Source: Streptomyces populi (GTDB lineage: Bacteria > Actinomycetota > Actinomycetes > Streptomycetales > Streptomycetaceae). Taken from it: a stretch of 64,000 bases of DNA. Where the stretch lies: positions 1-64,000 of the forward strand of contig NZ_KZ626860.1 in assembly GCF_002911015.1 (NCBI RefSeq), read 5' to 3'. How positions within the stretch are numbered: position 1 is the first letter of the stretch; the number at the start of each line of letters is the position of its first letter. This document shows, piece by piece, positions 1 to 64,000 of this stretch. A model generated the notes under the pieces. It searched no databases. It was not told the DNA's origin and worked only from the letters and a program-made list of their open reading frames with translations. The position numbers and the translations under genes were made by a program.

Positions 1-2770
1 TCAGCTGCGGAGCCAGATTCGCCTGCCGGACGCGCCGGGGCAGCGGTGCCGTACCCGGTTCCGGCTGTCCCGCCGCCGTGTCGCGGCGGGAAGTCGTGTC
101 GTCCGGTCTCCCGGCGGACGCGGTGGTGCGGGTGCGCCGGGGCAGGGCTGGGGCGTCATGGGGGCCCTGGACGTCCGGACGGCCGGTGGTGCCCGCACGG
201 AGACCGGGCGTACCGGGAGGTTCTGGTGCCTCGTGAAGAGCGGGCCTTCCGGGTGTTCGGGCGCCCCCACGCGGACCGGAGGCGCCGGGGCGTTCGCCGC
301 CGCTCCGGGCCGAGGCCGCGGATCGCTCGCCGCGCCGCTCGGGCAGGGGCTTCATGCCTTCGAGTTCGGGCATCCGGCGTTTCCGGTGTTCCGCGTTCTC
401 TCCCGGCTCCGGGTCCCGTGCCGATTCGAGGTCCTGGGCCGTGGTCTCGTCCGTCTGTTCGCGCCACGCCCCGGTCCGGGTGACGGGACGGCCGTGGGAG
501 CTGACGAGCTTGGGTGCCCGGCGGCGCGGCAACGGGACGGGAGCGGTGTCCGGACGGTCGTCGTCGCCCGGGCGGGCGGTGTCGTCGCCGTCGCCGGTCC
601 GCTGGTACCGCCCCGCGGGAACCCCGGCGATGGAGCGCCGCGGGCGGAACAGTCCTCCGCGTTCGCTGTCGTCGTCGCCGAGAGCACCGGGGAATCCGGT
701 GAGCGTGTCCAGGTCGACGGGCTCGTCCAGCTCGACGGGGCCGTCCAGGACCGAGGCGGGCAGGCCCGGAAGCCGCGCCGACGATTCGGTGAGTGTCGGG
801 CCGCGGCGTTCCCCGGTCTTGCGCTCCTTGGCGGGCAGGGTGCGGTCGAGGCGGAATCCGATGCCGTTGGTGTCCGGGACGTCGTCGCTGAGCAGGGCGT
901 CCGGCATGAAGACAACTGCGGTGGTGCCGCCGTACGGGGAAGGCTGCAGCGAGACGCGGACGTTCTGCCGCTGGGCGAGCCGGCTGACCACGAAGAGACC
1001 GAGCCGGTCGGTGTCGGAGAGTTCGAACTCGGGGGTCTCGGCGAGCCGCAGGTTGGCGTCGAGCAGTGCCTCGGCGGTCATGCCGAGGCCGCGGTCGTGG
1101 ATCTCCAGGGTGAAGCCGTTGGCGACGCGCTCGCCGACGACGTGGACGGCCGTGTGCGGGGGCGAGAACACCGTTGCGTTCTCGAGGAGTTCGGCCACGA
1201 GATGGGTGACGTCGGCGACGGCGGGGCCCGTGACCGCGACACGCGGCAGCCGGCGCACCTCGACGCGTTCGTAGTCCTCGACCTCGGCGACGGCGGCGCG
1301 CACGATGTCCATGAGCTGGACCGGCTTGCGCCACTGCCGGGACGGCGCCGCGCCGGACAGGATGACCAGTCCCTCGGCATGGCGGCGCATTCGGGTGGTC
1401 AGGTGGTCGAGGCGGAACAGGTCGGCCAGTTCGTCGGTGTCCTCGGTCCTGCGTTCCATGGTGTCGAGGAGGGTGAGCTGTTTGTGGAGCAGCACCTGAC
1501 TGCGGCGGGCGAGATTGACGAAGACCTCGGAGACGCCCTCGCGCAGTTCGGACTGCTTGACGGCCGCCTCGACGGCGGCCCGCTGAAGGGTGTTGAGGGC
1601 CTGGCCGACCTCGCCTATCTCGTTCCTGTCGTACTCCAGGCGCGGCACCTCGGTCTCGACGTCGACCTGCTCGCCCGCGGAGAGCCGGCGCATGACGCTG
1701 GGCAGCCGCACGCCGGACGCCTCGTGGGCCTCCGTGCGCAGCCGCCGCAGGTCACGGATGAGACTCCGGCCGATGCGTACGGACATGACGAGCGAGATCA
1801 GCAGGGCGATCAGACCCACCACGCCCGCGCCGACGGCCTGGAGGATGACGCCCATGGCCACCGGCCTGATCCGGTCCCGGTGGTGGTCGCCCGCCCGGTC
1901 CTCGAGCTGACCGAGTTCGGCGAGCACATGTCCGGCCGCGCCGTCCCAGCTCTTCGCGGTGACACCGCTCGGCGAGCCGGCCGTGGAGGCGGCGACGGCC
2001 TGCTCCGCCGCGCGCAGCGGTCCGGTACCGGCGTTCCTCCAGTAGCGCTCGAAGCGCTCGCGGTCCGACGAGGGCAGCGACGGCAGGCTGATCTCGTACA
2101 GCAGGGTGCGCTGGGCCACGAGGTCGGAGACGTCGCGGAGTTCGTCCCGGGTGATGCGACCGGCGACCAGCGCGGAGCCGAGGAGGGCGTCCTCACGGGA
2201 GAGCAGCTCCCGGGCGCGGGAGACGTTGACGAGGGCGCGGCCCTCTTTGTCCACCTCCACGTCGTCGACGACGTGGAGGTTGGCCAGCAGGACGTAGCAG
2301 GGATCGATCAGGCGGTCGTAGAGGCCGAGCGCCTGGGCGCGGTTGATGGTGCCGTCCTCGACGCCGTCGCGCAGCGAGGAGATCCCGTCGACCGCGTCGA
2401 TGAGGGAGGTGAGGCGCTCCGCGGTGCCCTCGCCCAGTTCCTCCCGCACGCTCTTGTCCCTGGCGTTCCTGCGGACCCTCGCCAGGACGAGGTCCGTGGC
2501 ACCGCGGCTGCGCTTGAGCGCCGCGAGCCCGTCGGACGCGCGGGGGTCGGCCAGATAGACCAGCGTCCGACGGCGTTCCTGCTGGAGGACCCTGACAGTG
2601 TCCTCGGTCGGATGACCGATCTTCTTGACGATCTCCGAGACGCTGAAGAGCTGACCGGCTTCACGCCCCGTCAGTACCGTCGCGAAAGCCCAGATCGCCG
2701 TCAACGACACCAGGGGCACGAGGAGCAGCGCCACAATCTTCCGGCGGATGGACTTCCCGCGAAAGCGCAT
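1..2770 (-). CDS. cvnA: Conservon-type (CvnA) nitrate/nitrite-sensing sensor histidine kinase, C-terminus cut by window edge
   Basis: This is a membrane sensor kinase-like protein of which 923 codons are visible; the frame is still open at base 1. It starts MRFRGKSIRRK, with a first membrane segment at about residues 12-34. A long extracytoplasmic helical region (about 50-300) of NIT type follows, then a second membrane segment (about 303-332) and a HAMP-like region. The ATPase domain has an N-box (LVAELLENA, about 523), a G1 box (HDRGLGM, about 557) and a G2-like GLFVVSRLA (about 593). After about residue 640 comes a Pro/Arg/Asp-rich, low-complexity tail. The start is the ATG at 2770, with GGGAGG just upstream. 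In Streptomyces such kinases head conservons (kinase, roadblock CvnB, DUF742 CvnC, GTPase CvnD); those partners would lie left of the window. The family assignment is firm; the cognate conservon number is not known. Confidence 0.9.
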   Translation of the reverse strand, partial: MRFRGKSIRRKIVALLLVPLVSLTAIWAFATVLTGREAGQLFSVSEIVKKIGHPTEDTVRVLQQERRRTLVYLADPRASDGLAALKRSRGATDLVLARVRRNARDKSVREELGEGTAERLTSLIDAVDGISSLRDGVEDGTINRAQALGLYDRLIDPCYVLLANLHVVDDVEVDKEGRALVNVSRARELLSREDALLGSALVAGRITRDELRDVSDLVAQRTLLYEISLPSLPSSDRERFERYWRNAGTGPLRAAEQAVAASTAGSPSGVTAKSWDGAAGHVLAELGQLEDRAGDHHRDRIRPVAMGVILQAVGAGVVGLIALLISLVMSVRIGRSLIRDLRRLRTEAHEASGVRLPSVMRRLSAGEQVDVETEVPRLEYDRNEIGEVGQALNTLQRAAVEAAVKQSELREGVSEVFVNLARRSQVLLHKQLTLLDTMERRTEDTDELADLFRLDHLTTRMRRHAEGLVILSGAAPSRQWRKPVQLMDIVRAAVAEVEDYERVEVRRLPRVAVTGPAVADVTHLVAELLENATVFSPPHTAVHVVGERVANGFTLEIHDRGLGMTAEALLDANLRLAETPEFELSDTDRLGLFVVSRLAQRQNVRVSLQPSPYGGTTAVVFMPDALLSDDVPDTNGIGFRLDRTLPAKERKTGERRGPTLTESSARLPGLPASVLDGPVELDEPVDLDTLTGFPGALGDDDSERGGLFRPRRSIAGVPAGRYQRTGDGDDTARPGDDDRPDTAPVPLPRRRAPKLVSSHGRPVTRTGAWREQTDETTAQDLESARDPEPGENAEHRKRRMPELEGMKPLPERRGERSAASARSGGERPGASGPRGGARTPGRPALHEAPEPPGTPGLRAGTTGRPDVQGPHDAPALPRRTRTTASAGRPDDTTSRRDTAAGQPEPGTAPLPRRVRQANLAPQL

Positions 2771-3194
2771 GGCCTCCCCCAGCTCGACCCCCTCCGGCCG
2801 GGGGCACACATGTGCGTCAACAAACGGCGTGAGCCTACTACTGACGCGGAGGTAACTCGAAGACCCGTCCGGGCGTGGCCCCGGCTCGACAGGGAACGAG
2901 ACATGGGGAGTTGTCCGTTCATTGGGGGAGATTGTTCCCCTGGATCCGGCACTTGGGGCCGGATCCCATCGGAGTGGGAAACTTCGTCGGTTGGCTGAAA
3001 TTCTTCGCTCGACGGGAATCTTCGGCGCAGGTCGTTCGTCTGTATGTACGGGAATTGAGGGCGGAATCGGCCACAGGCGCCGCATGCCGCTCTCAGTCGG
3101 CGTAAAAGAACGCAAGCCGGGCAGCCACTGGGGGGCGGGGGTCGCGAAGACACCCGTGCGAGAGGACTGCTGGGCGGTGGGGAGTGACAAGTTG
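2771..3194. other. Divergent intergenic region between the kinase and a membrane protein
   Basis: No gene is seen. The region separates two divergent genes and so should hold both promoters. It contains a perfect 9-bp inverted repeat (GGATCCGGC, 2942-2950, and GCCGGATCC, 2958-2966, loop 7 nt), which could be an operator or a small hairpin. I do not find a convincing -35/-10 pair. Confidence 0.4.
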
Positions 3195-3830
3195 ATGGGC
3201 ACGGCGGAGCGGAGCGGGTCACCCGCTGCTGAGATCGCGACACGGAAGGCGGTACAACCGGCCACCCGGACACGGGACGAGGGCGTCCCGACAGCGGAAC
3301 ACGGCCGTCCGGACGCGGGGTCCGCGGCGGACGGGCTCGGCAAGGCGGACCTCCAGGACCCCACCCAGGACAAGGGTGGCCGAGTCGAGGAGAAGGGCGC
3401 TGCCACGAACGGACACGAGGACCACGAGGAGCGGGCGTACTACCGGCCGTTGTGGATCGAGGAGCCTGCACGGAGGCGTCGGCTGCCCGACCCGGTGCGT
3501 ACGTCCGCCGTGCGCGCGGTGCTCGTCATCTCGGTCACGCTGATACAGGCCGTGGTGGCCTTCCTGTGCACGGTGGCGGAGTCCTGGCTGGCTTTCCCGA
3601 TGGTCATCAGCAGCGTGGCCAGCACGGTCGTCGCCACATGGGCCGCCCTGGACGTCTGGGTGACACGGCAGGTCTGGAACCAGCGGAACGGCGTGGTGTC
3701 GGTTCCCAGCAGCACGGCGCGGGCACTGCGGCGCGAGCGCCGCAAGGCCAGGCGCCAGGCACGGATCACGGCGCGGGCCCAGGAGCGGATACGCAGGCAG
3801 GGCGGGGCCGGGCAGTTGTCGCACTCGTGA
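3195..3830 (+). CDS. Two-helix membrane protein of unknown function
   Basis: This 211-aa protein has an acidic, Gly/Ala-rich, probably disordered N-terminus (residues 1-80). Two adjacent membrane helices follow (about 106-127 and 131-154), then a strongly basic tail (about 178-201, RRERRKARRQAR). I chose the ATG at 3195 because a purine-rich GGTGGGGAG lies about 10 nt upstream; the frame stays open further upstream to an ATG at 2922. The short hairpin between helices and the Arg-rich cytoplasmic tail suggest a small anchor or scaffold, but no family is recognised. It is divergent from the sensor kinase and convergent with the SMC operon, from which a strong hairpin separates it. Confidence 0.65.
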   Translation: MGTAERSGSPAAEIATRKAVQPATRTRDEGVPTAEHGRPDAGSAADGLGKADLQDPTQDKGGRVEEKGAATNGHEDHEERAYYRPLWIEEPARRRRLPDPVRTSAVRAVLVISVTLIQAVVAFLCTVAESWLAFPMVISSVASTVVATWAALDVWVTRQVWNQRNGVVSVPSSTARALRRERRKARRQARITARAQERIRRQGGAGQLSHS

Positions 3831-4101
3831 ACGGAGCGGCGGCCCTCGCCGCCCCGGTCCTTCGACCGGCCGTCTTCGGCGGCTCCCTCGCCCGCCGGAC
3901 CGTGTCCGGTTCCTGTCGCCGTGCGGGGACAGCGAAGTCACCACGGTTCGGCGGGCGGGCAACTCCCGGACCATGACGTGGGGGTGCCCCGGTGGTACAG
4001 GTCCCGTGTCCGGTACGGGTGCATTGCCGACCTGGGCAGGACCGCCGAGGGCGACGACGCCTGGGGCCGACCGCACAAGCACCCTCACGCTGCGCGCAGC
4101 G

Positions 4102-4137
<36 letters not shown>

Positions 4138-4174
4138 CGGCAGATCCCGAACCGGCTGGCCGACGCGAAGCAGT

Positions 4175-4229
4175 GCCGCTCCCCGCCCGCCGATGCCGGT
4201 TATCACGACTTCGGCGGGCGGGGAGCGGC
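4175..4229. terminator. Perfect 19-bp inverted repeat between convergent genes
   Basis: Arms 4175-4193 and 4211-4229 are perfectly complementary (19 bp) around a 17-nt loop. There is no U-tract, which is usual for Streptomyces hairpin terminators. It sits between the stop of the membrane protein (3830, rightward) and the stop of the SMC ATPase (4381, leftward), so it can terminate both. Confidence 0.75.
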
Positions 4230-4380
4230 CGTCGGACAGTTTCACTCCGGTGTCCGTGCCGGGAGACGTTCATGTGGTTCGGCGATTCGTCACCGGACCA
4301 CGTGGACGAGCGCACCGCGAGGAGGGCGGGGAACCACGCGGCCGGCTGCTGACGGCACGCGGTCCCCCGCTGCTCGATCG

Positions 4381-7300
4381 CTACGAGGCGACCGGCGCCG
4401 GGCGCTTGAACATCCGGGTCGCGGTGATCTCGGTGTGCACGGCCTCCCCGGCGGCCGCCTCGCGCGGCAGCCCCGGCCGCAGGTGCTCCTCCACGCTGAT
4501 GTACTTCAGCCCGGCGCGAAGGTCGGCGTCGTTGCGCAACCGGATGACGAGGGGGAACTCGGCGAGCGCGGTCGTGTCGAACAGGCCGGTGGTGTAAAGG
4601 AGCTGAACGCCCAGCGCGTCCGAGACGGCCCGCTGGAGCTCCAGCAGATACGTCGCGTTGGCGCGCCCGATGGGGTTGTCGAGGAACAGGGTGCCGGCGT
4701 GCCGGTGCTTGTCGCGGCCGCGGTCGTTGCTGCGCAGTGCGGCCATCGTGCAGTACAGCGCGATGGCCGCGGTGAGCAGCTGGCCTCCGGAGAACACGTC
4801 GCCCATCTGCCCGACGGGGACGCGCTCGGCGCGCAGTACGGCGTCCGGCTTGAGGATCTCGACGGCGACGCCCTTGGGCTGGAGCGCGGCGCTGACTCCG
4901 CGCAGCAGCAACGACATGCCGTCGCGCCGCATGTCGGAGTTCTTCTTGACCGCCGCGCGGGTGGCCTCGTCCACCACCTCGCCGAGCCGCTCGGTGAGGG
5001 TGGCCTGGTCGGGTTCCTCGAAGCGGATGCGCAGGAATTCCTGCCCGGACCACTCCCCCAGTCCCTCCGGCAGCCGGGACAGCCGCTGGGCGGAGCGAAG
5101 GGTGGCGAGGGAGGACTCGACGAGCCCGCGCAGCCGGTCCACGATCGAGTCCCGGTTGCGTTCCAGTTGCGCCAGTTCGTCGGTCAGCACCCGCAGCCGG
5201 GGCGCGAAGGCGTCCGCCCACTTCTGCGCGTGCTCGGGCAGCGAGGAGGCGGGCAGCTCGCGGATCTGCTGCCGGGCGGGGGTGCGCACCTGCTCGTAGC
5301 GCGTGGAGTTGGCGTGGCGTACGAGGATGTCGCTCGCCTCGCGGACCGCAGCCTCGGCCGTGGACAGGTCGGTGGCGCAGCCGCGCAGCGAACGGCGGCT
5401 CTCGGCGGCGGAGTTCCGCGCCTCTTCGAGGGTGCCGGGGTAGGGCTCGGGCTCGTCCTGCTCCTCGTCGACGTGGTCGCGGAGCAGGTCCCTGAGGAGC
5501 GCGGCGACCTCGTCGAAGCCGCCGGCCGCGTCCTCGGCGGAGCGGTGGGCGTCGAGGAACTCCGCGTGTGCCTCACGGGCGTGGTTCAACGCCTCGGTGC
5601 GGGAGACGAGTTCGGTCGTGGCGGTGCGCAGCAGCGCCTGGGCCTGCTCGGCGTCGCCCGGGACCAGTTCCTCGGCCAGCTCGGTGTGGGCCTCGCCCTC
5701 CTCGGGCGCGTGCCGCTCGGCCTCGCCGCGCAGCCGCCCGAGCTGTTCGCTCGCGGTCGACATCCGGGTCTCCAGGAGCTGCACCAGCTCCTCGGCCCGT
5801 GCCGCGGCCGCCTGGCGGGAGGGACCGTCCGAGCCGTCGGGTGATTCCAGGAGCTGCTCGGCGCGGGTACGGACCTTGTTGCTAAGCCGGTCCAGCTCCG
5901 CGAGGGCCGCGGTCTCGTCGCTCTCGGCCCGTGCCTGCTCCGCTCGCAGGTCGGCGCCCACGCCGACCTTCTCGTAGAGCTGCGACGCGGCCCGGTAGGC
6001 CTCGCGCAGGGCGGGCAGCGAGGCCTTGGCCACCGCCGGCCCGTCCTGTGTCACGTCGTCGGGGGCGCCCGCGATCTCCGCGCGTTCGGCGCGCAGCGCG
6101 CGGGCCGTGCGGCGGGCGTCGTCGGCGGCGCGCTGGGCGCCACGGCGGTCCTCGTCGGCGGCGCGGGCGCGCTCCAGGCACACCTGGGCGCGGGCCTCCG
6201 ACTCCGCCGCCTCGTCGGCGAGTTCGCGGAGTTTGACCTGCCATCCGGCGCGTTCGCGCAGCCGGAAGGCGAGTCCGGCGAGCGCGTCGGCGGCGCGCCG
6301 GGCCTTCTGCGCGGCTTCCTGCCGCTCGTCGCGCACGTGGGCGGCTTCGGCCGCCGTCTCCTCGGCCTCCGCCCGGACGGTGCGGGCCTCGGCCAGCTCG
6401 GCCTCGGTCTCCTCCGCGAACACGCGGGCGTCGCGGGCGGCCGCGGCCAGCTCGGCGAGCCGCCCGGCGGGGCAGCCGGTGCGCCAGGAGGCGAGGCGCG
6501 CGGCCAGCTCCCGGTCCTTGCCGAGGCGGGCGGCGAGGGTGCGGATCTCCTCGTCCCGCAGGACCGTCCGGGCCCGCAGCGCCTGGCGCTCCTCGTCCGC
6601 CGCGTGTTCGTCGTGCATGGCGGGGTTCGGCGGCACGAGGAAGACACCGCCGTCGTCCGCGCCGGCGGCCGGGGTGGGGGCGAGCAGCGCGGCGGCGGTG
6701 CCGACCGCCACCGTAGAGCGCGGCAGCAGCGCCGCGTCGCCGAGGACCTCGCGGGCCCGCACGTGGGTGTCGGGGTCGGTGATGATCACGCCGTCGACGA
6801 GTTCGGGCCGGGCGGCCAGTACGCGCGCGTGGTCGACGGGGTCGACGGCCTGCGCGAGGTAGCGCCAGCCGGGCAGTGCGGGGATGCCGTGCTCACCGAG
6901 GTACTCGACGGCGGCGAGGACGTCGGGGCCGGGCGGCAGCAGCCCGCCGTCGCCGAGCGCCCCGAGGATCCGCGCGTCGTCGGCCGCCGCGGTGCGCAGT
7001 TCGAAGAGCTGGCGCTCGGCGGCGGCGACCCCTTCGTCGAGCAGTCCGCGCAGTTCGTCGGCGTACCGGTCGAGCTCTTCGGGAGCCAGCGGCACGCCCG
7101 GCGAACCGGCCGGGCCGTCGGACTCCTCGTCACGGTGCGGTTGCGGAACACCGCGGCGGGTGTCGGTGCCCGGCAGGCTCAGCAGCTCCGCGAGCCGTTC
7201 CTCCTCCGCCAGCGCCTCGGCCGTGCGCCGCTCCGCTTCGTGCGCCCGCTCGGCGGCTGTCGCCGCGTCCGCCGCGCGGGCGGCCGTCAGCTCGGCGCGG

Positions 7301-9012
7301 GACTCAGCGGACGCCGCCTCCCGCGCCTGATCGGCGGCGCGCCGCGAGACCTCGCGCGCGGTGTCCCAGGCGGCGACGGCGCTCTTCTCCGCGTCGCTGG
7401 CGGCGAGCGCGGCCCGGGCCGGGTCGGCGTCGGGGGCGCTGTCGTCGAGCCAGCCCGCCCGGACCGCCTCGGCGGTCTCCTGCTCGACCTCGGCCAGCCG
7501 CTGGCGCAGGTGTCCGATCTCGCTGCGGGCACGCTGCGCGGCGGTGGCGGCGGCAGTCGAGTCGGCGTACGCCGTCTCGCCGGCCTCCAGGAGGCCGGCG
7601 GAGCGCTCCTCCTCCTCGTTGGCGAGCGACTCGGCGCCCTCGGCGGCCCGGTGCAGCGCGCGGACGAGGTCGACGGCGGCCGTGGCCCGGGCCGCGAGCG
7701 CGGGGGCGGCGTCCCGTTCGGCCTCACGGATCGCGTCGGCGACGCGGGTGGAGCGGTCCGCGGCGGCGCGGTGGCGCAGCACGGCCTCGGCGGCCTGCCA
7801 GGCCGCGTGCAGGGTGCGTGCGTCGGCGAGCTCACGCTTCTGCGCCGCGGCCGACTTCTCCGCTCCGGCGAGGGCCAGCGAGGCGTGCCGGTAGGCGAGT
7901 TCGGCGGCGATCAGCGCGCTGCGCTCGCGGGCGCCCTCGGCGTGGGTGACGGCGTACGCGGCGGCGGTCACGCGCTGGGCCAGCTCACCGGCGCGCACGC
8001 GCTCCTGCACGGCCCGCGCGGACAGCCGCCGTGCCAGGGTCCTGGTGCGCCGCTCGGCGCCGGTGTGGACGTCACGCGCGCGTGCCCGCGCCCCGGCGGC
8101 GTCGACGATCCGGCCGAGCAGATCCACGGAACCGGCGGTGAAGTCGCGCTCGGCGATGAGTTCGGCGCGTCGCCCCAGCTTGTTGCCGAAGCCGCTGACC
8201 AGGTCGGCGAGCCCGTCGGTGTCGCGGGTGTCGGTGACCGCGCGCAGCAGCAGATCGGTGAAGTCGGAGTCCTTCTTGACCGCGAAGAGGCCGGCGGCCT
8301 CGCCCTCGTCGGCGTTCATCTCCCGCTGGTAGCGGAAGAGTTCGGGGTCGAGGCCCAGGTCGCCGAGGTGCTCGTTCCAGCGGTCGTGGATCTCCTCCCA
8401 GTGCACCTCCAGGTGCGGGTAGGCCTTGCCCGCCTCGGTGATCGCGTCGCGGAAGCCCTTCATCGTGCGCCGCCGCCCCTGTGCTCCGGAGGCACCCTCG
8501 ACGGGCGGCCGCACCGAAGTGGCCTCGGCGACGGGCAGGTTGTCCAGGCTGAGCCCGGGGCCCGGCCGGAACGAGTACCAGGCCTCGGCGAACTTCCGCG
8601 GGTCGTTGGAGACCTGGCGCCCCCGCCACTCGCTCGCCTTGCCGACGACCACGCACTCGCCGGTCAGCGTGTGCTGCCACTCCAGCGCGACGTGACCGCA
8701 GTCGTCGGCGAGCAGGAACTTGCGCAGCACGCCGGAGCTGGCGCCGCCCAGGGTGTTGCGGTGGCCGGGGAGCATGACCGAGAAGATCAGCTTGAGCAGC
8801 ACGGACTTGCCGCCGCCGTTCTCCAGGAAGAGCACACCGGCGGGCGCGGGGCGGCGCGGCGGGCCGACCGGCTCCTCCTCGAAGAACTCCGCCTGGGTGG
8901 GCGCGGGGTCGAGTACGGGTTCGCCGACTCCGCGCAGGTCCAGCACGGTGTCGGCGTAACGCGCACCGGCGGGCCCGATGGAGTAGAGGCGGACCCGGGA
9001 CAGCTCGTACAT
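4381..9012 (-). CDS. Giant SMC/MukB-like coiled-coil ATPase (MksB/JetC-like)
   Basis: This 1543-aa protein has split-head SMC architecture. An N-terminal head carries a P-loop (LENGGGKS, residues 63-70). Long Ala/Glu/Arg-rich coiled coils surround a globular hinge-like segment (about 670-795), and a C-terminal head holds the ABC signature (FSGGQLLTA, about 1405) and a Walker B strand (TLFLDNP, about 1441). Two deviations are visible: the first P-loop Gly is Leu, and the residue after the Walker B Asp is Asn rather than the usual catalytic Glu. The length matches MukB/MksB-class proteins more than canonical Smc. It is the last gene of a three-gene operon whose first two genes have kleisin-like and winged-helix-like features, as in mukFEB, mksFEB and jetABC. 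Inferred role: ATP-driven DNA entrapment or loop extrusion. It ends at TGA 4381 just before a strong hairpin. Confidence 0.85.
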   Translation of the reverse strand: MYELSRVRLYSIGPAGARYADTVLDLRGVGEPVLDPAPTQAEFFEEEPVGPPRRPAPAGVLFLENGGGKSVLLKLIFSVMLPGHRNTLGGASSGVLRKFLLADDCGHVALEWQHTLTGECVVVGKASEWRGRQVSNDPRKFAEAWYSFRPGPGLSLDNLPVAEATSVRPPVEGASGAQGRRRTMKGFRDAITEAGKAYPHLEVHWEEIHDRWNEHLGDLGLDPELFRYQREMNADEGEAAGLFAVKKDSDFTDLLLRAVTDTRDTDGLADLVSGFGNKLGRRAELIAERDFTAGSVDLLGRIVDAAGARARARDVHTGAERRTRTLARRLSARAVQERVRAGELAQRVTAAAYAVTHAEGARERSALIAAELAYRHASLALAGAEKSAAAQKRELADARTLHAAWQAAEAVLRHRAAADRSTRVADAIREAERDAAPALAARATAAVDLVRALHRAAEGAESLANEEEERSAGLLEAGETAYADSTAAATAAQRARSEIGHLRQRLAEVEQETAEAVRAGWLDDSAPDADPARAALAASDAEKSAVAAWDTAREVSRRAADQAREAASAESRAELTAARAADAATAAERAHEAERRTAEALAEEERLAELLSLPGTDTRRGVPQPHRDEESDGPAGSPGVPLAPEELDRYADELRGLLDEGVAAAERQLFELRTAAADDARILGALGDGGLLPPGPDVLAAVEYLGEHGIPALPGWRYLAQAVDPVDHARVLAARPELVDGVIITDPDTHVRAREVLGDAALLPRSTVAVGTAAALLAPTPAAGADDGGVFLVPPNPAMHDEHAADEERQALRARTVLRDEEIRTLAARLGKDRELAARLASWRTGCPAGRLAELAAAARDARVFAEETEAELAEARTVRAEAEETAAEAAHVRDERQEAAQKARRAADALAGLAFRLRERAGWQVKLRELADEAAESEARAQVCLERARAADEDRRGAQRAADDARRTARALRAERAEIAGAPDDVTQDGPAVAKASLPALREAYRAASQLYEKVGVGADLRAEQARAESDETAALAELDRLSNKVRTRAEQLLESPDGSDGPSRQAAAARAEELVQLLETRMSTASEQLGRLRGEAERHAPEEGEAHTELAEELVPGDAEQAQALLRTATTELVSRTEALNHAREAHAEFLDAHRSAEDAAGGFDEVAALLRDLLRDHVDEEQDEPEPYPGTLEEARNSAAESRRSLRGCATDLSTAEAAVREASDILVRHANSTRYEQVRTPARQQIRELPASSLPEHAQKWADAFAPRLRVLTDELAQLERNRDSIVDRLRGLVESSLATLRSAQRLSRLPEGLGEWSGQEFLRIRFEEPDQATLTERLGEVVDEATRAAVKKNSDMRRDGMSLLLRGVSAALQPKGVAVEILKPDAVLRAERVPVGQMGDVFSGGQLLTAAIALYCTMAALRSNDRGRDKHRHAGTLFLDNPIGRANATYLLELQRAVSDALGVQLLYTTGLFDTTALAEFPLVIRLRNDADLRAGLKYISVEEHLRPGLPREAAAGEAVHTEITATRMFKRPAPVAS

Positions 9013-9064
9013 GGCGGCGGACTCTCGTAGTCGAAAAGCGGGAGATCGTGGAACGGGAGGTCGT

Positions 9065-9073
9065 GGGGGGGGG
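9065..9073. repeat. G9 homopolymer in the leader of the SMC ATPase gene
   Basis: Nine consecutive G (C on the coding strand) lie in the 79-nt gap between the winged-helix gene and the SMC ATPase, about 53 nt upstream of the ATPase ATG. Such tracts are prone to slippage and to sequencing error. Being intergenic, length change would alter the leader, not a reading frame. Confidence 0.9.
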
Positions 9074-9091
9074 ACGGGGAGGGCGGGGCCG

Positions 9092-9970
9092 TCAGGAGTG
9101 GAACGGCAGTCCGGCGCCGGCCACGAGCTCCAGGTCGTCGGCGTCCTCGGCGGGCAGCAGTGTCGCCGTGCCGTCCGTCACCGGGACGATGCCCAGCTCC
9201 AGCAGTTCGGCCATGGCCGCGCTGCCCGCCATGTCGCGGACCTGGAGTTGGTAGCGGGCCGTCGTCCGGTAGGTCCCGCCGGCGTCGTCCCCGGTGCGCT
9301 GGAGGAACCCGGAGTCGGTGAGGAAGGCGACGGCCTTGGCGATGATGCCCGTCGTCGAGCCGGCCAGTCTGCGCGCGTCCTTGGTGGCCCCGGTGGAGCT
9401 GCGCCGTGCCCAGATCCGCCAGGCCGCCTCCAGTCCGGGCGCGTCGGTCGCCGGGTCGGTGTTCTCGCCGGTCTCCTCGGCCCGCTCCTCCAGGCGCCGG
9501 CAGGCCTGTCGTACGAAGGCGTCGACGCCGTTGACCGAGACGCGCCCGATGTATCCGTCGTCGGCGAGGTCCTCGGGGCGCGGGAAGGCCAGGGCGGCCA
9601 CGGCGAGGTGGGCGAGTCCGTGCAGGAACCGGTCCCCGGAGTCGGTCGAGGCGCGGCGCGCGTAGTCGCCCATGCGGACGGCGAAGACCGAGTCCTCGGC
9701 GGCGGTCACCGCCATCCCCGCGCGCGGGGACACCTCCAGGACGACGAGCCCGAGGCCGGCGGCGACCGCGTCGGCGAGCCGCGCGAAGGGCGGGTCCTCG
9801 CGGTAGCGGCGCAGCAGCTCGGTGTACTCCTGGTCGCGCGCGGGCTGCAGTTTGGGCTGTAGCCCGAAGGCGACGAGCCGCGCCGCGTCGGCGGCGTCGG
9901 CAGGGGTGACGGGGGCGTTCGCCGGTGCGGCGGTGGCCTCCGGTTCACTCCACTCGACGTGCTCGGTCAC
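9092..9970 (-). CDS. Winged-helix SMC-partner protein (MukE/MksE/JetB-like)
   Basis: This 292-aa protein is the middle gene of the SMC operon. It has an acidic start, a helical N-terminal half with a PRPEDLADDGYIGR segment, and a C-terminal winged-helix-like region (about 200-255: helix, FLTDSGFLQRTGDD turn, then the strand TYRTTARYQLQVRDM). Size and position match the KITE-type subunits that bind kleisin in MukBEF, MksBEF and Wadjet. The start is the GTG at 9970, set by AAGGAG 7 nt upstream. There is a 172-nt gap from the kleisin-like gene and 79 nt to the ATPase. The role is inferred from operon position and fold-like features, not from a recognised domain signature. Confidence 0.7.
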   Translation of the reverse strand: MTEHVEWSEPEATAAPANAPVTPADAADAARLVAFGLQPKLQPARDQEYTELLRRYREDPPFARLADAVAAGLGLVVLEVSPRAGMAVTAAEDSVFAVRMGDYARRASTDSGDRFLHGLAHLAVAALAFPRPEDLADDGYIGRVSVNGVDAFVRQACRRLEERAEETGENTDPATDAPGLEAAWRIWARRSSTGATKDARRLAGSTTGIIAKAVAFLTDSGFLQRTGDDAGGTYRTTARYQLQVRDMAGSAAMAELLELGIVPVTDGTATLLPAEDADDLELVAGAGLPFHS

Positions 9971-10142
9971 GGCTGGGGCTCCTTGTTCGAAAGTACGAGG
10001 GTACGTGCACGGGCGGGGGCGGGCGCCCCGCGCGGGGCTCGCGGACCGAAGGGGTGCGGTCTCCCCGGACGGGCGCGGCCGGTGGCGCCGGACGCGGGGG
10101 TCCGGGGCGCCCCGCGGTGTCCGGTTTCTCGCGGCGGAGGGT

Positions 10143-11660
10143 TCATGCCCGGTCCGCCTTCATCCCGGCCGCGTCGAGCAGGGCCATCCCCACGATCAGA
10201 TCGGCCCCGCCGAATTCCGGGTCGTCCAGCTCGGTCCCGTCGTCCACGGCGAACAGCAGGCGCTCCTCGCCCTGCCGGTAGGCGGTGCCGACCGGCGGAC
10301 TCGCGGCGTGCACCGCCAGGAGTGCCACCAGGTAGGGCAGCTCGGGATCGTGGCGGCGGGCCTCCGCGAGCAGCCCGGACAGCCGTCGCGGCGCGTCGGG
10401 GGGAAGGTTCAGCAGCTCCTTGGCCGCGGCCAGCTGCTCCTCGCTGAAGCGGCTGTCGTCCGGTGTGGCGATCAGGTCGGGCTCGGGCATCTCCGCGCCG
10501 AGGTGCTCGCGCTCCAGCGGCGGTGTCAGCAGGATGTCGACGAGGTCCGCGACCCGCACGGCGACGGGGGTGCGCAGGCCCGTCCCGCGCTTGAAGAAGG
10601 CGTCGGTGACGCGCAGCGCCCGCTCCACCGGCAGGGGCAGTACCGGCGCGACCAGATGGCCGTAGAGATCGATCCCCGAGGTCGTCATGGGGGTCCCGAA
10701 GGCCTGCCGGTCCTGCTCGGCGCGGAAGAGGGGGCCGGCCTCGAGGAGGCGGGACTGGAGCTGGGTGTGCCGGCGGATGCAGTCCTTGACGATGTCGACG
10801 AGCTCGGCGGCGCGCCGCTTCTGCTCGGGGTCCTCGGACTCGTCACGGGCCTTGCGGATGTTGGTGAGGATCGCGTTCTCGTGGCGGTACCGGTCGGCCA
10901 CGTGGTCCAGTGCCTCGGCGATCATGTCGGGCACGGCCTGGAGCCAGTCGACGGCCCGGACGTTGCGCCGGGTGGCGTCGAGGGCCTTGCGCAGGGTCTC
11001 CGCGTACTGCACGGTGCGGTAGCGGGCCTGCTCGGCGGCGAGCTGCGCGTCGGCCAGCCGGCCGCGGCTGATCAGGACCTCCAGCTTGACCTCGGCGGCG
11101 ATCTGCGCGCTGGTGACATCGGTGTCGAGGGCGCCGACGAGGACGTTGACCGCTTCGTCGGTCGTACGGAGGTAGACGCTTCCCCCGTAGCCCGGCACTT
11201 CCTCGATCAGCTTGAAGTCGTAGTCCCGGCGCACATAGGTGCCGTCGGGGGCGAAGGTGCCGTACACCGCCCTGAAGCCCCGGTCGACGCTGCCGACGTT
11301 GATCAGGTTCTCCAGGACCCAGCGGGCCACGCGCTCGTGCTCGGCGACCGGGCGGGCGGGGGCCTGGGCGGCGATGCGCGGGACGAGCCTGGCCACTATC
11401 TGCTCGTGGTCGGCGCCCGTGTCGAAGTCCATGTTCAATGTGACGAGATCGATGGCCGCGAGGGCGACCTCGGCCATGCCGTACACCGTGTACTCGCCCG
11501 CGAGGTTCGCCTTGCGCATGTCCAGGTCGTGCAGCGGCGCGGTGCAGGCGAGCGCGCGCAGCCGCCGCGCCAGGCCCTCGTCGGCGGCCGGGCCCGGCGC
11601 CGGGCGCGGTCCCGCGCTGAGCTGGGGCGGAACGCTGTCCGTCGATGCAGGCGAAGTCAC
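10143..11660 (-). CDS. Kleisin-like SMC-partner protein (MukF/MksF/JetA-like)
   Basis: This 505-aa protein is the first gene of the SMC operon. A helical N-terminal domain with winged-helix character (about 30-150) precedes a helix-rich middle likely to form coiled coils (about 200-330, EQARYRTVQYAETLRKAL and KARDESEDPEQKRRAAEL). A C-terminal domain of strands and helices follows. Length and order match MksF/JetA. The start is uncertain: I chose the GTG at 11660 because the extended frame to 11843 gives an unnatural Gly/Arg-rich leader. On the coding strand GAGGA lies 15 nt upstream and a TAGTCT -10-like box about 7 nt upstream, so a leaderless or very short-leader transcript is possible. Being a kleisin is inferred from context. 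Confidence 0.7.
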   Translation of the reverse strand: MTSPASTDSVPPQLSAGPRPAPGPAADEGLARRLRALACTAPLHDLDMRKANLAGEYTVYGMAEVALAAIDLVTLNMDFDTGADHEQIVARLVPRIAAQAPARPVAEHERVARWVLENLINVGSVDRGFRAVYGTFAPDGTYVRRDYDFKLIEEVPGYGGSVYLRTTDEAVNVLVGALDTDVTSAQIAAEVKLEVLISRGRLADAQLAAEQARYRTVQYAETLRKALDATRRNVRAVDWLQAVPDMIAEALDHVADRYRHENAILTNIRKARDESEDPEQKRRAAELVDIVKDCIRRHTQLQSRLLEAGPLFRAEQDRQAFGTPMTTSGIDLYGHLVAPVLPLPVERALRVTDAFFKRGTGLRTPVAVRVADLVDILLTPPLEREHLGAEMPEPDLIATPDDSRFSEEQLAAAKELLNLPPDAPRRLSGLLAEARRHDPELPYLVALLAVHAASPPVGTAYRQGEERLLFAVDDGTELDDPEFGGADLIVGMALLDAAGMKADRA

Positions 11661-12112
11661 GGTGAACAGACTAAATCCTCGGTCCGACAACGGCCGAAAC
11701 CGCGCAGAAGCGACCGCCGTCACGACCGCGCCACAACCCGCCGGCCCTGCTCCGACCCGCCGGCCCGCCCGGCCCCGACCCCGCCGACCCACCGGCCCGT
11801 GAACCGCCGACCGACCCAGCGCCCCGCCACCGGGCCGCCACACCCGTCTCGAGCCCTCACGGCCCGGCCCCGCGACGCCTGAGGAGGACCCCGCCCCGGC
11901 CGGAGCCCGCGGTGGCTCCCCCGGCGCGGGCAGTCACGCGCACACCCGCTCCGCGTGACCGACGCCACGGCGTCCGTCCCAGTGGCGGCGCCATGACACC
12001 CGCCTCCGTGGCCGAAGGCGCGGCACCGGTCCCGGGCGTCCGCCGCCACGGCGCCCGCCCTCATGGCCGACGTCACACGCCGGCCCGCACGGCACGCACG
12101 CCCGTCCGTCCG
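11661..12112. other. Non-coding C-rich gap
   Basis: About 450 nt between the start of the SMC operon and the stop of the GntR gene. It is low-complexity and dominated by CCG/CCC runs (11740-11880). Imperfect repeats of a GCCACGGCG(T/C)CCG motif lie around 11965 and 12040. No gene with natural composition is seen on either strand; it should contain the SMC operon promoter. Confidence 0.4.
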
Positions 12113-12817
12113 TCAGGCCGTGCCCTGCCCCCCGTCGGCCACCCGGCGCGCGTACACCTCGACCAGGCCCCGGAGCGAGTCGTCGAGGTAGGCCGCGAGG
12201 AGGCGCTCCGCGCCGTCCCGGTCGCCCGCCCGGAGGGTCTGGAGGATCTCGTGGTTGCGCGCGAGGTAGGGCTCGTGGAGCCGCTGGGGGTCGTCCACGA
12301 CGTGGAAGGCCAGACGCAGCTCCGCGAAGACGCTGCGCATCACCTCGTCGGTGCGGGCGCTGCCGGCGAGCGCGACCAGCTCGCGGTGGAAGTGGATGTT
12401 GGCGGTCGACACTCCTTTCCAGTCACCTTCGCGCGCGGCCCGCTGCCCGTCGGAGACGGCCTTGCCGATCCCTTCCACGGCGTACGGCGGACTGCCGAGT
12501 CCACGGACCACGGCGCACTCGACGAGGGACCGGGTGCGGTAGATGTCCTCGACGTCCTCGACGGTGAGCACCCGCACGAAGACCCCGCGATTGAGTTCGT
12601 GCACCAGCAGCCGCTCGTGCGTGAGCAGCCGGAACGCCTCCCGCAGCGTGTTGCGCGAGACCCCGAGGGCACCGCCGATGCTGTCCTCCGACAGCCGCGT
12701 CCCGGGCGGGAAGAAACCCTCCGCGATCCGGCTCCTGAGGATGTCCGAGACCCGCTCGGCAGTGCTGGTGCGGCCCAACAGGGCGCGATCGTCGGCCAGT
12801 TCCGTGAGCTCCGCCAT
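12113..12817 (-). CDS. GntR family (FCD/FadR-type) transcriptional regulator of the 5-oxoproline operon
   Basis: This 234-aa protein has an N-terminal winged HTH (about 20-85, with RIAEGFFPPGTRLSED and the recognition segment GVSRNTLREAFRLL). A helical FCD ligand domain (about 95-225) carries the metal-site histidines typical of FCD proteins (NIHFHREL and NHEIL). It is divergent from the MFS-DUF1445-pxpABC operon, so it is the obvious local regulator. FCD regulators normally sense small carboxylates, and 5-oxoproline or a related acid is a reasonable ligand guess. A 17-bp palindrome in the shared intergenic region is the likely operator. Confidence 0.9.
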   Translation of the reverse strand: MAELTELADDRALLGRTSTAERVSDILRSRIAEGFFPPGTRLSEDSIGGALGVSRNTLREAFRLLTHERLLVHELNRGVFVRVLTVEDVEDIYRTRSLVECAVVRGLGSPPYAVEGIGKAVSDGQRAAREGDWKGVSTANIHFHRELVALAGSARTDEVMRSVFAELRLAFHVVDDPQRLHEPYLARNHEILQTLRAGDRDGAERLLAAYLDDSLRGLVEVYARRVADGGQGTA

Positions 12818-12862
12818 GCCCGGAATTCAACCGCAGACCCCGGAACGAAACAACACGGGTAT

Positions 12863-12891
12863 TGAGGGATCGTTCAACGATCCTCTACCTT
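12863..12891 (+). promoter_or_regulatory. Promoter of the pxp operon with a 17-bp palindromic operator inside its spacer
   Basis: TTGAGG (12863-12868) and TACCTT (12886-12891) are separated by exactly 17 bp and fit a HrdB-type promoter. The spacer contains GGATCGTT-C-AACGATCC (12867-12883), a perfect 8+1+8 palindrome. A GntR dimer bound there would block RNA polymerase and, since the regulator starts at 12817 in the opposite direction, could also control its own gene. The transcript would start near 12898, giving a leader of about 210 nt. Confidence 0.75.
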
Positions 12892-12907
12892 GTCGGGCAG
12901 GCGCTCT

Positions 12908-13036
12908 CCGCACCACCGGGTGCGCGCGGTCCGTCGCACCACCGCACGCGCACAAGATTTCGCACCACCGCACGCGCACGGGATGTCGCACCACGACACA
13001 CAGCACTCCGCGCACCGCTTCGCACCACCCCGAACT
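12908..13036. repeat. 26-bp imperfect tandem repeats in the leader of the pxp operon
   Basis: Units begin at 12908, 12934, 12960 and 12986, with a fifth out-of-register copy at 13020. Units 2 and 3 share an identical 20-bp core, TCGCACCACCGCACGCGCAC; the others keep CGCACCAC. The exact 26-bp period is about 2.5 DNA turns. The array lies entirely between the predicted transcription start and the MFS start codon. Confidence 0.85.
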
Positions 13037-13110
13037 GCCAAGCGCCCCAAGGCTTCCGCACGGCTCGGCTCAGTCCTCACGCACTCTTCGTCTCTCACTG
13101 CGAGGTGCCC

Positions 13111-14430
13111 ATGAGCACGACCCCTCCACCCCAGGCCCTGACCCCCGGCACCACACCCGCCACGGGTGAACCCGCCGCCCGGGAGGGCGCGTTCGGCTGG
13201 CTGCGCGCACTCGGCCCGCGGGGCCGGCGCGCCTTCGGCGGCGCGTTCGGCGGCTACGGCCTCGACTCGTACGACTACTTCACCCTGCCGCTGAGCATGG
13301 TCGCCCTCGCGGCGTACTTCGGCCTCGACAGCGGTCAGACCGGCCTGTTCACCACCGTCACGCTGGTCGTGTCCGCGGTCGGCGGCGCGCTCGCGGGCGT
13401 GGTCGCGGACCGGATCGGACGCGTCAAGGCGCTGATGATCACGGTCGTCACCTACGCGGTGTTCACCGTGGCCTGCGGTTTCGCGCCGAACTACGAGACC
13501 CTGCTGGTGTTCCGCGCCCTCCAGGGCCTCGGCTTCGGCGGCGAGTGGGCGGTCGGCGCCGTCCTGGTCGCCGAGTACGCGAGCCCGCGCCACCGGGGGC
13601 GCACGCTCGGCGCGGTCCAGAGTGCCTGGGCCGTCGGCTGGGGCCTGGCGGTGGCCGTCTACACACTGGTCTTCCAGTACCTCGACGACGGCCTCGCCTG
13701 GCGCGTGATGTTCTGGACCGGCGCGCTGCCCGCGCTGCTCGTGGTCTGGGTGCGGCGCGAGGTGCGGGACGCCCCCGAAGCGGCCGCGGTCCGTGAGAAG
13801 AGCGCGGACAAGGGGTCGTTCACCGCGCTCTTCAGGCCCGGCACGGCGCAGACCCCGGGCCTGCTGCGCACCACGTTCTTCGCGGTCCTGCTCTCCACCG
13901 GTGTCCAGGGCGGCTACTACACGCTGGCCACCTGGGTGCCCACCTATCTGAAGACGGAGCGCGGACTGTCCGTCGTCGGCACCGGCGGCTATCTGACGCT
14001 CCTGATCTCCGGAGCCTTCCTCGGCTACCTCACCGGCGGTCTCCTCACCGACAGACTGGGCCGCAAGCACAACATCCTGCTGTTCGCGGTCCTCTCCGCG
14101 GCCTGCATCCTCGCGTACGCGAACATCCCGAGCGGCGCCGACACCCTTCTCCTGGTGCTCGGTTTCCCCCTCGGCTTCTGCATGTCGGCGATCTTCAGCG
14201 GCTTCGGCTCGTTCCTCAGCGAGCTGTACCCGGTGGCGGTACGGGGCACGGGACAGGGCTTCGCGTACAACACCGGGCGCGCCGTCGGCGCGGCCTTCCC
14301 CACCACGGTCGGCTTCCTGGCCGACAGCTGGGGCGTGGGCGGAGCGCTGGTCTTCGGCGCGATCGGCTACGCGCTCGCCGCACTCGCCCTGACCGGACTC
14401 CCCGAGACCCGTGGCAAGGAGCTCCTGTGA
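13111..14430 (+). CDS. MFS transporter, probable 5-oxoproline/carboxylate uptake
   Basis: This 439-aa protein has 12 predicted membrane helices in the SHS/AAHS-like layout. It carries [15 protein letters not shown] in helix 1 and the MFS motif [10 protein letters not shown] after helix 2. The second half repeats the motif as TDRLGRKHN. The ATG at 13111 is chosen over an in-frame ATG at 12862 because GAGGT lies 4-9 nt upstream, and because the extension would be translated from the 26-bp repeats. It is the first gene of an operon in which each boundary but one is a 4-nt overlap, so uptake of the substrate metabolised by PxpABC is the natural inference. Confidence 0.88.
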
Positions 14431-15281
14431 ACGACACCGTCCAGGTCCGCCCGCCCGCCCTCCCCGAAGACGGCTCGCCCGGCCTGCTGACGCCCCTCGC
14501 CCGCGCGCACGCGTGGACCCCCGCGAGAGCCCGTCGGCGGTTCCGTTCGGGGCTGTCGGTCCCCACCGCCGGAATCGCCGCGGGCCACGCCCAGGCCAAC
14601 CTCGTCTCGGTACCGGCCGACTGGGCGTACGAGATGCTGCTGTTCTGCCAGCGCAACCCCAAACCGTGTCCCGTCCTCGACGTCACCGACGCCGGTTCCT
14701 GGACCACCGTGCTCGCCGGGGGCGCCGATCTGCGCACCGACCTGCCGGGCTACCGGGTGTGGGAGCACGGCGAGCTGGTCGCCGAGCCCACGGACGTCGT
14801 CGACCACTGGCGCCCGGACCTGGTGTCGTTCCTGATCGGATGCAGCTTCACCTTCGAGTGGGCGCTGAGCTCCGCGGGCGTCCCGATGCGCCACATCGAG
14901 CAGGGCCGCAACGTCTCGATGTACGTGACGGCGCGTCAGTGCCGCCCGGCGGGCCGGCTGAGCGGGCCGATGGTCGTCTCGATGCGCCCGGTGCCGCCCG
15001 AGCACCTGAGCACGGCGATCCGGGAGAGCAGTCTGCTGCCCGCCGTGCACGGCTCCCCGGTGCACTGCGGCGATCCGTCGGGGCTGGGCATCGAGGATCT
15101 GGCACGCCCCGATTTCGGCGATCCGGTGGTCGCCGCCCCGGACGACATCCCGGTGTTCTGGGCCTGCGGAGTGACACCCCAGGCCGCGGTGATGGCGTCC
15201 CGTCCGCCGTTCGCGATCACCCACGCGCCCGGCCGGATGTTCATCACCGACACCCGCGACGAGCAGTACCGAGTGGCCTGA
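14427..15281 (+). CDS. DUF1445 putative hydro-lyase
   Basis: This 284-aa protein has the family core [10 protein letters not shown], followed by the [11 protein letters not shown] segment and a conserved C-terminal [11 protein letters not shown]. Family members are about 260-280 aa, so it is full length. The GTG start at 14427 overlaps the MFS stop by 4 nt (GTGA). DUF1445 genes are recurrent neighbours of LamB/YcsF (pxpA) genes. A DUF1445-like region is, as I recall, also fused to the D-glutamate cyclase domain in the mammalian enzyme that makes 5-oxo-D-proline. A role in forming or epimerising 5-oxoproline is therefore plausible but unproven. Confidence 0.85.
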
Positions 15282-15310
15282 ACGGGCCGGAGGAGGAGGA
15301 ACGGCAGCCC

Positions 15311-16069
15311 ATGACCCCCATCGATCTCAACGCCGATCTCGGCGAGGGCTTCGGCCGCTGGCGGCTGACCGACGACGAGCAGCTGCTGTCCGTCGTGACC
15401 AGCGCCAACGTGGCCTGCGGCTTCCACGCCGGGGACGCGGCCACCATGCGGCGGGTGTGCGAGCTGGCGGCGGAGCGGGGCGTACGGATCGGCGCCCAGG
15501 TCTCCTACCGTGACCTGGCGGGGTTCGGGCGGCGGGCGATGGACGTGCCGCCCGGCGAGCTGACGGCCGAGGTGGCCTACCAGATCGGCGCCCTGGAGGT
15601 CTTCGCGCGCGCGGCGGGCTCGCGGGTGGCGTACGTGAAACCGCACGGCGCGCTCTACAACCGCGTCGTGCACGACGAGGAACAGGCGGCGGCGGTCGTC
15701 GACGGCGTCCTGCTCGCGGGCGCGGGGCTGCCGGTGCTCGGCCTGCCGTCCTCGCGCTTCCTGAAGACCGCCGAACGGGCCGGACTGCCCGTCGTCGCCG
15801 AGGCGTTCGCGGACCGCGCGTACACCGGGGAGGGCACTCTGGTGCCGCGGTCCCAGGAGGGCGCGGTGATCGCGGAGGCCGATGCCGTGGTCGAACGCTC
15901 CCTGGGACTGGCGTGCTCCGGGGAGGTCGTCTCCCTCTCCGGGGAGCGCGTTCCGGTCCGGGCGCGCTCGCTGTGCCTGCACGGGGACACACCGGGGGCG
16001 GTCGGGCTGGCCCGTCGGGTGCGGGCCCGGCTGGAATCGGCGGGCGTGCGCGTGGAGGCGTTCGCGTGA
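15311..16069 (+). CDS. pxpA: 5-oxoprolinase subunit A (LamB/YcsF)
   Basis: This 252-aa protein opens with the signature IDLNADLGEGFG and continues with SANVACGFHAGD and KPHGALYN, all diagnostic of the LamB/YcsF family. With PxpB and PxpC it makes ATP-dependent 5-oxoprolinase, which opens 5-oxoproline to glutamate in the cytoplasm. A very strong ribosome-binding site (GGAGGAGGAGG, about 15290-15301) precedes the ATG at 15311. The 29-nt gap from DUF1445 is the only non-overlapping joint in the operon, suggesting a boosted translation entry at this point. Confidence 0.95.
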   Translation: MTPIDLNADLGEGFGRWRLTDDEQLLSVVTSANVACGFHAGDAATMRRVCELAAERGVRIGAQVSYRDLAGFGRRAMDVPPGELTAEVAYQIGALEVFARAAGSRVAYVKPHGALYNRVVHDEEQAAAVVDGVLLAGAGLPVLGLPSSRFLKTAERAGLPVVAEAFADRAYTGEGTLVPRSQEGAVIAEADAVVERSLGLACSGEVVSLSGERVPVRARSLCLHGDTPGAVGLARRVRARLESAGVRVEAFA

Positions 16070-16683
16070 GGGCCCTGCCCGTCGGTGACCGGGCGCTGCT
16101 CGTCGAGGTCTCCTCGGGAGAGGCCGCCCAGGCGCTGCACGCCGAACTGGTGCGGCGCCGCGCGGAGGGATCGCTCACCGTGCGGGAGATCGTCCCGGCG
16201 GCCCGCACGGTGCTCCTGGACGGACTGGACGACCCCGTCCGGCTCGCGGAGTCGCTGCCCGGCTGGGAGATCCCCCCGCTGAACGCGCGCGTGGAGGACA
16301 CCGTCGAGATCCCGGTACGGTACGACGGCCCCGACCTGGCGGACGTGGCGGCCTTCTGGGGGGTGGCGGTGCGTGATGTGCCGGAGATCCACGCGGCGGC
16401 CGGGTTCCGGGTCGCGTTCTGCGGGTTCGCGCCCGGCTTCGGCTACCTCACGGGGCTGCCGGAGCGGTACGACGTGCCGCGCCGGGCGACCCCGCGGACG
16501 GCGGTGCCCGCGGGATCCGTGGCGCTCGCGGGCCCGTACACCGGTGTGTACCCGCGCAGTTCGCCGGGCGGCTGGCAGCTGATCGGCACGACGGACGCGG
16601 TGCTGTGGGACCACGCGCGCGTGCCGGCCGCGCTGCTGGCGCCCGGCGCGCGGGTGCGTTTCGTGCCGGAGGGACGTCCATGA
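16066..16683 (+). CDS. pxpB: 5-oxoprolinase subunit B (KipI-like)
   Basis: This 205-aa protein starts at the GTG at 16066, overlapping pxpA by 4 nt. It carries the KipI/allophanate hydrolase subunit 1 hallmarks: GDRALLVEV near the start, IPVRYDGPDLADVA, and the cyclophilin-like core FCGFAPGFGYLTGLP. A GGWQLIGTT loop lies near the end. In B. subtilis the homologue was first named as a kinase inhibitor; in this arrangement it is an oxoprolinase subunit. The protein is full length. Confidence 0.94.
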   Translation: MRALPVGDRALLVEVSSGEAAQALHAELVRRRAEGSLTVREIVPAARTVLLDGLDDPVRLAESLPGWEIPPLNARVEDTVEIPVRYDGPDLADVAAFWGVAVRDVPEIHAAAGFRVAFCGFAPGFGYLTGLPERYDVPRRATPRTAVPAGSVALAGPYTGVYPRSSPGGWQLIGTTDAVLWDHARVPAALLAPGARVRFVPEGRP

Positions 16684-17549
16684 GCGACCGGGCCCTCGCG
16701 GTGGTGCGGGCCGGGGCCCTGACAACCGTCCAGGACCAGGGGCGGACGGGGCACGCCCACCTCGGCGTACCGCGTTCCGGAGCGCTCGACGCGCCCGCGG
16801 CGGCACTGGCCAACCGGCTCGTCGCCAACCCCGTGGAGGCCGCCGTGCTGGAGACGACGGTCGACGGCTGTGCCCTGCGGCCCCGTTCGACGGTCACGGT
16901 GGCGGTGACCGGAGCGCCCTGTTCGGTGAGGGTGGACGGCCGCCCGGCCGCCTGGGGGGCTCCCGTCCGGGTGCCCGCGGGGGCGCTCCTGGACGTCGGT
17001 CCCGCGCGCGCGGGGCTGCGGAGCTACGTGGCCGTGTCCGGCGGCGTGGCGGTCGATCCGGTGCTCGGCAGCCGCTCGACCGACCTCCTCTCGGGGCTCG
17101 GCCCCCCGCCCCTGGCGGACGGCGCGGTACTTCCCCTGGGCGGTCCCGGCGTCCTTCACGCGCGCGTGGACGTCGCCGCGCACCGCGCGCCGCCCGCCGA
17201 ACTGGTTCTGCGCGTGACCCTCGGCCCGCGCGACGACTGGTTCACCGGGCCGGCCCTGCGGACGCTCACGACGCGCGCCTACCGGGTGTCGGCGGCGAGC
17301 AACCGCATCGGCCTGCGCACGGAGGGGCCGTCGCTGGAGAGGAGCGTGTCCGGCGAACTCCCCAGTGAGGGCATGGTGCTGGGTGCCGTCCAGGTGCCCC
17401 CCGACGGCAGGCCGGTCGTCTTCCTCGCCGACCATCCGACCACCGGGGGCTACCCGGTGATCGCGGTCGTCCGTCCCGGCGACCTCCCGGCGGCCGCCCA
17501 GGCGGTCCCGGGGACCCCGGTGCGCTTCGTGGCCGTACGCCGCCGCTGA
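16680..17549 (+). CDS. pxpC: 5-oxoprolinase subunit C (KipA-like biotin-independent carboxyltransferase fold)
   Basis: This 289-aa protein overlaps pxpB by 4 nt (ATGA). Family marks are TTVQDQGRTGHAHLGVPRSG at residues 15-34, the ANRLVANP segment, and the C-terminal SEGMVLGAVQVPPDG and DHPTTGGYPVI blocks. It completes the PxpABC complex and is the last gene of the operon. A GC-rich hairpin lies about 30 nt downstream. Confidence 0.95.
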   Translation: MSDRALAVVRAGALTTVQDQGRTGHAHLGVPRSGALDAPAAALANRLVANPVEAAVLETTVDGCALRPRSTVTVAVTGAPCSVRVDGRPAAWGAPVRVPAGALLDVGPARAGLRSYVAVSGGVAVDPVLGSRSTDLLSGLGPPPLADGAVLPLGGPGVLHARVDVAAHRAPPAELVLRVTLGPRDDWFTGPALRTLTTRAYRVSAASNRIGLRTEGPSLERSVSGELPSEGMVLGAVQVPPDGRPVVFLADHPTTGGYPVIAVVRPGDLPAAAQAVPGTPVRFVAVRRR

Positions 17550-17579
17550 CGCCGACGCGGGCGGGCACTCGCGGAGGAA

Positions 17580-17602
17580 GCACCGGCCCGTGCGGCCGGT
17601 GC
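17580..17602. terminator. Hairpin between pxpC and the SGNH hydrolase gene
   Basis: GCACCGGCC (17580-17588) and GGCCGGTGC (17594-17602) form a perfect 9-bp stem with a 5-nt loop. An overlapping GCGGGCAC/GTGCCCGC pairing extends the possible structure. It serves two convergent transcription units. Confidence 0.7.
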
Positions 17603-17644
17603 CCGCCTCACGCGTCCGGCCGTCCACCGGGCCGCACCCGCCCG

Positions 17645-18499
17645 TCAGGCCACGTCCGGCCGTTCCGGCACGGACAGGGCCGCCAGGGCGGACGCGACGG
17701 CGTGCGAGGCACTCAGGTCGAGGCGGGCGCTGGTGCCCCGGGCCCGGTGGCGCACCTCGGACGCGGCGAGGGTGAGCAGTTGGGGCAGCAGGTCCGTGCA
17801 GCGCCGGGCCACCCAGCCCGTTCCCGCCGTGGCCAGCCACAACAGGCTCGCGGAGCGGGTCGGCGCGGGGAATTCGGCCTCGGCCGAGGGGCCGGTCCCG
17901 GCGGCGAGGCCCTCCTCGGTGAGCAGCGCGTGGAAGCGCAGGGCCAGTTGACGGTGCCCCAGCTCCCCCGGATGCAGCCGGTCGGCGCTCCACACGGAAC
18001 GGTCCTCGATCCACTCCTCCTCCGCCGCGTGCAGATGCATCGCCCCGTGCCGCTTCGAGAGCGCGTGCACCACGGCGTTGACCGCGTGCTGACGCCGGGC
18101 CAGCGGACGGGCCAGGGCTCCCGGCAACCCCAGCATCGAGCCGGGGTCCGGGAGGCAGGCGGTCAGCACGGTCGTGTCCCGCGCGCGGAACGCCGCGTAC
18201 ACCGTGTCGAGCCGTTCGGCCACCGCATGGATGTCGAAGGTGTACCGCAGGGTGTCGTTGACGCCGATCACGACGGAGACGACGTCGGGTTCCAGGGCGA
18301 GCGCCGCCGGGGTCTGCCGTTCGAGGACGTCCCGTGTCTGTGCCCCGCTGACCGCGAGGTTGGTGAAGTCCACGGGCGCGTCCGCCGGGGCGAGCCCGGG
18401 GGCGAGGAGTTCGGCCCACCCCCGCCACCGGTCCCCGACGGGGTCGCCCACTCCTTCGGTGAGGGAGTCCCCGAGGGCGACGAACCGCACCGGTCTCAT
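17645..18499 (-). CDS. SGNH/GDSL-family hydrolase
   Basis: This 284-aa protein has block I GDSLTEG (residues 9-15) with the nucleophile Ser, block III GVND, and the catalytic DRLHPGELGH with the Asp-x-x-His pair. No signal peptide is seen, so it is probably cytoplasmic. The ATG at 18499 overlaps the upstream glycosyltransferase stop by 4 nt. Being translationally coupled to two glycosyltransferases suggests it deacylates a glycan or glycolipid made by them, but the substrate cannot be read from sequence. Confidence 0.9.
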   Translation of the reverse strand: MRPVRFVALGDSLTEGVGDPVGDRWRGWAELLAPGLAPADAPVDFTNLAVSGAQTRDVLERQTPAALALEPDVVSVVIGVNDTLRYTFDIHAVAERLDTVYAAFRARDTTVLTACLPDPGSMLGLPGALARPLARRQHAVNAVVHALSKRHGAMHLHAAEEEWIEDRSVWSADRLHPGELGHRQLALRFHALLTEEGLAAGTGPSAEAEFPAPTRSASLLWLATAGTGWVARRCTDLLPQLLTLAASEVRHRARGTSARLDLSASHAVASALAALSVPERPDVA

Positions 18500-19650
18500 G
18501 CCACGCCCTCCTGGAGACGCGGCCGCGGCACGGCCACCGCGTCGTGCGCGGCGAGGAAGCCCGTCACGGCGGCGTCCCAGCCGAAGCACTCGGCACGCGC
18601 GCGTGCGGCCTGCCTGCGCTCGCTCTCGGCGCGGCCGAGCAGCAGCCGTACCGCGTCCGCGAAGGAGTCCCCGCTGTCGGCGGCGGTGGCTCCGGCGGAG
18701 CCGACGATCTCCGGCAGGGCGGAGTGCGCGCTGGCGACGACGGGGGTCCCGCAGGCCATGGCCTCCAGGGCGGCGAGCCCGAAGGTCTCCGCGGGCCCGG
18801 GTGCCAGGCACACGTCCGCCGAGGCCTGGAGCGAACCGAGCAGGGCGCGGTCGGCGACGTGCCCGAGGAAGGTGACGGGCAGCCTCCGTTCCCGGGCGCG
18901 CTGTTCGAGCCGGGGCCTGAGCGGTCCGTCCCCGGCGACGACGAGCACGGCCCGCTCACCGCGCCGCAGCAGCGCCTCCAGCGCGTCGAGCGCCGTGCCG
19001 GGGCGCTTCTCCACCGAGAGGCGGGAGCACATGACGAGCAGGACCTGGTCCGCGCGCGCGTGGCGGGCGCGCAGCGCCGGGTCGCGCAGGGCCGGGTGCC
19101 GGCCCACCAGGTCGACGCCCAGGGGGGCGCGTACGACGTTGCGGGCGCCGATCCGCACGAACTCGCGCTCGGCGAACTCCGTGGTGCACACCACGCGTGC
19201 GTAGGTGTGCGCGGTACGGACGTTGAGGGCGTCGGCGGTCCGCCGGGCCATCGCCTCGGACAGTCCCCAGGTCCGCAGGACGCCGTCGGCGGTCTCGTGG
19301 GAGACCATCACCGCGGGCACCCGGGCCCGTCGTGCCCAGACCCCGGTCCAGCGCAGGGTCGTGCGGTCGGAGACCTCCAGGCGGTCGGGGGCGAGCGACT
19401 CCAGGAGCCGGGCGACCCTCCGCCTGTCGGTGAGGACGCGGTAGCCGCCGGTGCCGGGCAGCAGCGGGCCGGGCAGCGTGATCACCCGTCCCTGCCCGGT
19501 GTCGCGGTCGCTCGCGCGCGCGCCGGGTACGACGAGGACCGGTTCGTGACCGGCGGCCAGGTAACCGGTGCCCAGCTCCCGCAGCGCGGTGCGCAGCCCT
19601 CCGGAGGCGGGGGCGACGAAGTTGGCGAGCCGTACGATGCGCAGGCTCAT
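18496..19650 (-). CDS. GT4-family glycosyltransferase
   Basis: This 384-aa GT-B enzyme has an N-terminal acceptor-side Rossmann half (VRLANFVAPASGGLRTAL) and a C-terminal donor-binding half with VVAGDGPL. The EX7E motif is ETFGLAALE, followed by AMACGTPVVAS. The ATG at 19650 overlaps the upstream glycosyltransferase stop by 4 nt. Similarity of style to mannosyltransferases (PimB/MgtA) suggests a nucleotide-sugar donor such as GDP-mannose and a lipid or glycan acceptor at the membrane face. Confidence 0.9.
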   Translation of the reverse strand: MSLRIVRLANFVAPASGGLRTALRELGTGYLAAGHEPVLVVPGARASDRDTGQGRVITLPGPLLPGTGGYRVLTDRRRVARLLESLAPDRLEVSDRTTLRWTGVWARRARVPAVMVSHETADGVLRTWGLSEAMARRTADALNVRTAHTYARVVCTTEFAEREFVRIGARNVVRAPLGVDLVGRHPALRDPALRARHARADQVLLVMCSRLSVEKRPGTALDALEALLRRGERAVLVVAGDGPLRPRLEQRARERRLPVTFLGHVADRALLGSLQASADVCLAPGPAETFGLAALEAMACGTPVVASAHSALPEIVGSAGATAADSGDSFADAVRLLLGRAESERRQAARARAECFGWDAAVTGFLAAHDAVAVPRPRLQEGVA

Positions 19651-20810
19651 GCCGCCACCGGCTTCCGCGCGGAGAGCACGTCCTCGTAGTGGCCGATGAG
19701 CTGGTCGCCCACCGCGGCCCAGGTGCGGCCCTCGACCATGGCACGGCCGGCGGCGCCGTAGGCCGCTCGCAGCGCGGGGTCGGCGGCGAGGACGCGCACC
19801 GCGTCCCGTACGGCGTCGCCGTCGCGCGGCGGGACCAGCAGTCCGGTGCGCCCGTGGGCGACCAGGTCGAGCGGTCCGCCCGCGGCGGGGGCGACGACGG
19901 GCACCCCGCCGGCCATGGCCTCCTGCACGGTCTGGCAGAAGGTCTCGAAGGGGCCGGTGTGCGCGAAGACGTCCAGCGAGGCGAAGATCCGGGCGAGTTC
20001 GTCGCCGGTGCGCCGGCCGAGGAAGACCGCGCCGGGGAGCGCGCCGCGCAGGGTGGTCTCGCTGGGGCCGTCGCCGACCACGACGACGCGGACGCCGTCC
20101 AGTCCGCAGACGCCGGAGAGCAGTTCGACCTGCTTCTCGGGAGCGAGCCGGCCGACGTAGCCGACGATCAGCTCGCCGTTCGGCGCCAGTTCGCGGCGCA
20201 GCGCCTCGTCGCGGCGGTCGGGGTGGAAGCGGACCGTGTCGACACCGCGGGCCCACAGCCGTACCCGGGGCACGCCGTGCGCCTCCAGGTCGCGCAGGGC
20301 CGCGCTGGAGGGGGCGAGCGTCCGGTCGGCCGCGGCGTGCACCGAGCGGATGCGCCGCCACGCGGTGGCCTCACCCGCGCTGATGTACGTGCGGGCGTAT
20401 CCGGCGAGGTCGGTCTGGTAGACGGCCACGGCGGGGATGCCGAGCCGGGAGGCGGCCGCCATGCCGCGGACGCCGAGGACGAAGGGGCTGGCCAGGTGGA
20501 CGATGTCGGCGCGGTGTTCGGTGATGGCCGCGGCGACGCGTCGGCTGGGGAGGGCGACGCGGACCTGGGGGTAGCCCGGGAGCGGGATGGAGGGGACGCG
20601 GACGACCGGGCACGGCGCGAGGGCGTCGGGCCCGTTCCCGGTGGGGGTGCCTCCCTGGTCGGGGGAGGCCGAGAACCTGGGCGAGGCGGCCGGGGCGACG
20701 ACGAGGGGAGTGTGACCGCGGTCGACGAGGTGCCGGGCGGTCTGGAGCGCGCAGTGGGCCACGCCGTTCACATCGGGGGGAAAGGATTCGGTCACGATGA
20801 CGACACGCAT
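19647..20810 (-). CDS. GT4-family glycosyltransferase (MgtA/PimB-like)
   Basis: This 387-aa protein opens with VVIVTESFPPDVNGVA, the glycine-rich acceptor loop of MgtA-type alpha-mannosyltransferases. The donor half has GYVGRLAPEKQVELL, VVGDGPSE and the EX7E motif ETFCQTVQE followed by AMAGGVPVVAP. It is the first of three genes joined by 4-nt overlaps (GT, GT, SGNH hydrolase), which implies coupled translation and a common pathway. The ATG at 20810 is the natural start at the conserved MRVVIVTE. About residues 45-60 carry a short Gly/Pro-rich insert not usual for the family. Confidence 0.9.
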   Translation of the reverse strand: MRVVIVTESFPPDVNGVAHCALQTARHLVDRGHTPLVVAPAASPRFSASPDQGGTPTGNGPDALAPCPVVRVPSIPLPGYPQVRVALPSRRVAAAITEHRADIVHLASPFVLGVRGMAAASRLGIPAVAVYQTDLAGYARTYISAGEATAWRRIRSVHAAADRTLAPSSAALRDLEAHGVPRVRLWARGVDTVRFHPDRRDEALRRELAPNGELIVGYVGRLAPEKQVELLSGVCGLDGVRVVVVGDGPSETTLRGALPGAVFLGRRTGDELARIFASLDVFAHTGPFETFCQTVQEAMAGGVPVVAPAAGGPLDLVAHGRTGLLVPPRDGDAVRDAVRVLAADPALRAAYGAAGRAMVEGRTWAAVGDQLIGHYEDVLSARKPVAA

Positions 20811-20949
20811 ACGGGTGTTCTCGCCGCATTGGACGTGGCCGCGTCAACGTGGATCTATGCGAACGATGAACGTCCCGTGAGCGTTGCTCTCCGCCCCTGA
20901 GCAGGCCGACCCCCGTCCACGCGCTCCTGACTCACGGGTCACCGAACGT

Positions 20950-22368
20950 TCATACGGCCGGCATGTCGGGCCCGATCCTGCTCCGTACCGCTGTCTGGAC
21001 TTCGGCCTCCTCGGCCGGATCCGCCGCCAGCCGGCGCAGCTGGTCCACCACGCGCGCGTCACCGGTCTCGGCGTGCCGGGCGGCGATCTCCCGGGTGGTC
21101 TCCTCGCAGTCCCAGAGGCACTCGACGGCGAAGCCCGCGGGGAAGGAGGGGTCGGTGGCGGCCAGGGCGCGGGCGGCGCGCTGACGCAGGTGCGACGACG
21201 CGGTCTCCCGGTAGACGTGCCGCAGCACGGGGGCGGCGCAGGCGATGCCGAGCCGTCCGGTGCCGTCGACGAGGGTCCACAGGGTCGGCGCGTCGGGGCC
21301 CTCGCCCCGTACCGCCTCGCGCAGGGCCGCCAGGACGAGATCGCGGTCCTGCGTACCACCCCGGCAGGCGAGCACGCGGCCGGCGGCGGCACCGAGGGCG
21401 TCGGGCCGGTGCGCCCAGCCCCGCGCCCGGTCGACGGCGGCGACGCTCCGCATCCGTTCGAAGGCGTCGACGGCGGCTTCGACGACGGCCGCCGACCCGT
21501 CCGCGACGGCCGACTCGACGAGGTCGAGGGCGTCCGGATCGTTGCCGTCGGCCAGATAGCGCAGGGCCGTGCAGCGCGCGCCGTCCGAGCCGTGGCGGGC
21601 GGCCTCGACGATCTCGGGGCGGTCCTCCGGTCCGGCGACGGCGGTCAGGCAGCGGGCGGCCGGGACGTGCAGTGCGGCCCCGCGCTCGACGCCCTGCTGG
21701 GCCCACTCGAAGACGGCGCCGACGCTCCACCCGGGACGGGGTCCCGACGGCCGCATCTGGCGCTGCCAGCGGTCGAAGGACCCGGCCTCCTGAGCGGCAC
21801 GCACGCGGCGAGCGACGGACTCACGGGAGTCGTCGGCCCACAGCCGCCACGGCCGTGGCTCGAAGGCGTCGCGCACGGCGGCGGCGAGGGCGGCCTCGCC
21901 GTCCGGGTCGGCGGGGAACCGGGCGAGCACGGGGGCGGCGAGGGCGCGCAGGCCCGCGTCGTCGTCGCGCAGGGCCAGCTCGTCGAGGGCCCAGGCCCAG
22001 TTGGAGCCGACCGCGGCGTACCTGCGCAGCAGCGCGAGCGCGTCACGCCTGCCGTACGAGGCGAGGTGCCCGAGGACGGCGAGGGCGAGCCCCGTGCGTG
22101 ACTCGCAGTCGTCGAGGATGTCCTCGGCGTCGAAGAGGTGACGCTCGATCTCGTCGAGTTCACCGTTCAGGTCGAGGTAGAGACGGGCGTAGTACAGGGA
22201 GCGGTTCTCCACCTGCCAGTCGTGGCGGGGGTCCCTGAGGACACAGTGGTCCAGTGCCGCGAGCGCTTCGGCCCGCGGTGCGGTGAGCGCGTGCAGCGTG
22301 CCGTCGCCGCGGCCCCTCTGGAGGAGGCCGAGCAGCGTACCGCTGGGCGCTATGACCGGATCGAACAT
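20950..22368 (-). CDS. HEAT-repeat-like alpha-helical solenoid protein
   Basis: This 472-aa protein is almost entirely helical, with repeated Ala/Leu/Arg helices of about 30 residues. Examples are ALRYLADGNDPDALDLVESAV and ARALAATDPSFPAGFAVECL, in the style of HEAT/PBS-lyase repeats. There are no catalytic motifs and no signal peptide. I start at the ATG at 22368 (MFDPVIAPSG); the in-frame GTG 15 nt upstream overlaps the GAGG ribosome-binding site. It lies 139 nt upstream of the glycosyltransferase operon in the same direction. Role unknown; a protein-protein scaffold is the best guess. Confidence 0.75.
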   Translation of the reverse strand: MFDPVIAPSGTLLGLLQRGRGDGTLHALTAPRAEALAALDHCVLRDPRHDWQVENRSLYYARLYLDLNGELDEIERHLFDAEDILDDCESRTGLALAVLGHLASYGRRDALALLRRYAAVGSNWAWALDELALRDDDAGLRALAAPVLARFPADPDGEAALAAAVRDAFEPRPWRLWADDSRESVARRVRAAQEAGSFDRWQRQMRPSGPRPGWSVGAVFEWAQQGVERGAALHVPAARCLTAVAGPEDRPEIVEAARHGSDGARCTALRYLADGNDPDALDLVESAVADGSAAVVEAAVDAFERMRSVAAVDRARGWAHRPDALGAAAGRVLACRGGTQDRDLVLAALREAVRGEGPDAPTLWTLVDGTGRLGIACAAPVLRHVYRETASSHLRQRAARALAATDPSFPAGFAVECLWDCEETTREIAARHAETGDARVVDQLRRLAADPAEEAEVQTAVRSRIGPDMPAV

Positions 22369-22668
22369 GGGAAACAGCCTCACATCAAGCGTCGACGCAA
22401 CCGGGATCCTGCATTACCTGGCCGCGTGACAACACGTCGGGGCGCCCGCCGTCTCTTGCTTGCTGTAGACCATCTTCCTCTGCCTCTCGTCGGTGGCCCA
22501 TGCGGGCCGAGTCACGGCCCGCGCGGTGCGGCAACTCCTGCCCAGCCATCGCGTCCGTGAATCACGTCGTCATGATGACCCGGCCGTTCTTCCTGCCGCG
22601 ACCGTATTTCCGGCGGCCCCGTTCCGCCTCCCTTTTTTCCCGCGTATCGCCTGGTCAGAGCGTTCGAT
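22369..22668. other. Non-coding gap with less GC-rich stretches
   Basis: About 300 nt between the HEAT-like gene and the ankyrin gene, both leftward. Composition is less GC-biased than nearby and includes a T-run (22631-22636). It should hold the HEAT gene promoter. I see no credible short gene or strong hairpin. Confidence 0.35.
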
Positions 22669-23061
22669 TCATGATGTGCCGAACAATTCGAGCAGGTCCG
22701 TCTTGGCGAACATGCGTGCCGTGTCGACGGCCGAGGGAGTACCCGCGGCCGGATCGGCGCCGGCGGCCAGGAGGACCCGGATGACGGCCTCCTCGCCCTT
22801 GAAGACGGCTCCGGCGAGGGGGGTCTGGCCCCGGTCGTTGACGCGGTCGGCCTCGGCGCCGCGCTCCAGCAGCGCGCCGACCGCCCCGGCGTGACCGTGG
22901 TAGGCGGCGAGCATCACGAGCGAGTCCCCGCGGTCGTTGGTGAGGTCGGCCGGAACACCCGCGTCGACATACGCCACGAGCGTCTCCGTCTCGCCGCGTC
23001 GCGCCAGATCGAAGATCTTGGTCGCGAGCTCCACGACCTCGGGGTCGGGGGCTTCGCTCAT
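22669..23061 (-). CDS. Ankyrin-repeat protein
   Basis: This 130-aa protein is made of about three ankyrin repeats. The repeat signatures DRGDSLVMLAAYHGHAGAV, DRGQTPLAGAVFKGEEAV and LLAAGADP are clear, and a short capping helix lies at each end. There is no signal peptide; it is a cytoplasmic protein-binding module. It is divergent from the FtsK-like pair across a 260-nt region with AT-richer patches (23150-23280). Partner unknown. Confidence 0.88.
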   Translation of the reverse strand: MSEAPDPEVVELATKIFDLARRGETETLVAYVDAGVPADLTNDRGDSLVMLAAYHGHAGAVGALLERGAEADRVNDRGQTPLAGAVFKGEEAVIRVLLAAGADPAAGTPSAVDTARMFAKTDLLELFGTS

Positions 23062-23321
23062 CGGCCGGACCGCCTCTCACTGCAACCGTTCGGGTGAATC
23101 GACAGGGTACTGGCTCCGGCGGCGCACGACAGGCATCCTCCGCTGCAAAGATCACAAAATGCGCATCGAGCGCAACGGAGCAGCTCAGGCGGCGCAAGAC
23201 GGCTCCGTCACATGGATGAAATCCGGCGTTTTTCACCCAGTTGCACCTTTTATCGTATGGATACATGCTGTGATCCTGGAACAACTCATGGTGACCGTCC
23301 CCACGAACCAGGAGAGCTCAA

Positions 23322-23516
23322 ATGATTCTGTCCATGTCAGGCGTCGTCCTTCTCGGCATCATCGTCTTCCTCTTCTTCAAGAAGGACGGACTGAAGGCGT
23401 CGCACGCTTTCGTGGCCGCGCTCTTCGGCTTCTACCTCGCGAGCACGGCCATCGCGCCGAGCATCAAGGCCGGCGGGGAGAGCCTGGCCGGCCTCCTCGG
23501 CGGGATCAAGTTCTGA
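23322..23516 (+). CDS. 64-aa two-helix membrane protein, partner of the FtsK-like protein
   Basis: The start at ATG 23322 is set by AGGAG 5-9 nt upstream. Helix 1 covers about residues 5-19 and ends in FFKKDGLK. Helix 2 covers about 26-46, and a glycine-rich tail follows (AGGESLAGLLGG). It lies 38 nt upstream of the FtsK/Tra-like gene in the same direction. Small hydrophobic proteins of this kind accompany Tra/FtsK-type ATPases in Streptomyces conjugative elements (Spd proteins) and in their chromosomal relatives. Function unproven. Confidence 0.8.
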   Translation: MILSMSGVVLLGIIVFLFFKKDGLKASHAFVAALFGFYLASTAIAPSIKAGGESLAGLLGGIKF

Positions 23517-23554
23517 CGACGTCCCCACCTCGTACGCACCTCCAGGAGACAGCA

Positions 23555-25135
23555 GTGGCCCGGCGCCCTCTCCCCCGCATCCTCAGCAACGGCACCACGC
23601 AGATCGCCAAGAGCCGGGAGCTGGCCCGGACGGCGGCCGACAGCGCCACCGACGTCCTCCACCCGTTGATCACGGTCACCCGTGGACTGCGCCGGCTGGC
23701 AGCCGCCGGGCGGCGCAGGTGGGCCGCCACCCCCAAGGACCGGCGCGGGCCGCTGCTGTTCCTGGCGGCCTCGGTGATCCTGATCGTGGCTCTGGTGCCG
23801 TACGGACCTCTGCTCGCCGTCATCGGTCTGATGGCGGCGGCGGCCTGGGCCGGTCGCGAGCGCACCCCACCGCCCGCGACCGGCCCGGACGAGGCGCAGA
23901 CCGGACGCCTCCAGTCCCTCTACGAGGCGCTCGTCCCGTACTTCTCCGCGGCCGAGGACCCCGCTCCCCTGTACGCCCACGACGGCGACTGGGAGAAGGT
24001 CTTCTCCTCGTACGACTTCGACGACGACGGGCGGATCTCCCGTCTGCTCATCCACTACCCGGCGTACTTCACGGACGGCGAAGCGGACTCCCGCGCCCGC
24101 ATCGAGCAGCTCCTGCACGCCAAGTCGGGCCGTGGCCGTGAGTACCACTTCGACTGGGACGAGGAGGGCAACGAACTCACCGTCACGGTCCTTCCGCCCC
24201 TGCCCACCGACATCGCCGCCCAGCGTTTCGTCACCGCGCCCGGCGAGACGGTCCTCGGGTTCACCGATCCGGCCGACGTCCAGCGCACGCTCCCCCTCAC
24301 CCACGGCGAGGAGCGGCGCGACGTCCCCCCGGTCGTCTGGCGCACGGGCGCCCGCTCCACCGAGCCGCATCTTCTGATCACCGGCGAACCGGGCACCGGT
24401 ACGACCACCCTCCTGCGCTCCATCGCCCTGCAAACCCTCCGGTACGGCGATGTCGTCGTCGTCGACGGCGGGGGCACCGGCGAGTACGCGTGTCTGACCG
24501 GGCGGGAGGGCGTCCTGGCCGTCGAGTGCTCGACGGGCGGGGCGCTCGCCAGTCTGGAGTGGGCGGCGCACGAGACCGAGCGACGGCTGATCGCCGCGAA
24601 CCGCGCCCGCCAGGCCGGGCATCCCGCCCCCGACGACATCAGGAACCCGCTGTGGATCCTGCTGGACCGGCCGAGCGCGCTCGGCCATCTGGCCGCCGCC
24701 GACGGACGCGAGGACCCCCAGTCGCTGCTCCAGATCCCCCTGCGGCACGGCCGTGCCGCAGGCGTCACGGTCGTGGTCGCCGAGCACCTCGAGAACCTCG
24801 ACTTCATCGGCGACGCGGTACGTCAGCACACCCGCGCGCGCGTGGTGCTCGGCCCCGCATCGGCCGCGCAGCTCGAAGAGGTCCTGGGCGCGCCCCCGCA
24901 CACCACCCCGACCCGGAACGTGCCGCCCGGCCGCGGCTACGCACGCCTGGGCACCGGCCCCGTCCTGCGTCTCCAGGTCCCCGCGACGCCGGACCCCTAC
25001 GACAACGCCACCAGCGAGGCACAGCGGCGGGCGGTGCTCGATCTGCTGCCGGAACGGACGACCCCGGCGGACGCGGCGGAGCAGGCGCCCTCCGAGGCCG
25101 CCGGGGTGGCCGGGGTCGCGGTGGCGGAGGGATAG
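23555..25135 (+). CDS. FtsK/Tra-like membrane ATPase relative with degenerate Walker motifs
   Basis: This 526-aa protein starts at GTG 23555 with AGGAG 6 nt upstream. A basic N-terminal region precedes a membrane hairpin (about 66-97), a spacer domain (about 110-240) and an FtsK-like nucleotide-binding domain (about 255-480). The P-loop position reads GEPGTGTTT (about 277-285): Thr replaces the invariant Lys. The Walker B strand is PLWILLDRP, so Arg follows the Asp where Glu is expected. The C-terminal tail is acidic. It is followed by a perfect 12-bp hairpin and a 25-bp repeat array. Possible roles are a non-hydrolysing DNA-binding anchor or a regulator of a true translocase. The relation to FtsK/TraB is inferred from domain order. 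Confidence 0.72.
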   Translation: MARRPLPRILSNGTTQIAKSRELARTAADSATDVLHPLITVTRGLRRLAAAGRRRWAATPKDRRGPLLFLAASVILIVALVPYGPLLAVIGLMAAAAWAGRERTPPPATGPDEAQTGRLQSLYEALVPYFSAAEDPAPLYAHDGDWEKVFSSYDFDDDGRISRLLIHYPAYFTDGEADSRARIEQLLHAKSGRGREYHFDWDEEGNELTVTVLPPLPTDIAAQRFVTAPGETVLGFTDPADVQRTLPLTHGEERRDVPPVVWRTGARSTEPHLLITGEPGTGTTTLLRSIALQTLRYGDVVVVDGGGTGEYACLTGREGVLAVECSTGGALASLEWAAHETERRLIAANRARQAGHPAPDDIRNPLWILLDRPSALGHLAAADGREDPQSLLQIPLRHGRAAGVTVVVAEHLENLDFIGDAVRQHTRARVVLGPASAAQLEEVLGAPPHTTPTRNVPPGRGYARLGTGPVLRLQVPATPDPYDNATSEAQRRAVLDLLPERTTPADAAEQAPSEAAGVAGVAVAEG

Positions 25136-25188
25136 CCGAAGAGGCGCACGGAGGACAGGGCACGCCCCCGGGGCCGGCACACGGACAC

Positions 25189-25215
25189 CGGGCGGGCCGG
25201 AACCCGGCCCGCCCG
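25189..25215 (+). terminator. Terminator hairpin after the FtsK-like gene
   Basis: CGGGCGGGCCGG (25189-25200) and CCGGCCCGCCCG (25204-25215) form a perfect 12-bp stem with a 3-nt loop, 54 nt past the stop codon. There is no U-tract. Confidence 0.8.
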
Positions 25216-25510
25216 ACGTGCAAGCGACCGAGCCGATCGGCCACACCGAATCCCGCCCCCGCCCGACATGCAGGCGACCGGGCCCACCCGACGTACAGGC
25301 GACCGGCCTCAGCCGACACGCAGGCAACCGACCCGTCCGACATACGGATGGCCGGACTCAACCGCGCCCCGGCGGCCGAGCCCGCCAGGCGTGCCGGCAA
25401 CCGGGCTCGGCCGGCACGCAGGCAACCGGGCTCAACCGGTGTCCCGGCAACCGACTCCGCTCAACGCGCGGGCGACCGGGCCCGTCCGGTGTTCCGGCAA
25501 GCGGGCTCCG
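25212..25510. repeat. Degenerate ~25-bp tandem repeat array
   Basis: About a dozen imperfect copies of a unit like CCGACRTGCAGGCGACCGGG follow one another with a period near 25 bp. Examples begin at 25262, 25287, 25312, 25336, 25410 and 25435. All copies keep a GCRACCGG or close core. The array fills the gap (25136-25545) between the FtsK-like gene and the convergent MocR gene. Unlike CRISPR, the units are contiguous and diverged, with no unique spacers. No gene is present. Confidence 0.8.
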
Positions 25511-25545
25511 CTCCCCCGGTGTGCGTTCCCGGGCCGCTCGTACGG

Positions 25546-27045
25546 CTACGCCACGAACGTCCGGGGCCCCTCGCCCCCTCCGCTCGCGCCGGTCTCCACC
25601 AGCCGGGCGGCCGCTGCCAGCCGGGTCGCCGCCTCGTCCGCGACGGCGCCGCCCACGGTGAACGGCAGCCGCACGTACCCCTCGAAGGCGCCGTCCACCC
25701 CGAACCTGGGCCCGGAGGGCACCCGTACGCCCACGCGCTCGCCGACCTCGGCCAGCCGCGACCCGGACAGACCGCCGGTGCGCACCCACAGGGTGAGACC
25801 GCCGCGCGGCACGGAGAACTCCCATCGGGGCAGCTCCCTGCGGACGGCCGCGACGAGGGCGTCACGGTTCTCCCGGGCCTGGTCGCGCCGGACACCGACG
25901 GCCTCCTCCCAGCCCCCCGTGCTGAGCAGCCAGTTCACGGCGAGCTGTTCCAGCACGGGCGTGCCGAGGTCGGCGTAGGCGCGCGCGGCGACCAGGCTGC
26001 GGATGACGTCGGGGGCGGCCCGCACCCAGCCGATCCGCATGCCCGCCCAGAAGGCCTTGCTCGCCGAGCCCACGGTGATCACGGTCGAGCCGGCCGGGTC
26101 GAAGCCGCACACGGGGCGCGGCATCTCCAGCCCCTCGTCCAGGTGCAGCTCGCTCATCGTCTCGTCGACGACGAGGACGGTGCCCGCCGAGCGCGCCGCC
26201 TCCACGAGCCCGCGCCGCTGGTCCTCGTCGGCGAGCGCGCCGGTGGGGTTGTGGAAGTCGGCGACGACGTACGCGAGCCGGGGCGCGGCGTCACGCAGGA
26301 CCTGGCGCCAGCGGTCCATGTCCCAGCCGGCCAGTCCCTCGGCCATCGCGACGGGCACCAGCCGGGCGCCGGCCTCCCGCATGAGCTGGAGGATGTTGGC
26401 GTAGGAGGGGGACTCGACGGCGATGCGCTCACCGCGGCCCGCGAAGAGATGGCAGATCGCGTCGATCGCGCCCATCGCGCCCGTGGTCACCATGATCTGC
26501 TCGGGCATGGTCGGGATGCCGCGTGCCGTGTACCGCTCGGCGAGCATGGCGCGCAGCGCGGGAAGGCCCGCGGGGTAGTCGCCGTGCGTGTGCGCGTACG
26601 GCGGCAGTTCCTCCAGCGCGCCCTGCACGGCCCGGGTCAGCCACGGCTCCGGCGCGGGCAGCGCCGCGCAGCCGAGGTCGATCATCGAACCGAGGGTCTC
26701 GGGCGGCAGCGGTTCCAGACCGCGCGCGGGCAGCGGGTTCCCGGCGGGGACCGCGGTCCAGCTGCCGGCTCCGCGGCGCGACTCCAGGAAGCCCTCCGCC
26801 CGCAGGGCCTCGTAGGCGGCGGCGACGGTCGTACGGCTGACCGACAGGGCGAGGGCCAGCTCCCGTTCGGCGGGCAGCCGCGCGGCGACCGGCACCCGTC
26901 CTTCGAGCACGAGCAACCGCACCCCGTCGGCGAGGGCACGATAGGCGGGCGGGCGCCGGGTCCCCTGCCCGGCGGGCCGCTCCTGCTGGGAGTTGAGGAG
27001 CCGGGCCAGCTGCGCGGCCCCCACCGCTGAAGTCCACTGCGCCAT
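25546..27045 (-). CDS. MocR-type regulator: GntR winged HTH fused to an aminotransferase-like PLP domain (YczR-like)
   Basis: This 499-aa protein has an N-terminal GntR HTH (about 30-100, RLPAERELALALSVSRTTVAAAYEAL). A linker leads to a type I aminotransferase fold. PLP marks are the ADFHNPTG loop, the DETMSEL strand and the Lys of GSASKAFWAG (about residue 328). The ATG at 27045 fits the family start. It is divergent from a YczE-type membrane protein, and MocR proteins of the YczR group are known for just this arrangement, usually controlling the adjacent yczE. The effector is presumably PLP-linked. Confidence 0.9.
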   Translation of the reverse strand: MAQWTSAVGAAQLARLLNSQQERPAGQGTRRPPAYRALADGVRLLVLEGRVPVAARLPAERELALALSVSRTTVAAAYEALRAEGFLESRRGAGSWTAVPAGNPLPARGLEPLPPETLGSMIDLGCAALPAPEPWLTRAVQGALEELPPYAHTHGDYPAGLPALRAMLAERYTARGIPTMPEQIMVTTGAMGAIDAICHLFAGRGERIAVESPSYANILQLMREAGARLVPVAMAEGLAGWDMDRWRQVLRDAAPRLAYVVADFHNPTGALADEDQRRGLVEAARSAGTVLVVDETMSELHLDEGLEMPRPVCGFDPAGSTVITVGSASKAFWAGMRIGWVRAAPDVIRSLVAARAYADLGTPVLEQLAVNWLLSTGGWEEAVGVRRDQARENRDALVAAVRRELPRWEFSVPRGGLTLWVRTGGLSGSRLAEVGERVGVRVPSGPRFGVDGAFEGYVRLPFTVGGAVADEAATRLAAAARLVETGASGGGEGPRTFVA

Positions 27046-27144
27046 GATTCCAGTCCACCTTCCCCGAATTGGCCATGGTTGAAGCCAGTTCCCAAGCCAC
27101 AGAGTGTCATGCGCCAGGCCACTACCACCACTGGGGGGCATCAC
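27046..27144. promoter_or_regulatory. Divergent MocR-yczE control region with direct repeats
   Basis: This 99-bp spacer contains the direct repeat AAGCCA at 27082-27087 and 27094-27099 (12-bp period). A reverse-oriented TTGGCC (27069-27074) lies next to it. MocR regulators typically bind repeats of this sort in divergent spacers. No clear -35/-10 pair was found. Confidence 0.45.
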
Positions 27145-27831
27145 GTGTCCACACGCTCCGACTCCGCACCCGCCGGGGCTCCCGGTCCCGGGCGGCTCCC
27201 CAGCCGTCTCGTCCAGCTCTACGCCGGCCTCGCCCTGTACGGCGCGAGCTCGGCGCTCCTCGTGGAGGCGGGTCTCGGGCTGGAGCCGTGGAACGTGCTG
27301 CACCAGGGTCTCGCCGAGCTGACCGGCCTGACGATCGGCGTGGTGTCGATCGTCGTGGGCGCGGCGGTGCTGCTCCTGTGGATCCCGCTGCGCCAGCGGC
27401 CGGGCCTCGGCACCGTCTCGAACGTCTTCGTGGTCGGCCTCGCCATGGACGGCACGCTCGCGCTGGTGCCGGACGTCCGCTCCCTGGCCCTGCGGATCCC
27501 GCTCCTGGTGGCGGGCGTCGTGCTGAACGGCGTGGCCACGGGCCTCTACATCTCCGCCCGCTTCGGCCCGGGTCCCCGCGACGGTCTGATGACGGGACTG
27601 AACCGGCGTACGGGCCGCTCGGTCCGTCTGGTGCGCACGGTCCTCGAGGTGGCCGTCGTCGCGACCGGCTTCGCGCTCGGCGGCACGGTCGGCGTCGGCA
27701 CGGTGCTCTACGCCGTGGCCATCGGCCCCCTGGCCCAGCTCTTCCTGCGGGTGTTCGCCGCCCGGCCGGCACCGGTCGTCAGCGCCGTTGTCGCCCCGGG
27801 TCAACCCGAGCGCGCCATACTGCCCGGGTGA
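27145..27831 (+). CDS. YczE/YitT-type membrane protein
   Basis: This 228-aa protein has five or six membrane helices. Features of the YczE family are GLEPWNVLHQGLAELTGLTIG after helix 1, VLNGVATGLYISARFGPGPRDGLM, and TGRSVRLVRTVLEV. I start at the GTG at 27145, preceded by GGGGGG at 6-11 nt; in-frame ATGs at 27079 and 27109 lack such a site. It ends with a 4-nt overlap into the GDPD gene. The transported substrate of YczE proteins is not established. The divergent MocR gene is its likely regulator. Confidence 0.85.
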   Translation: MSTRSDSAPAGAPGPGRLPSRLVQLYAGLALYGASSALLVEAGLGLEPWNVLHQGLAELTGLTIGVVSIVVGAAVLLLWIPLRQRPGLGTVSNVFVVGLAMDGTLALVPDVRSLALRIPLLVAGVVLNGVATGLYISARFGPGPRDGLMTGLNRRTGRSVRLVRTVLEVAVVATGFALGGTVGVGTVLYAVAIGPLAQLFLRVFAARPAPVVSAVVAPGQPERAILPG

Positions 27832-28595
27832 GCACCCGCACCCTTCACCCCTACCTCGACCATCCCGGCCCGATCCCCTTCGCGCATCGCGGCGGGTCCG
27901 CGGACGGCCTGGAGAACACCCTGGCGCAGTTCCGTCGGGCGGTGGACGCCGGATACCGCTACATCGAGACCGACGTGCACGCCACGGCGGACGGCAGGCT
28001 GGTCGCCTTCCACGACACGACCCTCGACCGGGTGACCGACGGCGCGGGCAGGATCGCCGACCTCCCCTGGGACGACGTGCGCCAGGCGCGCGTGGCGGGC
28101 AAGGAGCCGGTCCCCCTCTTCGAGGAACTGCTCGAGGAGTTCCCCGAGACGCGCTGGAACATCGACGTCAAGGCGGAACCCGCGCTCCTGCCGCTGCTCG
28201 ACCTGATCGGCCGCACCGACGCCTGGGACCGGATCTGCGTCGGCTCGTTCTCCGAGGCCCGCGTGACCCGCGCCCAGCACCTGGCCGGACCGCGCCTCGC
28301 GACCTCGTTCGGCACCCGGGGGGTGCTCAACCTGCGGCTGCGCTCCTGGGGCGTGCCGGCCGCGGTGCGCCGCTCCGCGATCGCGGCCCAGGTTCCCGAG
28401 ACGCAGTCGGGGGTGCCGGTGGTCGACCGCCGGTTCGTGCGGGCCGCCCACGCGCGCGGGCTCCAGGTGCACGTGTGGACCGTAAACGAATCGGAACGCA
28501 TGCACCGGCTGCTGGACCTGGGGGTCGATGGCATCATGACCGATCACATCGACACACTGCGCAAGGTCCTGGAAGACCGGGGCACCTGGTTCTGA
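27828..28595 (+). CDS. Glycerophosphodiester phosphodiesterase
   Basis: This 255-aa TIM-barrel enzyme has HRGG (about residue 19) with ENTL nearby and ETDVHATADGRLVAFHD, which holds the metal-binding and catalytic residues. KAEP follows, and HVWTVNE lies near the end, as in the GDPD family. There is no signal peptide, so it acts in the cytoplasm on glycerophosphodiesters from lipid turnover. The GTG start at 27828 overlaps yczE by 4 nt. Confidence 0.94.
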   Translation: MSTRTLHPYLDHPGPIPFAHRGGSADGLENTLAQFRRAVDAGYRYIETDVHATADGRLVAFHDTTLDRVTDGAGRIADLPWDDVRQARVAGKEPVPLFEELLEEFPETRWNIDVKAEPALLPLLDLIGRTDAWDRICVGSFSEARVTRAQHLAGPRLATSFGTRGVLNLRLRSWGVPAAVRRSAIAAQVPETQSGVPVVDRRFVRAAHARGLQVHVWTVNESERMHRLLDLGVDGIMTDHIDTLRKVLEDRGTWF

Positions 28596-28636
28596 GCCTC
28601 CTCGCGCGGTCCGTTCACGGGGAAGCGAGGGCACGG

Positions 28637-29992
28637 GTGAGCACCGACACCGTGCGGGCGGGGGCGGCCGACGAGGCCGCGGAGCGCCGGCGAGAACAGC
28701 GCGGCTGGTACTTCTACGACTGGGCCTGCTCCGTCTACTCGACGAGCGTGCTCACCGTGTTCCTCGGCCCCTACCTGACGGCGGTGGCCAAGCACGCGGC
28801 GGACGCGGACGGGTTCGTCCACCCGCTCGGGATACCGGTCCGCGCCGGTTCCTTCTTCGCGTACGCGGTCTCCGCCTCGGTCATCCTGTCGATCGTCGTG
28901 ATGCCGATGGCGGGCGCCGCCGCCGACCGCACGGGCCGCAAGAAGCCGCTGCTCGCGGCGGCCGCCTATCTGGGCGCAGCAGCCACCACGGGCATGTTCT
29001 TCCTGGACGGCGACCGCTACCTGCTGGGCGGGCTGCTGCTGATCGTCGCGAACGCCTCGCTGGCCGTGTCGATGGTCCTGTACAACTCCTACCTCCCGCA
29101 GATCGCCCCGCCCGAGGAACGCGACGCCGTCTCCTCCCGGGGCTGGGCCTTCGGCTACGCGGCCGGATCGGTGGTCCTGGTGGCCAACCTGGTCCTGTTC
29201 ACGGCCCATGACAGTTTCGGCGTCTCCGAGTCGACGGCGGTGCGCATCTGTCTGTCCTCGGCGGGTGTCTGGTGGGGCGCCTTCACCCTCGTACCGCTGA
29301 AGCGGCTGCGTGACCGCCGGGCGCCGTCCGACTCCCCCGGACGGCCGTCCGCGCACGGATGGCGGCAGCTGGCCGCCACGGTGCGCGACATGCGCCGCCA
29401 GCCCCTCACGCTGTCCTTCCTGCTCGCCTACCTCATCTACAACGACGGCATCCAGACGGTCATCTCGCAGGCCTCGGTCTACGGCTCCGAGGAACTGGGG
29501 CTCAGCCAGTCGACCCTGATCACGGCCGTACTCCTGGTGCAGGTGCTCGCGGTCGCGGGCGCACTGGGCATGGGCCGACTGGCCCGCGCGTACGGCGCCA
29601 AACGCACCATTCTCGGATCGCTCGTCGCCTGGACGCTCACCCTCGCCGCCGGGTACTTCCTGCCCGCGGGCGCGCCCGTGTGGTTCTTCGTCCTCGCGTC
29701 CGGCATCGGTCTGGTCCTGGGCGGCAGCCAGGCGCTCTCGCGCTCCCTGTTCTCGCACCTCGTGCCGAGCGGCAAGGAGGCCGAGTACTTCTCGGCGTAC
29801 GAGATGAGCGACCGCGGGATGAGCTGGCTCGGCCCGCTGCTGTTCGGGTTGACCTACCAGCTGACGGGAAGTTACAGGGACGCGATCGTCTCGCTCGTGG
29901 CCTTCTTCGTCATCGGCTTCGTCCTGCTCGCCCGGGTCCCGGTGCGCCAGGCGGTGCGGGACGCGGGCAATCCCGTACCCGAGAGGATTTAG
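28637..29992 (+). CDS. UMF1/Atg22-type MFS transporter
   Basis: This 451-aa protein has 12 membrane segments and the family opening RGWYFYDWACSVYSTSV. It also shows AAADRTGRKKPLL after helix 2, YNSYLPQIAPPEERDAVSSRGWAFGY split over helices 4-5, and the C-terminal AEYFSAYEMSDRGMSWLGP. The GTG at 28637 has GAGGG upstream. It follows the GDPD gene by 41 nt. Substrate unknown; some relatives move amino acids or drugs. Confidence 0.9.
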   Translation: MSTDTVRAGAADEAAERRREQRGWYFYDWACSVYSTSVLTVFLGPYLTAVAKHAADADGFVHPLGIPVRAGSFFAYAVSASVILSIVVMPMAGAAADRTGRKKPLLAAAAYLGAAATTGMFFLDGDRYLLGGLLLIVANASLAVSMVLYNSYLPQIAPPEERDAVSSRGWAFGYAAGSVVLVANLVLFTAHDSFGVSESTAVRICLSSAGVWWGAFTLVPLKRLRDRRAPSDSPGRPSAHGWRQLAATVRDMRRQPLTLSFLLAYLIYNDGIQTVISQASVYGSEELGLSQSTLITAVLLVQVLAVAGALGMGRLARAYGAKRTILGSLVAWTLTLAAGYFLPAGAPVWFFVLASGIGLVLGGSQALSRSLFSHLVPSGKEAEYFSAYEMSDRGMSWLGPLLFGLTYQLTGSYRDAIVSLVAFFVIGFVLLARVPVRQAVRDAGNPVPERI

Positions 29993-30078
29993 CGTCCGGG
30001 GCCAAAGAGCGGTAGTGTACGCGTTTGGCCTGCCTGGCGTACCGTTACTGCGCGTCAATGATACTGAAGCGTTGGGTG

Positions 30079-30096
30079 ACATCTGATGCCAGATGT
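30079..30096. promoter_or_regulatory. Palindrome upstream of rbpA
   Basis: ACATCTG-ATGC-CAGATGT is a perfect 7-bp inverted repeat about 65 nt upstream of the sigma-R -35 element of rbpA. It may be an operator, or a weak terminator for the MFS gene 86 nt before it. Confidence 0.5.
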
Positions 30097-30160
30097 GACA
30101 AACCGGGCGACGGTGGGTACAACAAGGGGCGGCTACGACGGCGACGCATGACCCATCAAC

Positions 30161-30187
30161 GGGAATCTTTACCGCCGACCGGACGTT
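30161..30187 (+). promoter_or_regulatory. Sigma-R-type promoter of rbpA
   Basis: GGGAAT (30161-30166) and GTT (30185-30187) are separated by exactly 18 nt, matching the sigma-R consensus GGAAT-N18/19-GTT. The transcript would start near 30195, about 55 nt before the ATG. In S. coelicolor rbpA is a known member of the thiol-stress regulon controlled by sigma-R and its anti-sigma RsrA. Confidence 0.88.
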
Positions 30188-30248
30188 GACCGGATGACGA
30201 CGACAGCGACACCTGTCCTGTGGGCGACAAGCCCGGGAGGCACGATTC

Positions 30249-30623
30249 ATGAGTGAGCGAGCTCTTCGCGGCACGCGCCTCGTGGTGACCAGCTACGAGA
30301 CGGACCGCGGCATCGACCTGGCCCCGCGCCAGGCCGTGGAGTACGCATGCGAGAAGGGGCACCGCTTTGAGATGCCCTTCTCGGTCGAGGCGGAGATCCC
30401 GCCGGAGTGGGAGTGCAAGGTCTGCGGGGCGCAGGCACTCCTGGTGGACGGCGACGGCCCTGAGGAAAAGAAGGCCAAGCCCGCGCGTACACATTGGGAC
30501 ATGCTGATGGAGCGGCGCACCCGAGAGGAGCTCGAAGAGGTCCTCGAGGAGCGCCTGGCCGTCCTGCGCTCCGGCGCGATGAACATCGCGGTGCATCCGC
30601 GGGACAGCCGCAAGTCCGCCTGA
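30249..30623 (+). CDS. rbpA: RNA polymerase-binding protein RbpA
   Basis: This 124-aa actinobacterial transcription factor binds group 1/2 sigma factors and RNA polymerase and stabilises the open promoter complex. The zinc-type residues C34, H38, C56 and C59 are all present in the core domain. A basic linker (about 74-88, KAKPARTHWDMLMERR) and the sigma-interaction helices (REELEEVLEERLAVLRS) follow. Length and all regions match S. coelicolor RbpA. It stands alone between a sigma-R promoter and a strong hairpin terminator. Confidence 0.98.
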   Translation: MSERALRGTRLVVTSYETDRGIDLAPRQAVEYACEKGHRFEMPFSVEAEIPPEWECKVCGAQALLVDGDGPEEKKAKPARTHWDMLMERRTREELEEVLEERLAVLRSGAMNIAVHPRDSRKSA

Positions 30624-30657
30624 CCTCTTCGAGGGTCGAGCGGCATACACCGCACGC

Positions 30658-30702
30658 CGAGACCGCGGGCACCGTACTCCAGGTACGGGTCCCGCGGTCT
30701 CG
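30658..30702. terminator. Strong hairpin between rbpA and fxsA
   Basis: A 12-bp stem (30658-30669 with 30691-30702) continues past a 2-nt mismatch into a 6-bp stem (CCGTAC/GTACGG) with a 5-nt loop. It lies 35 nt after rbpA and serves the convergent fxsA as well. Confidence 0.85.
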
Positions 30703-30792
30703 TGCGTTGCGGTGACGACGGTCCGGTTCCGGCGGGCGCGGTTCCGGCGGGCGCCGGGCCGTGACGCGGCCCGGCTCCCGCCGGAGTGGTGG

Positions 30793-31359
30793 CTAGCGGT
30801 TCAGGGGCGGATAGTGGCCGCCGGGCTCGCTCGGGGTCTCCTCCCTGATGACCTCGCCCTGGACCACCTTGCCGTCGGGGCGGTGGATACGGGCCTGCTG
30901 GAAGGCGTCGCCGACGGAACCGGGGGCGGCCAGCCGCATCCTGCGCTCGAAGGCGCCCTGCGCGTAGCGGCTGACGCCCTTCTGGACCGGCGGGACCAGC
31001 AGGAGCAGGCCGATCACGTCGGAGATCAGGCCCGGGATCATCAGGAGCAGGCCGCCGAGCATCGTCAGGCCGTTGCCCCGGCCGCCGTCGCCGGGGGACG
31101 CCGCACCGCCCTGCGCCTGCTGGAGCGTCTGGCTCAGGTTCCGGAAGGCGCGGCGGCCGGCCCGCTTGATGACCACGGAGCCGAGGACGAACCCGGCGAC
31201 CAGCAGCAGGAACACCGTGAAGCCGCTCGTGGCGTGCGCGACGAGCGTCAGCAGCCAGATCTCCAGCACCAGCCACACCGCGACACCGAGCGGCAGGAAG
31301 GTGCGCGGCCGCGAGCGCCGCGGACGGGAGGGAGCGGGGGTCGGAACGCCTGTCGTCAT
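30793..31359 (-). CDS. fxsA: FxsA family membrane protein
   Basis: This 188-aa protein has three to four membrane helices. The FxsA marks are GFTVFLLLVAGFVLGSVVIKRAG and the GGLLLMIPGLISDVIGLLLLVPP block (about 95-125). A soluble C-terminal tail follows. In E. coli the homologue affects exclusion of phage T7 by F plasmid PifA; the cellular role is otherwise unclear. The ATG at 31359 is the natural start. Confidence 0.93.
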   Translation of the reverse strand: MTTGVPTPAPSRPRRSRPRTFLPLGVAVWLVLEIWLLTLVAHATSGFTVFLLLVAGFVLGSVVIKRAGRRAFRNLSQTLQQAQGGAASPGDGGRGNGLTMLGGLLLMIPGLISDVIGLLLLVPPVQKGVSRYAQGAFERRMRLAAPGSVGDAFQQARIHRPDGKVVQGEVIREETPSEPGGHYPPLNR

Positions 31360-31470
31360 GCTCCCAGTGTGCCTGGGCCCGCCTCTGTTCGGGATAAGCG
31401 GACGCTCAATCCCTGCCGCCGGACCGCCGCCCCCGGCGTGACGGCACCGCTCGCCGGCCCCGGCGGCGGC

Positions 31471-31517
31471 GCGGGCCCGCCGGCCCGTCCTGTCGTCGGG
31501 AGAGCCGGTGGGCCCGC
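31471..31517 (-). terminator. Probable terminator after ppm
   Basis: GCGGGCCC (31471-31478) and GGGCCCGC (31510-31517) can pair, and a further GCCGG/CCGGT inner pairing is possible. It lies 18 nt past the ppm stop on the leftward strand. Confidence 0.5.
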
Positions 31518-31534
31518 GCGGTGCCGGGACGGCG

Positions 31535-32329
31535 TCAGGACTGCTTGCGGCGGCCCGTGATGCGGCCGACGCGCTCGCCCACGCCCCACGTGGTGACGCG
31601 CCACAGCGCCTCGACGATGATGTCGCGGCTCATCTTGGAGTCGCCCAGCTCGCGTTCGACGAAGGTGATCGGGACCTCGACGACGTGGTAGCCGGCCTTC
31701 ACCGCGCGGCGGGCCAGGTCGACCTGGAAGCAGTAGCCCTGGGAGGCGACCTCGCCGAGGCCGAGGCCTTCGAGGGTCTCCCGGCGGAAGGCGCGGTAGC
31801 CGCCGGTCACGTCCCGGATCGGCACGTCGAGCAGGACACGGGAGTAGAGACTGCCGCCGCGCGAGATGAACTCACGGGACTTGGGCCAGTTCACCACGCG
31901 GCCGCCCGGCACCCAACGCGAGCCGAGCACCAGGTCGGCGCCCTTGAGCGCGGTCAACAGGCGGGGAAGTTCCTCCGGCTGGTGCGAGCCGTCGGCGTCC
32001 ATCTCGATGAGGACGCCGTAACCGTGCTCCAGGCCCCAGCGGAACCCGGCGAGGTAGGCGGCACCGAGCCCTTCCTTGCCCTTGCGGTGGAGGACCTGGA
32101 CGTTCTCGTCGTCGGCCGCCAGCTCGTCGGCCAGCTTGCCCGTGCCGTCGGGGCTGTTGTCGTCCGCCACCAGAACGTGCGCCTCGGGCACGGCGGATCG
32201 CACCCGGCCGACGATCTTCTTGATGTTCTCCGCCTCGTTGTAGGTCGGAATGATCACCAAGGCCGTGCCGAGCGGGCCGAACCGCCTCCCCTGGGCTTCC
32301 GCCGCGAGGGTCCCGTCGCCGTCGTTCAC
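31535..32329 (-). CDS. ppm: Polyprenol monophosphomannose synthase (GT2)
   Basis: This 264-aa enzyme transfers mannose from GDP-mannose to polyprenyl phosphate on the inner face of the membrane. The lipid-linked mannose then feeds protein O-mannosylation. Family motifs are VIIPTYNEAENI, DDNSPDGTG, EMDADGSHQPEEL (metal site) and GSRWVPGG. There is no added N-acyltransferase domain, unlike the fused mycobacterial Ppm1. The GTG at 32329 with AGGGG upstream is chosen; the frame opens further to 32596 but that leader is Arg/Pro-rich and unnatural. In S. coelicolor this gene is needed for phage phiC31 infection and affects antibiotic sensitivity. Confidence 0.95.
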   Translation of the reverse strand: MNDGDGTLAAEAQGRRFGPLGTALVIIPTYNEAENIKKIVGRVRSAVPEAHVLVADDNSPDGTGKLADELAADDENVQVLHRKGKEGLGAAYLAGFRWGLEHGYGVLIEMDADGSHQPEELPRLLTALKGADLVLGSRWVPGGRVVNWPKSREFISRGGSLYSRVLLDVPIRDVTGGYRAFRRETLEGLGLGEVASQGYCFQVDLARRAVKAGYHVVEVPITFVERELGDSKMSRDIIVEALWRVTTWGVGERVGRITGRRKQS

Positions 32330-32826
32330 TGCTGCCCCTTCGTATCCGTACGCAGAGGTCCACCATAGTGCGCCCAGCCTGCGCTGTTGCGTCGCAGCAT
32401 GCCTACGGGGGTGTCGATTCACCAAGAGGCGGGTAAGACGGACACTCCGTGGCGGGAAACGCGTCCTGCGGATCGGGGCCCGGCGCCCTTCGGGCCGGCC
32501 CGGGACCCGCTGGCTGCGGGTCGACCGAAAGCCGTTGTCTACTGGACGTCCGGGCCCCACCCGGGTCGCACCTGCCGACGTGTCGGAACGTTCCATCTCC
32601 TCGCGGCGCCCGCGCTGGGCCTGGCTCCCGGCGGCGGTGCACCGGTGCGGCGCACCACCCCTGACCCAGCGGCGCCGCGAGGCCGTGCGGAAGTTCCCCG
32701 GCCGGCCGTCCGGTGGTGGACCCGGCCGAACCTACCCGCCCCCTGCGGTCGGCTGTCAACACTGGCTTGATCTGCACCTTTCCGGCAAAGCGCAGGTCAG
32801 CGCCGAGGACACGCAGGTCGAACGAC
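32330..32826. other. Non-coding region upstream of ppm
   Basis: About 500 nt. The ppm promoter should lie near 32340-32390, where TATGGT on the minus strand is a -10-like box with no good -35. Open frames over the rest have Arg/Pro/Gly-rich products without natural features, so I call no gene. Confidence 0.4.
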
Positions 32827-32860
32827 GGGGTGCCGGGCCCTGACCCGTCCCTGGCACCCC
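32827..32860 (-). terminator. Terminator hairpin after the amidohydrolase gene
   Basis: 32827-32837 pairs with 32849-32860 (11 bp with one bulged T, loop 11 nt). It starts 7 nt beyond the amidohydrolase stop. Confidence 0.7.
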
Positions 32861-32866
32861 GGGACA

Positions 32867-34483
32867 TCACTCGTTGGGCCGTACGAACACCGTCCGTCCG
32901 CCGACCACCGTGCGCAGACAGAGGGGAAGGTCACCGCCGGGGGTCAGATCCGGCAGTCCGGGAGTGCCGGATCGGGGGTCGGTGGACCAGCGCGCGACCC
33001 GGTCGTCGGGAGCCTGCACGAGGAGGCTGCCGGTGCGCCACACCGCGTAGTCCGCGGGCGCTCCCGGAACCAGGATGCCCGCGTCGTCCCGTCCGACGGC
33101 CCGCCAGCCGCCCCGCGTGTGGGCCGTGAAGGCGGCCCGCACGGACACCCGGTGCCCGGGCGTGCGGTGGAAGGCCGCCGCACGCACGGTGCCCCACGGG
33201 TCGAGCGGGGTCACGGGGCTGTCGGAACCGAAGGCCAGCGGCACGCCGGCGCGCAGCAGGGCCGCGAACGGGTTGAGCTCCCTGGCCCGCTCGACCCCGA
33301 GCCGCTGGGCGTACATGCCGTCCTCGCCGCCCCACAGGGCGTCGAAGGCGGGTTGCACGGAGGCGGTGAGGCCGAGCTCGGCGAAGCCCGCGACGGTCTC
33401 CGGGGTGAGCATCTCGGCGTGCTCGACGCGGTGCCGGGCGGCGCGCACGCGCGCCAGGCCGACCTTCTCGGCGGCGGCGCGGACGCCCTCGACCACCGAG
33501 GTCACCGCGGCGTCCCCGATCGCGTGGAAGCCCGCCTGGAGGCCCGCCTCGGTGCAGGCGACCACGTGCGCGGCGACGGCGTCCGCGTCGAGGTGGGCGA
33601 CGCCCGTGTGGTCCGCGTCGAGGTACGACTCGCGCAGACAGGCCGTGTGGGAGCCGAGGGAGCCGTCGACGAACAGGTCGCCGGCCGCGCCGACGGCACC
33701 CAGGGCCCGCGCCTTCTCGACGTCGCGGTCGGCCCAGTAGCCGACGACCCTCGGTCCGGGCTCCTCGGCGGCGAGCCGCAGCAGTCCGGTGAAGTCGTCC
33801 TCGGAGGAGATCTCGGGTCCCGCGCACTCGTGCACGGAGCCGATGCCGAGCGAGGCCGCGTGGGCGAGCGCGGCGCGCTGGGCCTCCGTGCGCTGCTCGG
33901 CGCCGATCGCGCCGAGGGCCGCGGCACGCACGGCGTGGTGGGCGTCGCGGGTCAGGGGACCGTCGGGTGCGTACCCGGCGAGCGCCGTGACACCGGGGAC
34001 CAGGTCCAGGAGCGCGCTGGTGGCCACGGCGGAGTGCACGTCGATGCGGGAGAGGTAGAGCGGCCGTCCGCCGGTCGCGGCGTCGAGTTCGGTGCGGGCC
34101 GGGGGCCGGCCGCCGGGCCAGCGGGCCGCGTCCCAGCCGTGGCCGAGCAGCACCCGGTCGGCCGGACGGGCGGCGGCGAACTCGCGCACGAGGACGAGGG
34201 CCGCCTCCAGCGACGGCGCGTCGGACAGGTCGAGGCCGGTGAGCGCGAGCCCGGTGGCGGTGGTGTGCACGTGCGCGTCGGTGAACGCCGGGGTGACCAG
34301 GGCGCCTTCGAGGTCCACGACCTCGTCGACGCCGCCCGCGAAGGCGTCGGCGGCTCCTTCCGAGCCGACCCAGGCGACATGGCCCCGTTCCACGACCATG
34401 GCGGTGGCGAAGGGGTCGGCGGGGCTGTGGACTTCTCCACCGCGCAGCAGCACGGTGTCCGACGGGGCGGTGCTCTCACTCAT
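32867..34483 (-). CDS. Amidohydrolase (YtcJ-like, amidohydrolase 3 family)
   Basis: This 538-aa metal-dependent hydrolase of the urease/dihydroorotase superfamily has the TDAHVHTTATG metal motif (about 68-78). GHGWDAARWPGGRPP, VDGSLGSHTACL, GFHAIGDAAV, RHRVEHAEML and FGSDSPVTPLDPW follow, all typical of YtcJ-like proteins. There is no signal peptide. The ATG at 34483 (MSESTAPSD) is chosen over an in-frame ATG at 34672, whose extension is Arg/Pro-rich. The substrate is unknown; N-acyl or amide hydrolysis is expected. Confidence 0.92.
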   Translation of the reverse strand: MSESTAPSDTVLLRGGEVHSPADPFATAMVVERGHVAWVGSEGAADAFAGGVDEVVDLEGALVTPAFTDAHVHTTATGLALTGLDLSDAPSLEAALVLVREFAAARPADRVLLGHGWDAARWPGGRPPARTELDAATGGRPLYLSRIDVHSAVATSALLDLVPGVTALAGYAPDGPLTRDAHHAVRAAALGAIGAEQRTEAQRAALAHAASLGIGSVHECAGPEISSEDDFTGLLRLAAEEPGPRVVGYWADRDVEKARALGAVGAAGDLFVDGSLGSHTACLRESYLDADHTGVAHLDADAVAAHVVACTEAGLQAGFHAIGDAAVTSVVEGVRAAAEKVGLARVRAARHRVEHAEMLTPETVAGFAELGLTASVQPAFDALWGGEDGMYAQRLGVERARELNPFAALLRAGVPLAFGSDSPVTPLDPWGTVRAAAFHRTPGHRVSVRAAFTAHTRGGWRAVGRDDAGILVPGAPADYAVWRTGSLLVQAPDDRVARWSTDPRSGTPGLPDLTPGGDLPLCLRTVVGGRTVFVRPNE

Positions 34484-34607
34484 GGGAACAGTCTCGCGCC
34501 TGCCGGCGGCCGGTCGTCGCCCGGGGCGGGGCGACACGGCGGGGCGGCCGGGGAGGCCGCCCGTCCGGACGGGCCGCGGGCCGGGGGTCGGTGACCCTGC
34601 GGGTCCC

Positions 34608-35048
34608 TCAGATGCGGGGCGGGCGGGATTCGTACGGTGTCGACAGGACGACCGTGGTGCGCGTCGACACACCCGCGAGCGCCCGCAGCCGCCCGAGGAG
34701 TTCCTCGAGCTCGTGCGGGGTCGAGACGCGTACCTTGAGGATGTAGTTCTCGTCGCCCGCGACGCTGTGGCAGGCCTCGATCTCCGGTACGCCCGCGAGG
34801 CGTTCGGCGATGTCGTCGGGGGCGCTGGGGTCGAACGGCTTCACCGAGATGAAGGCGGTCAGGGGCAGCCCGACGGCCTCCGGGTCCACGACCGCGGCAT
34901 AGCCCCGGATGACGCCGCGCTGCTCGAGGCGGCGCACCCGCTGGTGCACGGCGGACGTGGACAGGCCCGTGGCCTTGCCCAGGTCGGTGTAACTCATCCG
35001 CCCGTCTGCGACGAGCAGCTGCACGATCTGTCGGTCCAGCTCCTCCAT
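34608..35048 (-). CDS. Lrp/AsnC family transcriptional regulator
   Basis: This 146-aa protein has an N-terminal HTH (DRQIVQLLVADGRMSYTDLG through STSAVHQRVRRLEQRGVIRGY) and a C-terminal RAM ligand domain (AFISVKPFDP, HSVAGDENYILKVRV). The ATG at 35048 has no Shine-Dalgarno; a TAGGTT -10-like box ends 8 nt upstream, so the mRNA may be leaderless. It sits 124 nt upstream of the amidohydrolase in the same direction and is divergent from a small protein. Amino-acid sensing is the family norm. Confidence 0.93.
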   Translation of the reverse strand: MEELDRQIVQLLVADGRMSYTDLGKATGLSTSAVHQRVRRLEQRGVIRGYAAVVDPEAVGLPLTAFISVKPFDPSAPDDIAERLAGVPEIEACHSVAGDENYILKVRVSTPHELEELLGRLRALAGVSTRTTVVLSTPYESRPPRI

Positions 35049-35056
35049 GGCGCAAG

Positions 35057-35062
35057 AACCTA
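35057..35062 (-). promoter_or_regulatory. -10 box implying a leaderless lrp transcript
   Basis: On the minus strand TAGGTT (TANNNT consensus) ends 8 nt before the lrp ATG, which would put the transcription start at or next to the start codon. The -35 is weak (TGTCCC). No ribosome-binding site is present. Confidence 0.5.
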
Positions 35063-35316
35063 CAGGCCGCCGATCCCCCGGGACACCTCAGCGGTGCAGG
35101 TCATGACCGCTTTGTGATGTGCCCGGTCCCGGTCGCGCGCCACCCGGCCGACAGAATTCCGCCGGGGCCGGGCACCTGCGGGCGGCATGTGACGAAGGAC
35201 ACACGGATGCAACCGGGTCCGCGATGTTCGCGTGATTACCCCGGAGACGGGGCGGGAAGTGCTTGCTGTGGTCGAGGTCGCAGCGCCTTGTCGGCCCACC
35301 CGAGGGGGAGAATCCC

Positions 35317-35751
35317 ATGCAGAGTCTTAAGCGCCCTGGTCGTACCGCACCCAAGCGGCAGCAGGCCGTTCTCGAACCCGAGCCGGAGGGTGTCGAACCC
35401 GACGCCCTGGACGGTGACGAGTTCGACGCGTACGACACCTTCGAGATGTACCGGGTCATCTGCCCGGACTGCGCGCAGCCCATCGCGCTGCTGGCGGACG
35501 AGGAGGTCCTGCCGGAGCACGCCCTGTGCGCCTCCCCGTGGAACCCGTTCGGACTCACCGTCTGCTCGGGCACGGGGCGCGCGGCCGCCGAGACGCGGTC
35601 CGCGGACGACACCGCGGAACTCCAGCAGCAGGACACCGCCCTCCTGCTGACGCTCCCTCAGGGGCTCGACTGGCGCATGCAGCCGTTCTCCCACGTGGGC
35701 GGTCCGGGTTCGATCCCGATGCGCGTCCACGAGCTGCGGCGCGCCGCCTGA
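35317..35751 (+). CDS. Small acidic protein with a CxxC motif, unknown function
   Basis: This 144-aa protein has GGGGGAG about 7 nt upstream of its ATG. A basic start is followed by an acidic stretch (EPEPEGVEPDALDGDEFDAY), then ICPDCAQPIALL (CxxC) and two further cysteines (HALCASPW, TVCSGTG), which together could bind a zinc ion. The C-terminus is neutral. It looks like an actinomycete-specific small protein; I do not recognise the family. It is divergent from lrp and ends before a strong terminator. Confidence 0.8.
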   Translation: MQSLKRPGRTAPKRQQAVLEPEPEGVEPDALDGDEFDAYDTFEMYRVICPDCAQPIALLADEEVLPEHALCASPWNPFGLTVCSGTGRAAAETRSADDTAELQQQDTALLLTLPQGLDWRMQPFSHVGGPGSIPMRVHELRRAA

Positions 35752-35798
35752 CCGGTCGCCGCGTCCGTCGGTGACGTCCGGTCCGCTTCCGCAACCAC

Positions 35799-35833
35799 CC
35801 CGCACCACGGCCCGTGGGCTGCCGTGGTGCGGG
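35799..35833 (+). terminator. Strong terminator hairpin
   Basis: CCCGCACCACGGC (35799-35811) and GCCGTGGTGCGGG (35821-35833) form a perfect 13-bp stem with a 9-nt loop, 48 nt after the small acidic protein. The rest of the gap to 36102 holds only an 8-bp hairpin (36013-36033) and no gene. Confidence 0.85.
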
Positions 35834-36102
35834 ACCGGCGCGTCCGGGGCCGGGGAGATCCTCGCCTCGCCGGAGCGCACCCGTCGGCGGGCGGACCCGG
35901 CATGACGGTCGTGCGCCGCGGTGCAGACAGCCGGCGCGATCCGGGGGGACACGCACCCCGACGACGGAACCGACGGCCCGTCAGGCGGGCGCAGAAGGCC
36001 GGACGGAGCGCTCCCCCGCGGACCTCGCGGGGGTCCCGCCGCGAACACACACCCGATTCCACGTGCGGGTGACCTGTCCGCCCGCCCGCACGTTGCCCCG
36101 GT

Positions 36103-36528
36103 ATGAGCCCCACACCTTCCGCGACCGGGCACCGGCGCCGGATCCTCGTCCCGGCTCCGGTGCAATCGGTTCACTGGGCACCGCCACCACCCCCGCCGGT
36201 CCAGGATCCGCCCATCTACCGCGCCCTGATGCGCGCCTGGGCCGATCGGGGCCGCACACTGCCGGGGCGCCACGACCCCGAGTGGGTACGCCTGGCGGCG
36301 CCGTCGGTGATGTACGGGTACGGGCAGTTCGGCGCGCTCACGGAAGCGCGGGGGGAGGAACGCTTCGCCCCGGGCCGGGACCCGCGCGAGGACGGACACT
36401 TCGACGCGCCCCGGGACCCTCGGCACGAGTTCCGCGCGGGCGCGGATCCCCGGGGGGAGTTCGGCACGGACGCGGACCCGCGCGACGGCCTCAGCCCGTC
36501 CCGGGACCCACGAGGTGCCGCGCGATGA
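36103..36528 (+). CDS. Hypothetical protein with C-terminal Asp-Pro-Arg repeats
   Basis: This predicted 141-aa protein has a basic, Pro-rich start (VHWAPPPPPPVQDPP), then a compact segment (IYRALMRAWADRGRTLPGRHDPEWVRL) that looks like real protein. It ends in five degenerate DPR-containing units of about 10-12 residues (residues 85-141). The end overlaps the acyl-CoA dehydrogenase tail-to-tail by 38 bp. There is no good ribosome-binding site before the ATG, so existence and start are uncertain. No family recognised. Confidence 0.5.
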   Translation: MSPTPSATGHRRRILVPAPVQSVHWAPPPPPPVQDPPIYRALMRAWADRGRTLPGRHDPEWVRLAAPSVMYGYGQFGALTEARGEERFAPGRDPREDGHFDAPRDPRHEFRAGADPRGEFGTDADPRDGLSPSRDPRGAAR

Positions 36529-37663
36529 CCATGCGCTGGATCTGATTGGTGCCTTCGACGATCTGCAGCGCCTTCGCCTCCCGCATGTACCGCTCGGCCG
36601 GGAAGTCGGCGGTGTACCCGTACCCGCCCAGGACCTGGACGGCGTCCGTGGTGACCTTCATCGCCCCGTCCGTGCACAGCAGTTTCGCCATGGCCGCCTG
36701 CTTGGAGAAGGGCCGCCCGGCGTCGCGCAACCGGGCGGCGGCCAGGCAGAGCGCCCGGCCGGCCTCGACCCGGGTGGCCATGTCCGCGAGCAGGAAACGA
36801 AGCCCCTGGAAGTCCGCGATCCGTCCGCCGAACTGGCGCCGTTCCGTGGCGTACGCGACGGCTTCGTCCAGCGCGGCCTGGGCCACCCCTGTCGCGCAGG
36901 CCGCGATGCCGAGCCGCCCGGAGTCGAGCGCCGACAGCGCGATGGCGAAGCCCTGGCCCTCGTCGCCGAGGCGGCGGGCGTCGGCGACCCGCACTCCGTC
37001 GAAGTGGACCTGAGCGGTCGGCGAGCCCTTCATGCCCATCTTCCGCTCGGGCGGCGAAGCGCTCAGCCCCTCGGCGTCGCCGGGCACCAGGAAGGCGGTA
37101 ATACCGCGCGGGCCCTCGCCGCCGGTCCGCGCGAACACCGTGCAGAAGTCGGCCACCCCGCCGTGCGTGGTCCACGCCTTGGTGCCGGTGACGACCCACT
37201 CGTCCCCCTGCCGTACCGCCTTCGTCCGCAGCGAGGCGGCGTCGGAACCCGAGGACGGCTCGGAGAGGCAGTACGCGCCGAGCAGGCCGCCGCCGAGCAT
37301 CGCGGGCAGGTGCCGGGCCCGCTGCTCCTCGGTCCCGTAGTCCGCCAGCGCGTGGCAGGCGAGGGTGTGGACGCTGGCGCCGAGGCCCACGGTGAGACGG
37401 GCCATGGCGAGTTCTTCGAGGACCTGGAGGTAGACCTCGTACGGCTGGCCGCCGCCACCGTGGGCGGGGTCGTACGGCAGTCCGAGCAGTCCGGACCGCG
37501 AGAGCAGCCCGAAGACCTCGCGCGGAAAACGCCCGGCGTCCTCCTCCTCGGCCGCCCTCGGGGCGATCTCGCGCCGCGCGATGTCGCGGACGAGCGAGAT
37601 CAGGTCCCGGGCCTCGTCCGTGGGCAGCTGACGGTCCACCGGCTGCGGGGCGCGATCGGGCAC
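36491..37663 (-). CDS. Acyl-CoA dehydrogenase
   Basis: This 390-aa FAD enzyme catalyses the first oxidation step of fatty or branched acyl-CoA degradation. Family marks are AYCLSEPSSGSD (FAD/substrate loop), KAWTTHGGVADF, GIAACATGVAQAALDEAVAYA, RQFGGRIADFQG, QVLGGYGYT and the catalytic Glu of VEGTNQIQR near residue 373. The GTG at 37663 is preceded by GGAGGAG at 7 nt. Upstream in the same direction is a TetR regulator, separated by about 300 nt that include an orphan chitinase-type promoter. Confidence 0.95.
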   Translation of the reverse strand: MPDRAPQPVDRQLPTDEARDLISLVRDIARREIAPRAAEEEDAGRFPREVFGLLSRSGLLGLPYDPAHGGGGQPYEVYLQVLEELAMARLTVGLGASVHTLACHALADYGTEEQRARHLPAMLGGGLLGAYCLSEPSSGSDAASLRTKAVRQGDEWVVTGTKAWTTHGGVADFCTVFARTGGEGPRGITAFLVPGDAEGLSASPPERKMGMKGSPTAQVHFDGVRVADARRLGDEGQGFAIALSALDSGRLGIAACATGVAQAALDEAVAYATERRQFGGRIADFQGLRFLLADMATRVEAGRALCLAAARLRDAGRPFSKQAAMAKLLCTDGAMKVTTDAVQVLGGYGYTADFPAERYMREAKALQIVEGTNQIQRMVIARHLVGPGTG

Positions 37664-37916
37664 GGCGACGCTCCTCCCTGTTCGGGTACGACGACGGACG
37701 CCCGCCCGGGGGCGGCGGCGCCGGGTCTCACCTGGCCCCGCCGATGCTCCCGGCCGGGCTCACGAAACCCGGTGAACGACGGCCGTGGCGCCGGGAGTAC
37801 GCCCGAACGGAGGCACGGCCGCGCCGGACGCCGACAGGACGCGCCCATCGGATCCCGGCCGCCCGCCGAAGGGGCACGCCCACCGGATCACCGCCGTCCA
37901 CCCAGGGGCGCGCGAT

Positions 37917-37957
37917 TGGTCCGAACCATTGACAGGGTGGTCTAGTCCTCATACCGT
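37917..37957 (+). promoter_or_regulatory. Orphan chitinase-type promoter with DasR-like repeats
   Basis: TTGACA (37929-37934) and TACCGT (37952-37957) are spaced by 17 bp. Two 12-bp direct repeats, TGGTCCGAACCA (37917-37928) and TGGTCTAGTCCT (37938-37949), flank and fill the -35/-10 interval with a 21-bp period. They resemble the DasR element (core TGGTCTAGACCA) and the paired repeats known from Streptomyces chitinase promoters. The promoter points right into the 3' end of the convergent TetR gene, whose stop is 5 bp away; no gene follows it on this strand. Confidence 0.8.
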
Positions 37958-37961
37958 TCCG

Positions 37962-38621
37962 TCAGTCGTCCCGCCGGGCGTCGGGCGGGGCCGCGTAGGA
38001 GGGGTCGAGCTCCTCGACGGCACGCATCGCGCCCCCCAGCATCTTCACCAGCAGTTCGCGCATCGTGTCGCGCGGCAGCACGGGGTGGTCGATCCAGTCG
38101 AGGGTGGCCCCCTCCACGCCGTGCAGCCAGCCGAGCAGGGCGACGCGCGGCAGCGGTCCGACCTTGCCCTTGCCGTACGCCCCTTCGGCGATCGTCGCGA
38201 CGATCGCCTCGCGCACGCCCTCGCGTATCGCCTGCACCTCGGCGTCGAAGCCCACGCCACCCGCGATGATCGTGCGGTAGGCGGCCTGGTTGTGCTCGGC
38301 GTAACGGAGATAGCCGTCGATCGTGCGCTGGACCCGCTCCACCCCGGGGAGCTCCAGACCGTCGGCGGCCCGGGAGACCAGATCCGCGACCGAGTCCTCG
38401 ACGATGGCGAGGTAGTAGCCGCGCTTGGACTTGAAGTAGTAGTAGATCAGCCCCTTGGCGACATGCGCCTGTCGTGCGATGTCATCCATCGACAGCGCGT
38501 CGTACGACGTGTCGGCGAACAACTTCCTTCCGATGGCGATGAGTTCGGCGCGACGCGCCAGTGAGCGGTCGGTGCCCCGCGCACGGGGACGGTCGACCTC
38601 ACGCTGTTGACTATTATTCAA
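37962..38621 (-). CDS. TetR family transcriptional regulator
   Basis: The HTH is clear (RRAELIAIGRKLFADTSYDALSMDD, then VAKGLIYYYFKSKRGYYLAIV). A helical ligand domain contains GWLHGVEGATLDWIDHP, and an acidic/Arg tail ends the protein. The start is uncertain: the frame extends to ATGs at 38687 and 38714, but that leader is unnatural (PYCACSVGSW), so I use the TTG at 38621, giving 219 aa. The AT-rich stretch around it (TTGACTATTATTCAA, 38606-38620) is an imperfect palindrome and could be its own operator. The acyl-CoA dehydrogenase downstream is a possible target. Confidence 0.85.
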   Translation of the reverse strand: MNNSQQREVDRPRARGTDRSLARRAELIAIGRKLFADTSYDALSMDDIARQAHVAKGLIYYYFKSKRGYYLAIVEDSVADLVSRAADGLELPGVERVQRTIDGYLRYAEHNQAAYRTIIAGGVGFDAEVQAIREGVREAIVATIAEGAYGKGKVGPLPRVALLGWLHGVEGATLDWIDHPVLPRDTMRELLVKMLGGAMRAVEELDPSYAAPPDARRDD

Positions 38622-38784
38622 TTCCGGCCCTGGTCTCCAACTGCCGACGGAACATGCGCAGTATGGCAGAACCGTGCCGACCGTCATCCGGGGGCGATCG
38701 GCACCCGTCGGCACAGGACGAACGACGGCTCCCGGCCGTCCGTGAACGCCAGGGAGCCCGCCTCGGGTCCCGGGCAGGGCCCTC

Positions 38785-38937
38785 TCAGAGAAGGCCGAGC
38801 CGCGTCACCAGCATGGCCACGACCACCACGAAGATCCAGCCCAGGACGTGTTCGAGGATCTTCGGGCCGTCGTCCCAGGGACCTCCGGTACGGGTACGGG
38901 CGCGCGGCCGGAAGGCGGTGGCGGAGCTCGCGGTCAT
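38785..38937 (-). CDS. SCO1431-type 50-aa membrane protein
   Basis: This 50-aa protein starts at ATG 38937. A short charged N-terminus (RPRARTRTGGPWDDGPK) is followed by one membrane helix (about 26-49, VLGWIFVVVVAMLVTRLGLL). I recognise it as the small family named after S. coelicolor SCO1431. It sits upstream of the TetR gene, in the same direction, consistent with S. coelicolor order. Function unknown. Confidence 0.85.
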   Translation of the reverse strand: MTASSATAFRPRARTRTGGPWDDGPKILEHVLGWIFVVVVAMLVTRLGLL

Positions 38938-39211
38938 GGCATCTCGCTGACGTAGTGGTGCGGTGGTGTCCCCCGCCTCCCGTCGGCTCCCCACCGACCC
39001 GACCACCTTGCCACCGGAACCGCCGTCACCGGTAGAGACCCAGGTCACGTCCGCGGCCCGGCCGGCCCCTCGCCCCGCCGGATTCCCTCCGGAGCGCACC
39101 GCGTGTGCGTCTCGTCACACGGCCCGGCCGGAATCCCCCTGCGGGCAGACACCGGCCGGACGGAAGCTCTCCCGCGGGCGGGCCCCGCCGGCCGGGGGCC
39201 CGCCCCCCGCG

Positions 39212-40564
39212 TCACCGGACGCCCACCGCCGCGAGCGCCTTGCGCTGCCGCGCCGAGGGGTGCGCCGGGAAGTACAGGTAGCAGACCCCGCCGGTGCCGG
39301 AGACGACCTTCCCGGAGGCGTTGTAGCGCTTGGTCCGCAGCCAGATGTTCTCCCACTCGGAGCGCTTGTAGACCCTGCGCACCGCGTCGTCGCCGGGCGA
39401 GGCCGGGTCGTTGGCGATCACGTCGCCGTCCGCGGTGAACCCCACGACCGTCATGAGGTGGCCCGAGGTACCGTAACCCGCTCCCGTCAGCTCGGACTTG
39501 AGGAACGACTGGGACGTTATGGCCGGGATGCCCGCGGCGATCAGCGTCTCCAGGTCGGTCAGCGAGCCGAGCCGGGTCACCACGCCCTGGAGGTCCTTGT
39601 ACGTGGCCGCGTAGGCGGCGTTGAAGGGCCAGTTGCCGCAGCCGGCGTACTGGTAGTCGTAGGTGGAACGGGCCGCGAGGCACACCTGCGGGTCGGCGTA
39701 CGAGGGGTCGACCCAGGCGAGCTGCCCGGCGGTGGGCCTGCGCCCCCAGTACTCGATGATCATCTGCGAGGAGGTGGGGCTGCACCAGGCCTCGCCGCCG
39801 TTGTCGTACTCCGGGTACTGGCCGGCGTGGATCTCCTGCGAGTAGCGCGGGACGTTCAGTTCCTGGGCGAGGCCCGGGACCGAGGCGGGGACGGTGAAGC
39901 GGTCCGGGATGTCGGAGCCCATCGCCCCGAGGCGCCACACGGTGGGGGTGACCTTGGAACCCGGGGCGCGGTAGAGGGTCAGGCGCAGCCGGTAGGAGAC
40001 GAGGCGCAGGCCGGAGGCGGCGTCGTCGATGGAGAAGGTGTCCGTCCAGATGGTGCTGCGGCCGTCGGTCTGGTCGTCCACGGAGGTGCGCCGGATGTCC
40101 TGGTCGCCGGAGGCCCAGCGGCCCATCACGTACCAGGGCGTGTCCGTGCCGTCGGAGTACGTTCCGGTCAGCTCGACCTGGAGCCAGGTGCCGGCCGGGG
40201 TGTGGGCGTTCCAGGAGGCGATGGCCTCCGTGGCGGGGACCGGGAGCCGGTGGACCGGAGAGGTCCAGGTCGCGTACTCCCAGGTGGCCGTCCTGCCGGT
40301 GTGGGGATCGGTGTAGTCCGTCGTGCCGGCCGGGGCGGCGATCACCAGGCCGGGACGGGCGCCCCGGGTGGCACGCGTGCCCGCCGCGCTGCCCGCACGC
40401 CAGTCGCTGTACGAGGTCCAGGCGCGGTTGTCGACGAGACCTCCGGGAGGTCCGGTCCGGCGGGCCGGGGCGGCGGCGGCCACGGGACCCGCGGCCCCCA
40501 CCGCCGCCGCGGCGACCGCGGCGGCCAGGACGGTTCTGCGGGACGGCTGTTCGGCTCTGCTCAT
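39212..40564 (-). CDS. Tat-exported C39-like cysteine peptidase
   Basis: This 450-aa protein has a twin-arginine signal (QPSRRTVLAA plus an Ala-rich h-region and an AAAAPA cleavage zone). A beta-rich domain follows (about 60-220, TWEYATWTSPVHRLPV; likely sugar or surface binding). The C39_2-type peptidase domain has the nucleophile in EAWCSPTSSQM (about C262), the His in GTSGHLMTVVGF (about H370) and an Asp in VIANDPAS. It is secreted folded; the substrate is unknown. The ATG at 40564 follows GGGGGTT. Confidence 0.92.
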   Translation of the reverse strand: MSRAEQPSRRTVLAAAVAAAAVGAAGPVAAAAPARRTGPPGGLVDNRAWTSYSDWRAGSAAGTRATRGARPGLVIAAPAGTTDYTDPHTGRTATWEYATWTSPVHRLPVPATEAIASWNAHTPAGTWLQVELTGTYSDGTDTPWYVMGRWASGDQDIRRTSVDDQTDGRSTIWTDTFSIDDAASGLRLVSYRLRLTLYRAPGSKVTPTVWRLGAMGSDIPDRFTVPASVPGLAQELNVPRYSQEIHAGQYPEYDNGGEAWCSPTSSQMIIEYWGRRPTAGQLAWVDPSYADPQVCLAARSTYDYQYAGCGNWPFNAAYAATYKDLQGVVTRLGSLTDLETLIAAGIPAITSQSFLKSELTGAGYGTSGHLMTVVGFTADGDVIANDPASPGDDAVRRVYKRSEWENIWLRTKRYNASGKVVSGTGGVCYLYFPAHPSARQRKALAAVGVR

Positions 40565-40712
40565 GGGTGGAGAACCCCCAGGGTGTCCGGAACGGGCGGG
40601 CCCAATGCTCTGTCGTGCGCCAACTATGGACGCCGGTGGGCGACTTCTGCCAGCACTTCGGCCCGTGCCGCGCCCACCAATATTGGTCGGGACCACTGAC
40701 ATGACCTGGGAC

Positions 40713-40744
40713 GCCCCGGTCCCGGCGGGTGCCGGGGCCGGGGC
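40713..40744 (-). terminator. Terminator after the APC permease gene
   Basis: 14-bp arms 40713-40726 and 40731-40744 with a 4-nt loop and a single G-U wobble lie 10 nt past the permease stop. Confidence 0.8.
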
Positions 40745-40754
40745 TGAGGGGTGA

Positions 40755-42296
40755 TCAGACGAGGTCCATGGCGGCGACCTCGTCGGGGCGGCCGTAGCTG
40801 ACGGGACCCTGGAAGCGGCGGCGCGCCGTGGCGAACCACCACACCGTCGCGACGGTCAGCACCACGGCCAGGGCGATCGAGGCGTAGTTGAAGTTGTCCC
40901 CGGTGATCGGCGAGACCTGGGGCAGCATGAAGAGCACGCTGCTGGCGAGGATCCAGGTCACGGCCACCCAGCCGACGGGCTTGCTCCAGCGGCCCAGGTT
41001 CCAGGGGCCGGGCTGGAACTCGTCACCGAGCCGCAGCCTCAGGAAGACCGGCACGGCGTAGGCGAGGAAGAGTCCGACGACGTTGACGCTGACGATGGCC
41101 GTGAAGGCGGTGTGCGACCACCATCCGGGCAGGACGAGGGCCAGCGAGCAGGCGACCGCCAGCCAGACGGCCTTGACGGGCGTGCGGGTGCGCGGCGAGA
41201 CGGAGTGCCACCAGCGCGAGCCCGGCATCGCGCCGTCGCGGGAGAAGGCGAAGATCTGCCGGGTGTTGCTGGTCAGGTTGGCCAGCCCGCAGAAGAGCAT
41301 GGAGCCGATCACGATGAGCAGGATGAATTTAGCCATGCCCATGCCAAGTCCGTCGATGAGGATCTGCACGGGCGGCGCCGAGGAGCCGGCGACCCGGTCG
41401 TAATCATGAATGCTGTACACGAGGGCGAGCATCAGGACGAGCCCGGTGATCGCCGAATAGCCTATCGAACGGGTGATCCCCTTCGGCGCGTTGACCGTGG
41501 CCCGCACCGTTTCCTCGGACATGTGGAAGCTGCCGTCGAAGCCCGTGAAGGTCCAGCTCGTGACCAGCAGACCGAGCATCCCTCCGTAAATCCCGTTCGT
41601 GAAGCCGGTGTTGTTCGCGAAATGAGTGACGAACGAGGCCGACTGATGGTCGTCGGGCATCACGACGAGTGTGCTCACGATCACTACGAGCCCGATCAGG
41701 AGCCACCACACGGAGATCCGGTTCAGCACGGCGACCAGCTGGACCGTGTAGGTATTGGCCAAACCCTGGAGCACGATGATCAGTGCCGTGATGAGGACCG
41801 TCTGCTCAGCGGTCGGACGGTACGAGTCCCACTGCAGGGCGACGAACGCCTGGATGAAGGTGGCGGCCGCGTACCCGGTGGCCGCCGTGCCCCCCACCTG
41901 ACCCACGAAATTCAGCCACCCCGTGTACCAGGACCAGGCACCCTTGTGCCGCTTGGCGAGCTTGCCGGCGGAGAAATAGAGCGCCCCGCTGGTCGGATAG
42001 GCGGAAGCCACTTCCGCCATCGCGGCACCGATGAAGAGCACCATCACGGAGACGCCGATCCAGCCGAACACGAGAATGCGCGGGCCGCCGGCGTTCATTC
42101 CGAAACCGAAGGACGAGAAGATACCGGAAATAATATTGATGATGGTGAAGGAGATCGCGAAATTGTCGAACGCCTGGAATCGACGGGTGAGTTTTCTCGG
42201 ATATCCCATCGCGTGAAGCGTGGCGTCGTCGTCGAAGGTGACGGAATCCTTTCCGGGACCGGTTCTCCGACCCGGGGCCGTTATTCGCTCTGACAC
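40755..42296 (-). CDS. APC superfamily amino acid/amine permease
   Basis: This 513-aa protein has 12 membrane helices. APC marks are the helix 1 region FDNFAISFTIINIISGIFSSFGFG, the AEVASAYPTSGALYFSAG loop, TGFDGSFHMSEET, and SRDGAMPGSRWWHSVSP between helices 8 and 9. It is of the amino-acid/choline/GABA type. The GTG at 42296 has AAAGG 7 nt upstream. The N-terminal third is noticeably less GC-rich, with AGA, AAA, AAT and ATT codons clustered at about 41390-42230, unlike neighbouring genes. It follows the hypothetical gene by 50 nt, so the two are probably one operon. Substrate unknown. Confidence 0.93.
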   Translation of the reverse strand: MSERITAPGRRTGPGKDSVTFDDDATLHAMGYPRKLTRRFQAFDNFAISFTIINIISGIFSSFGFGMNAGGPRILVFGWIGVSVMVLFIGAAMAEVASAYPTSGALYFSAGKLAKRHKGAWSWYTGWLNFVGQVGGTAATGYAAATFIQAFVALQWDSYRPTAEQTVLITALIIVLQGLANTYTVQLVAVLNRISVWWLLIGLVVIVSTLVVMPDDHQSASFVTHFANNTGFTNGIYGGMLGLLVTSWTFTGFDGSFHMSEETVRATVNAPKGITRSIGYSAITGLVLMLALVYSIHDYDRVAGSSAPPVQILIDGLGMGMAKFILLIVIGSMLFCGLANLTSNTRQIFAFSRDGAMPGSRWWHSVSPRTRTPVKAVWLAVACSLALVLPGWWSHTAFTAIVSVNVVGLFLAYAVPVFLRLRLGDEFQPGPWNLGRWSKPVGWVAVTWILASSVLFMLPQVSPITGDNFNYASIALAVVLTVATVWWFATARRRFQGPVSYGRPDEVAAMDLV

Positions 42297-42346
42297 GGCT
42301 GACCTTTCTCTCGGGGGTGGTTCGGGACGACGGGGAGGGCCGGCGG

Positions 42347-43303
42347 TCAGCCGGCCCCCGGCACGGGCAGGCCGCAGGCGCGGCGGGCGCGGGAGAGCTG
42401 CTCCTCGGGTTCGCCGAACACGCTCCACGGCATGCGGCAGGCGTACGGCCCCATGGCCATGAACACCGCGCGCGCCTCGAACTCGCGCTGCGCCATGAAG
42501 AGCGCGTGCGCCAGGTACGCCAGGTCGAGCACCGGCGTGAAGCGGTATCCGGCCACTTCCGGCAGCCAGTTCTGGTAGATCGCGAGCGCCGTGGAACGCC
42601 ACTGCGGCTGCTCCCAGGTGCGGTCGACCAGCAGTTGCGTGGGGTTGTAGCTCTCCACCAGGGCCACCAGCGGCAGCAGTCGCAGCGGCGAGGTGGCGGG
42701 GGCGCGCTGGCTCAGGAAGGCGGCGACGTCCCAGGCGGCGTTCACGGAGCCGCCGTAGCGCGTGAAGAAGAACGCCAGGAACCGGTGGTGGCCCTCACGG
42801 TTCCAGGGGTCGAGGCGCAGGACGTGCGAGAACAGGCGCCAGGGGCCCGGAGGCCGGGTCAGCAGCCCCTCCGGGGCCGAGTCGCGCAGGTCGTGCAGCC
42901 GGGCCATGGACAACCGGGCGACCCAGGGCGTGGGATCGGCCCGGTCCATCACCGCGGCCCGGTCGCAGGCGGTCAGCGCTATGCGCTCCAGCGCCTCGGC
43001 CCGGTCGTCCTTGGCGTCGGCCGCGCGCAGTGCCCGCAGCACGGCCACGCGGGCCCACATCAGGGCGGACTCGGGGGTCTGCTCCTCCGCCAGCCAGCGT
43101 TCGGCGAGGTCGGAGTCGGCGGCCTCGGAGGCGAGGACCAGGGAACGGTGGGCCCGTAATCCGTAGTGGGAGCGGGTTTCCTCAAGAGCTTGGTGGGCGC
43201 TCAGATAGCGGCCCGCTCTGACGTCCGTGCAGACGCTCGCGAGAGTGCGGTCGTCGGCCGCCGGATGCCACACATACTGTCCCTCGAATAATCCCGCGGC
43301 CAT
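42347..43303 (-). CDS. Helical (TPR-like) protein of unknown function
   Basis: This 318-aa protein is built of helix pairs rich in Arg/Ala/Leu/Trp (RYLSAHQALEETRSHYG, WVARLSMARLHDLRDSAP, HHRFLAFFFTRYGGSVNAAWDVA). It has no signal or membrane segment and resembles the TPR-like proteins of unknown function common in Streptomyces. The ATG at 43303 is used; the GTG at 43273, with GAGGGA 7 nt upstream, is an equally good alternative start. It is the first gene before the APC permease. Confidence 0.75.
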   Translation of the reverse strand: MAAGLFEGQYVWHPAADDRTLASVCTDVRAGRYLSAHQALEETRSHYGLRAHRSLVLASEAADSDLAERWLAEEQTPESALMWARVAVLRALRAADAKDDRAEALERIALTACDRAAVMDRADPTPWVARLSMARLHDLRDSAPEGLLTRPPGPWRLFSHVLRLDPWNREGHHRFLAFFFTRYGGSVNAAWDVAAFLSQRAPATSPLRLLPLVALVESYNPTQLLVDRTWEQPQWRSTALAIYQNWLPEVAGYRFTPVLDLAYLAHALFMAQREFEARAVFMAMGPYACRMPWSVFGEPEEQLSRARRACGLPVPGAG

Positions 43304-43533
43304 CTTCCCCTGTCCGTCCCCGTACGACTTCGCCGTTCCGCAACAGGAACCCTACTCAGCATCTCCGAGTACCGGAACGCCTTATCCGAAATACCTGGTT
43401 CCGCGGGGTCGGGAATTTGGGGAGCGAGTCCGTGAAGTTCTTGAGGATTGTTCAGCGAATGGTTCAATACGACACCATCCTGAACCCATGGATCCGCTGT
43501 GGGCGGCGCCTCGATAGAATGTTCCCCAGGACT

Positions 43534-44187
43534 ATGCCCACCCCGCGCCTCACCCCGGGAAACCCCATTCACGACCTCGCCTCGCGGCTGCTGCGGCTGC
43601 CACCCTCCTGCGGGCCCGTCCGGCTGATCGGCGTGGACGGCCACGCCGGCTCCGGAAAGACCACGTTCACCGGGTCACTGGCGGCGGCCCTGGGCGGCGC
43701 GCCCGTACTGCACCTCGACGACATCGCCACCCACGAGGAACTCTTCGGCTGGACCGGGCGCCTGCTGAGCCGGGTGATCGAACCGTTCGGGCGCGGCGAG
43801 ACGGCGCGGTACGCCCCCTACGACTGGACCGCCCGGGAGTTCGGACCGGTCCGCGAACTGCCGGCCGCGCCCGTGGTGCTCGTCGAGGGCGTCGGAGCCG
43901 GACGCCGTGCGCTGCGCCCGTGGCTCGCGCGCGTCCTGTGGATGGAGTTGCCGCACGAGCAGGCCTGGGCGCGGGGGCGGCGGCGGGACGGCCGGGCGCA
44001 GAGCGACTTCTGGGACGGATGGGTCCGCGCCGAGCGCCGGCACTTCGCCGAGGACCCCACACGGCCGTTCGCGGACCTCGTGGTGCGGCAGTGTCGCGAG
44101 GGGTACGAGGTGCTGCCAGGGCCTGCCGGGACGTCTGGACCGGACCAGCTCATCACTCACCGTGATGGACCGTCCGCAGTGTGCTGA
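43534..44187 (+). CDS. Uridine-kinase-like P-loop kinase
   Basis: This 217-aa protein has a P-loop (GVDGHAGSGKTTF), a Walker B-type segment (VLHLDDIATHEELFGW) and the uridine kinase-like core APYDWTAREFGPVRELPAAPVVLVEGVGAG. A lid region (WARGRRRDGRAQSDFWDGW) follows. A small phosphoacceptor, nucleoside or other, is likely. Start at the ATG at 43534; the upstream ATG at 43519 overlaps TAGAAT (43515-43520), a possible -10 box for a short-leader transcript. Confidence 0.85.
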   Translation: MPTPRLTPGNPIHDLASRLLRLPPSCGPVRLIGVDGHAGSGKTTFTGSLAAALGGAPVLHLDDIATHEELFGWTGRLLSRVIEPFGRGETARYAPYDWTAREFGPVRELPAAPVVLVEGVGAGRRALRPWLARVLWMELPHEQAWARGRRRDGRAQSDFWDGWVRAERRHFAEDPTRPFADLVVRQCREGYEVLPGPAGTSGPDQLITHRDGPSAVC

Positions 44188-44236
44188 AGTCGCGAAGACC
44201 CACTCCGGAGAAGTTGCCTCGGTGCCCCAACTCCGC

Positions 44237-44266
44237 TTGACCAGGGGGCCGTACAGGTCTTACGTT
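44237..44266 (+). promoter_or_regulatory. HrdB-type promoter for a predicted small RNA
   Basis: TTGACC (44237-44242), an 18-bp spacer, and TACGTT (44261-44266) fit the vegetative Streptomyces consensus well. The expected start is about 44273. No open frame with a ribosome-binding site follows before the terminator. Confidence 0.7.
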
Positions 44267-44272
44267 CTGAAG

Positions 44273-44345
44273 CAGCGGCCCTTCGGGAACCGCCCGCAGT
44301 CGCGAAGCCCCCGGTTGTTCCCCCGTGATCGGGGGCTTCGTTCTG
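44273..44345 (+). ncRNA. Candidate ~73-nt small RNA
   Basis: The region runs from the predicted start to a strong terminator. The 5' part folds as GCGG-CCC-TTCG-GGAA-CCGC. A linker follows, then the terminator stem with a C-rich loop containing CCCCC, the type of sequence that could pair with G-rich ribosome-binding sites. It lies in the 467-nt gap between the P-loop kinase (stop 44187) and the AAA ATPase (start 44655). It could instead be a terminated leader (attenuator) of the AAA gene. Not recognised as a known RNA family. Confidence 0.5.
44303..44340 (+). terminator. Intrinsic terminator of the small RNA
   Basis: CGAAGCCCCCG (44303-44313) and CGGGGGCTTCG (44330-44340) form an 11-bp perfect stem with a 16-nt loop, followed by TTCTGCCC, a modest U-containing tail. 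Confidence 0.85.
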
Positions 44346-44654
44346 CCCACACCCTCTCTTTCCGGACACCCCGCAGCGTGATTCGCTCACCCTGGGTCAC
44401 TGTCCGCAGTGCGCCCCGTCCGCTCCCACCTCGTGGAACGGGCCGTGCGGCACCCTTCGGCAGGCCCGTCGACCGCGGGTACCATGCCTCTCGGTGCGGC
44501 TTTCGGACGGCTGCTCTGCCGCACCGCTTCAACTCCCGTCCGCGGCACAGTCGTTCGACCAGAGCTGCCGACGGGCACCGGCCCGGCGGCAAGGGGATGT
44601 CCTGATCCGCGAGGCACTTCCCGATCATCGGGGGCACGGTTTGTGGGGGACGTG

Positions 44655-46520
44655 ATGGACTTCGGCACGCAGGGCCCCGAGGCCCCGGCCGACCTCGCCT
44701 GGCTGCGAGGCGTGGACGCCTACACGATGGGCGCCTACCCGCAGGCGGAGGAGGAGTTCCGCGCCGCGGTCCGGATGGACCCCGGCATGGCGGACGGCTG
44801 GCTCGGACTGCACGCGCTACGGGTGGACACGACGACCGCTCTGCTGCGGATGTTCCGGCACCGGGACCGCTTCGGCGAGCAGCGCTCCCGCCACCGACGC
44901 ACCCTCAACTCCTGGTACTGGCTGGGCTGGTGGGTCCAGCCGGTGCTGGAGAGCCCGCGCGACCTGCTGCTCGCGCACGCCTCGCACTGGCTCGACGGCC
45001 GTCATGTCCCCGAACTGGACCGGGCGTTGGCAGGTCTGCCGCCGGTCGACGCGGACCACCAGGTGCGGTTCCTGCACGCGTGCCGCGCCTATCTGGTGAA
45101 GGACTGGGAGCAGTTGGTGCGGCACACCGATCCGCTGATCAACGATCCCATGCTCGGTATCGAGGCCGGCCTGTTCGGCGGCATGGCACGGGTCCGGCTG
45201 GAGATGTACGGACAGGCCGAGCCGCTGCTGTCGTCCGCCCTGATGCGCTGCCGCAGCGAGCAGCCGCAGCGCAAGGAGCTGCGGTACTGGCTGGCCCGCG
45301 CCCACGAGGGCACCGGACGCTCCGCCGCGGCCCTGCCCCTGTACCGGGCGGTGCACCGGGTCGACCCCTCCTTCATGGACACCTCGGCGCGGCTCGCCGC
45401 CATCGCCGAGGGGGACGGGTACGACGAGACCGCCGCCGACCTCGCGGCGATCACGCTCGCCGGGATCGGGCAGGACGTGCTGGAGGGCCCGGACGGCATG
45501 GACGCGCTGTTCGGCACCGAGGGACGCGATCTGAGGCTCCCGGATCCCGACCCGTCGCCGCCCGGTGCCCTGCCGGTCCAGGCCGACGGCTTCCGGGAGA
45601 AGGCCGCGGTGCCGGTGCAGCCGATGCCCGCGGGGCCGACCGACCCCGCCCTGCTCGACGAGGCGCTCGCCGAGCTGGAGCGCATGGTGGGCCTGGAGCC
45701 GGTGAAGCGACAGGTCAAGGCGCTGTCGGCACAGCTGAACATGGCCAGGCTGCGCACCGGGCAGGGACTGCCGGTGCAGCCGCCGAAACGGCACTTCGTC
45801 TTCTCCGGCCCCTCCGGCACCGGCAAGACCACGGTGGCCCGCATTCTCGGCCGGGTCTTCTACGCGCTCGGGCTGCTCGGCGGGGACCACCTGGTCGAGG
45901 CCCAGCGGGCCGACCTGGTCGGCGAGTACCTCGGCCAGACCGCCGTGAAGGCCAACGAGCTGATCGACTCGGCGATCGGCGGCGTCCTGTTCGTGGACGA
46001 GGCGTACTCCCTGTCCAACTCCGGCTACGGCAAGGGCGACGCGTACGGCGACGAGGCCCTCCAGGTGCTGCTGAAGCGGGCCGAGGACAACCGGGACCAC
46101 CTGGTCGTCATCCTCGCGGGATACCCCGAGGGCATGGACCGCCTGCTCGCCGCCAACCCCGGTCTCTCCTCGCGCTTCACCAGCCGCGTGGACTTCCCCT
46201 CCTACCGCCCCCTCGAACTGACCTCCATCGGCGAGGTGCTGGCCGCCGAGAACGGCGACGTCTGGGACGAGGAGGCGCTGGACGAGCTCCGCTCGATCGC
46301 CGGGCACGTCGTCGACCAGGGCTGGATCGACGAGCTCGGCAACGGCCGCTTCCTGCGCACGCTGTACGAGAAGAGCTGCGCGTACCGCGATCTGCGGCTG
46401 TCGGGATACCCCGGCACACCGTCGCGCGACGACCTGTCGACGCTGCGTCTGCCCGACCTCATGCAGGCCTACGGGGAGGTCCTCTCCGGCCGGGGCCCGC
46501 AGGATCCGTCCGCCATGTGA
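44655..46520 (+). CDS. EccA/CbbX-like AAA+ ATPase with an N-terminal TPR domain
   Basis: This 621-aa protein has a TPR-like helical domain (about 10-265, WLRGVDAYTMGAYPQAEEEF). A disordered Pro-rich linker (about 290-325) leads to a CbxX/CfqX-type AAA+ module with Walker A GPSGTGKTT (about 386), the GEYLGQTAVKANELIDSA pore region, Walker B GVLFVDEAYSL (about 443) and the sensor segment LVVILAGYPEGM. Start at the ATG at 44655, with GGGGGA just upstream. The layout equals that of EccA of type VII (ESX) secretion, but no other ESX genes are in this window. It is probably a remodelling ATPase. Confidence 0.92.
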   Translation: MDFGTQGPEAPADLAWLRGVDAYTMGAYPQAEEEFRAAVRMDPGMADGWLGLHALRVDTTTALLRMFRHRDRFGEQRSRHRRTLNSWYWLGWWVQPVLESPRDLLLAHASHWLDGRHVPELDRALAGLPPVDADHQVRFLHACRAYLVKDWEQLVRHTDPLINDPMLGIEAGLFGGMARVRLEMYGQAEPLLSSALMRCRSEQPQRKELRYWLARAHEGTGRSAAALPLYRAVHRVDPSFMDTSARLAAIAEGDGYDETAADLAAITLAGIGQDVLEGPDGMDALFGTEGRDLRLPDPDPSPPGALPVQADGFREKAAVPVQPMPAGPTDPALLDEALAELERMVGLEPVKRQVKALSAQLNMARLRTGQGLPVQPPKRHFVFSGPSGTGKTTVARILGRVFYALGLLGGDHLVEAQRADLVGEYLGQTAVKANELIDSAIGGVLFVDEAYSLSNSGYGKGDAYGDEALQVLLKRAEDNRDHLVVILAGYPEGMDRLLAANPGLSSRFTSRVDFPSYRPLELTSIGEVLAAENGDVWDEEALDELRSIAGHVVDQGWIDELGNGRFLRTLYEKSCAYRDLRLSGYPGTPSRDDLSTLRLPDLMQAYGEVLSGRGPQDPSAM

Positions 46521-46547
46521 CAGATGCGACAGGGCCCCGGTCCCGCC

Positions 46548-46579
46548 GGGCCGTACGACCGTCACCGGTCGCACGGCCC
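46548..46579. terminator. Hairpin between convergent AAA ATPase and CorC genes
   Basis: 46548-46561 pairs with 46566-46579 (14 positions with one mismatch, loop TCAC). It is flanked by further GGGCCCCGG/CCGGGGCCC complementarity. Confidence 0.8.
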
Positions 46580-46605
46580 CCGGGGAGCCCGGGGCCCACG
46601 CGCGG

Positions 46606-47691
46606 TCAGCTCGCCAGCGCCTCCTCGGCCTGGCCGGGGCGCTGCTCCGCGACCCGTACCGGCGTCACCTCGCGGTGCGCCGGGTCCCGTACCTCGCCGA
46701 CCAGCAGTTCCAGCACGTCCTCGAGGGCCACGAGGCCGAGGACCTTCCCGGAGGCGTCGGCGACCTGGGCGAGGTGGGTGGCGGCACGGCGCATCACGGT
46801 GAGGGCGTCGTCCAGCGGGAGTTCGGACCGCAGGGTGGTCATCGGCCGCCACATCTGCTGCGGCACCGCCCGCTCGGACTCCTCCAGGTCGAGGACGTCC
46901 TTCACGTGGAGGTAGCAGCCCATGAAGGCGCCGTTCTCCGCGACCACCGGGAACCGGGAGTACCCGGTGCGCGCGGTGAGCGCGACCACCTGGCCCGGGG
47001 TGACCGACGGGTCCACGGTGACCAGCGAGGCGCCGTCGAGGAGGACGTCGGTGACCGGGCGGGAGCCGAGTTCCAGGGCGTCCTCGAGGCGCTCCTGCTC
47101 CTCGGGTTCGAGGAGTCCCGCCTGTCCGGAGTCCTCCACCAGCCGGTTGAGCTGCTCGCTGGTGAAGACCGCCTCGACCTCGTCCTTGGGCTCGACCCGG
47201 AACAGCTTGAGGATCAGCTGCGCGCAGGCGCCGAGGGCCACCGTGACCGGGCGGCACACCCGTGCGAAGGCGACCAGTCCGGGACTGAGCCACAGGGCCG
47301 TCTTCTCGGGCGCGGCCATCGCCAGGTTCTTCGGGACCATCTCGCCGATGACGAGGTGGAAGAAGACGACGAGGGCGAGCGCGATCACGTAGCCGAGGGG
47401 GTGGATCACCCCGTGCGGCAGCCGGACCGCCTCGAAGACCGGCTCCAGCAGCCGGGCGACCGTGGGCTCGGCGACCGCGCCGAGGGTCAGCGAGCACAGC
47501 GTGATGCCGAACTGGGCCGCCGCCATCATCTGCGGCAGGCGCTCCAGGCCGTACAGGACCTGCCGGGAGCGGGCGGTGCCCAGCGGTTCGATCTGGCTGC
47601 GCCGTACGGACACGAGCGCGAACTCGGCGCCGACGAAGAAGCCGTTGGCGAGCACCAGCAGGCCCGCGAACAGCAGTTGGAGCATGCTCAT
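46606..47691 (-). CDS. CorC/HlyC-family membrane protein (DUF21 plus CBS), shorter paralogue
   Basis: This 361-aa protein has an N-terminal DUF21 domain with four helices (LVLANGFFVGAEFALVSVRRS, FGITLCSLTLGAVAEP, VIGEMVPKNLA). A cytoplasmic CBS pair follows (about 195-330, SRFPVVAENGAFMGCYLHVKDVL, GLVALEDVLELLVGEV). The C-terminal CorC_HlyC domain of the longer paralogue is missing. CNNM/CorC-type proteins are tied to magnesium or cobalt efflux. Its ATG overlaps the stop of the upstream paralogue by 4 nt, so the two are translationally coupled and may form heteromers. Confidence 0.92.
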   Translation of the reverse strand: MSMLQLLFAGLLVLANGFFVGAEFALVSVRRSQIEPLGTARSRQVLYGLERLPQMMAAAQFGITLCSLTLGAVAEPTVARLLEPVFEAVRLPHGVIHPLGYVIALALVVFFHLVIGEMVPKNLAMAAPEKTALWLSPGLVAFARVCRPVTVALGACAQLILKLFRVEPKDEVEAVFTSEQLNRLVEDSGQAGLLEPEEQERLEDALELGSRPVTDVLLDGASLVTVDPSVTPGQVVALTARTGYSRFPVVAENGAFMGCYLHVKDVLDLEESERAVPQQMWRPMTTLRSELPLDDALTVMRRAATHLAQVADASGKVLGLVALEDVLELLVGEVRDPAHREVTPVRVAEQRPGQAEEALAS

Positions 47692-49019
47692 CGGACGGCC
47701 TCCGGGGCGAGCGCGGTCCGCACGAGGCGGACGCGTTCGGCGCGGTAGTGCCCGACCTGCCGCACCACGAGGCGCCAGCCCGGGAGCTCCGCCTTGTCGC
47801 CGGGGGCCGGGATCCGGCCCAGCAGGTCGGCGACGAGGCCGGCCACGGTCTCGTACGGCCCCTCGGGCACGTCGAGGCCTATGCGCTGGAGGATGTCGAC
47901 CCGGCAGCTGCCGTCGGCGTCCCAGGCGGGCCGGCCGTCCTCGGGGGGAGCCGCCGCGAGCTCGGGCTGCTCCCCCTGCACGTCGTCGTGCTCGTCGCGG
48001 ACCTCGCCGACGAGTTCCTCGACGATGTCCTCCAGGGTCACCACGCCGGCCGTGCCGCCGTACTCGTCGACGACGACGGCGATCGGCTGTTCGCTGCGCA
48101 GCCGCTCCAGGAGGGGCTGCACGGGCAGGGTCTCCGGGACGAGCAGCGGGGCCTGGGCGATCCGGCCCACGGGGGTGCGCAGCCGGTCGTGCGCGGGGAT
48201 CGCGAGGGCGTCCTTGAGGTGCACCATGCCCACGACCTCGTCGATCCGCTCCCGGTAGACGGGGAAGCGGGACAGGCCGGTGGCACGGGTGAGGTTGACG
48301 ACGTCCTCGGCGGTGGCCGACGACTGGAGGGCGCTGACCTTCACCCGCGGCGTCATGACGTGCTGCGCGGTGAGGTCGGCCAGGGACATCGTGCGGACGA
48401 AGAGGTCCGCGGTGTCCTGTTCCAGGGCGCCCGCGCGGGCCGAGTGGCGGGCGAGGGAGACGAGTTCGCCGGGGGTGCGGGCGGAGGCCAGCTCCTCGGC
48501 GGGTTCCACGCCCAGGGCGCGGACGAGCCGGTTGGCGACCGCGTTCAGCGCGGCGATCACCGGCCGGAACAGCCGGGAGAAGACGTGCTGCGGGCCGGCG
48601 ACGAAGCGGGCCACCTGGAGCGGCTTGGACACCGCCCAGTTCTTGGGCACGAGTTCACCGACCACCATCTGCACGGCCGAGGCCAGCAGCATGCCGGTCA
48701 CCACGGCGACGCCGGGCACCGCGCCCTCGGGCAGTCCGAGCGCCCCGAACGGGCCGTCCAGCAACTGGGCGAGGGCCGGTTCGGCGAGCATGCCGACGAC
48801 GAGCGAGGTGATGGTGATGCCGAGCTGGGTGCCGGAGAGCTGGAAGGACAGCTCCTTGAGCGACTCGACGACCGTGCCGGCGCGTCTGTCGCCGTCGGCC
48901 GCGGCCTTCTCGGCGTCGGGGCGCTCGACGGTGACGAGGCCGAACTCGGCGGCCACGAAGAAGCCGTTGGCGAGGATCAGCAGGAACGCCGCGCCAAGGA
49001 GCAACAGGGGGATGGTCAT
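47688..49019 (-). CDS. CorC/HlyC-family membrane protein (DUF21, CBS pair and CorC_HlyC domain)
   Basis: This 443-aa protein has a DUF21 membrane domain (ILANGFFVAAEFGLVTVERPD, LGITITSLVVGMLAEPA, VGELVPKNWAVS). CBS domains (about 205-330, MTPRVKVSALQSS, SRFPVYRERIDEVVGMVHLKD, VVVDEYGGTAGVVTLEDIVEELVGEVRDEHD) and a C-terminal CorC_HlyC transporter-associated domain (about 345-430) follow. First gene of the pair; the ATG is at 49019. Divalent-cation homeostasis is the family role. Confidence 0.93.
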   Translation of the reverse strand: MTIPLLLLGAAFLLILANGFFVAAEFGLVTVERPDAEKAAADGDRRAGTVVESLKELSFQLSGTQLGITITSLVVGMLAEPALAQLLDGPFGALGLPEGAVPGVAVVTGMLLASAVQMVVGELVPKNWAVSKPLQVARFVAGPQHVFSRLFRPVIAALNAVANRLVRALGVEPAEELASARTPGELVSLARHSARAGALEQDTADLFVRTMSLADLTAQHVMTPRVKVSALQSSATAEDVVNLTRATGLSRFPVYRERIDEVVGMVHLKDALAIPAHDRLRTPVGRIAQAPLLVPETLPVQPLLERLRSEQPIAVVVDEYGGTAGVVTLEDIVEELVGEVRDEHDDVQGEQPELAAAPPEDGRPAWDADGSCRVDILQRIGLDVPEGPYETVAGLVADLLGRIPAPGDKAELPGWRLVVRQVGHYRAERVRLVRTALAPEAVR

Positions 49020-49137
49020 GCCGCCGCCTCGCTATGTCGGAAGGGGGCGGCGCAGGTACTACAGGACGATCCGTCCATCGCTGGAGGGAGTCACTCCTCG
49101 GGTAGCAGGGGGCCTCTGAGGGCGGGAGCACGACGGA

Positions 49138-49166
49138 GGCGGAGGCGCGATGAAAACGCCTCCGCC
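49138..49166 (-). terminator. Terminator of the riboflavin-histidine operon
   Basis: GGCGGAGGCG (49138-49147) and CGCCTCCGCC (49157-49166) form a perfect 10-bp stem with a 9-nt loop, 51 nt beyond the PH-domain gene stop on the leftward strand. The adjoining GATTAATC is AT-rich. Confidence 0.75.
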
Positions 49167-49216
49167 GACAGATTAATCAAGACATGGGTTCTCGGGGCAG
49201 GGTGGAGGGCCGAGAG

Positions 49217-49684
49217 TCAGCTCTCGTGTCCGCCGTTGCGCCCGTCCGGCTCCGGGATCGCGCGGGCCGAAGCCAGGGCCCGCAGAGCACGGGCGTCCTC
49301 GATGGCGCGCTGCCTGGCGATGCCCGGCTGGATGCCGAGCGCCGGGAGACTGGTGCCGTCGCTGAGGTCGAGGAACACCCAGGGGTCGCCGGGACGCAGG
49401 TTGACCTGGAGGATCTCCGCCCAGTCCAGGTGCCGGCGGCTCGCGATGTTGACGACGGTGACACCGCTCTCGTCGGCGACGACCTTGGGCCGCGCGAGCA
49501 GCACGAGCACGCCGAAGAGCAGCGCCGCGGTGAGGATGAAGCTGAGCCGCTCCCCCGGGCCTAGTTGCTCCAGAAGCATGGCGACCGTGGTGATGACCAC
49601 AAGGATCGAGGCGCCCGCGGTGAGCAGCACGGCCCGGGTACGGGAAGGGCGGAAAGTTATGGGAAGGGAGGGAAGATCCGACAT
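49217..49684 (-). CDS. Small membrane protein with a bacterial PH-like domain
   Basis: This 155-aa protein has two membrane helices (about 17-37 and 48-65) followed by a PH-like beta domain (VVADESGVTVVNIASRRHLDWAEILQVNLRPGDPWVFLDLSDG). The C-terminal helix is Ala/Arg-rich (ARQRAIEDARALRALASARA). Its ATG is 14 nt after the hisG stop with no strong ribosome-binding site, so it is probably translated by coupling. Last gene of the rib-his operon. Function unknown. Confidence 0.85.
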   Translation of the reverse strand: MSDLPSLPITFRPSRTRAVLLTAGASILVVITTVAMLLEQLGPGERLSFILTAALLFGVLVLLARPKVVADESGVTVVNIASRRHLDWAEILQVNLRPGDPWVFLDLSDGTSLPALGIQPGIARQRAIEDARALRALASARAIPEPDGRNGGHES

Positions 49685-49698
49685 GTCCGTTGGTTCCG

Positions 49699-50556
49699 TC
49701 AGAGCCGGCAGGCGTGGATGGCCGTGGTCAGGATGGCCCGCGCGCCGAGCGCGTACAGGTCGTCCATGATCCGCTGGGCCTCCTTGGAGGGGACCATGGC
49801 GCGGACGGCGACCCAGCCCTCGTTGTGCAGGGGCGAGATGGTCGGCGACTCCAGGCCGGGAGTGAGCGCGACGGCCCTCTCCAGGTGCTCGGCGCGGCAG
49901 TCGTAGTCCATCATCACGTACGTCCGCGCGACCAGCACGCCCTGGAGGCGGCGCAGGAACTGCTGCACCTTGGGCTCGGCGTCCTCGGTGGGGCCGGCCC
50001 CGACGCGGCGGACGACGACGGCCTCGGACTTCATGATCGGCTCGCCGAAGATCTCCAGACCGGCGTTGCGCAGCGAGGTCCCGGTCTCCACGACGTCCGC
50101 GATGACCTCGGCGACACCGAGTTCGATGGCGGTCTCGACGGCGCCGTCGAGGTGGACGACGGAGGCGTCGATGCCGTGGTCGGCGAGGTGCCCCGCGACG
50201 ATGCCCTCGTAGGAGGTGGCGATCGTCCTGCCCTTCAGGTCCGCGACGCCGTTGGCGGTGCCCGGCTTGGCGGCGAAGCGGAAGGTGGAGCGGGCGAAGC
50301 CGAGCGGGAGGATCTCCTCGGCGTCGGCTCCGGAGTCGACCAGCAGGTCGCGGCCGGTGATGCCGATGTCTAGCTTGCCGGAGGAGACGTAGATCGCGAT
50401 GTCCCGGGGGCGGAGGTAGAAGAACTCGACCTCGTTGTTCGGGTCGACGATCCGCAGTTCCTTGGACTCCCGGCGCTGCTGGTAGCCGGCCTCATGCAGC
50501 ATGTCCGCCGCAGGTCCTGAGAGGGAACCCTTGTTGGGGACGGCGATGCGCAGCAT
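49699..50556 (-). CDS. hisG: ATP phosphoribosyltransferase (long form)
   Basis: This 285-aa enzyme commits PRPP and ATP to histidine synthesis. Marks are LRIAVPNKGSLS at the start, DIGITGRDLLVDSG, and EVIADVVETGTSLRNAGL (PRPP loop). A C-terminal ACT-like regulatory domain (about 210-285, LTPGLESPTISPLH and VRAMVPSKEAQRIMDDLY) makes it the long, histidine-inhibited form that needs no HisZ. The ATG at 50556 is preceded by AAAGGAAG. It lies 86 nt after hisE. Confidence 0.97.
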   Translation of the reverse strand: MLRIAVPNKGSLSGPAADMLHEAGYQQRRESKELRIVDPNNEVEFFYLRPRDIAIYVSSGKLDIGITGRDLLVDSGADAEEILPLGFARSTFRFAAKPGTANGVADLKGRTIATSYEGIVAGHLADHGIDASVVHLDGAVETAIELGVAEVIADVVETGTSLRNAGLEIFGEPIMKSEAVVVRRVGAGPTEDAEPKVQQFLRRLQGVLVARTYVMMDYDCRAEHLERAVALTPGLESPTISPLHNEGWVAVRAMVPSKEAQRIMDDLYALGARAILTTAIHACRL

Positions 50557-50642
50557 GAGGTCGGCTTCCTTTGCTCGGTGGTGTTCGGGGTGGGTGGGAC
50601 GGGCGGACGTGCTCGGTGAGGGGGTACCGCTGGAAGCGGCCC

Positions 50643-50915
50643 CTACAGATGCGCGTACACGTCGTCGAGGGAGATCCCGCGCGCGACCATCATCACCTGG
50701 ACGTGGTAGAGCAGCTGCGAGATCTCCTCGGCGGCGGCGTCCTTGCCCTCGTACTCGGCGGCCATCCAGACCTCCGCGGCCTCTTCGACGACCTTCTTGC
50801 CGATGGCATGGACGCCCTTGCCGACGAGTTCGGCGGTGCGCGAGGTGGCGGGATCGCCCGTGGCGGCCTTGTGCTGGAGCTCGGTGAAGAGCTCCTCGAA
50901 CGTCTTATTGGACAT
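50643..50915 (-). CDS. hisE: Phosphoribosyl-ATP diphosphatase
   Basis: This 90-aa all-helical enzyme hydrolyses PR-ATP to PR-AMP, the second histidine step. The MazG-like metal motif [16 protein letters not shown] and [15 protein letters not shown] are present. The ATG at 50915 with GAGGACC upstream is chosen over a GTG 12 nt earlier that lies in the ribosome-binding site. It follows ribH by 34 nt. Separate HisE and HisI is the normal actinomycete state. Confidence 0.96.
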
Positions 50916-50949
50916 GGTGGTCCTCACCCTACGCGCTCGGGGCCGTACC

Positions 50950-51435
50950 TCAGTGCCAGGGTTCAGATACTGAGCGGAGGGTGGCCGCGGTCGCCACGGC
51001 GGCCGTCACCGCCTCGTGGCCCTTGTCCTCGTTGGAGCCCTCGATGCCCGCCCGGTCCAGGGCCTGCTCCTCGGTGTCACAGGTCAGCACGCCGAAGCCG
51101 ATGGGGACGCCGGTCTCGATGGAGACCTGGGTGAGGCCCTGGGTGACGCCCTGGCACACGTACTCGAAGTGGGGGGTCCCACCGCGGATGACGACGCCGA
51201 GCGCGACGATCGCGTCGTAGCCGCGGCCCGCCAGGACCTTGGCGGCGACCGGCAGTTCGAAGCTGCCGGGGACCCGCAACAGGGTCGGCTCGTCGATTCC
51301 CAGCTCGCGCAGGGCGCGCAGCGCGCCGTCGACGAGACCGTCCATCACCTTGTCGTGCCACTGTGCCGCGATGACCGCGACCCGCAGGTCGCCGCAGTTG
51401 CGTACGGACAGTTCAGGTGCACCCTTGCCGCTCAC
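50950..51435 (-). CDS. ribH: 6,7-dimethyl-8-ribityllumazine synthase
   Basis: This 161-aa protein forms lumazine from 5-amino-ribitylaminouracil and dihydroxybutanone phosphate in icosahedral or pentameric shells. Motifs are [51 protein letters not shown] with the catalytic His, and [12 protein letters not shown]. The GTG at 51435 has GGAGAG upstream. It is 102 nt after ribBA, a gap that contains 8-bp tandem repeats. Confidence 0.97.
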
Positions 51436-51476
51436 GTCTCTCCTTCAGTCCCGCTGTGCCGTGTTGCCGATAGTTC

Positions 51477-51500
51477 CGTGCTGTCGTGCTGTCGTGCTGT
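51477..51500. repeat. (CGTGCTGT)3 tandem repeat between ribBA and ribH
   Basis: Three perfect 8-bp copies at 51477, 51485 and 51493 are followed by diverged copies (CGTGCCGA, TGGTGCCG). The array lies in the 102-nt intercistronic gap of the rib operon and would be transcribed. Confidence 0.85.
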
Positions 51501-51537
51501 CGTGCCGATGGTGCCGTGTGCCGCCGGTCGTGCGGGG

Positions 51538-52869
51538 TCACTGGCTCCCGCAGGCCGACACGGTGACCGAGTCGAGCCAGGGCAGGTCGTGTCCCATCCG
51601 GTCCCGCTTGGTCCGCAGGTAGCTCAGGTTGTGCTCGCCCGCCTGGACCGGCATCGGTTCCCGCCCGGTGACCCGCAGGCCGTACCGGACGAGCGCGTCG
51701 GTCTTGTCGGGGTTGTTGGTCATCAGGCGCAGGCTGCGGACGCCGAGGTCCTCCAGGATCCGGGCGCTCGCGCCGTAGTCCCGGGCGTCGGCGGGCAGGC
51801 CGAGTTCCAGGTTGGCGTCGAGGGTGTCCCGGCCGCGCTCCTGGAGTTCGTACGCGCGCAGCTTGGAGAGCAGGCCGATGCCGCGCCCCTCGTGGCCGCG
51901 CAGGTAGACCACGATGCCGCGGCCTTCGGCCTGGATGCGCTCCATGGACGTCTGGAGCTGGGGACCGCAGTCGCAGCGGTGCGAGTGGAACACGTCGCCG
52001 GTGAGGCATTCGGAGTGGACGCGGACGAGGACGTCCTCGCCGTCGCCGATCTCGCCGTGGACGAGGGCGACGTGCTCGACGCCGTCGGCGGTGGAACGGT
52101 AGCCGTAGGCGGTGAACTCACCGAAGGCGGTGGGCAGACGGACCTCGGCCTCGCGCCGGACGGTGGGGGCGGCGGCACCCGTCTCCGCCGACGTGCCGTG
52201 CTCGGTGGAGCGGCGGTAGGCGATCAGGTCCTCGATGGAGATGATCGTCAGGCCGTGCTTGCGGGCGAAGGGGATCAGCTCGGGCAGCCGGAGCATCCGG
52301 CCGTCCTCGCCCGCGATCTCGACGATCGCCCCGGCCGGGCGCAGTCCCGCGAGGCGGGCCAGGTCGACGGCGGCCTCGGTGTGGCCGTTGCGGGCCAGCA
52401 CACCTCCGGGCCGCGCGCGCAGCGGGAAGATGTGGCCGGGGCGCACGAAGTCGTCGGCCCCCGAGACACCGTCGGCGAGGAGCCGCAGGGTGGCGGCGCG
52501 GTCGGCCGCCGAGATGCCGGTGGTCACCCCGTGGGCGGCGGACGCGTCCACCGACACCGTGAACGCGGTCTTCATCGACTCGGTGTTGTCGTCGACCATC
52601 TGCGGCAGGCGCAGCCGGTCGAGTTCGTCGCCCTCCATCGGCGCGCAGATCAGTCCGCGGCACTCGCTCATCATGAAGGCGACGATCTCGGGGGTCGCCT
52701 TCTCGGCGGCGACGACGAGGTCCCCCTCGTTCTCGCGGTCCTCGTCGTCGACGACCACGATGGGACGGCCGGCCGCGATGTCGGCGATGGCCTGCTCGAC
52801 GGGGTCGAGCGCGAAGTCCGAGGCATCCTGATCGTGCCCGGTGCTGTACCAAACCGGCGCCGTTGTCAT
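51538..52869 (-). CDS. ribBA: Bifunctional DHBP synthase / GTP cyclohydrolase II
   Basis: This 443-aa fusion makes both riboflavin precursors. The N-terminal DHBP synthase part (about 25-220) has [16 protein letters not shown] and [14 protein letters not shown]. The C-terminal cyclohydrolase II part (about 240-420) has the zinc ligands [16 protein letters not shown] and [10 protein letters not shown]. Both active sites look intact. The ATG at 52869 overlaps the transporter gene by 4 nt. Confidence 0.97.
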
Positions 52870-53501
52870 GCCGGGGCTCCTTCCATGACGGGCTGCCCGG
52901 CCTCACGGGAGCGCAGCCACCAGTCGCGCATGCCCCACAGGACGAGCGCGCCGTACAGGACGTAGACGAAACCGGAGAAGGCGTAGCCGTTGGCGAAGTT
53001 GAGCGGGACGCCCACCACGTCGACGAGCAGCCAGGCGAACCAGAACTCGACCATGCCGCGGGCCTGCGCGTACATGGCGACGATCGTGCCGACGAAGATG
53101 TAGGCGTCGGGCCAGGGGTCCCAGGACAGCGTCGGGTACGCGTGGAACAGGCCGCTGACCGCGAGGGTGCCCACGGCCGCGGCGCCCACCATGGCCGCGC
53201 GTTCGCGCCAGGTGGCGAACCGGACGGAGACGCGCCCGTCCTCGCTCTCGCCGCGGTTCCACCGCCACCAGCCCCACAGGGCGACGGCGATGACCACGAC
53301 CTGCTTGCCGGCGCTGCCGGTGAGGTGGCCGAAGAAGGCGGCGAAGAGGACGAGTCCGGAGAGGAGCTGGACGGGCCAGCTCCACACGGAGCGCCGCCAG
53401 CCGAGCGCCAGGGCGATCAGACCGATCACGTTGCCGATCATGTCCGACCACACGATGTGCTGGTCGAGGAGGACGAAGGCCTCGGAGTTGAGCCAGTTCA
53501 C
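52866..53501 (-). CDS. ribM: PnuC-family transporter, probable riboflavin importer RibM
   Basis: This 211-aa protein has seven or so membrane helices of the PnuC fold ([73 protein letters not shown]). PnuC proteins classically move nicotinamide riboside. Members inside FMN-riboswitch-controlled rib operons of actinomycetes (RibM/PnuX) carry riboflavin, and this gene lies between ribE and ribBA with 4-nt overlaps on both sides. The GTG is at 53501. Confidence 0.92.
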
Positions 53502-54121
53502 CTGCCCGCCTCCTGTGCGCCGGGCTGCTCACCGCGTGCGCCCAGCAGCCGCTCGACGTACTTGGCGATCACGTCGACCTCGAGGTTGACCGGGTCGCCG
53601 GGCTGCTTGTGGCCCAGCGTGGTCAGGTCGAGGGTGGTGGGGATGAGGCTGACGGTGAAGAAGTCGGGACCGGCGTCGACCACGGTCAGGCTGATGCCGT
53701 CGACGGTGATGGAGCCCTTCTCGACCACGTAGCGCGAAAGGTCGGCGGGCAGCGAGATCTTGACGATCTCCCAGTTCTCGGACGGCTTGCGCTCGATGAC
53801 CGCGCCGGTGCCGTCGACGTGTCCCTGCACGATGTGGCCGCCGAGGCGCTCTCCCACGGCCATCGGCCGTTCCAGGTTGACGCGGGAGCCGACGGTGAGG
53901 GCACCGAGGCTGGAGCGGTTCAGGGTTTCGGCCATGACGTCGGCGGTGAACTCGTCACCCTCGTGCTCGACCACGGTGAGACAGACTCCGTTGACGGCGA
54001 TGGAGTCGCCGTGCTGCGCGCCCTGCGTGACGACGGGGCCACGCAGCCGGAAACGCGAGGCGTCGTCGAGGATCTCGACGGCGGTGACCTCACCCAGCTC
54101 TTCGACGATTCCGGTGAACAC
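53498..54121 (-). CDS. ribE: Riboflavin synthase alpha chain
   Basis: This 207-aa enzyme has two lumazine-binding repeats. It opens with MFTGIVEELGEV and shows SIAVNGVCLTVV in repeat 1, and GHIVQGHVDGTG and SITVDGISLTVVD in repeat 2. It dismutates two lumazines to riboflavin. The GTG at 54121 is preceded by AGGAGG. It is the first gene after the FMN riboswitch; the leader between the aptamer and start is about 155 nt. Confidence 0.97.
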   Translation of the reverse strand: MFTGIVEELGEVTAVEILDDASRFRLRGPVVTQGAQHGDSIAVNGVCLTVVEHEGDEFTADVMAETLNRSSLGALTVGSRVNLERPMAVGERLGGHIVQGHVDGTGAVIERKPSENWEIVKISLPADLSRYVVEKGSITVDGISLTVVDAGPDFFTVSLIPTTLDLTTLGHKQPGDPVNLEVDVIAKYVERLLGARGEQPGAQEAGR

Positions 54122-54276
54122 TTCCCGGGTCCTCCTGCCTCATGGGGCACGGACTCCGGGGCTGTCGATGACGACACAATGAGCGGACCGCGGCACACCG
54201 GGAGCGACGCCGAAAGGACACCCGTCCCGCAGGACGAGCAGCAACAAACGGCAGCGCGCACGAATGCCCGCCCGCC

Positions 54277-54403
54277 GCGCACTGCCTCCCATCCGGACTT
54301 TAACCGTCGGTCCAGGAATTTCACCTGGTCAACCGGCCGCTGGAAGCGACCGGGTCGCGGACTGTAACCGCCGGTTCGGAATTACACCGACCCCGGAGTG
54401 CGC
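54277..54403 (-). promoter_or_regulatory. FMN riboswitch (RFN element) of the rib operon
   Basis: On the minus strand the conserved RFN blocks occur in order: GTGTAATTCCGAACCGGCGG, ACAGTCCGCGA, GTTGACCAGGTGAAATTCC, CCGACGGTTAAAGTCCGGAT and GGGAGGC. The ends pair as GCGCAC/GTGCGC (P1: 54398-54403 with 54277-54282). FMN binding should shut down the ribE-ribM-ribBA-ribH unit. The ribE ribosome-binding site lies about 145 nt beyond the aptamer in a hairpin-prone leader, so control may be by sequestration or termination. Confidence 0.96.
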
Positions 54404-54566
54404 TGCTTCTGGTACATGGCCAGTGTGCCACGCCCGATCGACGGCCATGCGGTCACATCCCTGTGGGGTGGCTCACAGGCGATCCGCATGGACTTCCACG
54501 GAACGGTTCGCCGGTCAACTTCCCCGCCCCCGCGCGGCCTTGGGCCGCGGCGCACATCTTCGCGAC

Positions 54567-54608
54567 TGGTCCATACCTATTGACGCTATGGTCTAGTCCT
54601 CTTAGTGT
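54567..54608 (+). promoter_or_regulatory. Second orphan chitinase-type promoter with DasR-like repeats
   Basis: TTGACG (54580-54585) and TAGTGT (54603-54608) are spaced by 17 bp. The direct repeats TGGTCCATACCT (54567-54578) and TGGTCTAGTCCT (54589-54600) have a 22-bp period. The design matches the element at 37917-37957 almost base for base. It points right toward sigJ, but a hairpin at 54658-54696 would stop the transcript about 80 nt after its start. Confidence 0.8.
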
Positions 54609-54657
54609 CCTCGATCAAGACTGCGTGATCATTCATTGCCGGTCCCCCCACGATCGA

Positions 54658-54696
54658 CCCGGCGGCGGTGACGAAGGCCCTTGCCCCGCCGCCGGG
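54658..54696 (+). terminator. Hairpin between the orphan promoter and sigJ
   Basis: CCCGGCGGCGG (54658-54668) and CCGCCGCCGGG (54686-54696) form a perfect 11-bp stem with a 17-nt loop. Lying in a gene-free stretch, it looks like the terminator of a gene that is no longer there. Confidence 0.75.
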
Positions 54697-54765
54697 TCTC
54701 CAGCAGGCCCGGCGGACCGGCCCCCACGTGATCCGCGGACGTGCGGCCTCTGCGACGCTGGAGGC

Positions 54766-55686
54766 GTGACCACGAGCCCCGCCGACGAGTTCGAGACGTA
54801 CCGCCCGCGGCTGTTCGGGCTCGCCTACCGCATGCTCGGTTCCGCCGCCGACGCCGAGGACACCGTGCAGGACGCCTATCTCCGCTTCAGCGGCGCCGAC
54901 CGGGCGGGGGTCGAGCAGCCCGGCGCCTGGCTCGCCAAGGTCGTCACCAACCTCTGCCTCAACCGGCTCACCTCGGCCCGCGCGCGGCGTGAGCGGTACG
55001 TGGGGCCCTGGCTGCCCGAACCGGTCGCCACCGGGGACGGCACCCTCGGCCCCCTGGAGTCGGCGGAGCGGCGCGACGCCGTGTCCGTGGCCCTGCTGGT
55101 CCTGCTGGAGCGGCTCACGCCGACCGAGCGGGCCGTCTACGTCCTGCGGGAGGCCTTCGCCTACGGCCACCGGGAGATCGCCGGCGTCCTGGAACTGAGC
55201 GAGGCCAACTGCCGCCAGCTGTACCGGCGGGCGGTACGGCGCCTCACCGTGCCCGAGGCCCGCTTCGAGGCTCCCGCCGAGCAGCGGACCCGGCTCGTCG
55301 ACTCGTTCCTCTCCGCCGCCCGCGAGGGTGATCTGGCGGGCCTGGAGCGGCTGTTCGCCGAGGAGGTCGTCTGGTGGTCCGACGGCGGCGGCAAGGTCTC
55401 CGCGGCGCGGCGGCCCGTCGAGGGACGCGAGAAGGTACTGCGTTTCCTGGCCGGTGTCGCCGCCCGGGCCGGGGCGGACGGGTTCGCCCTCTCGGTGGCC
55501 GAGGTCAACGGCCACGACGCCCTGATCGTCCGCGGCCCCGCGGGCGCGGACGGGGACGCGGGCGTGATCGGCGTCGTCGCCTTCGAGGTCCGCGACGGCG
55601 TGATCGCGGAGGCGCGGATGGTGATGAACCCTGACAAGCTGGAATTCCTGGGACGTCAGCTGGAACGGGCCCGCACTCCGGGGTGA
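54766..55686 (+). CDS. sigJ: ECF sigma factor, SigJ-type (ECF41-like) with C-terminal SnoaL-like domain
   Basis: This 306-aa protein has sigma region 2 (YRPRLFGLAYRMLGSAADAEDTVQDAYLRF) and region 4 (LLERLTPTERAVYVLREAFAY through LSEANCRQLYRRAVRRL). A SnoaL-like domain (about 185-300, LVDSFLSAAREGDLAGLERLFAEEVVWWSDGGGKV) replaces an anti-sigma partner. It ends in NPDKLEFL, close to the usual ECF41 pattern. The GTG at 54766 has GGAGG only 1 nt away, too close for normal use, so translation may depend on a leaderless or alternative start. It precedes an SDR gene, a common partner of these sigma factors. Confidence 0.92.
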   Translation: MTTSPADEFETYRPRLFGLAYRMLGSAADAEDTVQDAYLRFSGADRAGVEQPGAWLAKVVTNLCLNRLTSARARRERYVGPWLPEPVATGDGTLGPLESAERRDAVSVALLVLLERLTPTERAVYVLREAFAYGHREIAGVLELSEANCRQLYRRAVRRLTVPEARFEAPAEQRTRLVDSFLSAAREGDLAGLERLFAEEVVWWSDGGGKVSAARRPVEGREKVLRFLAGVAARAGADGFALSVAEVNGHDALIVRGPAGADGDAGVIGVVAFEVRDGVIAEARMVMNPDKLEFLGRQLERARTPG

Positions 55687-55834
55687 CCGGAACCCGGGAG
55701 CAGACGGGCCGGGGGCCACCGGACCCCCTCCGCCCGTTCGCCGGCGGCGTTGTCACATTCACGCGGGCCGCGCGGTCTCAGTCGGCGAAGGGCGCTCCAC
55801 CCGGGAGCGTCCGGCGTGGAGAGGACCGAACAGC

Positions 55835-56584
55835 ATGACCACGATCCTGGTGACCGGCGGCACCGGAACCCTCGGCCGGCTCGTCACCGAGCGGCTGAGG
55901 GCGGACGGCCACGAGGTGCGGGTGCTCAGCCGGCACGCGCAGCCGTACGCCGTCGATCTCCGTGAGGGCGGCAGCGGCCTGGAGGCGGCGGTCGCGGGGG
56001 CGGACGCGATCGTGCACTGCGCGACCTCGCCCCGCGGAGGGGACGAGGAAGCGGCCGCGCGGCTGATCGAGGCCGCCCGCCGGGCGGGCGTCCCGCATCT
56101 GGTCTACATCTCGATCGTCGGCGTCGACGCGGTGCCGTTCGGCTACTACAGGACCAAACGGGCCGTGGAGAAGCAGGTCGAGGAGTCCGGGCTCGGCTGG
56201 ACGATCCTGCGCACCACCCAGTTCCACGACCTCGTCGCCCAGGTCCTCGGCGGCCTCGCCAGGCTGCCCGTGCTGCTCCTGCCCGCCGGGGTCTCCGACC
56301 AGCCGATCGAGACCGCCGAGGTCGCCGAACGGCTGGCGGGGCTGGCGGCCGGGGTGCCCGCGGGGCGGGTCGAGGACATGGGCGGGCCCGAGGTGCGCAC
56401 GTTCCGTTCGCTGGCGCGGGCCCACCTGCGCGCCACCGGGAAGCGCCGCCCGCTGCTCGACGTACGCCTGGCGGGCAAGGCCTACCGGGCGTTCCGGGAG
56501 GGGCACCACCTCACGCCGGGCCACGCCGTGGGGAAGGGAACGTTCGAGGACTTCCTGAAGGCGCGCTCCGGAAGCCCGCGCTGA
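55835..56584 (+). CDS. NmrA-like NAD(P)-binding SDR protein
   Basis: This 249-aa atypical SDR has the nucleotide loop LVTGGTGTLGRLV at residues 5-17. HLVYISIVGVDAVPFGYYRTKRAVE (the YxxxK-like region) and GWTILRTTQFHDL follow. It lies 148 nt after the SigJ-type sigma gene. ECF41 sigma factors typically control a neighbouring reductase or carboxymuconolactone-type gene, so it is a likely target. GGAGAGG precedes the ATG. Confidence 0.9.
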   Translation: MTTILVTGGTGTLGRLVTERLRADGHEVRVLSRHAQPYAVDLREGGSGLEAAVAGADAIVHCATSPRGGDEEAAARLIEAARRAGVPHLVYISIVGVDAVPFGYYRTKRAVEKQVEESGLGWTILRTTQFHDLVAQVLGGLARLPVLLLPAGVSDQPIETAEVAERLAGLAAGVPAGRVEDMGGPEVRTFRSLARAHLRATGKRRPLLDVRLAGKAYRAFREGHHLTPGHAVGKGTFEDFLKARSGSPR

Positions 56585-56722
56585 CCTCGCACCACGACTC
56601 GGACGACAAGGTTCCCGGCCCGGGAAGTGCCCGCGTCCCGCGAGGCGTCCCCGCTCCGGGCGGGCCCGGGGTCCCCCGTTCCGGGCGGGCCCGGGATCTC
56701 CCGCTCCGGGTCGGCCCGGGGC

Positions 56723-57955
56723 CTACCGTGACGGCGGCGGGGCGAACAGCTCGTCCTGTGCGCCGTCGCGCGCGATCAGCAGGGCGCCGCGCAGCACCGC
56801 GCCTCCGCCCAGCGCGCTCGCGCGCACCTCGGTCGGGAGCGGCGAGATGCGGGCGAGCCGCCGCCCGACCCGGACGGCAAGTTCCGTGCCGCCCGCCTGG
56901 CCGACCTCGCCGCCGAGGACCACGCACCCGGGGTCCAGCACGGCGCTGACGGAGGCGGCGCCGACGGCGAGGCGCTGGGCGAGGGCGTCGAGGAAGCCCT
57001 CGGCCGCCGGGGATCCGGGGCTCGCCAGCGCCTGCCGCACCAGCGCCGCGGCGTGCGGTTCGTGGCCCTCGGGCCGGGCCTGGACACCGTGCTCCGCCGC
57101 CAGCTCCGCGATCGCCGCGGACCCGACCAGCGAATGGAAGCCGCCCCCGCAGTCGGTCGCCGAGGGCAGGCTCGTGGTGCCCGGCACCGGCAGGAAGCCG
57201 ATCTCCCCAGTTCCTCCGGAGGCGCCGCGGCGCAGGGCGCCGTCGAGGACGACGGCGGCGCCGGTGCCGTGGCCGAGCCACAGCAGGACGAACGTGTCAC
57301 GGTCCCGGGCGACACCGTCGCGCTGCTCGGCCAGGGCCGCGAGGTTGGTCTCGTTCTCGACGAGGACGCGGGCCTCGGGAAGCCGCTCCTGGAGGACCGC
57401 GACCAGCCGCCGGTGCCAGGCGGGCAGACCGGTGGAGTTGCGGAGTTCACCGCTGGCGGGATCGATCAGACCGGGCGCCCCGATGCCGACGGTGTGCAGC
57501 CTGCCCCACCCCCGGACGAGTTCGGGCGGGGACGACGCCCCGAGCGACCCCGCCGCCTTCGCCACCCGCTCGACCAGCGCCACCGCCTGCTCCACCGCAG
57601 GCCCGGTCCCGGTGCCCTCGCCGATGGGCACGGACGCCTCGGCCAGGACCTGACCGACCAGGTCGGAGACGACGACGGACACGCCCTCCGTGCGGACGTC
57701 CAGCGCGGCCAGACGGGCGCGGTCCGCGACGATCCCGTAGACCCGGGCGTTGGGGCCGCGCCGCTGCTCCCCCGATTCCCCGACGACGGTGACGAGACCG
57801 GAGGCCGTGAGGCGTTCGACGAGGTCGGCGACGGTCGGCCGGGACAGTCCGGTGAGCTGCTTCAACCGCGTGGCCGTCAAAGGGCCCTCCTGCTGCAGCA
57901 GCCGCAGGGCGAGCCGGTCGTTGATGGCCCGTGCGGTGCTCGGGGATGCGGGCAT
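56723..57955 (-). CDS. ROK family transcriptional repressor
   Basis: This 410-aa protein has an N-terminal winged HTH (about 8-70, LRLLQQEGPLTATRLKQLTG and SRPTVADLVERLTASGLV). A ROK sugar-kinase-like domain follows, with VGIGAPGLIDPASGEL, ENETNLAALAEQRDG and LWLGHGTGAAVVLDG. The zinc-type cysteine cluster of ROK kinases is absent, as expected for a repressor of this branch. The ATG at 57955 with GGGAGGA is chosen over a start at 58012. It is divergent from an MFS gene with a palindrome between them. Confidence 0.93.
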   Translation of the reverse strand: MPASPSTARAINDRLALRLLQQEGPLTATRLKQLTGLSRPTVADLVERLTASGLVTVVGESGEQRRGPNARVYGIVADRARLAALDVRTEGVSVVVSDLVGQVLAEASVPIGEGTGTGPAVEQAVALVERVAKAAGSLGASSPPELVRGWGRLHTVGIGAPGLIDPASGELRNSTGLPAWHRRLVAVLQERLPEARVLVENETNLAALAEQRDGVARDRDTFVLLWLGHGTGAAVVLDGALRRGASGGTGEIGFLPVPGTTSLPSATDCGGGFHSLVGSAAIAELAAEHGVQARPEGHEPHAAALVRQALASPGSPAAEGFLDALAQRLAVGAASVSAVLDPGCVVLGGEVGQAGGTELAVRVGRRLARISPLPTEVRASALGGGAVLRGALLIARDGAQDELFAPPPSR

Positions 57956-58017
57956 GCCGGGAATCCTCCCAGATCGGCTCGGCCGCCGGACGAGCGGGCG
58001 GCGAGCGGACATCTATT

Positions 58018-58038
58018 TATCAGGCAGGGTTCCTGATA
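58018..58038. promoter_or_regulatory. Probable ROK operator
   Basis: TATCAGG (58018-58024) and CCTGATA (58032-58038) form a perfect 7-bp inverted repeat around a 7-nt centre in the 131-bp divergent spacer. It resembles the CAGGAAA-TTTCCTG style of ROK operators in Streptomyces. It would control both the repressor and the MFS gene. Confidence 0.7.
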
Positions 58039-58086
58039 GTTTACGGCGGCACACTGTTGAACCATCACCCGGGGAGGGGCCCGAGC

Positions 58087-59298
58087 ATGAGTGGAGTGGT
58101 CTACGACCAGCGCGAGGTCAGGCGCGCCCGGTACGCCGTGGCGGCCGTGTTCGCCGTGCACGGAGCCGTCACCGGGTCCTTCGCGACCCGCGTGCCGTGG
58201 ATCCAGGACCACGCGTCGGTCAGCGCGGGGCAGCTCGGCTTCGCCCTCGCCTTCACCGCGTTCGGCGCGTCCTGCTCGATGCCGCTGGCCGGCCGGATCA
58301 CCCACCGCTTCGGCAGCCGTGCGGCGCTGCGCGGTCTCATCGCCCTGTGGACGCTGGCGCTGGTCCTGCCCGCCCTGGCGCCGAACCTGCCGGCCCTGTG
58401 CCTCGCGATGTTCGTGTACGGCGCCACGGCGGGAATGGCCGACGTCGCCATGAACGCGCTGGGCGTCGAGGTCGAGAACCGGCTCGACAAGTCGATCATG
58501 TCCGGGCTGCACGGCATGTGGAGCGCCGGCGCGCTGATCGGCGCGGCGGCCGGCACGCTCGCCGCGCACCTGGGCGCGGACGCGCGGCTGCACCACGGCC
58601 TGGCCGCGGCCGTCCTCACCCTTCTCGGCCTCGCCGCCTGCCGGTGGGTGCTCGACCTGCAACCCACCGAGGACGAGGAGCCGCCGCCGCGCTTCGCGCT
58701 GCCGCCCCGGTCGGCACTGCTCATCGGCGCGGTCGGCTTCTGCGCGGTCTTCGCCGAAGGCGCGAGCCTGGACTGGTCGGCGGTCTACCTGCGCGACCGG
58801 CTGGACAGCTCGGCCGCCCTGGCCGCGGCCTCGACCACCGGCTTCATGCTGACCATGGCGGTGGCCCGACTGGTCGGCGACACCGTGGTGAACCGCTTCG
58901 GCGCCGTCCGCACCGTGCGGGCCGGCGGCGTCCTCGCCGTGCTCGGCGGACTGCTGGTCGTCCTCTCGGAGCATCCGGCGGTGGCGATGAGCGGCTTCGC
59001 GCTGCTCGGACTCGGCATCGCGGTCGTCGTCCCGCTCTGCTTCGCGGCGGCCGGGCGCAGCGGCCCCAACCCCAGTCAGGCCATCGCGGGCGTCGCCACC
59101 ATCACGTACACCTCGGGGCTCATCGCGCCGAGCCTGATCGGGTCGGTGGCACAGGCGACGAACCTGATGGTGTCGTTCGTCCTGGTCACGGTCCTGGCGG
59201 TCGGGCTGGTCACGCTCGCGGGCGTGCTGCGCGCCGGGGACCGCGTCAGCCCGAAGGTCGGTCCGCTGAGCGCAGCAGTTCCCGACCCACGGCCCTGA
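58087..59298 (+). CDS. MFS transporter (YbjJ/FucP-like)
   Basis: This 403-aa protein has 12 membrane segments. Features are FAVHGAVTGSFATRVPWIQDH in helix 1, AGRITHRFGSRAALR after helix 2, and ADVAMNALGVEVENRLDKSIMSGLHGMWSAGALIG, the typical YbjJ-like centre. The ATG at 58087 follows GGGGAGG. The divergent ROK repressor suggests sugar-linked control, though relatives are also exporters. Its 3' end overlaps the convergent thioesterase by 53 bp. Confidence 0.9.
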   Translation: MSGVVYDQREVRRARYAVAAVFAVHGAVTGSFATRVPWIQDHASVSAGQLGFALAFTAFGASCSMPLAGRITHRFGSRAALRGLIALWTLALVLPALAPNLPALCLAMFVYGATAGMADVAMNALGVEVENRLDKSIMSGLHGMWSAGALIGAAAGTLAAHLGADARLHHGLAAAVLTLLGLAACRWVLDLQPTEDEEPPPRFALPPRSALLIGAVGFCAVFAEGASLDWSAVYLRDRLDSSAALAAASTTGFMLTMAVARLVGDTVVNRFGAVRTVRAGGVLAVLGGLLVVLSEHPAVAMSGFALLGLGIAVVVPLCFAAAGRSGPNPSQAIAGVATITYTSGLIAPSLIGSVAQATNLMVSFVLVTVLAVGLVTLAGVLRAGDRVSPKVGPLSAAVPDPRP

Positions 59299-59716
59299 AC
59301 CGCTCGCTCCACGGCGCCGGGCGCAGCGTCCCGGCGTCGAGCCGGACGAGGACCCGGGTCCCGTGCGCGTAGGTGACCGCGCCATCGGGGGAACAGAAAC
59401 GGAAGCCGTACGTCAGTCCGGTGTTCCCGAGCCTTTCCAGCCAGAGGTGGACGGCGTACGTGCCGGGGCGGCTGACCGGGGCCTCGTAGGTGATCCGCAG
59501 CTCCTTGACGGCGTTGCAGGAGTCGCCCGCCGCCTCCCAGTCGCCGTCGAAGCCGAAGCCGCGCTCGTTCCACAGCGCGGTCCAGGCGCGCTCGACCAGG
59601 ACCGGGTAGCGGGCGTTGTGGAGCAGTCCGAGCGCGTCGAGGTCGTCGAAGTGGACGGTGACGGGCAGGAGCCGTCCGTACGGGAGGGCGGGGGCGACGG
59701 GTGCTTCGGCGGTCAC
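59246..59716 (-). CDS. Acyl-CoA thioesterase (4HBT hotdog fold)
   Basis: This 156-aa single-hotdog protein has the 4HBT active-site segment HFDDLDALGLLHNARYPVLVERA near the N-terminus and GLTYGFRF and THGTRVLVRLD-like strands later. The GTG at 59716 has AGGAG 7-8 nt upstream; the longer frame to 59791 lacks a site. It hydrolyses acyl-CoA thioesters; chain preference cannot be told. Its 3' end overlaps the MFS gene on the other strand. Confidence 0.9.
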   Translation of the reverse strand: MTAEAPVAPALPYGRLLPVTVHFDDLDALGLLHNARYPVLVERAWTALWNERGFGFDGDWEAAGDSCNAVKELRITYEAPVSRPGTYAVHLWLERLGNTGLTYGFRFCSPDGAVTYAHGTRVLVRLDAGTLRPAPWSERFRAVGRELLRSADRPSG

Positions 59717-59818
59717 GGGCGGGGCTCCTGGGACGTGCTGCGGCGCGCGGAGGTGCGGGCCTGGCTGAAACGGTGCCCCCATCCTAAGCAAACGCTCAGG
59801 AGCCCCGCCCGGGCGGGA

Positions 59819-61147
59819 TCAGCCCGCGATGGAGTCGAGCTGCTCGGCGGCCGGACGCAGCTCCCACAGATCACCGCCGGGCGGTGCCTCGAGCCGTGGC
59901 ACGGCGGCCCGCGCGGCCGGGTCCCCCGCGTCGGCGGCGGCGCGCACCACGTCGCTCGCCGCGAAGCGGTGGAACTCCAGCTCGGGATGGCCCCACGGTT
60001 CGGCGCCGGTCGCCGTCGGCAGCAGGTAGTCGACCGCCTTGAACAGGCTCTGGCCGTCCGGCCCCCGGTACGCCCACAGGTCCACGCCGACCTTCCGGCC
60101 GATCGCCGCGAGCCGGGTGTACGCCACCAGGTCGAAGGTCGAGTAGTGCCAGCTCCGGGTGCGGGCGAGCTCCTGGGGCTGGCCGCCGTCGGCGGCGATC
60201 TGCGGGTCGACGCGCAGGGCGCCCGCGGCGAGCACGGTCCGCCGGGCGAGTCCCCTGTCGCCGGTCGCGCACGCGAGGGCGGCGAGCTGCATGTCGTAGA
60301 AGGTGCCGTGGTTGTTGCGCGCCGCGCCCTCCTCCTTGCCGAAGGCGCTGTCCGTCAGCCAGTCGCGGTAGCCGGTGTTCCAGGCGAGCATCGCGGCCCG
60401 GTCGCGCCGGGACCAGCCGGGGGCGCCGGTGTCCAGGAGGGCGATCGCGTCGAGGACGCTCGTGTAGGACTGCGAGAAGTCGATGACGCCGATGGCCCGG
60501 CCGTCGTACTTGCAGGGGATGAACTGGCCGTGGTCCAGGTTCGGGTTCATCCGGGTGGCCGGGTCCAGGAACCAGGTGCGCAGGACCTGGGCGGCCTTCA
60601 CCGCGTACCTCTTCTCGCCGGTGTAGTACCAGGCGAGAGCCAGGTCGTACGTCGAGTCGAACACCTTCTCCACGTCCTGACGGTCGGTGCCGCTGTCCAC
60701 CTCGGGGTTGCGCTGCCCGTCGCGCTGGACGTACGGGCACCCCCAGGGGTTGTCGGCGGTGGCGGGACGTGAGGGCCACCAGTAGGGAGCCTGGCTGAGG
60801 TAGTCGTGGACGTCCCCGCCGGGAGCGGGTCTCGGCTTGTCGACGACCGTCCAGGGGCCCTGGTCCAGCCAGTTGTCGGCGCGGGTGGTCAACTTCCGCA
60901 GGGCACCGGCGAGTCGGCGGTCGCCCTTCTCCAGCCGGGCCCGGGTGCGCCACAGCCGGCCGCCGTCCAGGACCACGGTCTCCGGCGGCTCGGACGCGGT
61001 CCGGCCGGACACCGCGGACGCGGTGCGGGCGGATGCCGGGGGGAGGAACGGGGCCGCCGTACGGGCCGACGCCGAGGGGGCCACGAGGGAGACGAGGGCG
61101 ACGGCGACCGCCGCGATCGCCAGGCCCGGTCCGGATCGTGTACTCAC
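59819..61147 (-). CDS. Secreted alginate-lyase-family protein
   Basis: This 442-aa protein has a signal peptide (about 1-28, AIAAVAVALVSLVAPSASA). A low-complexity Ala/Ser/Arg region is followed by an (alpha/alpha) toroid with SQAPYWWPSRP, DGQRNPEVDSGTDRQ, ARNNHGTFYD (the NNH catalytic motif of PL5-like lyases) and DLVAYTRLAAIG. It should cleave a uronate or related polysaccharide outside the cell; alginate itself is only the family name. The GTG at 61147 has GGAG 7 nt upstream. It is divergent from an NCS2 permease. Confidence 0.9.
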   Translation of the reverse strand: MSTRSGPGLAIAAVAVALVSLVAPSASARTAAPFLPPASARTASAVSGRTASEPPETVVLDGGRLWRTRARLEKGDRRLAGALRKLTTRADNWLDQGPWTVVDKPRPAPGGDVHDYLSQAPYWWPSRPATADNPWGCPYVQRDGQRNPEVDSGTDRQDVEKVFDSTYDLALAWYYTGEKRYAVKAAQVLRTWFLDPATRMNPNLDHGQFIPCKYDGRAIGVIDFSQSYTSVLDAIALLDTGAPGWSRRDRAAMLAWNTGYRDWLTDSAFGKEEGAARNNHGTFYDMQLAALACATGDRGLARRTVLAAGALRVDPQIAADGGQPQELARTRSWHYSTFDLVAYTRLAAIGRKVGVDLWAYRGPDGQSLFKAVDYLLPTATGAEPWGHPELEFHRFAASDVVRAAADAGDPAARAAVPRLEAPPGGDLWELRPAAEQLDSIAG

Positions 61148-61167
61148 ATGACACTCCGATCAGACAT

Positions 61168-61182
61168 ATGAACGACGTTCAT
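61168..61182. promoter_or_regulatory. Palindrome in the lyase-permease divergent spacer
   Basis: ATGAACG-A-CGTTCAT is a perfect 7+1+7 palindrome 21 bp from the lyase start, a likely regulator-binding site. A second palindrome, GGTCCGGACC (61228-61237), lies nearer the permease start. No regulator gene adjoins. Confidence 0.6.
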
Positions 61183-61267
61183 GAGAAGGACCGTGCGAGC
61201 GTAGAGCGGCTGGCCGGACGTGACAATGGTCCGGACCGATTCACGTACAGAGAAAGCGGACCTCACC

Positions 61268-62659
61268 ATGGACCTCGGCGTGGGCTGGAAACTGCACGGC
61301 GACGGGCGGACCCCCGCCCCGGGAGCGGTCGTCCGCCCCGATGAACGCCTCTCCTGGCCCCGGACCTTCGGGCTCGGCGCCCAGCACGTCGTGGCCATGT
61401 TCGGGGCGTCTTTCGTCGCGCCCGTTCTGATGGGACTCGACCCGAATCTCGCCATCATGATGTCCGGCGTCGCGACGGTCGTCTTCCTGCTCGCCACCCG
61501 TGGCCGGGTGCCCAGCTATCTGGGCTGTTCGCTCTCCTTCGTGGGCGTCGCCGCCGTGATCCGCGCGCAGGGCGGCACCAGCGCCACGGTGACCGGCGCG
61601 TGCTTCGTGGTCGGTGTCGCGCTGTTCCTGGTGGGTCTGGCCGTCCAGCGGTTCGGGGCGAGGATCATCCACGCCGCGATGCCGCCGATCGTGACCGGCG
61701 CGGTCGTCATGCTGATCGGCTTCAACCTGGCGCCGGTGACGGCGTCCACCTACTGGCCGCAGGACCAGTGGACGGCCCTGCTCACCATGCTGGTCACCGG
61801 CGCGGCCGTGGTGTGCCTGCGCGGCTTCTGGTCGCGCATCGCGATCTTCCTCGGACTGGTCTTCGGCTACGCGGTCTCCTGGCTCTTCGACCGGATCTTC
61901 GGCCGGATCCACGCGGCGGACGCGAGCGGCAAGGTCACCGACCACTGGCGGCTGGACCTCTCCGGGGTCGAGCACGCGGACTGGATCGGGCTGCCGTCCT
62001 TCCACGGACCGTCGTTCCAGTGGTCCGCGATCCTCGTCGCGCTGCCGGTGGTCATCGCGCTGGTCGCCGAGAACGCGGGGCACGTCAAGGCCGTCGGCGA
62101 GATGACCGGCGACCCGCTGGACGACGAGCTGGGCACCGCGATCTCCGCGGACGGAGCCGCCTCCATGCTCTCCACCGCGGTCGGCGGACCGCCCAACACC
62201 ACGTACTCCGAGAACATCGGCGTGATGGCCGCGACCCGGGTCTACTCCACGGCCGCGTACTGGGCCGCCGCCGGCTTCGCCCTGCTCTTCGGGCTGTGCC
62301 CCAAGTTCGGCGCGGTGGTCGCGGCGATCCCGGGCGGCGTCCTCGGCGGCATCACCGTCATCCTCTACGGCATGATCGGGCTGCTCGGCGCCCAGATCTG
62401 GCTCAACGCCCGGGTGGACCTGCGCAATCCGCTGAACCTGGTGCCCGCCGCCGCGGGCATCATCATCGGCATCGGCGGCGTCACCCTGAAGTTCACCGAC
62501 AACTTCTCGCTGAACGGCATCGCGCTGGGCACCATCGTCGTGATCACCGGCTACCACGCGCTGCGGGCGATGGCCCCGCCCCACCTCCGGCAGGAACCGC
62601 TGCTCGACTCGGGGACGTCGGGGTACGACGAGCCCGGGGACCGGCGCGCCGGATCGTAG
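61268..62659 (+). CDS. NCS2-family uracil/xanthine permease
   Basis: This 463-aa protein has 14 membrane segments. NCS2 marks are LGAQHVVAMFGASFVAP in helix 1, PSYLGCSLSF in helix 3, VALVAENAGHVKAVGE in helix 8 and GGPPNTTYSENIGVMA in helix 10, the substrate-site motif. The pattern favours uracil. The ATG at 61268 is used; an in-frame ATG at 61220 would add 16 residues. There is no clear ribosome-binding site. Confidence 0.93.
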   Translation: MDLGVGWKLHGDGRTPAPGAVVRPDERLSWPRTFGLGAQHVVAMFGASFVAPVLMGLDPNLAIMMSGVATVVFLLATRGRVPSYLGCSLSFVGVAAVIRAQGGTSATVTGACFVVGVALFLVGLAVQRFGARIIHAAMPPIVTGAVVMLIGFNLAPVTASTYWPQDQWTALLTMLVTGAAVVCLRGFWSRIAIFLGLVFGYAVSWLFDRIFGRIHAADASGKVTDHWRLDLSGVEHADWIGLPSFHGPSFQWSAILVALPVVIALVAENAGHVKAVGEMTGDPLDDELGTAISADGAASMLSTAVGGPPNTTYSENIGVMAATRVYSTAAYWAAAGFALLFGLCPKFGAVVAAIPGGVLGGITVILYGMIGLLGAQIWLNARVDLRNPLNLVPAAAGIIIGIGGVTLKFTDNFSLNGIALGTIVVITGYHALRAMAPPHLRQEPLLDSGTSGYDEPGDRRAGS

Positions 62660-62787
62660 ACGTGCTCCGCCGGGAAGGCCCCGGTGCGCCCCGGTGGTCG
62701 CTCGGCTCCCCGGCCGCGTTCCCCCGTTCCGGGGAAGCCCCCGGAACGGCGGCGCGCCGGCCGGCCCACGACTGGGACGCTGCCTTC

Positions 62788-63462
62788 ATGACGCAGTCGG
62801 CACCGTTCACCGCTCCCGTTGACATGGTCGTCTCCCGCATGCGCGCCCTGGACGCGAGGCTCCCCGAGCGCGACGGCCTCGCGGTCTTCAACCGCGTCTA
62901 CCTCACGGTCACCGAGGAGTTCGGCCGTCTCCTGGACGCCGGGGCCTTCCCCGACCGCCGGGCCGCGACGACGCTGGACGTGCGGTTCGCGGAGCGCTAC
63001 CTGACGGTGGCCGAGGAGGGCCGGGCGCCCGCGTGCTGGCGGCCGTTGCTGCGCTTCCGCCGCCATCCGGGGGTACGTCCCCTACAGTTCGCGCTCGCGG
63101 GCATCAACGCGCACATCGGGCACGACCTCGCGCTCGCCGTGGTGGACAGCTGCCGGTCGCTCGGCTGCGAACCGGCCGACCTGGAGGACGAGTTCGACCG
63201 GGTCGGCGACCTCCTGTCCGCACTGGAGGAACGCATCCGCGAAGAGCTGATGCCGGGCCCCGACCTGCTCCAGATCGCCGATCCGCTCACCCATCTGCTC
63301 GGCTCCTGGAGTCTGGAGCGGGCCCGCGAGGCGACCTGGGCGGCGGCGCGGGCCCTGTGGGCGCTGCGCGGACTCCCCGGCCTGGCCGAGGAGTTCGGCG
63401 ACCGCCTCGACGCCGCGGTGGGCCTGGCCGGCCGGATGCTGCTCACTCCCCTGCCGGACTGA
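62788..63462 (+). CDS. DUF5995-like protein of unknown function
   Basis: This 224-aa all-helical soluble protein is rich in Arg/Leu/Ala. Recognisable blocks are MVVSRMRALDARLPERDGLA, FNRVYLTVTEEFGRLLD, ATTLDVRFAERYL, and LQFALAGINAHIGHDLALAVVDSC, whose conserved NAHIGHDL histidines suggest a metal or redox site. The ATG is at 62788. I associate it with DUF5995 from memory. It follows the permease by 128 nt. Confidence 0.75.
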   Translation: MTQSAPFTAPVDMVVSRMRALDARLPERDGLAVFNRVYLTVTEEFGRLLDAGAFPDRRAATTLDVRFAERYLTVAEEGRAPACWRPLLRFRRHPGVRPLQFALAGINAHIGHDLALAVVDSCRSLGCEPADLEDEFDRVGDLLSALEERIREELMPGPDLLQIADPLTHLLGSWSLERAREATWAAARALWALRGLPGLAEEFGDRLDAAVGLAGRMLLTPLPD

Positions 63463-63554
63463 TCCGGCCACGCGTCGCGGTCCTCGCCGGAACATCCGGA
63501 CGCTCACTGTACGTTGACACGTCGGCACACCCCGACGCGAAGGAGTGCACAGGT

Positions 63555-64000
63555 ATGACGACGCGACTCGGCCTCACCCTCCCCCAGATGCGGCAGTACG
63601 ACCTCGGACGGGACGTGCCCGACGTGGCGCGCGCCGCGGAGGCGATCGGGTACGACAGTCTGTGGGTCTTCGAGCGGGCCCTGTTCCCGGACCCCCCGAC
63701 CCAGGGGCTGTACGGCGTCGAGGGGCTGGCCTGGCCGGACTCGTACCGGGCCGTCGCCGATCCGCTGGTCACCCTGACCCTGGCGGCCGCGGTCACCGGG
63801 CGCGCCGAACTCGGCACCAGCGTCCTGGTCGCGCCGCTGCACACGCCCTTCCAGCTCGCCAAGGCCCTCGCCTCGCTCGACGCGGCCAGCGGCGGCCGGG
63901 TCGTGGCGGGCCTCGGCACGGGCTGGTCGCTCGACGAGTACGCGGCGGCCTCCGCGCGGCCCTTCGAGGAGCGCGGCGCCGCCCTGGACGAGGTGATCGA
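63555..64000 (+). CDS. LLM-class F420-dependent oxidoreductase, cut by window edge
   Basis: Only the first 148 codons are visible. A luciferase-like TIM barrel start is clear: RLGLTLPQMRQYDLG, AAEAIGYDSLWVFERALFPDPP, LVTLTLAAAVTGRAELGTSVL and the AGLGTGWSLDEY phosphate-binding segment. These favour coenzyme F420 rather than flavin use, as is usual for actinomycetes. The ATG at 63555 has AAGGAG about 9 nt upstream. Substrate unknown. Confidence 0.92.
   Translation, partial: MTTRLGLTLPQMRQYDLGRDVPDVARAAEAIGYDSLWVFERALFPDPPTQGLYGVEGLAWPDSYRAVADPLVTLTLAAAVTGRAELGTSVLVAPLHTPFQLAKALASLDAASGGRVVAGLGTGWSLDEYAAASARPFEERGAALDEVI

Follow-up and report, generated by a model that had tools for sequence, protein, structure and literature searches.

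The locus and its genes

The window analysed here, which is the whole stretch of Streptomyces populi DNA at its full length of 64 kb, contains a short promoter-terminator unit between a kinase-like gene and an EccA-like AAA ATPase gene (hereafter the AAA gene; Table 1). The coordinates of the promoter TTGACC-18-TACGTT and of an 11-bp terminator with a C-rich loop, both put forward in the original prediction, were confirmed in the window sequence. The -10 box TACGTT lies 36 nt from the terminator stem, in which CGAAGCCCCCG (44303-44313) pairs with CGGGGGCTTCG (44330-44340) around the loop GTTGTTCCCCCGTGAT, followed by TTCTG. Folding lengthened this 11-bp stem via wobble pairs to 16 bp and left an 8-nt loop, UUCCCCCG; the z-score of the hairpin was -4.29 against 200 shuffles. 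Set against an intrinsic terminator, in which a U-run comes after a GC stem, the stem of the unit is strong and its tail short, only UUCUG. The start codon of the AAA gene is 309 nt past 44345. When compared with the EccA model TIGR03922, the AAA gene product scored 309 bits, under the equivalog cut-off of 466.65.

Table 1. Positions in the window of the small-RNA unit, its parts and the neighbouring genes
Feature	Position	Strand	Remark
P-loop kinase-like gene, upstream neighbour	43417..44187	+	AAA_18 below Pfam cut-off; exact start uncertain
-35 element TTGACC	44237..44242	+	read in the window sequence
-10 element TACGTT	44261..44266	+	spacer to -35 of 18 nt
Predicted small RNA, about 75 nt	44270..44345	+	start deduced from the -10 position; probable scr1434 orthologue
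5' hairpin GCGGCCCUUCGGGAACCGC	44275..44293	+	sequence and loop variable
16-bp terminator hairpin	44302..44341	+	44302-44317 with 44326-44341, from folding
Loop UUCCCCCG, proposed pairing seed	44318..44325	+	invariant in 43/43 distinct hairpins
Two G5 tracts in the AAA leader, candidate pairing sites	44630-44634, 44645-44649	+	second at the SD position
EccA-like TPR/AAA ATPase gene, downstream neighbour, candidate target	44655..46520	+	T7SS_EccA1_N and AAA above Pfam cut-offs

The AAA gene is the first of a run of ten genes (44655-54121) in the order AAA, CNNM, CNNM, bPH_6, HisG, HisE, RibH, RibAB, PnuC-like and RibE, in which the tenth is riboflavin synthase. An FMN riboswitch (RF00050, 54275-54405, minus strand, 100.2 bits) stands before riboflavin synthase and further rib genes. 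In S. coelicolor, riboflavin synthase is SCO1443, which is shown with an FMN riboswitch in the accessible part of a transcript map (PMC4681348). With SCO1443 as the tenth gene, counting back makes the AAA gene SCO1434, provided that the gene order is the same.

According to the accessible parts of Moody 2013 (PMC3765725), where new RNAs are named after the right-flanking gene, scr1434/sar6912/svr1031 is a highly expressed, discrete intergenic RNA that was detected by RNA-seq and northern blot in three Streptomyces species, with the strongest northern signals during aerial growth and sporulation, and its C-rich loop sits on a very stable stem. The unit likewise is intergenic and non-coding, lies left of the gene at the SCO1434 position, is conserved among streptomycetes and, as compared by description, shares the very stable hairpin whose loop is rich in C; no difference was found in this comparison, which consists of the gene count and the published description. 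On these two grounds the unit is almost certainly the orthologue of scr1434/sar6912/svr1031, and the RNA is probably already known, by gene order, in the three model species. The RNA-seq and northern signals of this probable orthologue, as given in the accessible parts of Moody 2013, agree with the promoter-terminator small RNA of the original prediction, which was to be abandoned if no transcript appeared. Within the literature searched, the names occurred only in Moody 2013, and a function of scr1434/sar6912/svr1031 was not found in the accessible text of the literature searched by name; a literature search with the sequence letters of the RNA gave no match. As far as these searches reach, the family-wide extent of the RNA, the constraint on its loop alone and the proposal of a target through leader complementarity are new.

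Conservation and synteny of the small RNA

The spaced motif TTGACC-17..19-TANNNT occurs a single time on both strands of the 64-kb window. A strict sigma-70 promoter scan of the window did not list TTGACC-18-TACGTT, and terminator-like sites alone are near chance in the window (3 found against 1.3 expected); the reality of the unit therefore rests on comparison. In a blastn search with the region, the genome of the window itself and 35 of 36 relatives of the same genus matched, the exception being genome G028. The promoter (TTGACC, 18-nt spacer, TACGTT) was unchanged and the terminator was retained in all 30 aligned Streptomyces loci. A covariance search across Streptomyces, which the original prediction had suggested as a check, was carried out with a model of promoter and transcript (R1, E <= 0.01) and matched 283 of 295 Streptomyces genomes, mostly near 1e-35, a count that includes G028, whose terminator was unrelated when read, and G010, which has the hairpin without the promoter. 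Promoter and stem are conserved, whereas the original prediction was to be refuted if neither of them were. Outside the genus R1 gave weak matches, the best of which (G038) was not this RNA when read. We found no homologues on plasmids and no tRNA or tmRNA in the unit, and Rfam 15 scans of the window and five relatives found no family for the unit at the gathering threshold.

The neighbourhood is also conserved. Both the kinase gene and the AAA gene are kept in 153 of 158 Streptomyces loci, and in the other five (four with the kinase alone, one with the AAA gene alone) the fetched piece was too short. The kinase gene is upstream on the same strand in 157/158 loci, the remaining sequence being cut short, and the AAA gene is downstream on the same strand in 154/158, the other four being cut short. 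The closeness to the EccA-like gene that the original prediction had pointed out is meaningful, for it recurs wherever the flanking sequence of a locus is long enough. The conservation settled that the stretch is a real small-RNA gene, a conclusion drawn from comparison of sequences.

Among 135 loci from several genera that were not selected by pattern and in which both promoter and hairpin were located, the -35 element was TTGACC in all (the finder itself required TTGAC[CA]), the -10 element was TACGTT in 122 and another TANNNT form in the remainder, and the spacer was 18 nt in 123 and 17 nt in 12. The 5' hairpin was present in single-sequence folds of 30/30 orthologues, with a stem sequence that differs among them. 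Its UUCG cap, which the original prediction had listed as a feature, did not hold up, with TTCG present in just 52 of 108 loci.

Two simpler readings of the unit can be weighed against this conservation. The unit follows directly after the stop codon of the kinase gene, as it would if it were nothing but the transcription terminator of that gene; this is hardly tenable, since a promoter of fixed spacing is conserved between the kinase gene and the hairpin, the loop is invariant while the stems are replaced, and Moody 2013, in its accessible parts, reports the probable orthologue as a separate RNA. Still less tenable is a transcript encoding a small leaderless peptide. AATGTG stands close to the predicted start in many orthologues, and the loop is overlapped by a TGA. 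However, single-base length changes put the ATG and the TGA in all three relative frames, so that the reading frame is not conserved, and the copy in the window has no ATG near the predicted start. In this count, 3 of 108 loci showed aberrant distances (21 twice, 81 once), which we ascribe to the search expression matching another site.

Across the family, 291 of 394 Streptomycetaceae genomes, belonging to 12 of 17 genera, contain the exact pattern TTGACC-17..19-TACGTT-42..72-GTTCCCCCGTG, with 0 matches of the backwards control among those listed. The sampled genera without the exact pattern mostly have the RNA with another -10 element (TAAGTT in g27, TAGCTT in g18, TAATGT in g28). The 14 genomes of genus g15 have the same promoter at the same place, with an unrelated terminator stem and the loop GTTCCCCCGT. 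In two loci of g15 (L245 and L277) the terminator stem is much longer, and an extra hairpin with a UUCCCCC loop separates the terminator from the 5' hairpin, a two-loop layout that resembles 6C RNA. The RNA was not found in g16 (G465, G480) or in G471 of g22, nor was it found in a group of Streptomyces that mostly have small genomes (L223-L233, L246). The loci of this last group retain the kinase-AAA gene pair without the RNA, and their AAA leaders have fewer G-tracts.

The terminator hairpin and its loop

Hairpins were collected across the family with a finder that required TTGAC[CA], TANNNT and TCCCCC. Loci L043-L122, which are the matches listed for an exact terminator pattern, were left out of the loop and stem statistics. 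Six candidate loci gave no hairpin: L319, L321 and L326 are short, second loci from genomes for which L336, L338 and L340 are already included, L325 and L331 (both G585) have the hairpin off-register, and the sixth is L268. Standard pairs made up 98.3% of the 688 pair cells in the 43 distinct hairpins, compared with 76.5% in shuffles, and compensatory cells numbered 118 against a shuffled mean of 21.9 and a shuffled maximum of 34. Shuffling leaves shared ancestry in, several loci come from the same or near-identical genomes, and related genomes are not independent. The loop was UUCCCCCG in 43/43 (TCCCCC being required by the finder), and one exception outside the 43, G585, has CUCCCCCG. The top stem pairs stay weak wobbles, with G-U in 40 of 43 at one position and U-G in 29 or C-G in 14 at the other.

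Within the genus, 24 distinct Streptomyces hairpins had 99.5% of cells paired and three pairs with compensatory change. When pairs were counted column by column in the transcript alignment, support did not exceed that of shuffles, since gaps in the 5' hairpin make the 5' helix uninformative and the terminator is nearly invariant in that set; the covariation support for the stem came from the more divergent sets of 24 and 43 hairpins. Without selection on both the structure of the stem and the sequence of the loop, it is difficult to account for a stem that has been replaced wholesale around a fixed loop. Since the loop UUCCCCCG is unchanged while the surrounding stem is replaced, the comparison points to the C-rich loop as the working part of the RNA.

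An invariant loop with free stem exchange fits a protein ligand equally well. The loop could be a protein-binding site through which the RNA acts on RNA polymerase or an RNA-binding protein, by titration or guidance, with no mRNA pairing, and another short S. coelicolor RNA, scr0792, has been found on RNA polymerase (PMC11077062, accessible part). However, the RIP-seq study in question concludes, in the same accessible part, on two polymerase-associated S. coelicolor RNAs, scr3559 and scr0792, and not scr1434, and this reading comes without a protein candidate; we regard it as unlikely.

Candidate targets and related RNAs

We favour, with fair confidence, an independent non-coding small RNA, orthologous to scr1434, whose loop would pair with G-tract leaders; as a conserved target, the AAA mRNA is the most plausible one. 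The observed basis of this reading is described above: the anatomy of the gene, its conservation and synteny, the covariation of the stem and the invariance of the loop. A TANNNT-type promoter, probably read by HrdB, would drive transcription, and the RNA's own terminator hairpin would end the transcript and double as its functional domain. The long GC stem would display the loop UUCCCCCG, and the weak top pairs could let the GUG after the C-run join the duplex. Pairing of the loop with G-tracts near mRNA start codons would then block ribosome binding, which is the direction of regulation that we infer.

The G-tracts of the AAA leader are themselves conserved. GGGGG lies within 24 nt of the AAA start in 154/154 Streptomyces loci (97% in a 22-nt leader window, with starts chosen slightly differently), and 144 of the 154 leaders have at least two tracts of four or more G. 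Across all genera, at least two such tracts were present in 192/210 loci that have the RNA versus 3/15 loci that lack it, and GGGGG in 206/210 versus 12/15; locus L222, in which the gene start is cut off, was left out of the leader counts. Many AAA leaders of genus g20 contain CGGGGGAAC, the perfect complement of GUUCCCCCG. The median pairing energy with the loop was -17.1 for AAA leaders versus -7.8 to -14.3 for the leaders of other neighbours. Among the neighbours, the hisG leader is also conserved (AAGGAA in 14/14), which, like the GGGGG kept in 12/15 AAA leaders of loci lacking the RNA, weakens the case for the AAA target. On the minus strand at 42347-43303, a 318-aa protein without an NCBIfam match has the leader motif CGGGGA, conserved in 21 of 22 loci (fraction 0.95).

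The original prediction had suggested that the C-rich loop pairs with SD-like GGAGG sites. Pairing of this kind fits the invariant loop and the replaced stems, but GGAGG is not the best match, and the conserved candidate sites are GGGGG tracts. Target prediction with the loop placed the AAA leader as the top local candidate, but when set among 146 background genes from this genome its loop pairing energy reached just the 5.5% level; 15 of these 146 genes also have two G-tracts, and 8 of 100 shuffled loops ranked the AAA leader of the window as high. Because of this genome background, the AAA gene as the best local target candidate is suggestive only, and because the CCCCC loop never varies, loop-leader pairing is beyond the reach of covariation. 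We take pairing with G-rich mRNA leaders as the most likely mechanism, with the AAA mRNA as the first candidate target.

The complementarity of loop and AAA leader in cis, and a strand and order that never differ among loci with enough sequence, would also be expected if the unit were the 5' leader of the AAA mRNA, with the hairpin as an attenuator whose read-through controls the AAA gene and the short RNA as a by-product. We consider this as improbable as the protein-binding site: hairpin and start codon lie anywhere between 168 and 522 nt apart among the loci, and Moody 2013, in its accessible parts, treats the RNA as discrete, highly expressed and intergenic. Returning to the independent small RNA, we tentatively propose as a further possibility that a family-wide RNA, of which only the loop UUCCCCCG is tightly constrained, controls AAA translation via the leader G-tracts, and that RNA and leader co-evolved and faded together in the mostly small-genome Streptomyces lacking the RNA.

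Streptomyces have many small RNAs, few of them with a known target (PMC8388888). Here, the probable orthologue of the RNA is abundant during development in three model species (accessible parts of Moody 2013, PMC3765725), the RNA has stayed beside the same two genes, and the comparison singles out an eight-base loop as the likely working part and names a first candidate target. A covariance model of the whole family would fill a gap in Rfam 15.

Among known RNAs, 6C RNA (RF01066) is, like the unit, a short RNA of actinobacteria in which a GC-rich stem carries a C-rich loop, and it was the best low-threshold Rfam match of the unit, at full length (26.3 bits, E 0.24). This score is far under the gathering score of 47, and 6C RNA was not found above gathering at this locus in five relatives. 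While 6C RNA forms two hairpins, each with at least six C in its loop, the unit has one C-rich loop, UUCCCCCG, with five C. The genome of the window has its canonical 6C RNA, with two C7 loops, at another locus (G000:C28:29108-29183, 47.6 bits, just over gathering). Membership in 6C was rejected on the score, the single five-C loop and the 6C RNA elsewhere in the genome; even with the two 6C-like C-loops of L245 and L277 in g15, a divergent member of that family is quite improbable and largely refuted as a description of the unit. Nevertheless, the unit may work like 6C RNA without being a member. A further RNA conserved among streptomycetes, scr5583/sar2652/svr5279, has a terminal loop rich in C (67%) according to the accessible parts of Moody 2013 and is set beside the unit by description; its number implies another locus. 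The S. aureus RNAIII-type antisense RNAs, cited in the same accessible parts, target mRNAs with a C-rich loop, and we compare the unit with them in its possible way of working, with no homology claimed.

What the first reader, a model, noticed from the sequence alone, without database searches (positions are those of the whole stretch)
54567..54696. Second orphan chitinase-type promoter, still followed by a terminator, at the position of chiI
The element repeats the design of 37917-37957 (TGGTCC...ACC repeat, TTGAC, TGGTCTAGTCCT in a 17-bp spacer, TANNNT). It lies just upstream of the rib operon, where S. coelicolor has chiI (SCO1444, from memory). A perfect 11-bp hairpin follows 50 bp later with no gene between. 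Two independent losses of chitinases with retained control sites would point to reduced chitin use, or the promoter-terminator unit now makes an ~80-nt DasR-controlled RNA.
Basis: partly seen in the sequence, partly recalled or inferred. Interest (0 to 1): 0.75.

Follow-up and report, generated by a model that had tools for sequence, protein, structure and literature searches.

The report
Chitinase promoter and hairpin outlive gene
In many Streptomyces species the chiI chitinase gene has disappeared, but its switch (a DasR-type promoter) and the RNA hairpin from its tail have been kept together and unchanged, which suggests they now form a tiny RNA gene of their own.

Summary
Window 54567-54608 is the chiI (SCO1444) control region; both its dre boxes match the published S. 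coelicolor chiI dre sites over the 12-14 core bases. It is followed 48 nt later by a perfect 13-bp hairpin (54656-54698), with no gene between. chiI is absent from this genome.

The relic reading fails. Among 131 Streptomyces genomes lacking chiI, 83 keep promoter and hairpin together, 3 carry the pair inverted as a block, 4 keep the hairpin with a weakened promoter, 39 have neither, and 2 have a promoter alone. In 82 chiI-less copies the apical GGCCCUUGCC is nearly invariant, the 5' bulge is 91% identical and the promoter 82%; the spacer and downstream DNA are at chance level. The stem covaries, and the hairpin has no Rfam match. chiI was apparently lost at least a dozen times inside the hairpin-bearing lineage, each time leaving the pair.

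Best explanation: a DasR-controlled small RNA of about 84 nt here (near 45 nt in some species), derived from the chiI 3' end and retained after the mRNA was lost. Transcription and any target are untested; no target was found computationally.

The parts
54567..54578 (+). upstream dre box TGGTCCATACCT (DasR-responsive element 1 of chiI)
   Evidence: same core as S. coelicolor chiI dre at -75 in PMC4398421 Table 1
54580..54585 (+). -35 hexamer TTGACG
   Evidence: conserved in the orphan units of relatives
54589..54600 (+). second dre box TGGTCTAGTCCT inside the -35/-10 spacer
   Evidence: same core as S. coelicolor chiI dre at -53, EMSA-positive in the literature
54603..54608 (+). -10 hexamer TAGTGT; start site predicted about 54614-54616 (inferred)
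   Evidence: sequence; TANNNT kept in relatives
54609..54655 (+). spacer where the chiI coding sequence sits in relatives; not conserved
   Evidence: pairwise identity 0.30 against 0.28 for shuffled spacers over 82 orphan loci
54656..54668 (+). 5' arm of the conserved hairpin, GACCCGGCGGCGG
   Evidence: covariation
54669..54675 (+). conserved 5' bulge TGACGAA (consensus UGACGAC)
   Evidence: 91% pairwise identity in orphans
54676..54685 (+). apical GGC-CCTT-GCC, CCUU tetraloop on a 3-bp stem
   Evidence: nearly invariant in 82 orphan loci; kept in divergent hairpins 3' of chiI in other clades
54686..54698 (+). 3' arm of the hairpin, CCGCCGCCGGGTC; predicted RNA 3' end/terminator without a U tract
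54275..54405 (-). FMN riboswitch of the divergent rib operon; anchor used to find the locus in relatives
   Evidence: RF00050, 100.2 bits
54766..55686 (+). downstream sigma factor (Sigma70_r2, r4_2 plus SnoaL_2; 'sigJ'), not required by the unit
   Evidence: absent in 58 of 83 promoter-hairpin loci

Best explanation
54567-54698 is a self-contained transcription unit of the genus Streptomyces: a DasR-responsive sigma-70-type promoter directly followed by a conserved hairpin. It produces a small structured RNA, about 84 nt in this genome and reduced to nearly the bare 42-45-nt hairpin in species where the spacer has shrunk. The hairpin was originally the 3' end of the chiI chitinase mRNA. It acquired a function of its own, so when the chiI coding sequence was deleted, repeatedly, promoter and hairpin were kept together. 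Shown here: chiI origin, loss of the coding sequence, co-retention, sequence and structure conservation, inversion of the unit as a block. Inferred: transcription, DasR/GlcNAc control in this organism, action as a regulatory RNA. The most likely mode of action is base pairing through the exposed CCUU/GGCCCUUGCC loop and the UGACGA bulge with purine-rich ribosome-binding sites of partner mRNAs, coupling them to chitin/GlcNAc status. That last step is a guess; I found no target.
For: Origin: in chiI+ genomes the same promoter precedes chiI and the same hairpin starts right after the chiI stop codon, 2.3-2.4 kb downstream. L123 is an intermediate with promoter, signal-peptide start and carbohydrate-binding-module fragment, then the hairpin. 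chiI is absent at E<=1e-100 from 30 promoter-hairpin genomes, while 6 of 6 positive-control genomes give full-length hits. Co-retention, promoter scored independently of the hairpin: chiI-less with hairpin, 83 with promoter + 3 inverted as a block + 4 with degraded promoter; chiI-less without hairpin, 39 without promoter, 2 with. A hairpin-only scan of named genomes gives the same picture: 91 promoter-hairpin, 18 chiI-hairpin, 6 other. Unbiased genus sample: 52 promoter-hairpin, 36 neither. Selection: mean pairwise identity over 82 orphans is apical 1.00, bulge 0.91, promoter 0.82, stem 0.82, against spacer 0.30 (shuffled 0.28) and downstream 0.54 (shuffled 0.52). Structure: 98.5% of cells paired, 4 pairs with changes on both sides, covariation score reached by 0 of 500 shuffles, slid controls far lower; folding z = -2.7. 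Repeated loss: at least 17 chiI losses leading to promoter-hairpin tips at branch support >=0.8, 12 at >=0.9, with different residual junctions. Autonomy: unit inverted in L286, L287, L288. Independent of sigJ. Promoter activity appears to be what is kept: L107 and L365 keep -35 and -10 but have lost dre2.
Against: No transcript has been observed, and no RNA-seq data could be searched. No target is visible: reverse-complement matches to the loop region are barely above the reversed control (128 against 106). The unit was always studied beside the rib operon, so a cis role there is not excluded. Orphans were collected with a pattern allowing 1 mismatch in the apical loop, which slightly inflates apical conservation. 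The loss counts rest on a single-locus tree and assume chiI was not regained by recombination through the conserved flanks. Stems are GC-rich, so fold energy alone means little.
Confidence: 0.66

Rival explanations
1. Passive relic: chiI was deleted recently and the promoter and terminator have simply not decayed yet.
For: The sister genome G024 shares the state with near-identical sequence. Partial pseudogenes exist (L123, L297).
Against: The state is shared by about 90 diverse genomes whose spacer and downstream DNA are randomised while the unit is conserved. Without a hairpin the promoter is lost along with chiI in 39 of 41 cases. Compensatory changes occur in the stem.
Confidence: 0.06
2. 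DNA-level DasR decoy: the dre pair is kept to titrate DasR, and the hairpin is kept only as a terminator that protects downstream genes.
For: dre2 is among the best-kept parts. Some loci lose -35 but keep dre2 (L103, L106, L112, L132).
Against: A terminator does not need a fixed bulge and loop. L107 and L365 lost dre2 but kept -35, -10 and hairpin. Losing the hairpin never leaves the dre pair behind inside the hairpin clade.
Confidence: 0.1
3. Cis element: transcription from this promoter, or the hairpin itself, controls the neighbouring rib operon or downstream gene (sigma factor or NmrA-like reductase).
For: The unit was found only next to the FMN riboswitch in all loci examined. The promoter lies about 120 nt from the divergent rib leader.
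Against: 58 of 83 units lack the sigma factor and many lack the reductase. The unit is inverted in three genomes and still kept. 36 of 142 sampled genomes have the rib operon without the unit.
Confidence: 0.12
4. 3' mRNA-protection hairpin: the element binds a protein or stabilises RNA ends and is retained as a transcribed protein sponge rather than a base-pairing regulator.
For: An asymmetric bulge plus a small apical stem-loop on a strong stem looks like a protein-binding site. The loop sequence is fixed and no base-pairing target was found.
Against: No protein partner is known. This is a variant of the best explanation (still a functional small RNA) rather than its opposite.
Confidence: 0.06

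Closest known systems
s-SodF, 3'-UTR-derived sRNA of S. coelicolor sodF mRNA (Kim et al. 2014, as reviewed in PMC9438474)
   Same: A Streptomyces sRNA located in the 3' UTR of a regulated enzyme gene, ending in a strong hairpin; expression follows the control of the parent promoter.
   Different: s-SodF is processed from an intact sodF mRNA and has a known target (sodN). Here the coding sequence is gone in most lineages, the promoter sits directly in front of the hairpin, and no target is known. Rfam has a sodF sRNA family (RF02790), which the hairpin does not match.
chiI (SCO1444) promoter and DasR regulon (dre elements; PMC4398421, Colson et al. 2007 as cited in PMC6097792)
   Same: Same two dre cores, same spacing inside a 17-nt spacer, same place beside the rib operon.
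   Different: There is no chitinase gene behind it.
U-lacking GC-rich hairpin (I-shaped) terminators of Streptomyces (HS-U-lack transcript ends, PMC8269248)
   Same: Strong GC stem without a U tract at the 3' end of a transcript.
   Different: Ordinary terminators conserve pairing, not the sequence of a bulge and loop; sister clades carry ordinary unconserved-loop hairpins behind chiI.

Membership tests
DasR regulon, chiI promoter | two dre boxes matching the S. coelicolor chiI dre elements | tested here: met
   Core sequences TGGTCCATACCTAT and TGGTCTAGTCCTCT are identical
DasR regulon, chiI promoter | position between the rib operon and the place of chiI in relatives | tested here: met
   chiI lies between promoter and hairpin in 26 genomes scored for both, and behind the promoter in 37 more
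DasR regulon, chiI promoter | DasR binds this site in this organism | not testable with these tools
   binding shown only for S. coelicolor in the literature
3'-UTR-derived sRNA | sequence is the 3' UTR of an mRNA in some lineage | tested here: met
   hairpin directly after the chiI stop codon
3'-UTR-derived sRNA | conserved beyond what the mRNA terminator requires | tested here: met
   loop and bulge conservation with chance-level flanks
3'-UTR-derived sRNA | a discrete short transcript accumulates | not testable with these tools
   no RNA data could be searched; no mention found in the papers searched
3'-UTR-derived sRNA | acts on a target RNA | tested here: inconclusive
   no enrichment of complementary sites in the genome, 128 against 106 in control
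any Rfam family | covariance-model score at the gathering threshold | tested here: not met
   only the FMN riboswitch scores in the window; the best hits at the hairpin are far below threshold
ordinary intrinsic terminator | stem conserved but loop sequence free to vary | tested here: not met
   loop nearly invariant in 82 loci
decaying gene remnant | control sites decay like flanking non-coding DNA after gene loss | tested here: not met
   promoter 0.82 against spacer 0.30 and downstream 0.54 identity, both at shuffled level

The most novel reading that the evidence does not exclude
A Streptomyces-wide small RNA family, born as the 3' end of a chitinase mRNA, whose host coding sequence has been lost many times independently while its DasR-controlled promoter and hairpin were preserved: an mRNA converted repeatedly into a non-coding RNA gene that links GlcNAc/chitin sensing to post-transcriptional control.
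Probability: 0.55. Interest if true: 0.85.

Novelty: new variant of a known kind. Interest (0 to 1): 0.72.

Why it matters
DasR links N-acetylglucosamine to antibiotic production and development in Streptomyces, and hardly any post-transcriptional partners of that regulon are known. A conserved, single-copy, DasR-type RNA gene beside the rib operon would be an easy genetic handle. The locus also looks like a natural series of independent experiments in which a protein-coding gene became an RNA gene: coding sequence intact, half deleted (L123), fully deleted, spacer minimised, inverted. That makes the birth of a non-coding RNA gene from an mRNA 3' end directly traceable. It also explains an 'empty' promoter that would otherwise be dismissed as a relic.

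Tried and rejected
Relic or chance: rejected by genome-wide counts with reversed controls and by conservation against flanks.

Sigma-factor leader or read-through: rejected because most units have no such gene downstream.

Small ORF in the hairpin (GTG ACG ACG GCC CTT ...): judged unlikely because of 1-nt indels in L089 and L122 and varied bulges; not tested further.

Hairpin outside Streptomyces: the one Acidobacteriota hit (L245) lacks a stem and is chance; in the order-level sample the listed non-Streptomyces matches have 2-3 mismatches.

Known RNA family: no Rfam match. Literature for an sRNA at SCO1443/SCO1444 or chiI: none found in the open-access papers searched. Supplementary tables could not be read, so an existing unnamed annotation is possible.

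Target search by extended complementarity: no signal.

The first tally was biased by BLAST rank, so I repeated it on an evenly drawn genus sample. The tally credits a promoter to every hairpin; the independent scoring is. The first chiI screen regex was wrong and was replaced by a corrected motif and tblastn.

Full report
WHAT IS THERE. Exact parts: dre1 54567-54578, -35 54580-54585, dre2 54589-54600, -10 54603-54608, then 47 nt of non-coding spacer, then a 13-bp perfect stem 54656-54668/54686-54698 with a 7-nt 5' bulge UGACGAA and apical GGC-CCUU-GCC. In the whole 9.59-Mb genome the promoter motif is found three times and the reversed control zero times: here, at 37929, and upstream of a GH18 chitinase (L001). 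The hairpin sequence is found once even with three mismatches, control zero.

WHICH GENE IT BELONGED TO. The dre cores are identical to those published for S. coelicolor chiI, SCO1444 (PMC4398421 Table 1: actggtctagtcctct and attggtccatacctat). The pair at 37917 has the published chiD (SCO1429) pattern (aatggtccgaaccatt, actggtctagtcctcc), and in relatives that element is followed by a GH18 chitinase (DGIDIDWE). In relatives the promoter beside the rib operon is followed by a 2.3-kb GH18 + ChiC + CBM5/12 chitinase. chiI is not in this genome (E<=1e-15) nor in 29 other promoter-hairpin genomes (E<=1e-100), while six of six chiI-bearing control genomes give full-length hits at 81-100% identity. 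The genome as a whole has three GH18 and one GH19 matches.

THE HAIRPIN IS THE 3' END OF chiI. In chiI+ genomes of this lineage the identical hairpin starts within about 25 nt of the chiI stop codon. In other lineages the hairpin behind chiI varies: some keep GGCGGCGG/CCGCCGCC and the apical GGCCCUUGCC with a different bulge (L163, L166, L316, L346, L357-L360), others have an ordinary terminator (GAGGACCCGGTGGCCCGGCGGCCACCGGGTCCTC).

NOT A RELIC. I oriented 197 genomes on the FMN riboswitch and scored promoter, chiI and hairpin. A first set was rank-biased; 142 genomes come from an evenly drawn genus sample. With the promoter scored independently of the hairpin: chiI present, 63 genomes, all with promoter (26 with the hairpin, 29 without, 8 truncated). 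chiI absent and hairpin present: 83 with promoter, 3 with the whole promoter-hairpin block inverted (L286, L287, L288), 4 with a damaged promoter. chiI absent and hairpin absent: 39 without promoter, 2 with (L301, and L297 in which chiI has an internal deletion). The strict promoter pattern hits 3 of 1970 shuffled controls. A scan of named genomes with the hairpin pattern alone, which cannot favour the promoter, returned 91 promoter-hairpin loci, 18 chiI-hairpin loci, 6 others and 2 truncated. In the evenly drawn sample 52 of 142 genomes are promoter-hairpin and 36 have neither (that tally credits a promoter to every hairpin, so one search is the independent count).

SIGNATURE OF SELECTION. 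Over 400 random pairs among 82 forward orphan loci, mean identity is apical 10-mer 1.00, bulge 0.91, promoter 0.82, stems 0.82; spacer 0.30 (shuffled 0.28), downstream 60 nt 0.54 (shuffled 0.52), ribE coding 0.87. The collection pattern allowed one mismatch in the apical loop, so its value is slightly favoured; the bulge was not selected on, and the promoter and stem only loosely (up to 3 promoter mismatches, a minimum stem score). The stem covaries: 31 distinct sequences, 98.5% of cells paired, four pairs with double changes, covariation score not reached by any of 500 shuffles, and much lower when the partner strand is slid. Spacer length ranges from 3 to 265 nt, and in about 27 loci the -10 ends only a few bases before the stem, so the predicted start coincides with the foot of the hairpin and the RNA would be little more than the hairpin itself.

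REPEATED LOSS OF THE CODING SEQUENCE. On a tree of the neighbouring rib region, chiI-bearing and orphan genomes interleave. Assuming no regain, at least 17 losses lead to promoter-hairpin tips when branches under 0.8 support are collapsed and 12 at 0.9. Residual sequences differ between orphans: leader and ribosome-binding-site remnants in L096, L100, L102 and L115; signal-peptide start plus carbohydrate-binding-module fragment in L123. This supports several separate deletions rather than one. Regain of chiI by recombination through the conserved flanks could reduce the count and was not excluded.

INDEPENDENT OF THE NEIGHBOURS. 58 of 83 promoter-hairpin loci have no sigma factor downstream and many lack the NmrA-like gene. 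The sigma factor appears to have its own start-codon-proximal promoter motif in relatives with and without the unit (inspection only).

MECHANISM, WITH WHAT IS SHOWN AND WHAT IS INFERRED. Shown: origin, conservation, co-retention, structure, autonomy as a block. Inferred: DasR represses the promoter and GlcNAc signals relieve it, as for chiI in S. coelicolor; RNA polymerase starts about 54615 and stops after 54698 at the GC-rich hairpin. U-less hairpin ends are common in Streptomyces (PMC8269248). The resulting RNA acts through its fixed loop and bulge. A CCUU loop could pair with AAGG-type ribosome-binding sites, but matches to the extended complement are not enriched in the genome (128 against 106 in the reversed control), so base pairing is only the leading guess; a protein-binding role is possible. 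Two sister genomes (L107, L365) lost dre2 but kept -35, -10 and hairpin, which argues that making the RNA, rather than binding DasR as DNA, is what is kept.

COMPARISON WITH KNOWN THINGS. There is no Rfam match at or near threshold. The closest precedent is s-SodF, a 3'-UTR-derived sRNA of S. coelicolor (PMC9438474). It differs in that its mRNA is intact and its target known. I found no report of an RNA at this locus in the open-access papers searched; supplementary tables were not readable, so an unnamed transcript may already be listed somewhere.

VERDICT. Observation confirmed; the relic reading is not supported; the RNA reading is well supported by comparative evidence but unproven at the bench.

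Noticed in passing
window 37917-37957: Orphan promoter with the published chiD (SCO1429) dre pair; in relatives this element is followed by a GH18 chitinase. It has no conserved hairpin and runs into the end of an opposing TetR-like gene; the only long match in relatives is the sister genome G024, so it looks like a recent, ordinary loss.
   Followed up: partly
L286, L287, L288 (G172, G130, G101), about 200-350 nt after the riboswitch: The whole promoter-hairpin unit is inverted as a block and still intact, including the dre boxes.
   Followed up: partly
L123:1800-2200 (G196): Intermediate stage of chiI loss: promoter, leader, start codon and signal-peptide start, then a C-terminal carbohydrate-binding-module fragment, then the intact hairpin.
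   Followed up: yes
L297 (G081): chiI with an internal deletion removing most of the catalytic domain, apparently in frame, with an intact promoter; in a lineage without the hairpin.
   Followed up: no
L107 (G257) and L365 (G168): Promoter-hairpin units in which the second dre box is destroyed while -35, -10, dre1 and hairpin are kept; possibly released from DasR.
   Followed up: no
L103, L106, L109, L112, L132: Units that keep TTGGTCTAGTCCT and the hairpin but have lost the TTGAC -35 and first dre box.
   Followed up: no
G016, G082, G093: A second FMN-riboswitch-like copy elsewhere in the genome.
   Followed up: no
G000:C38:39422 (L001): The only other chi-type promoter of the genome, in front of its main GH18 chitinase; its dre boxes are TGGTCCAGACC twice.
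   Followed up: partly
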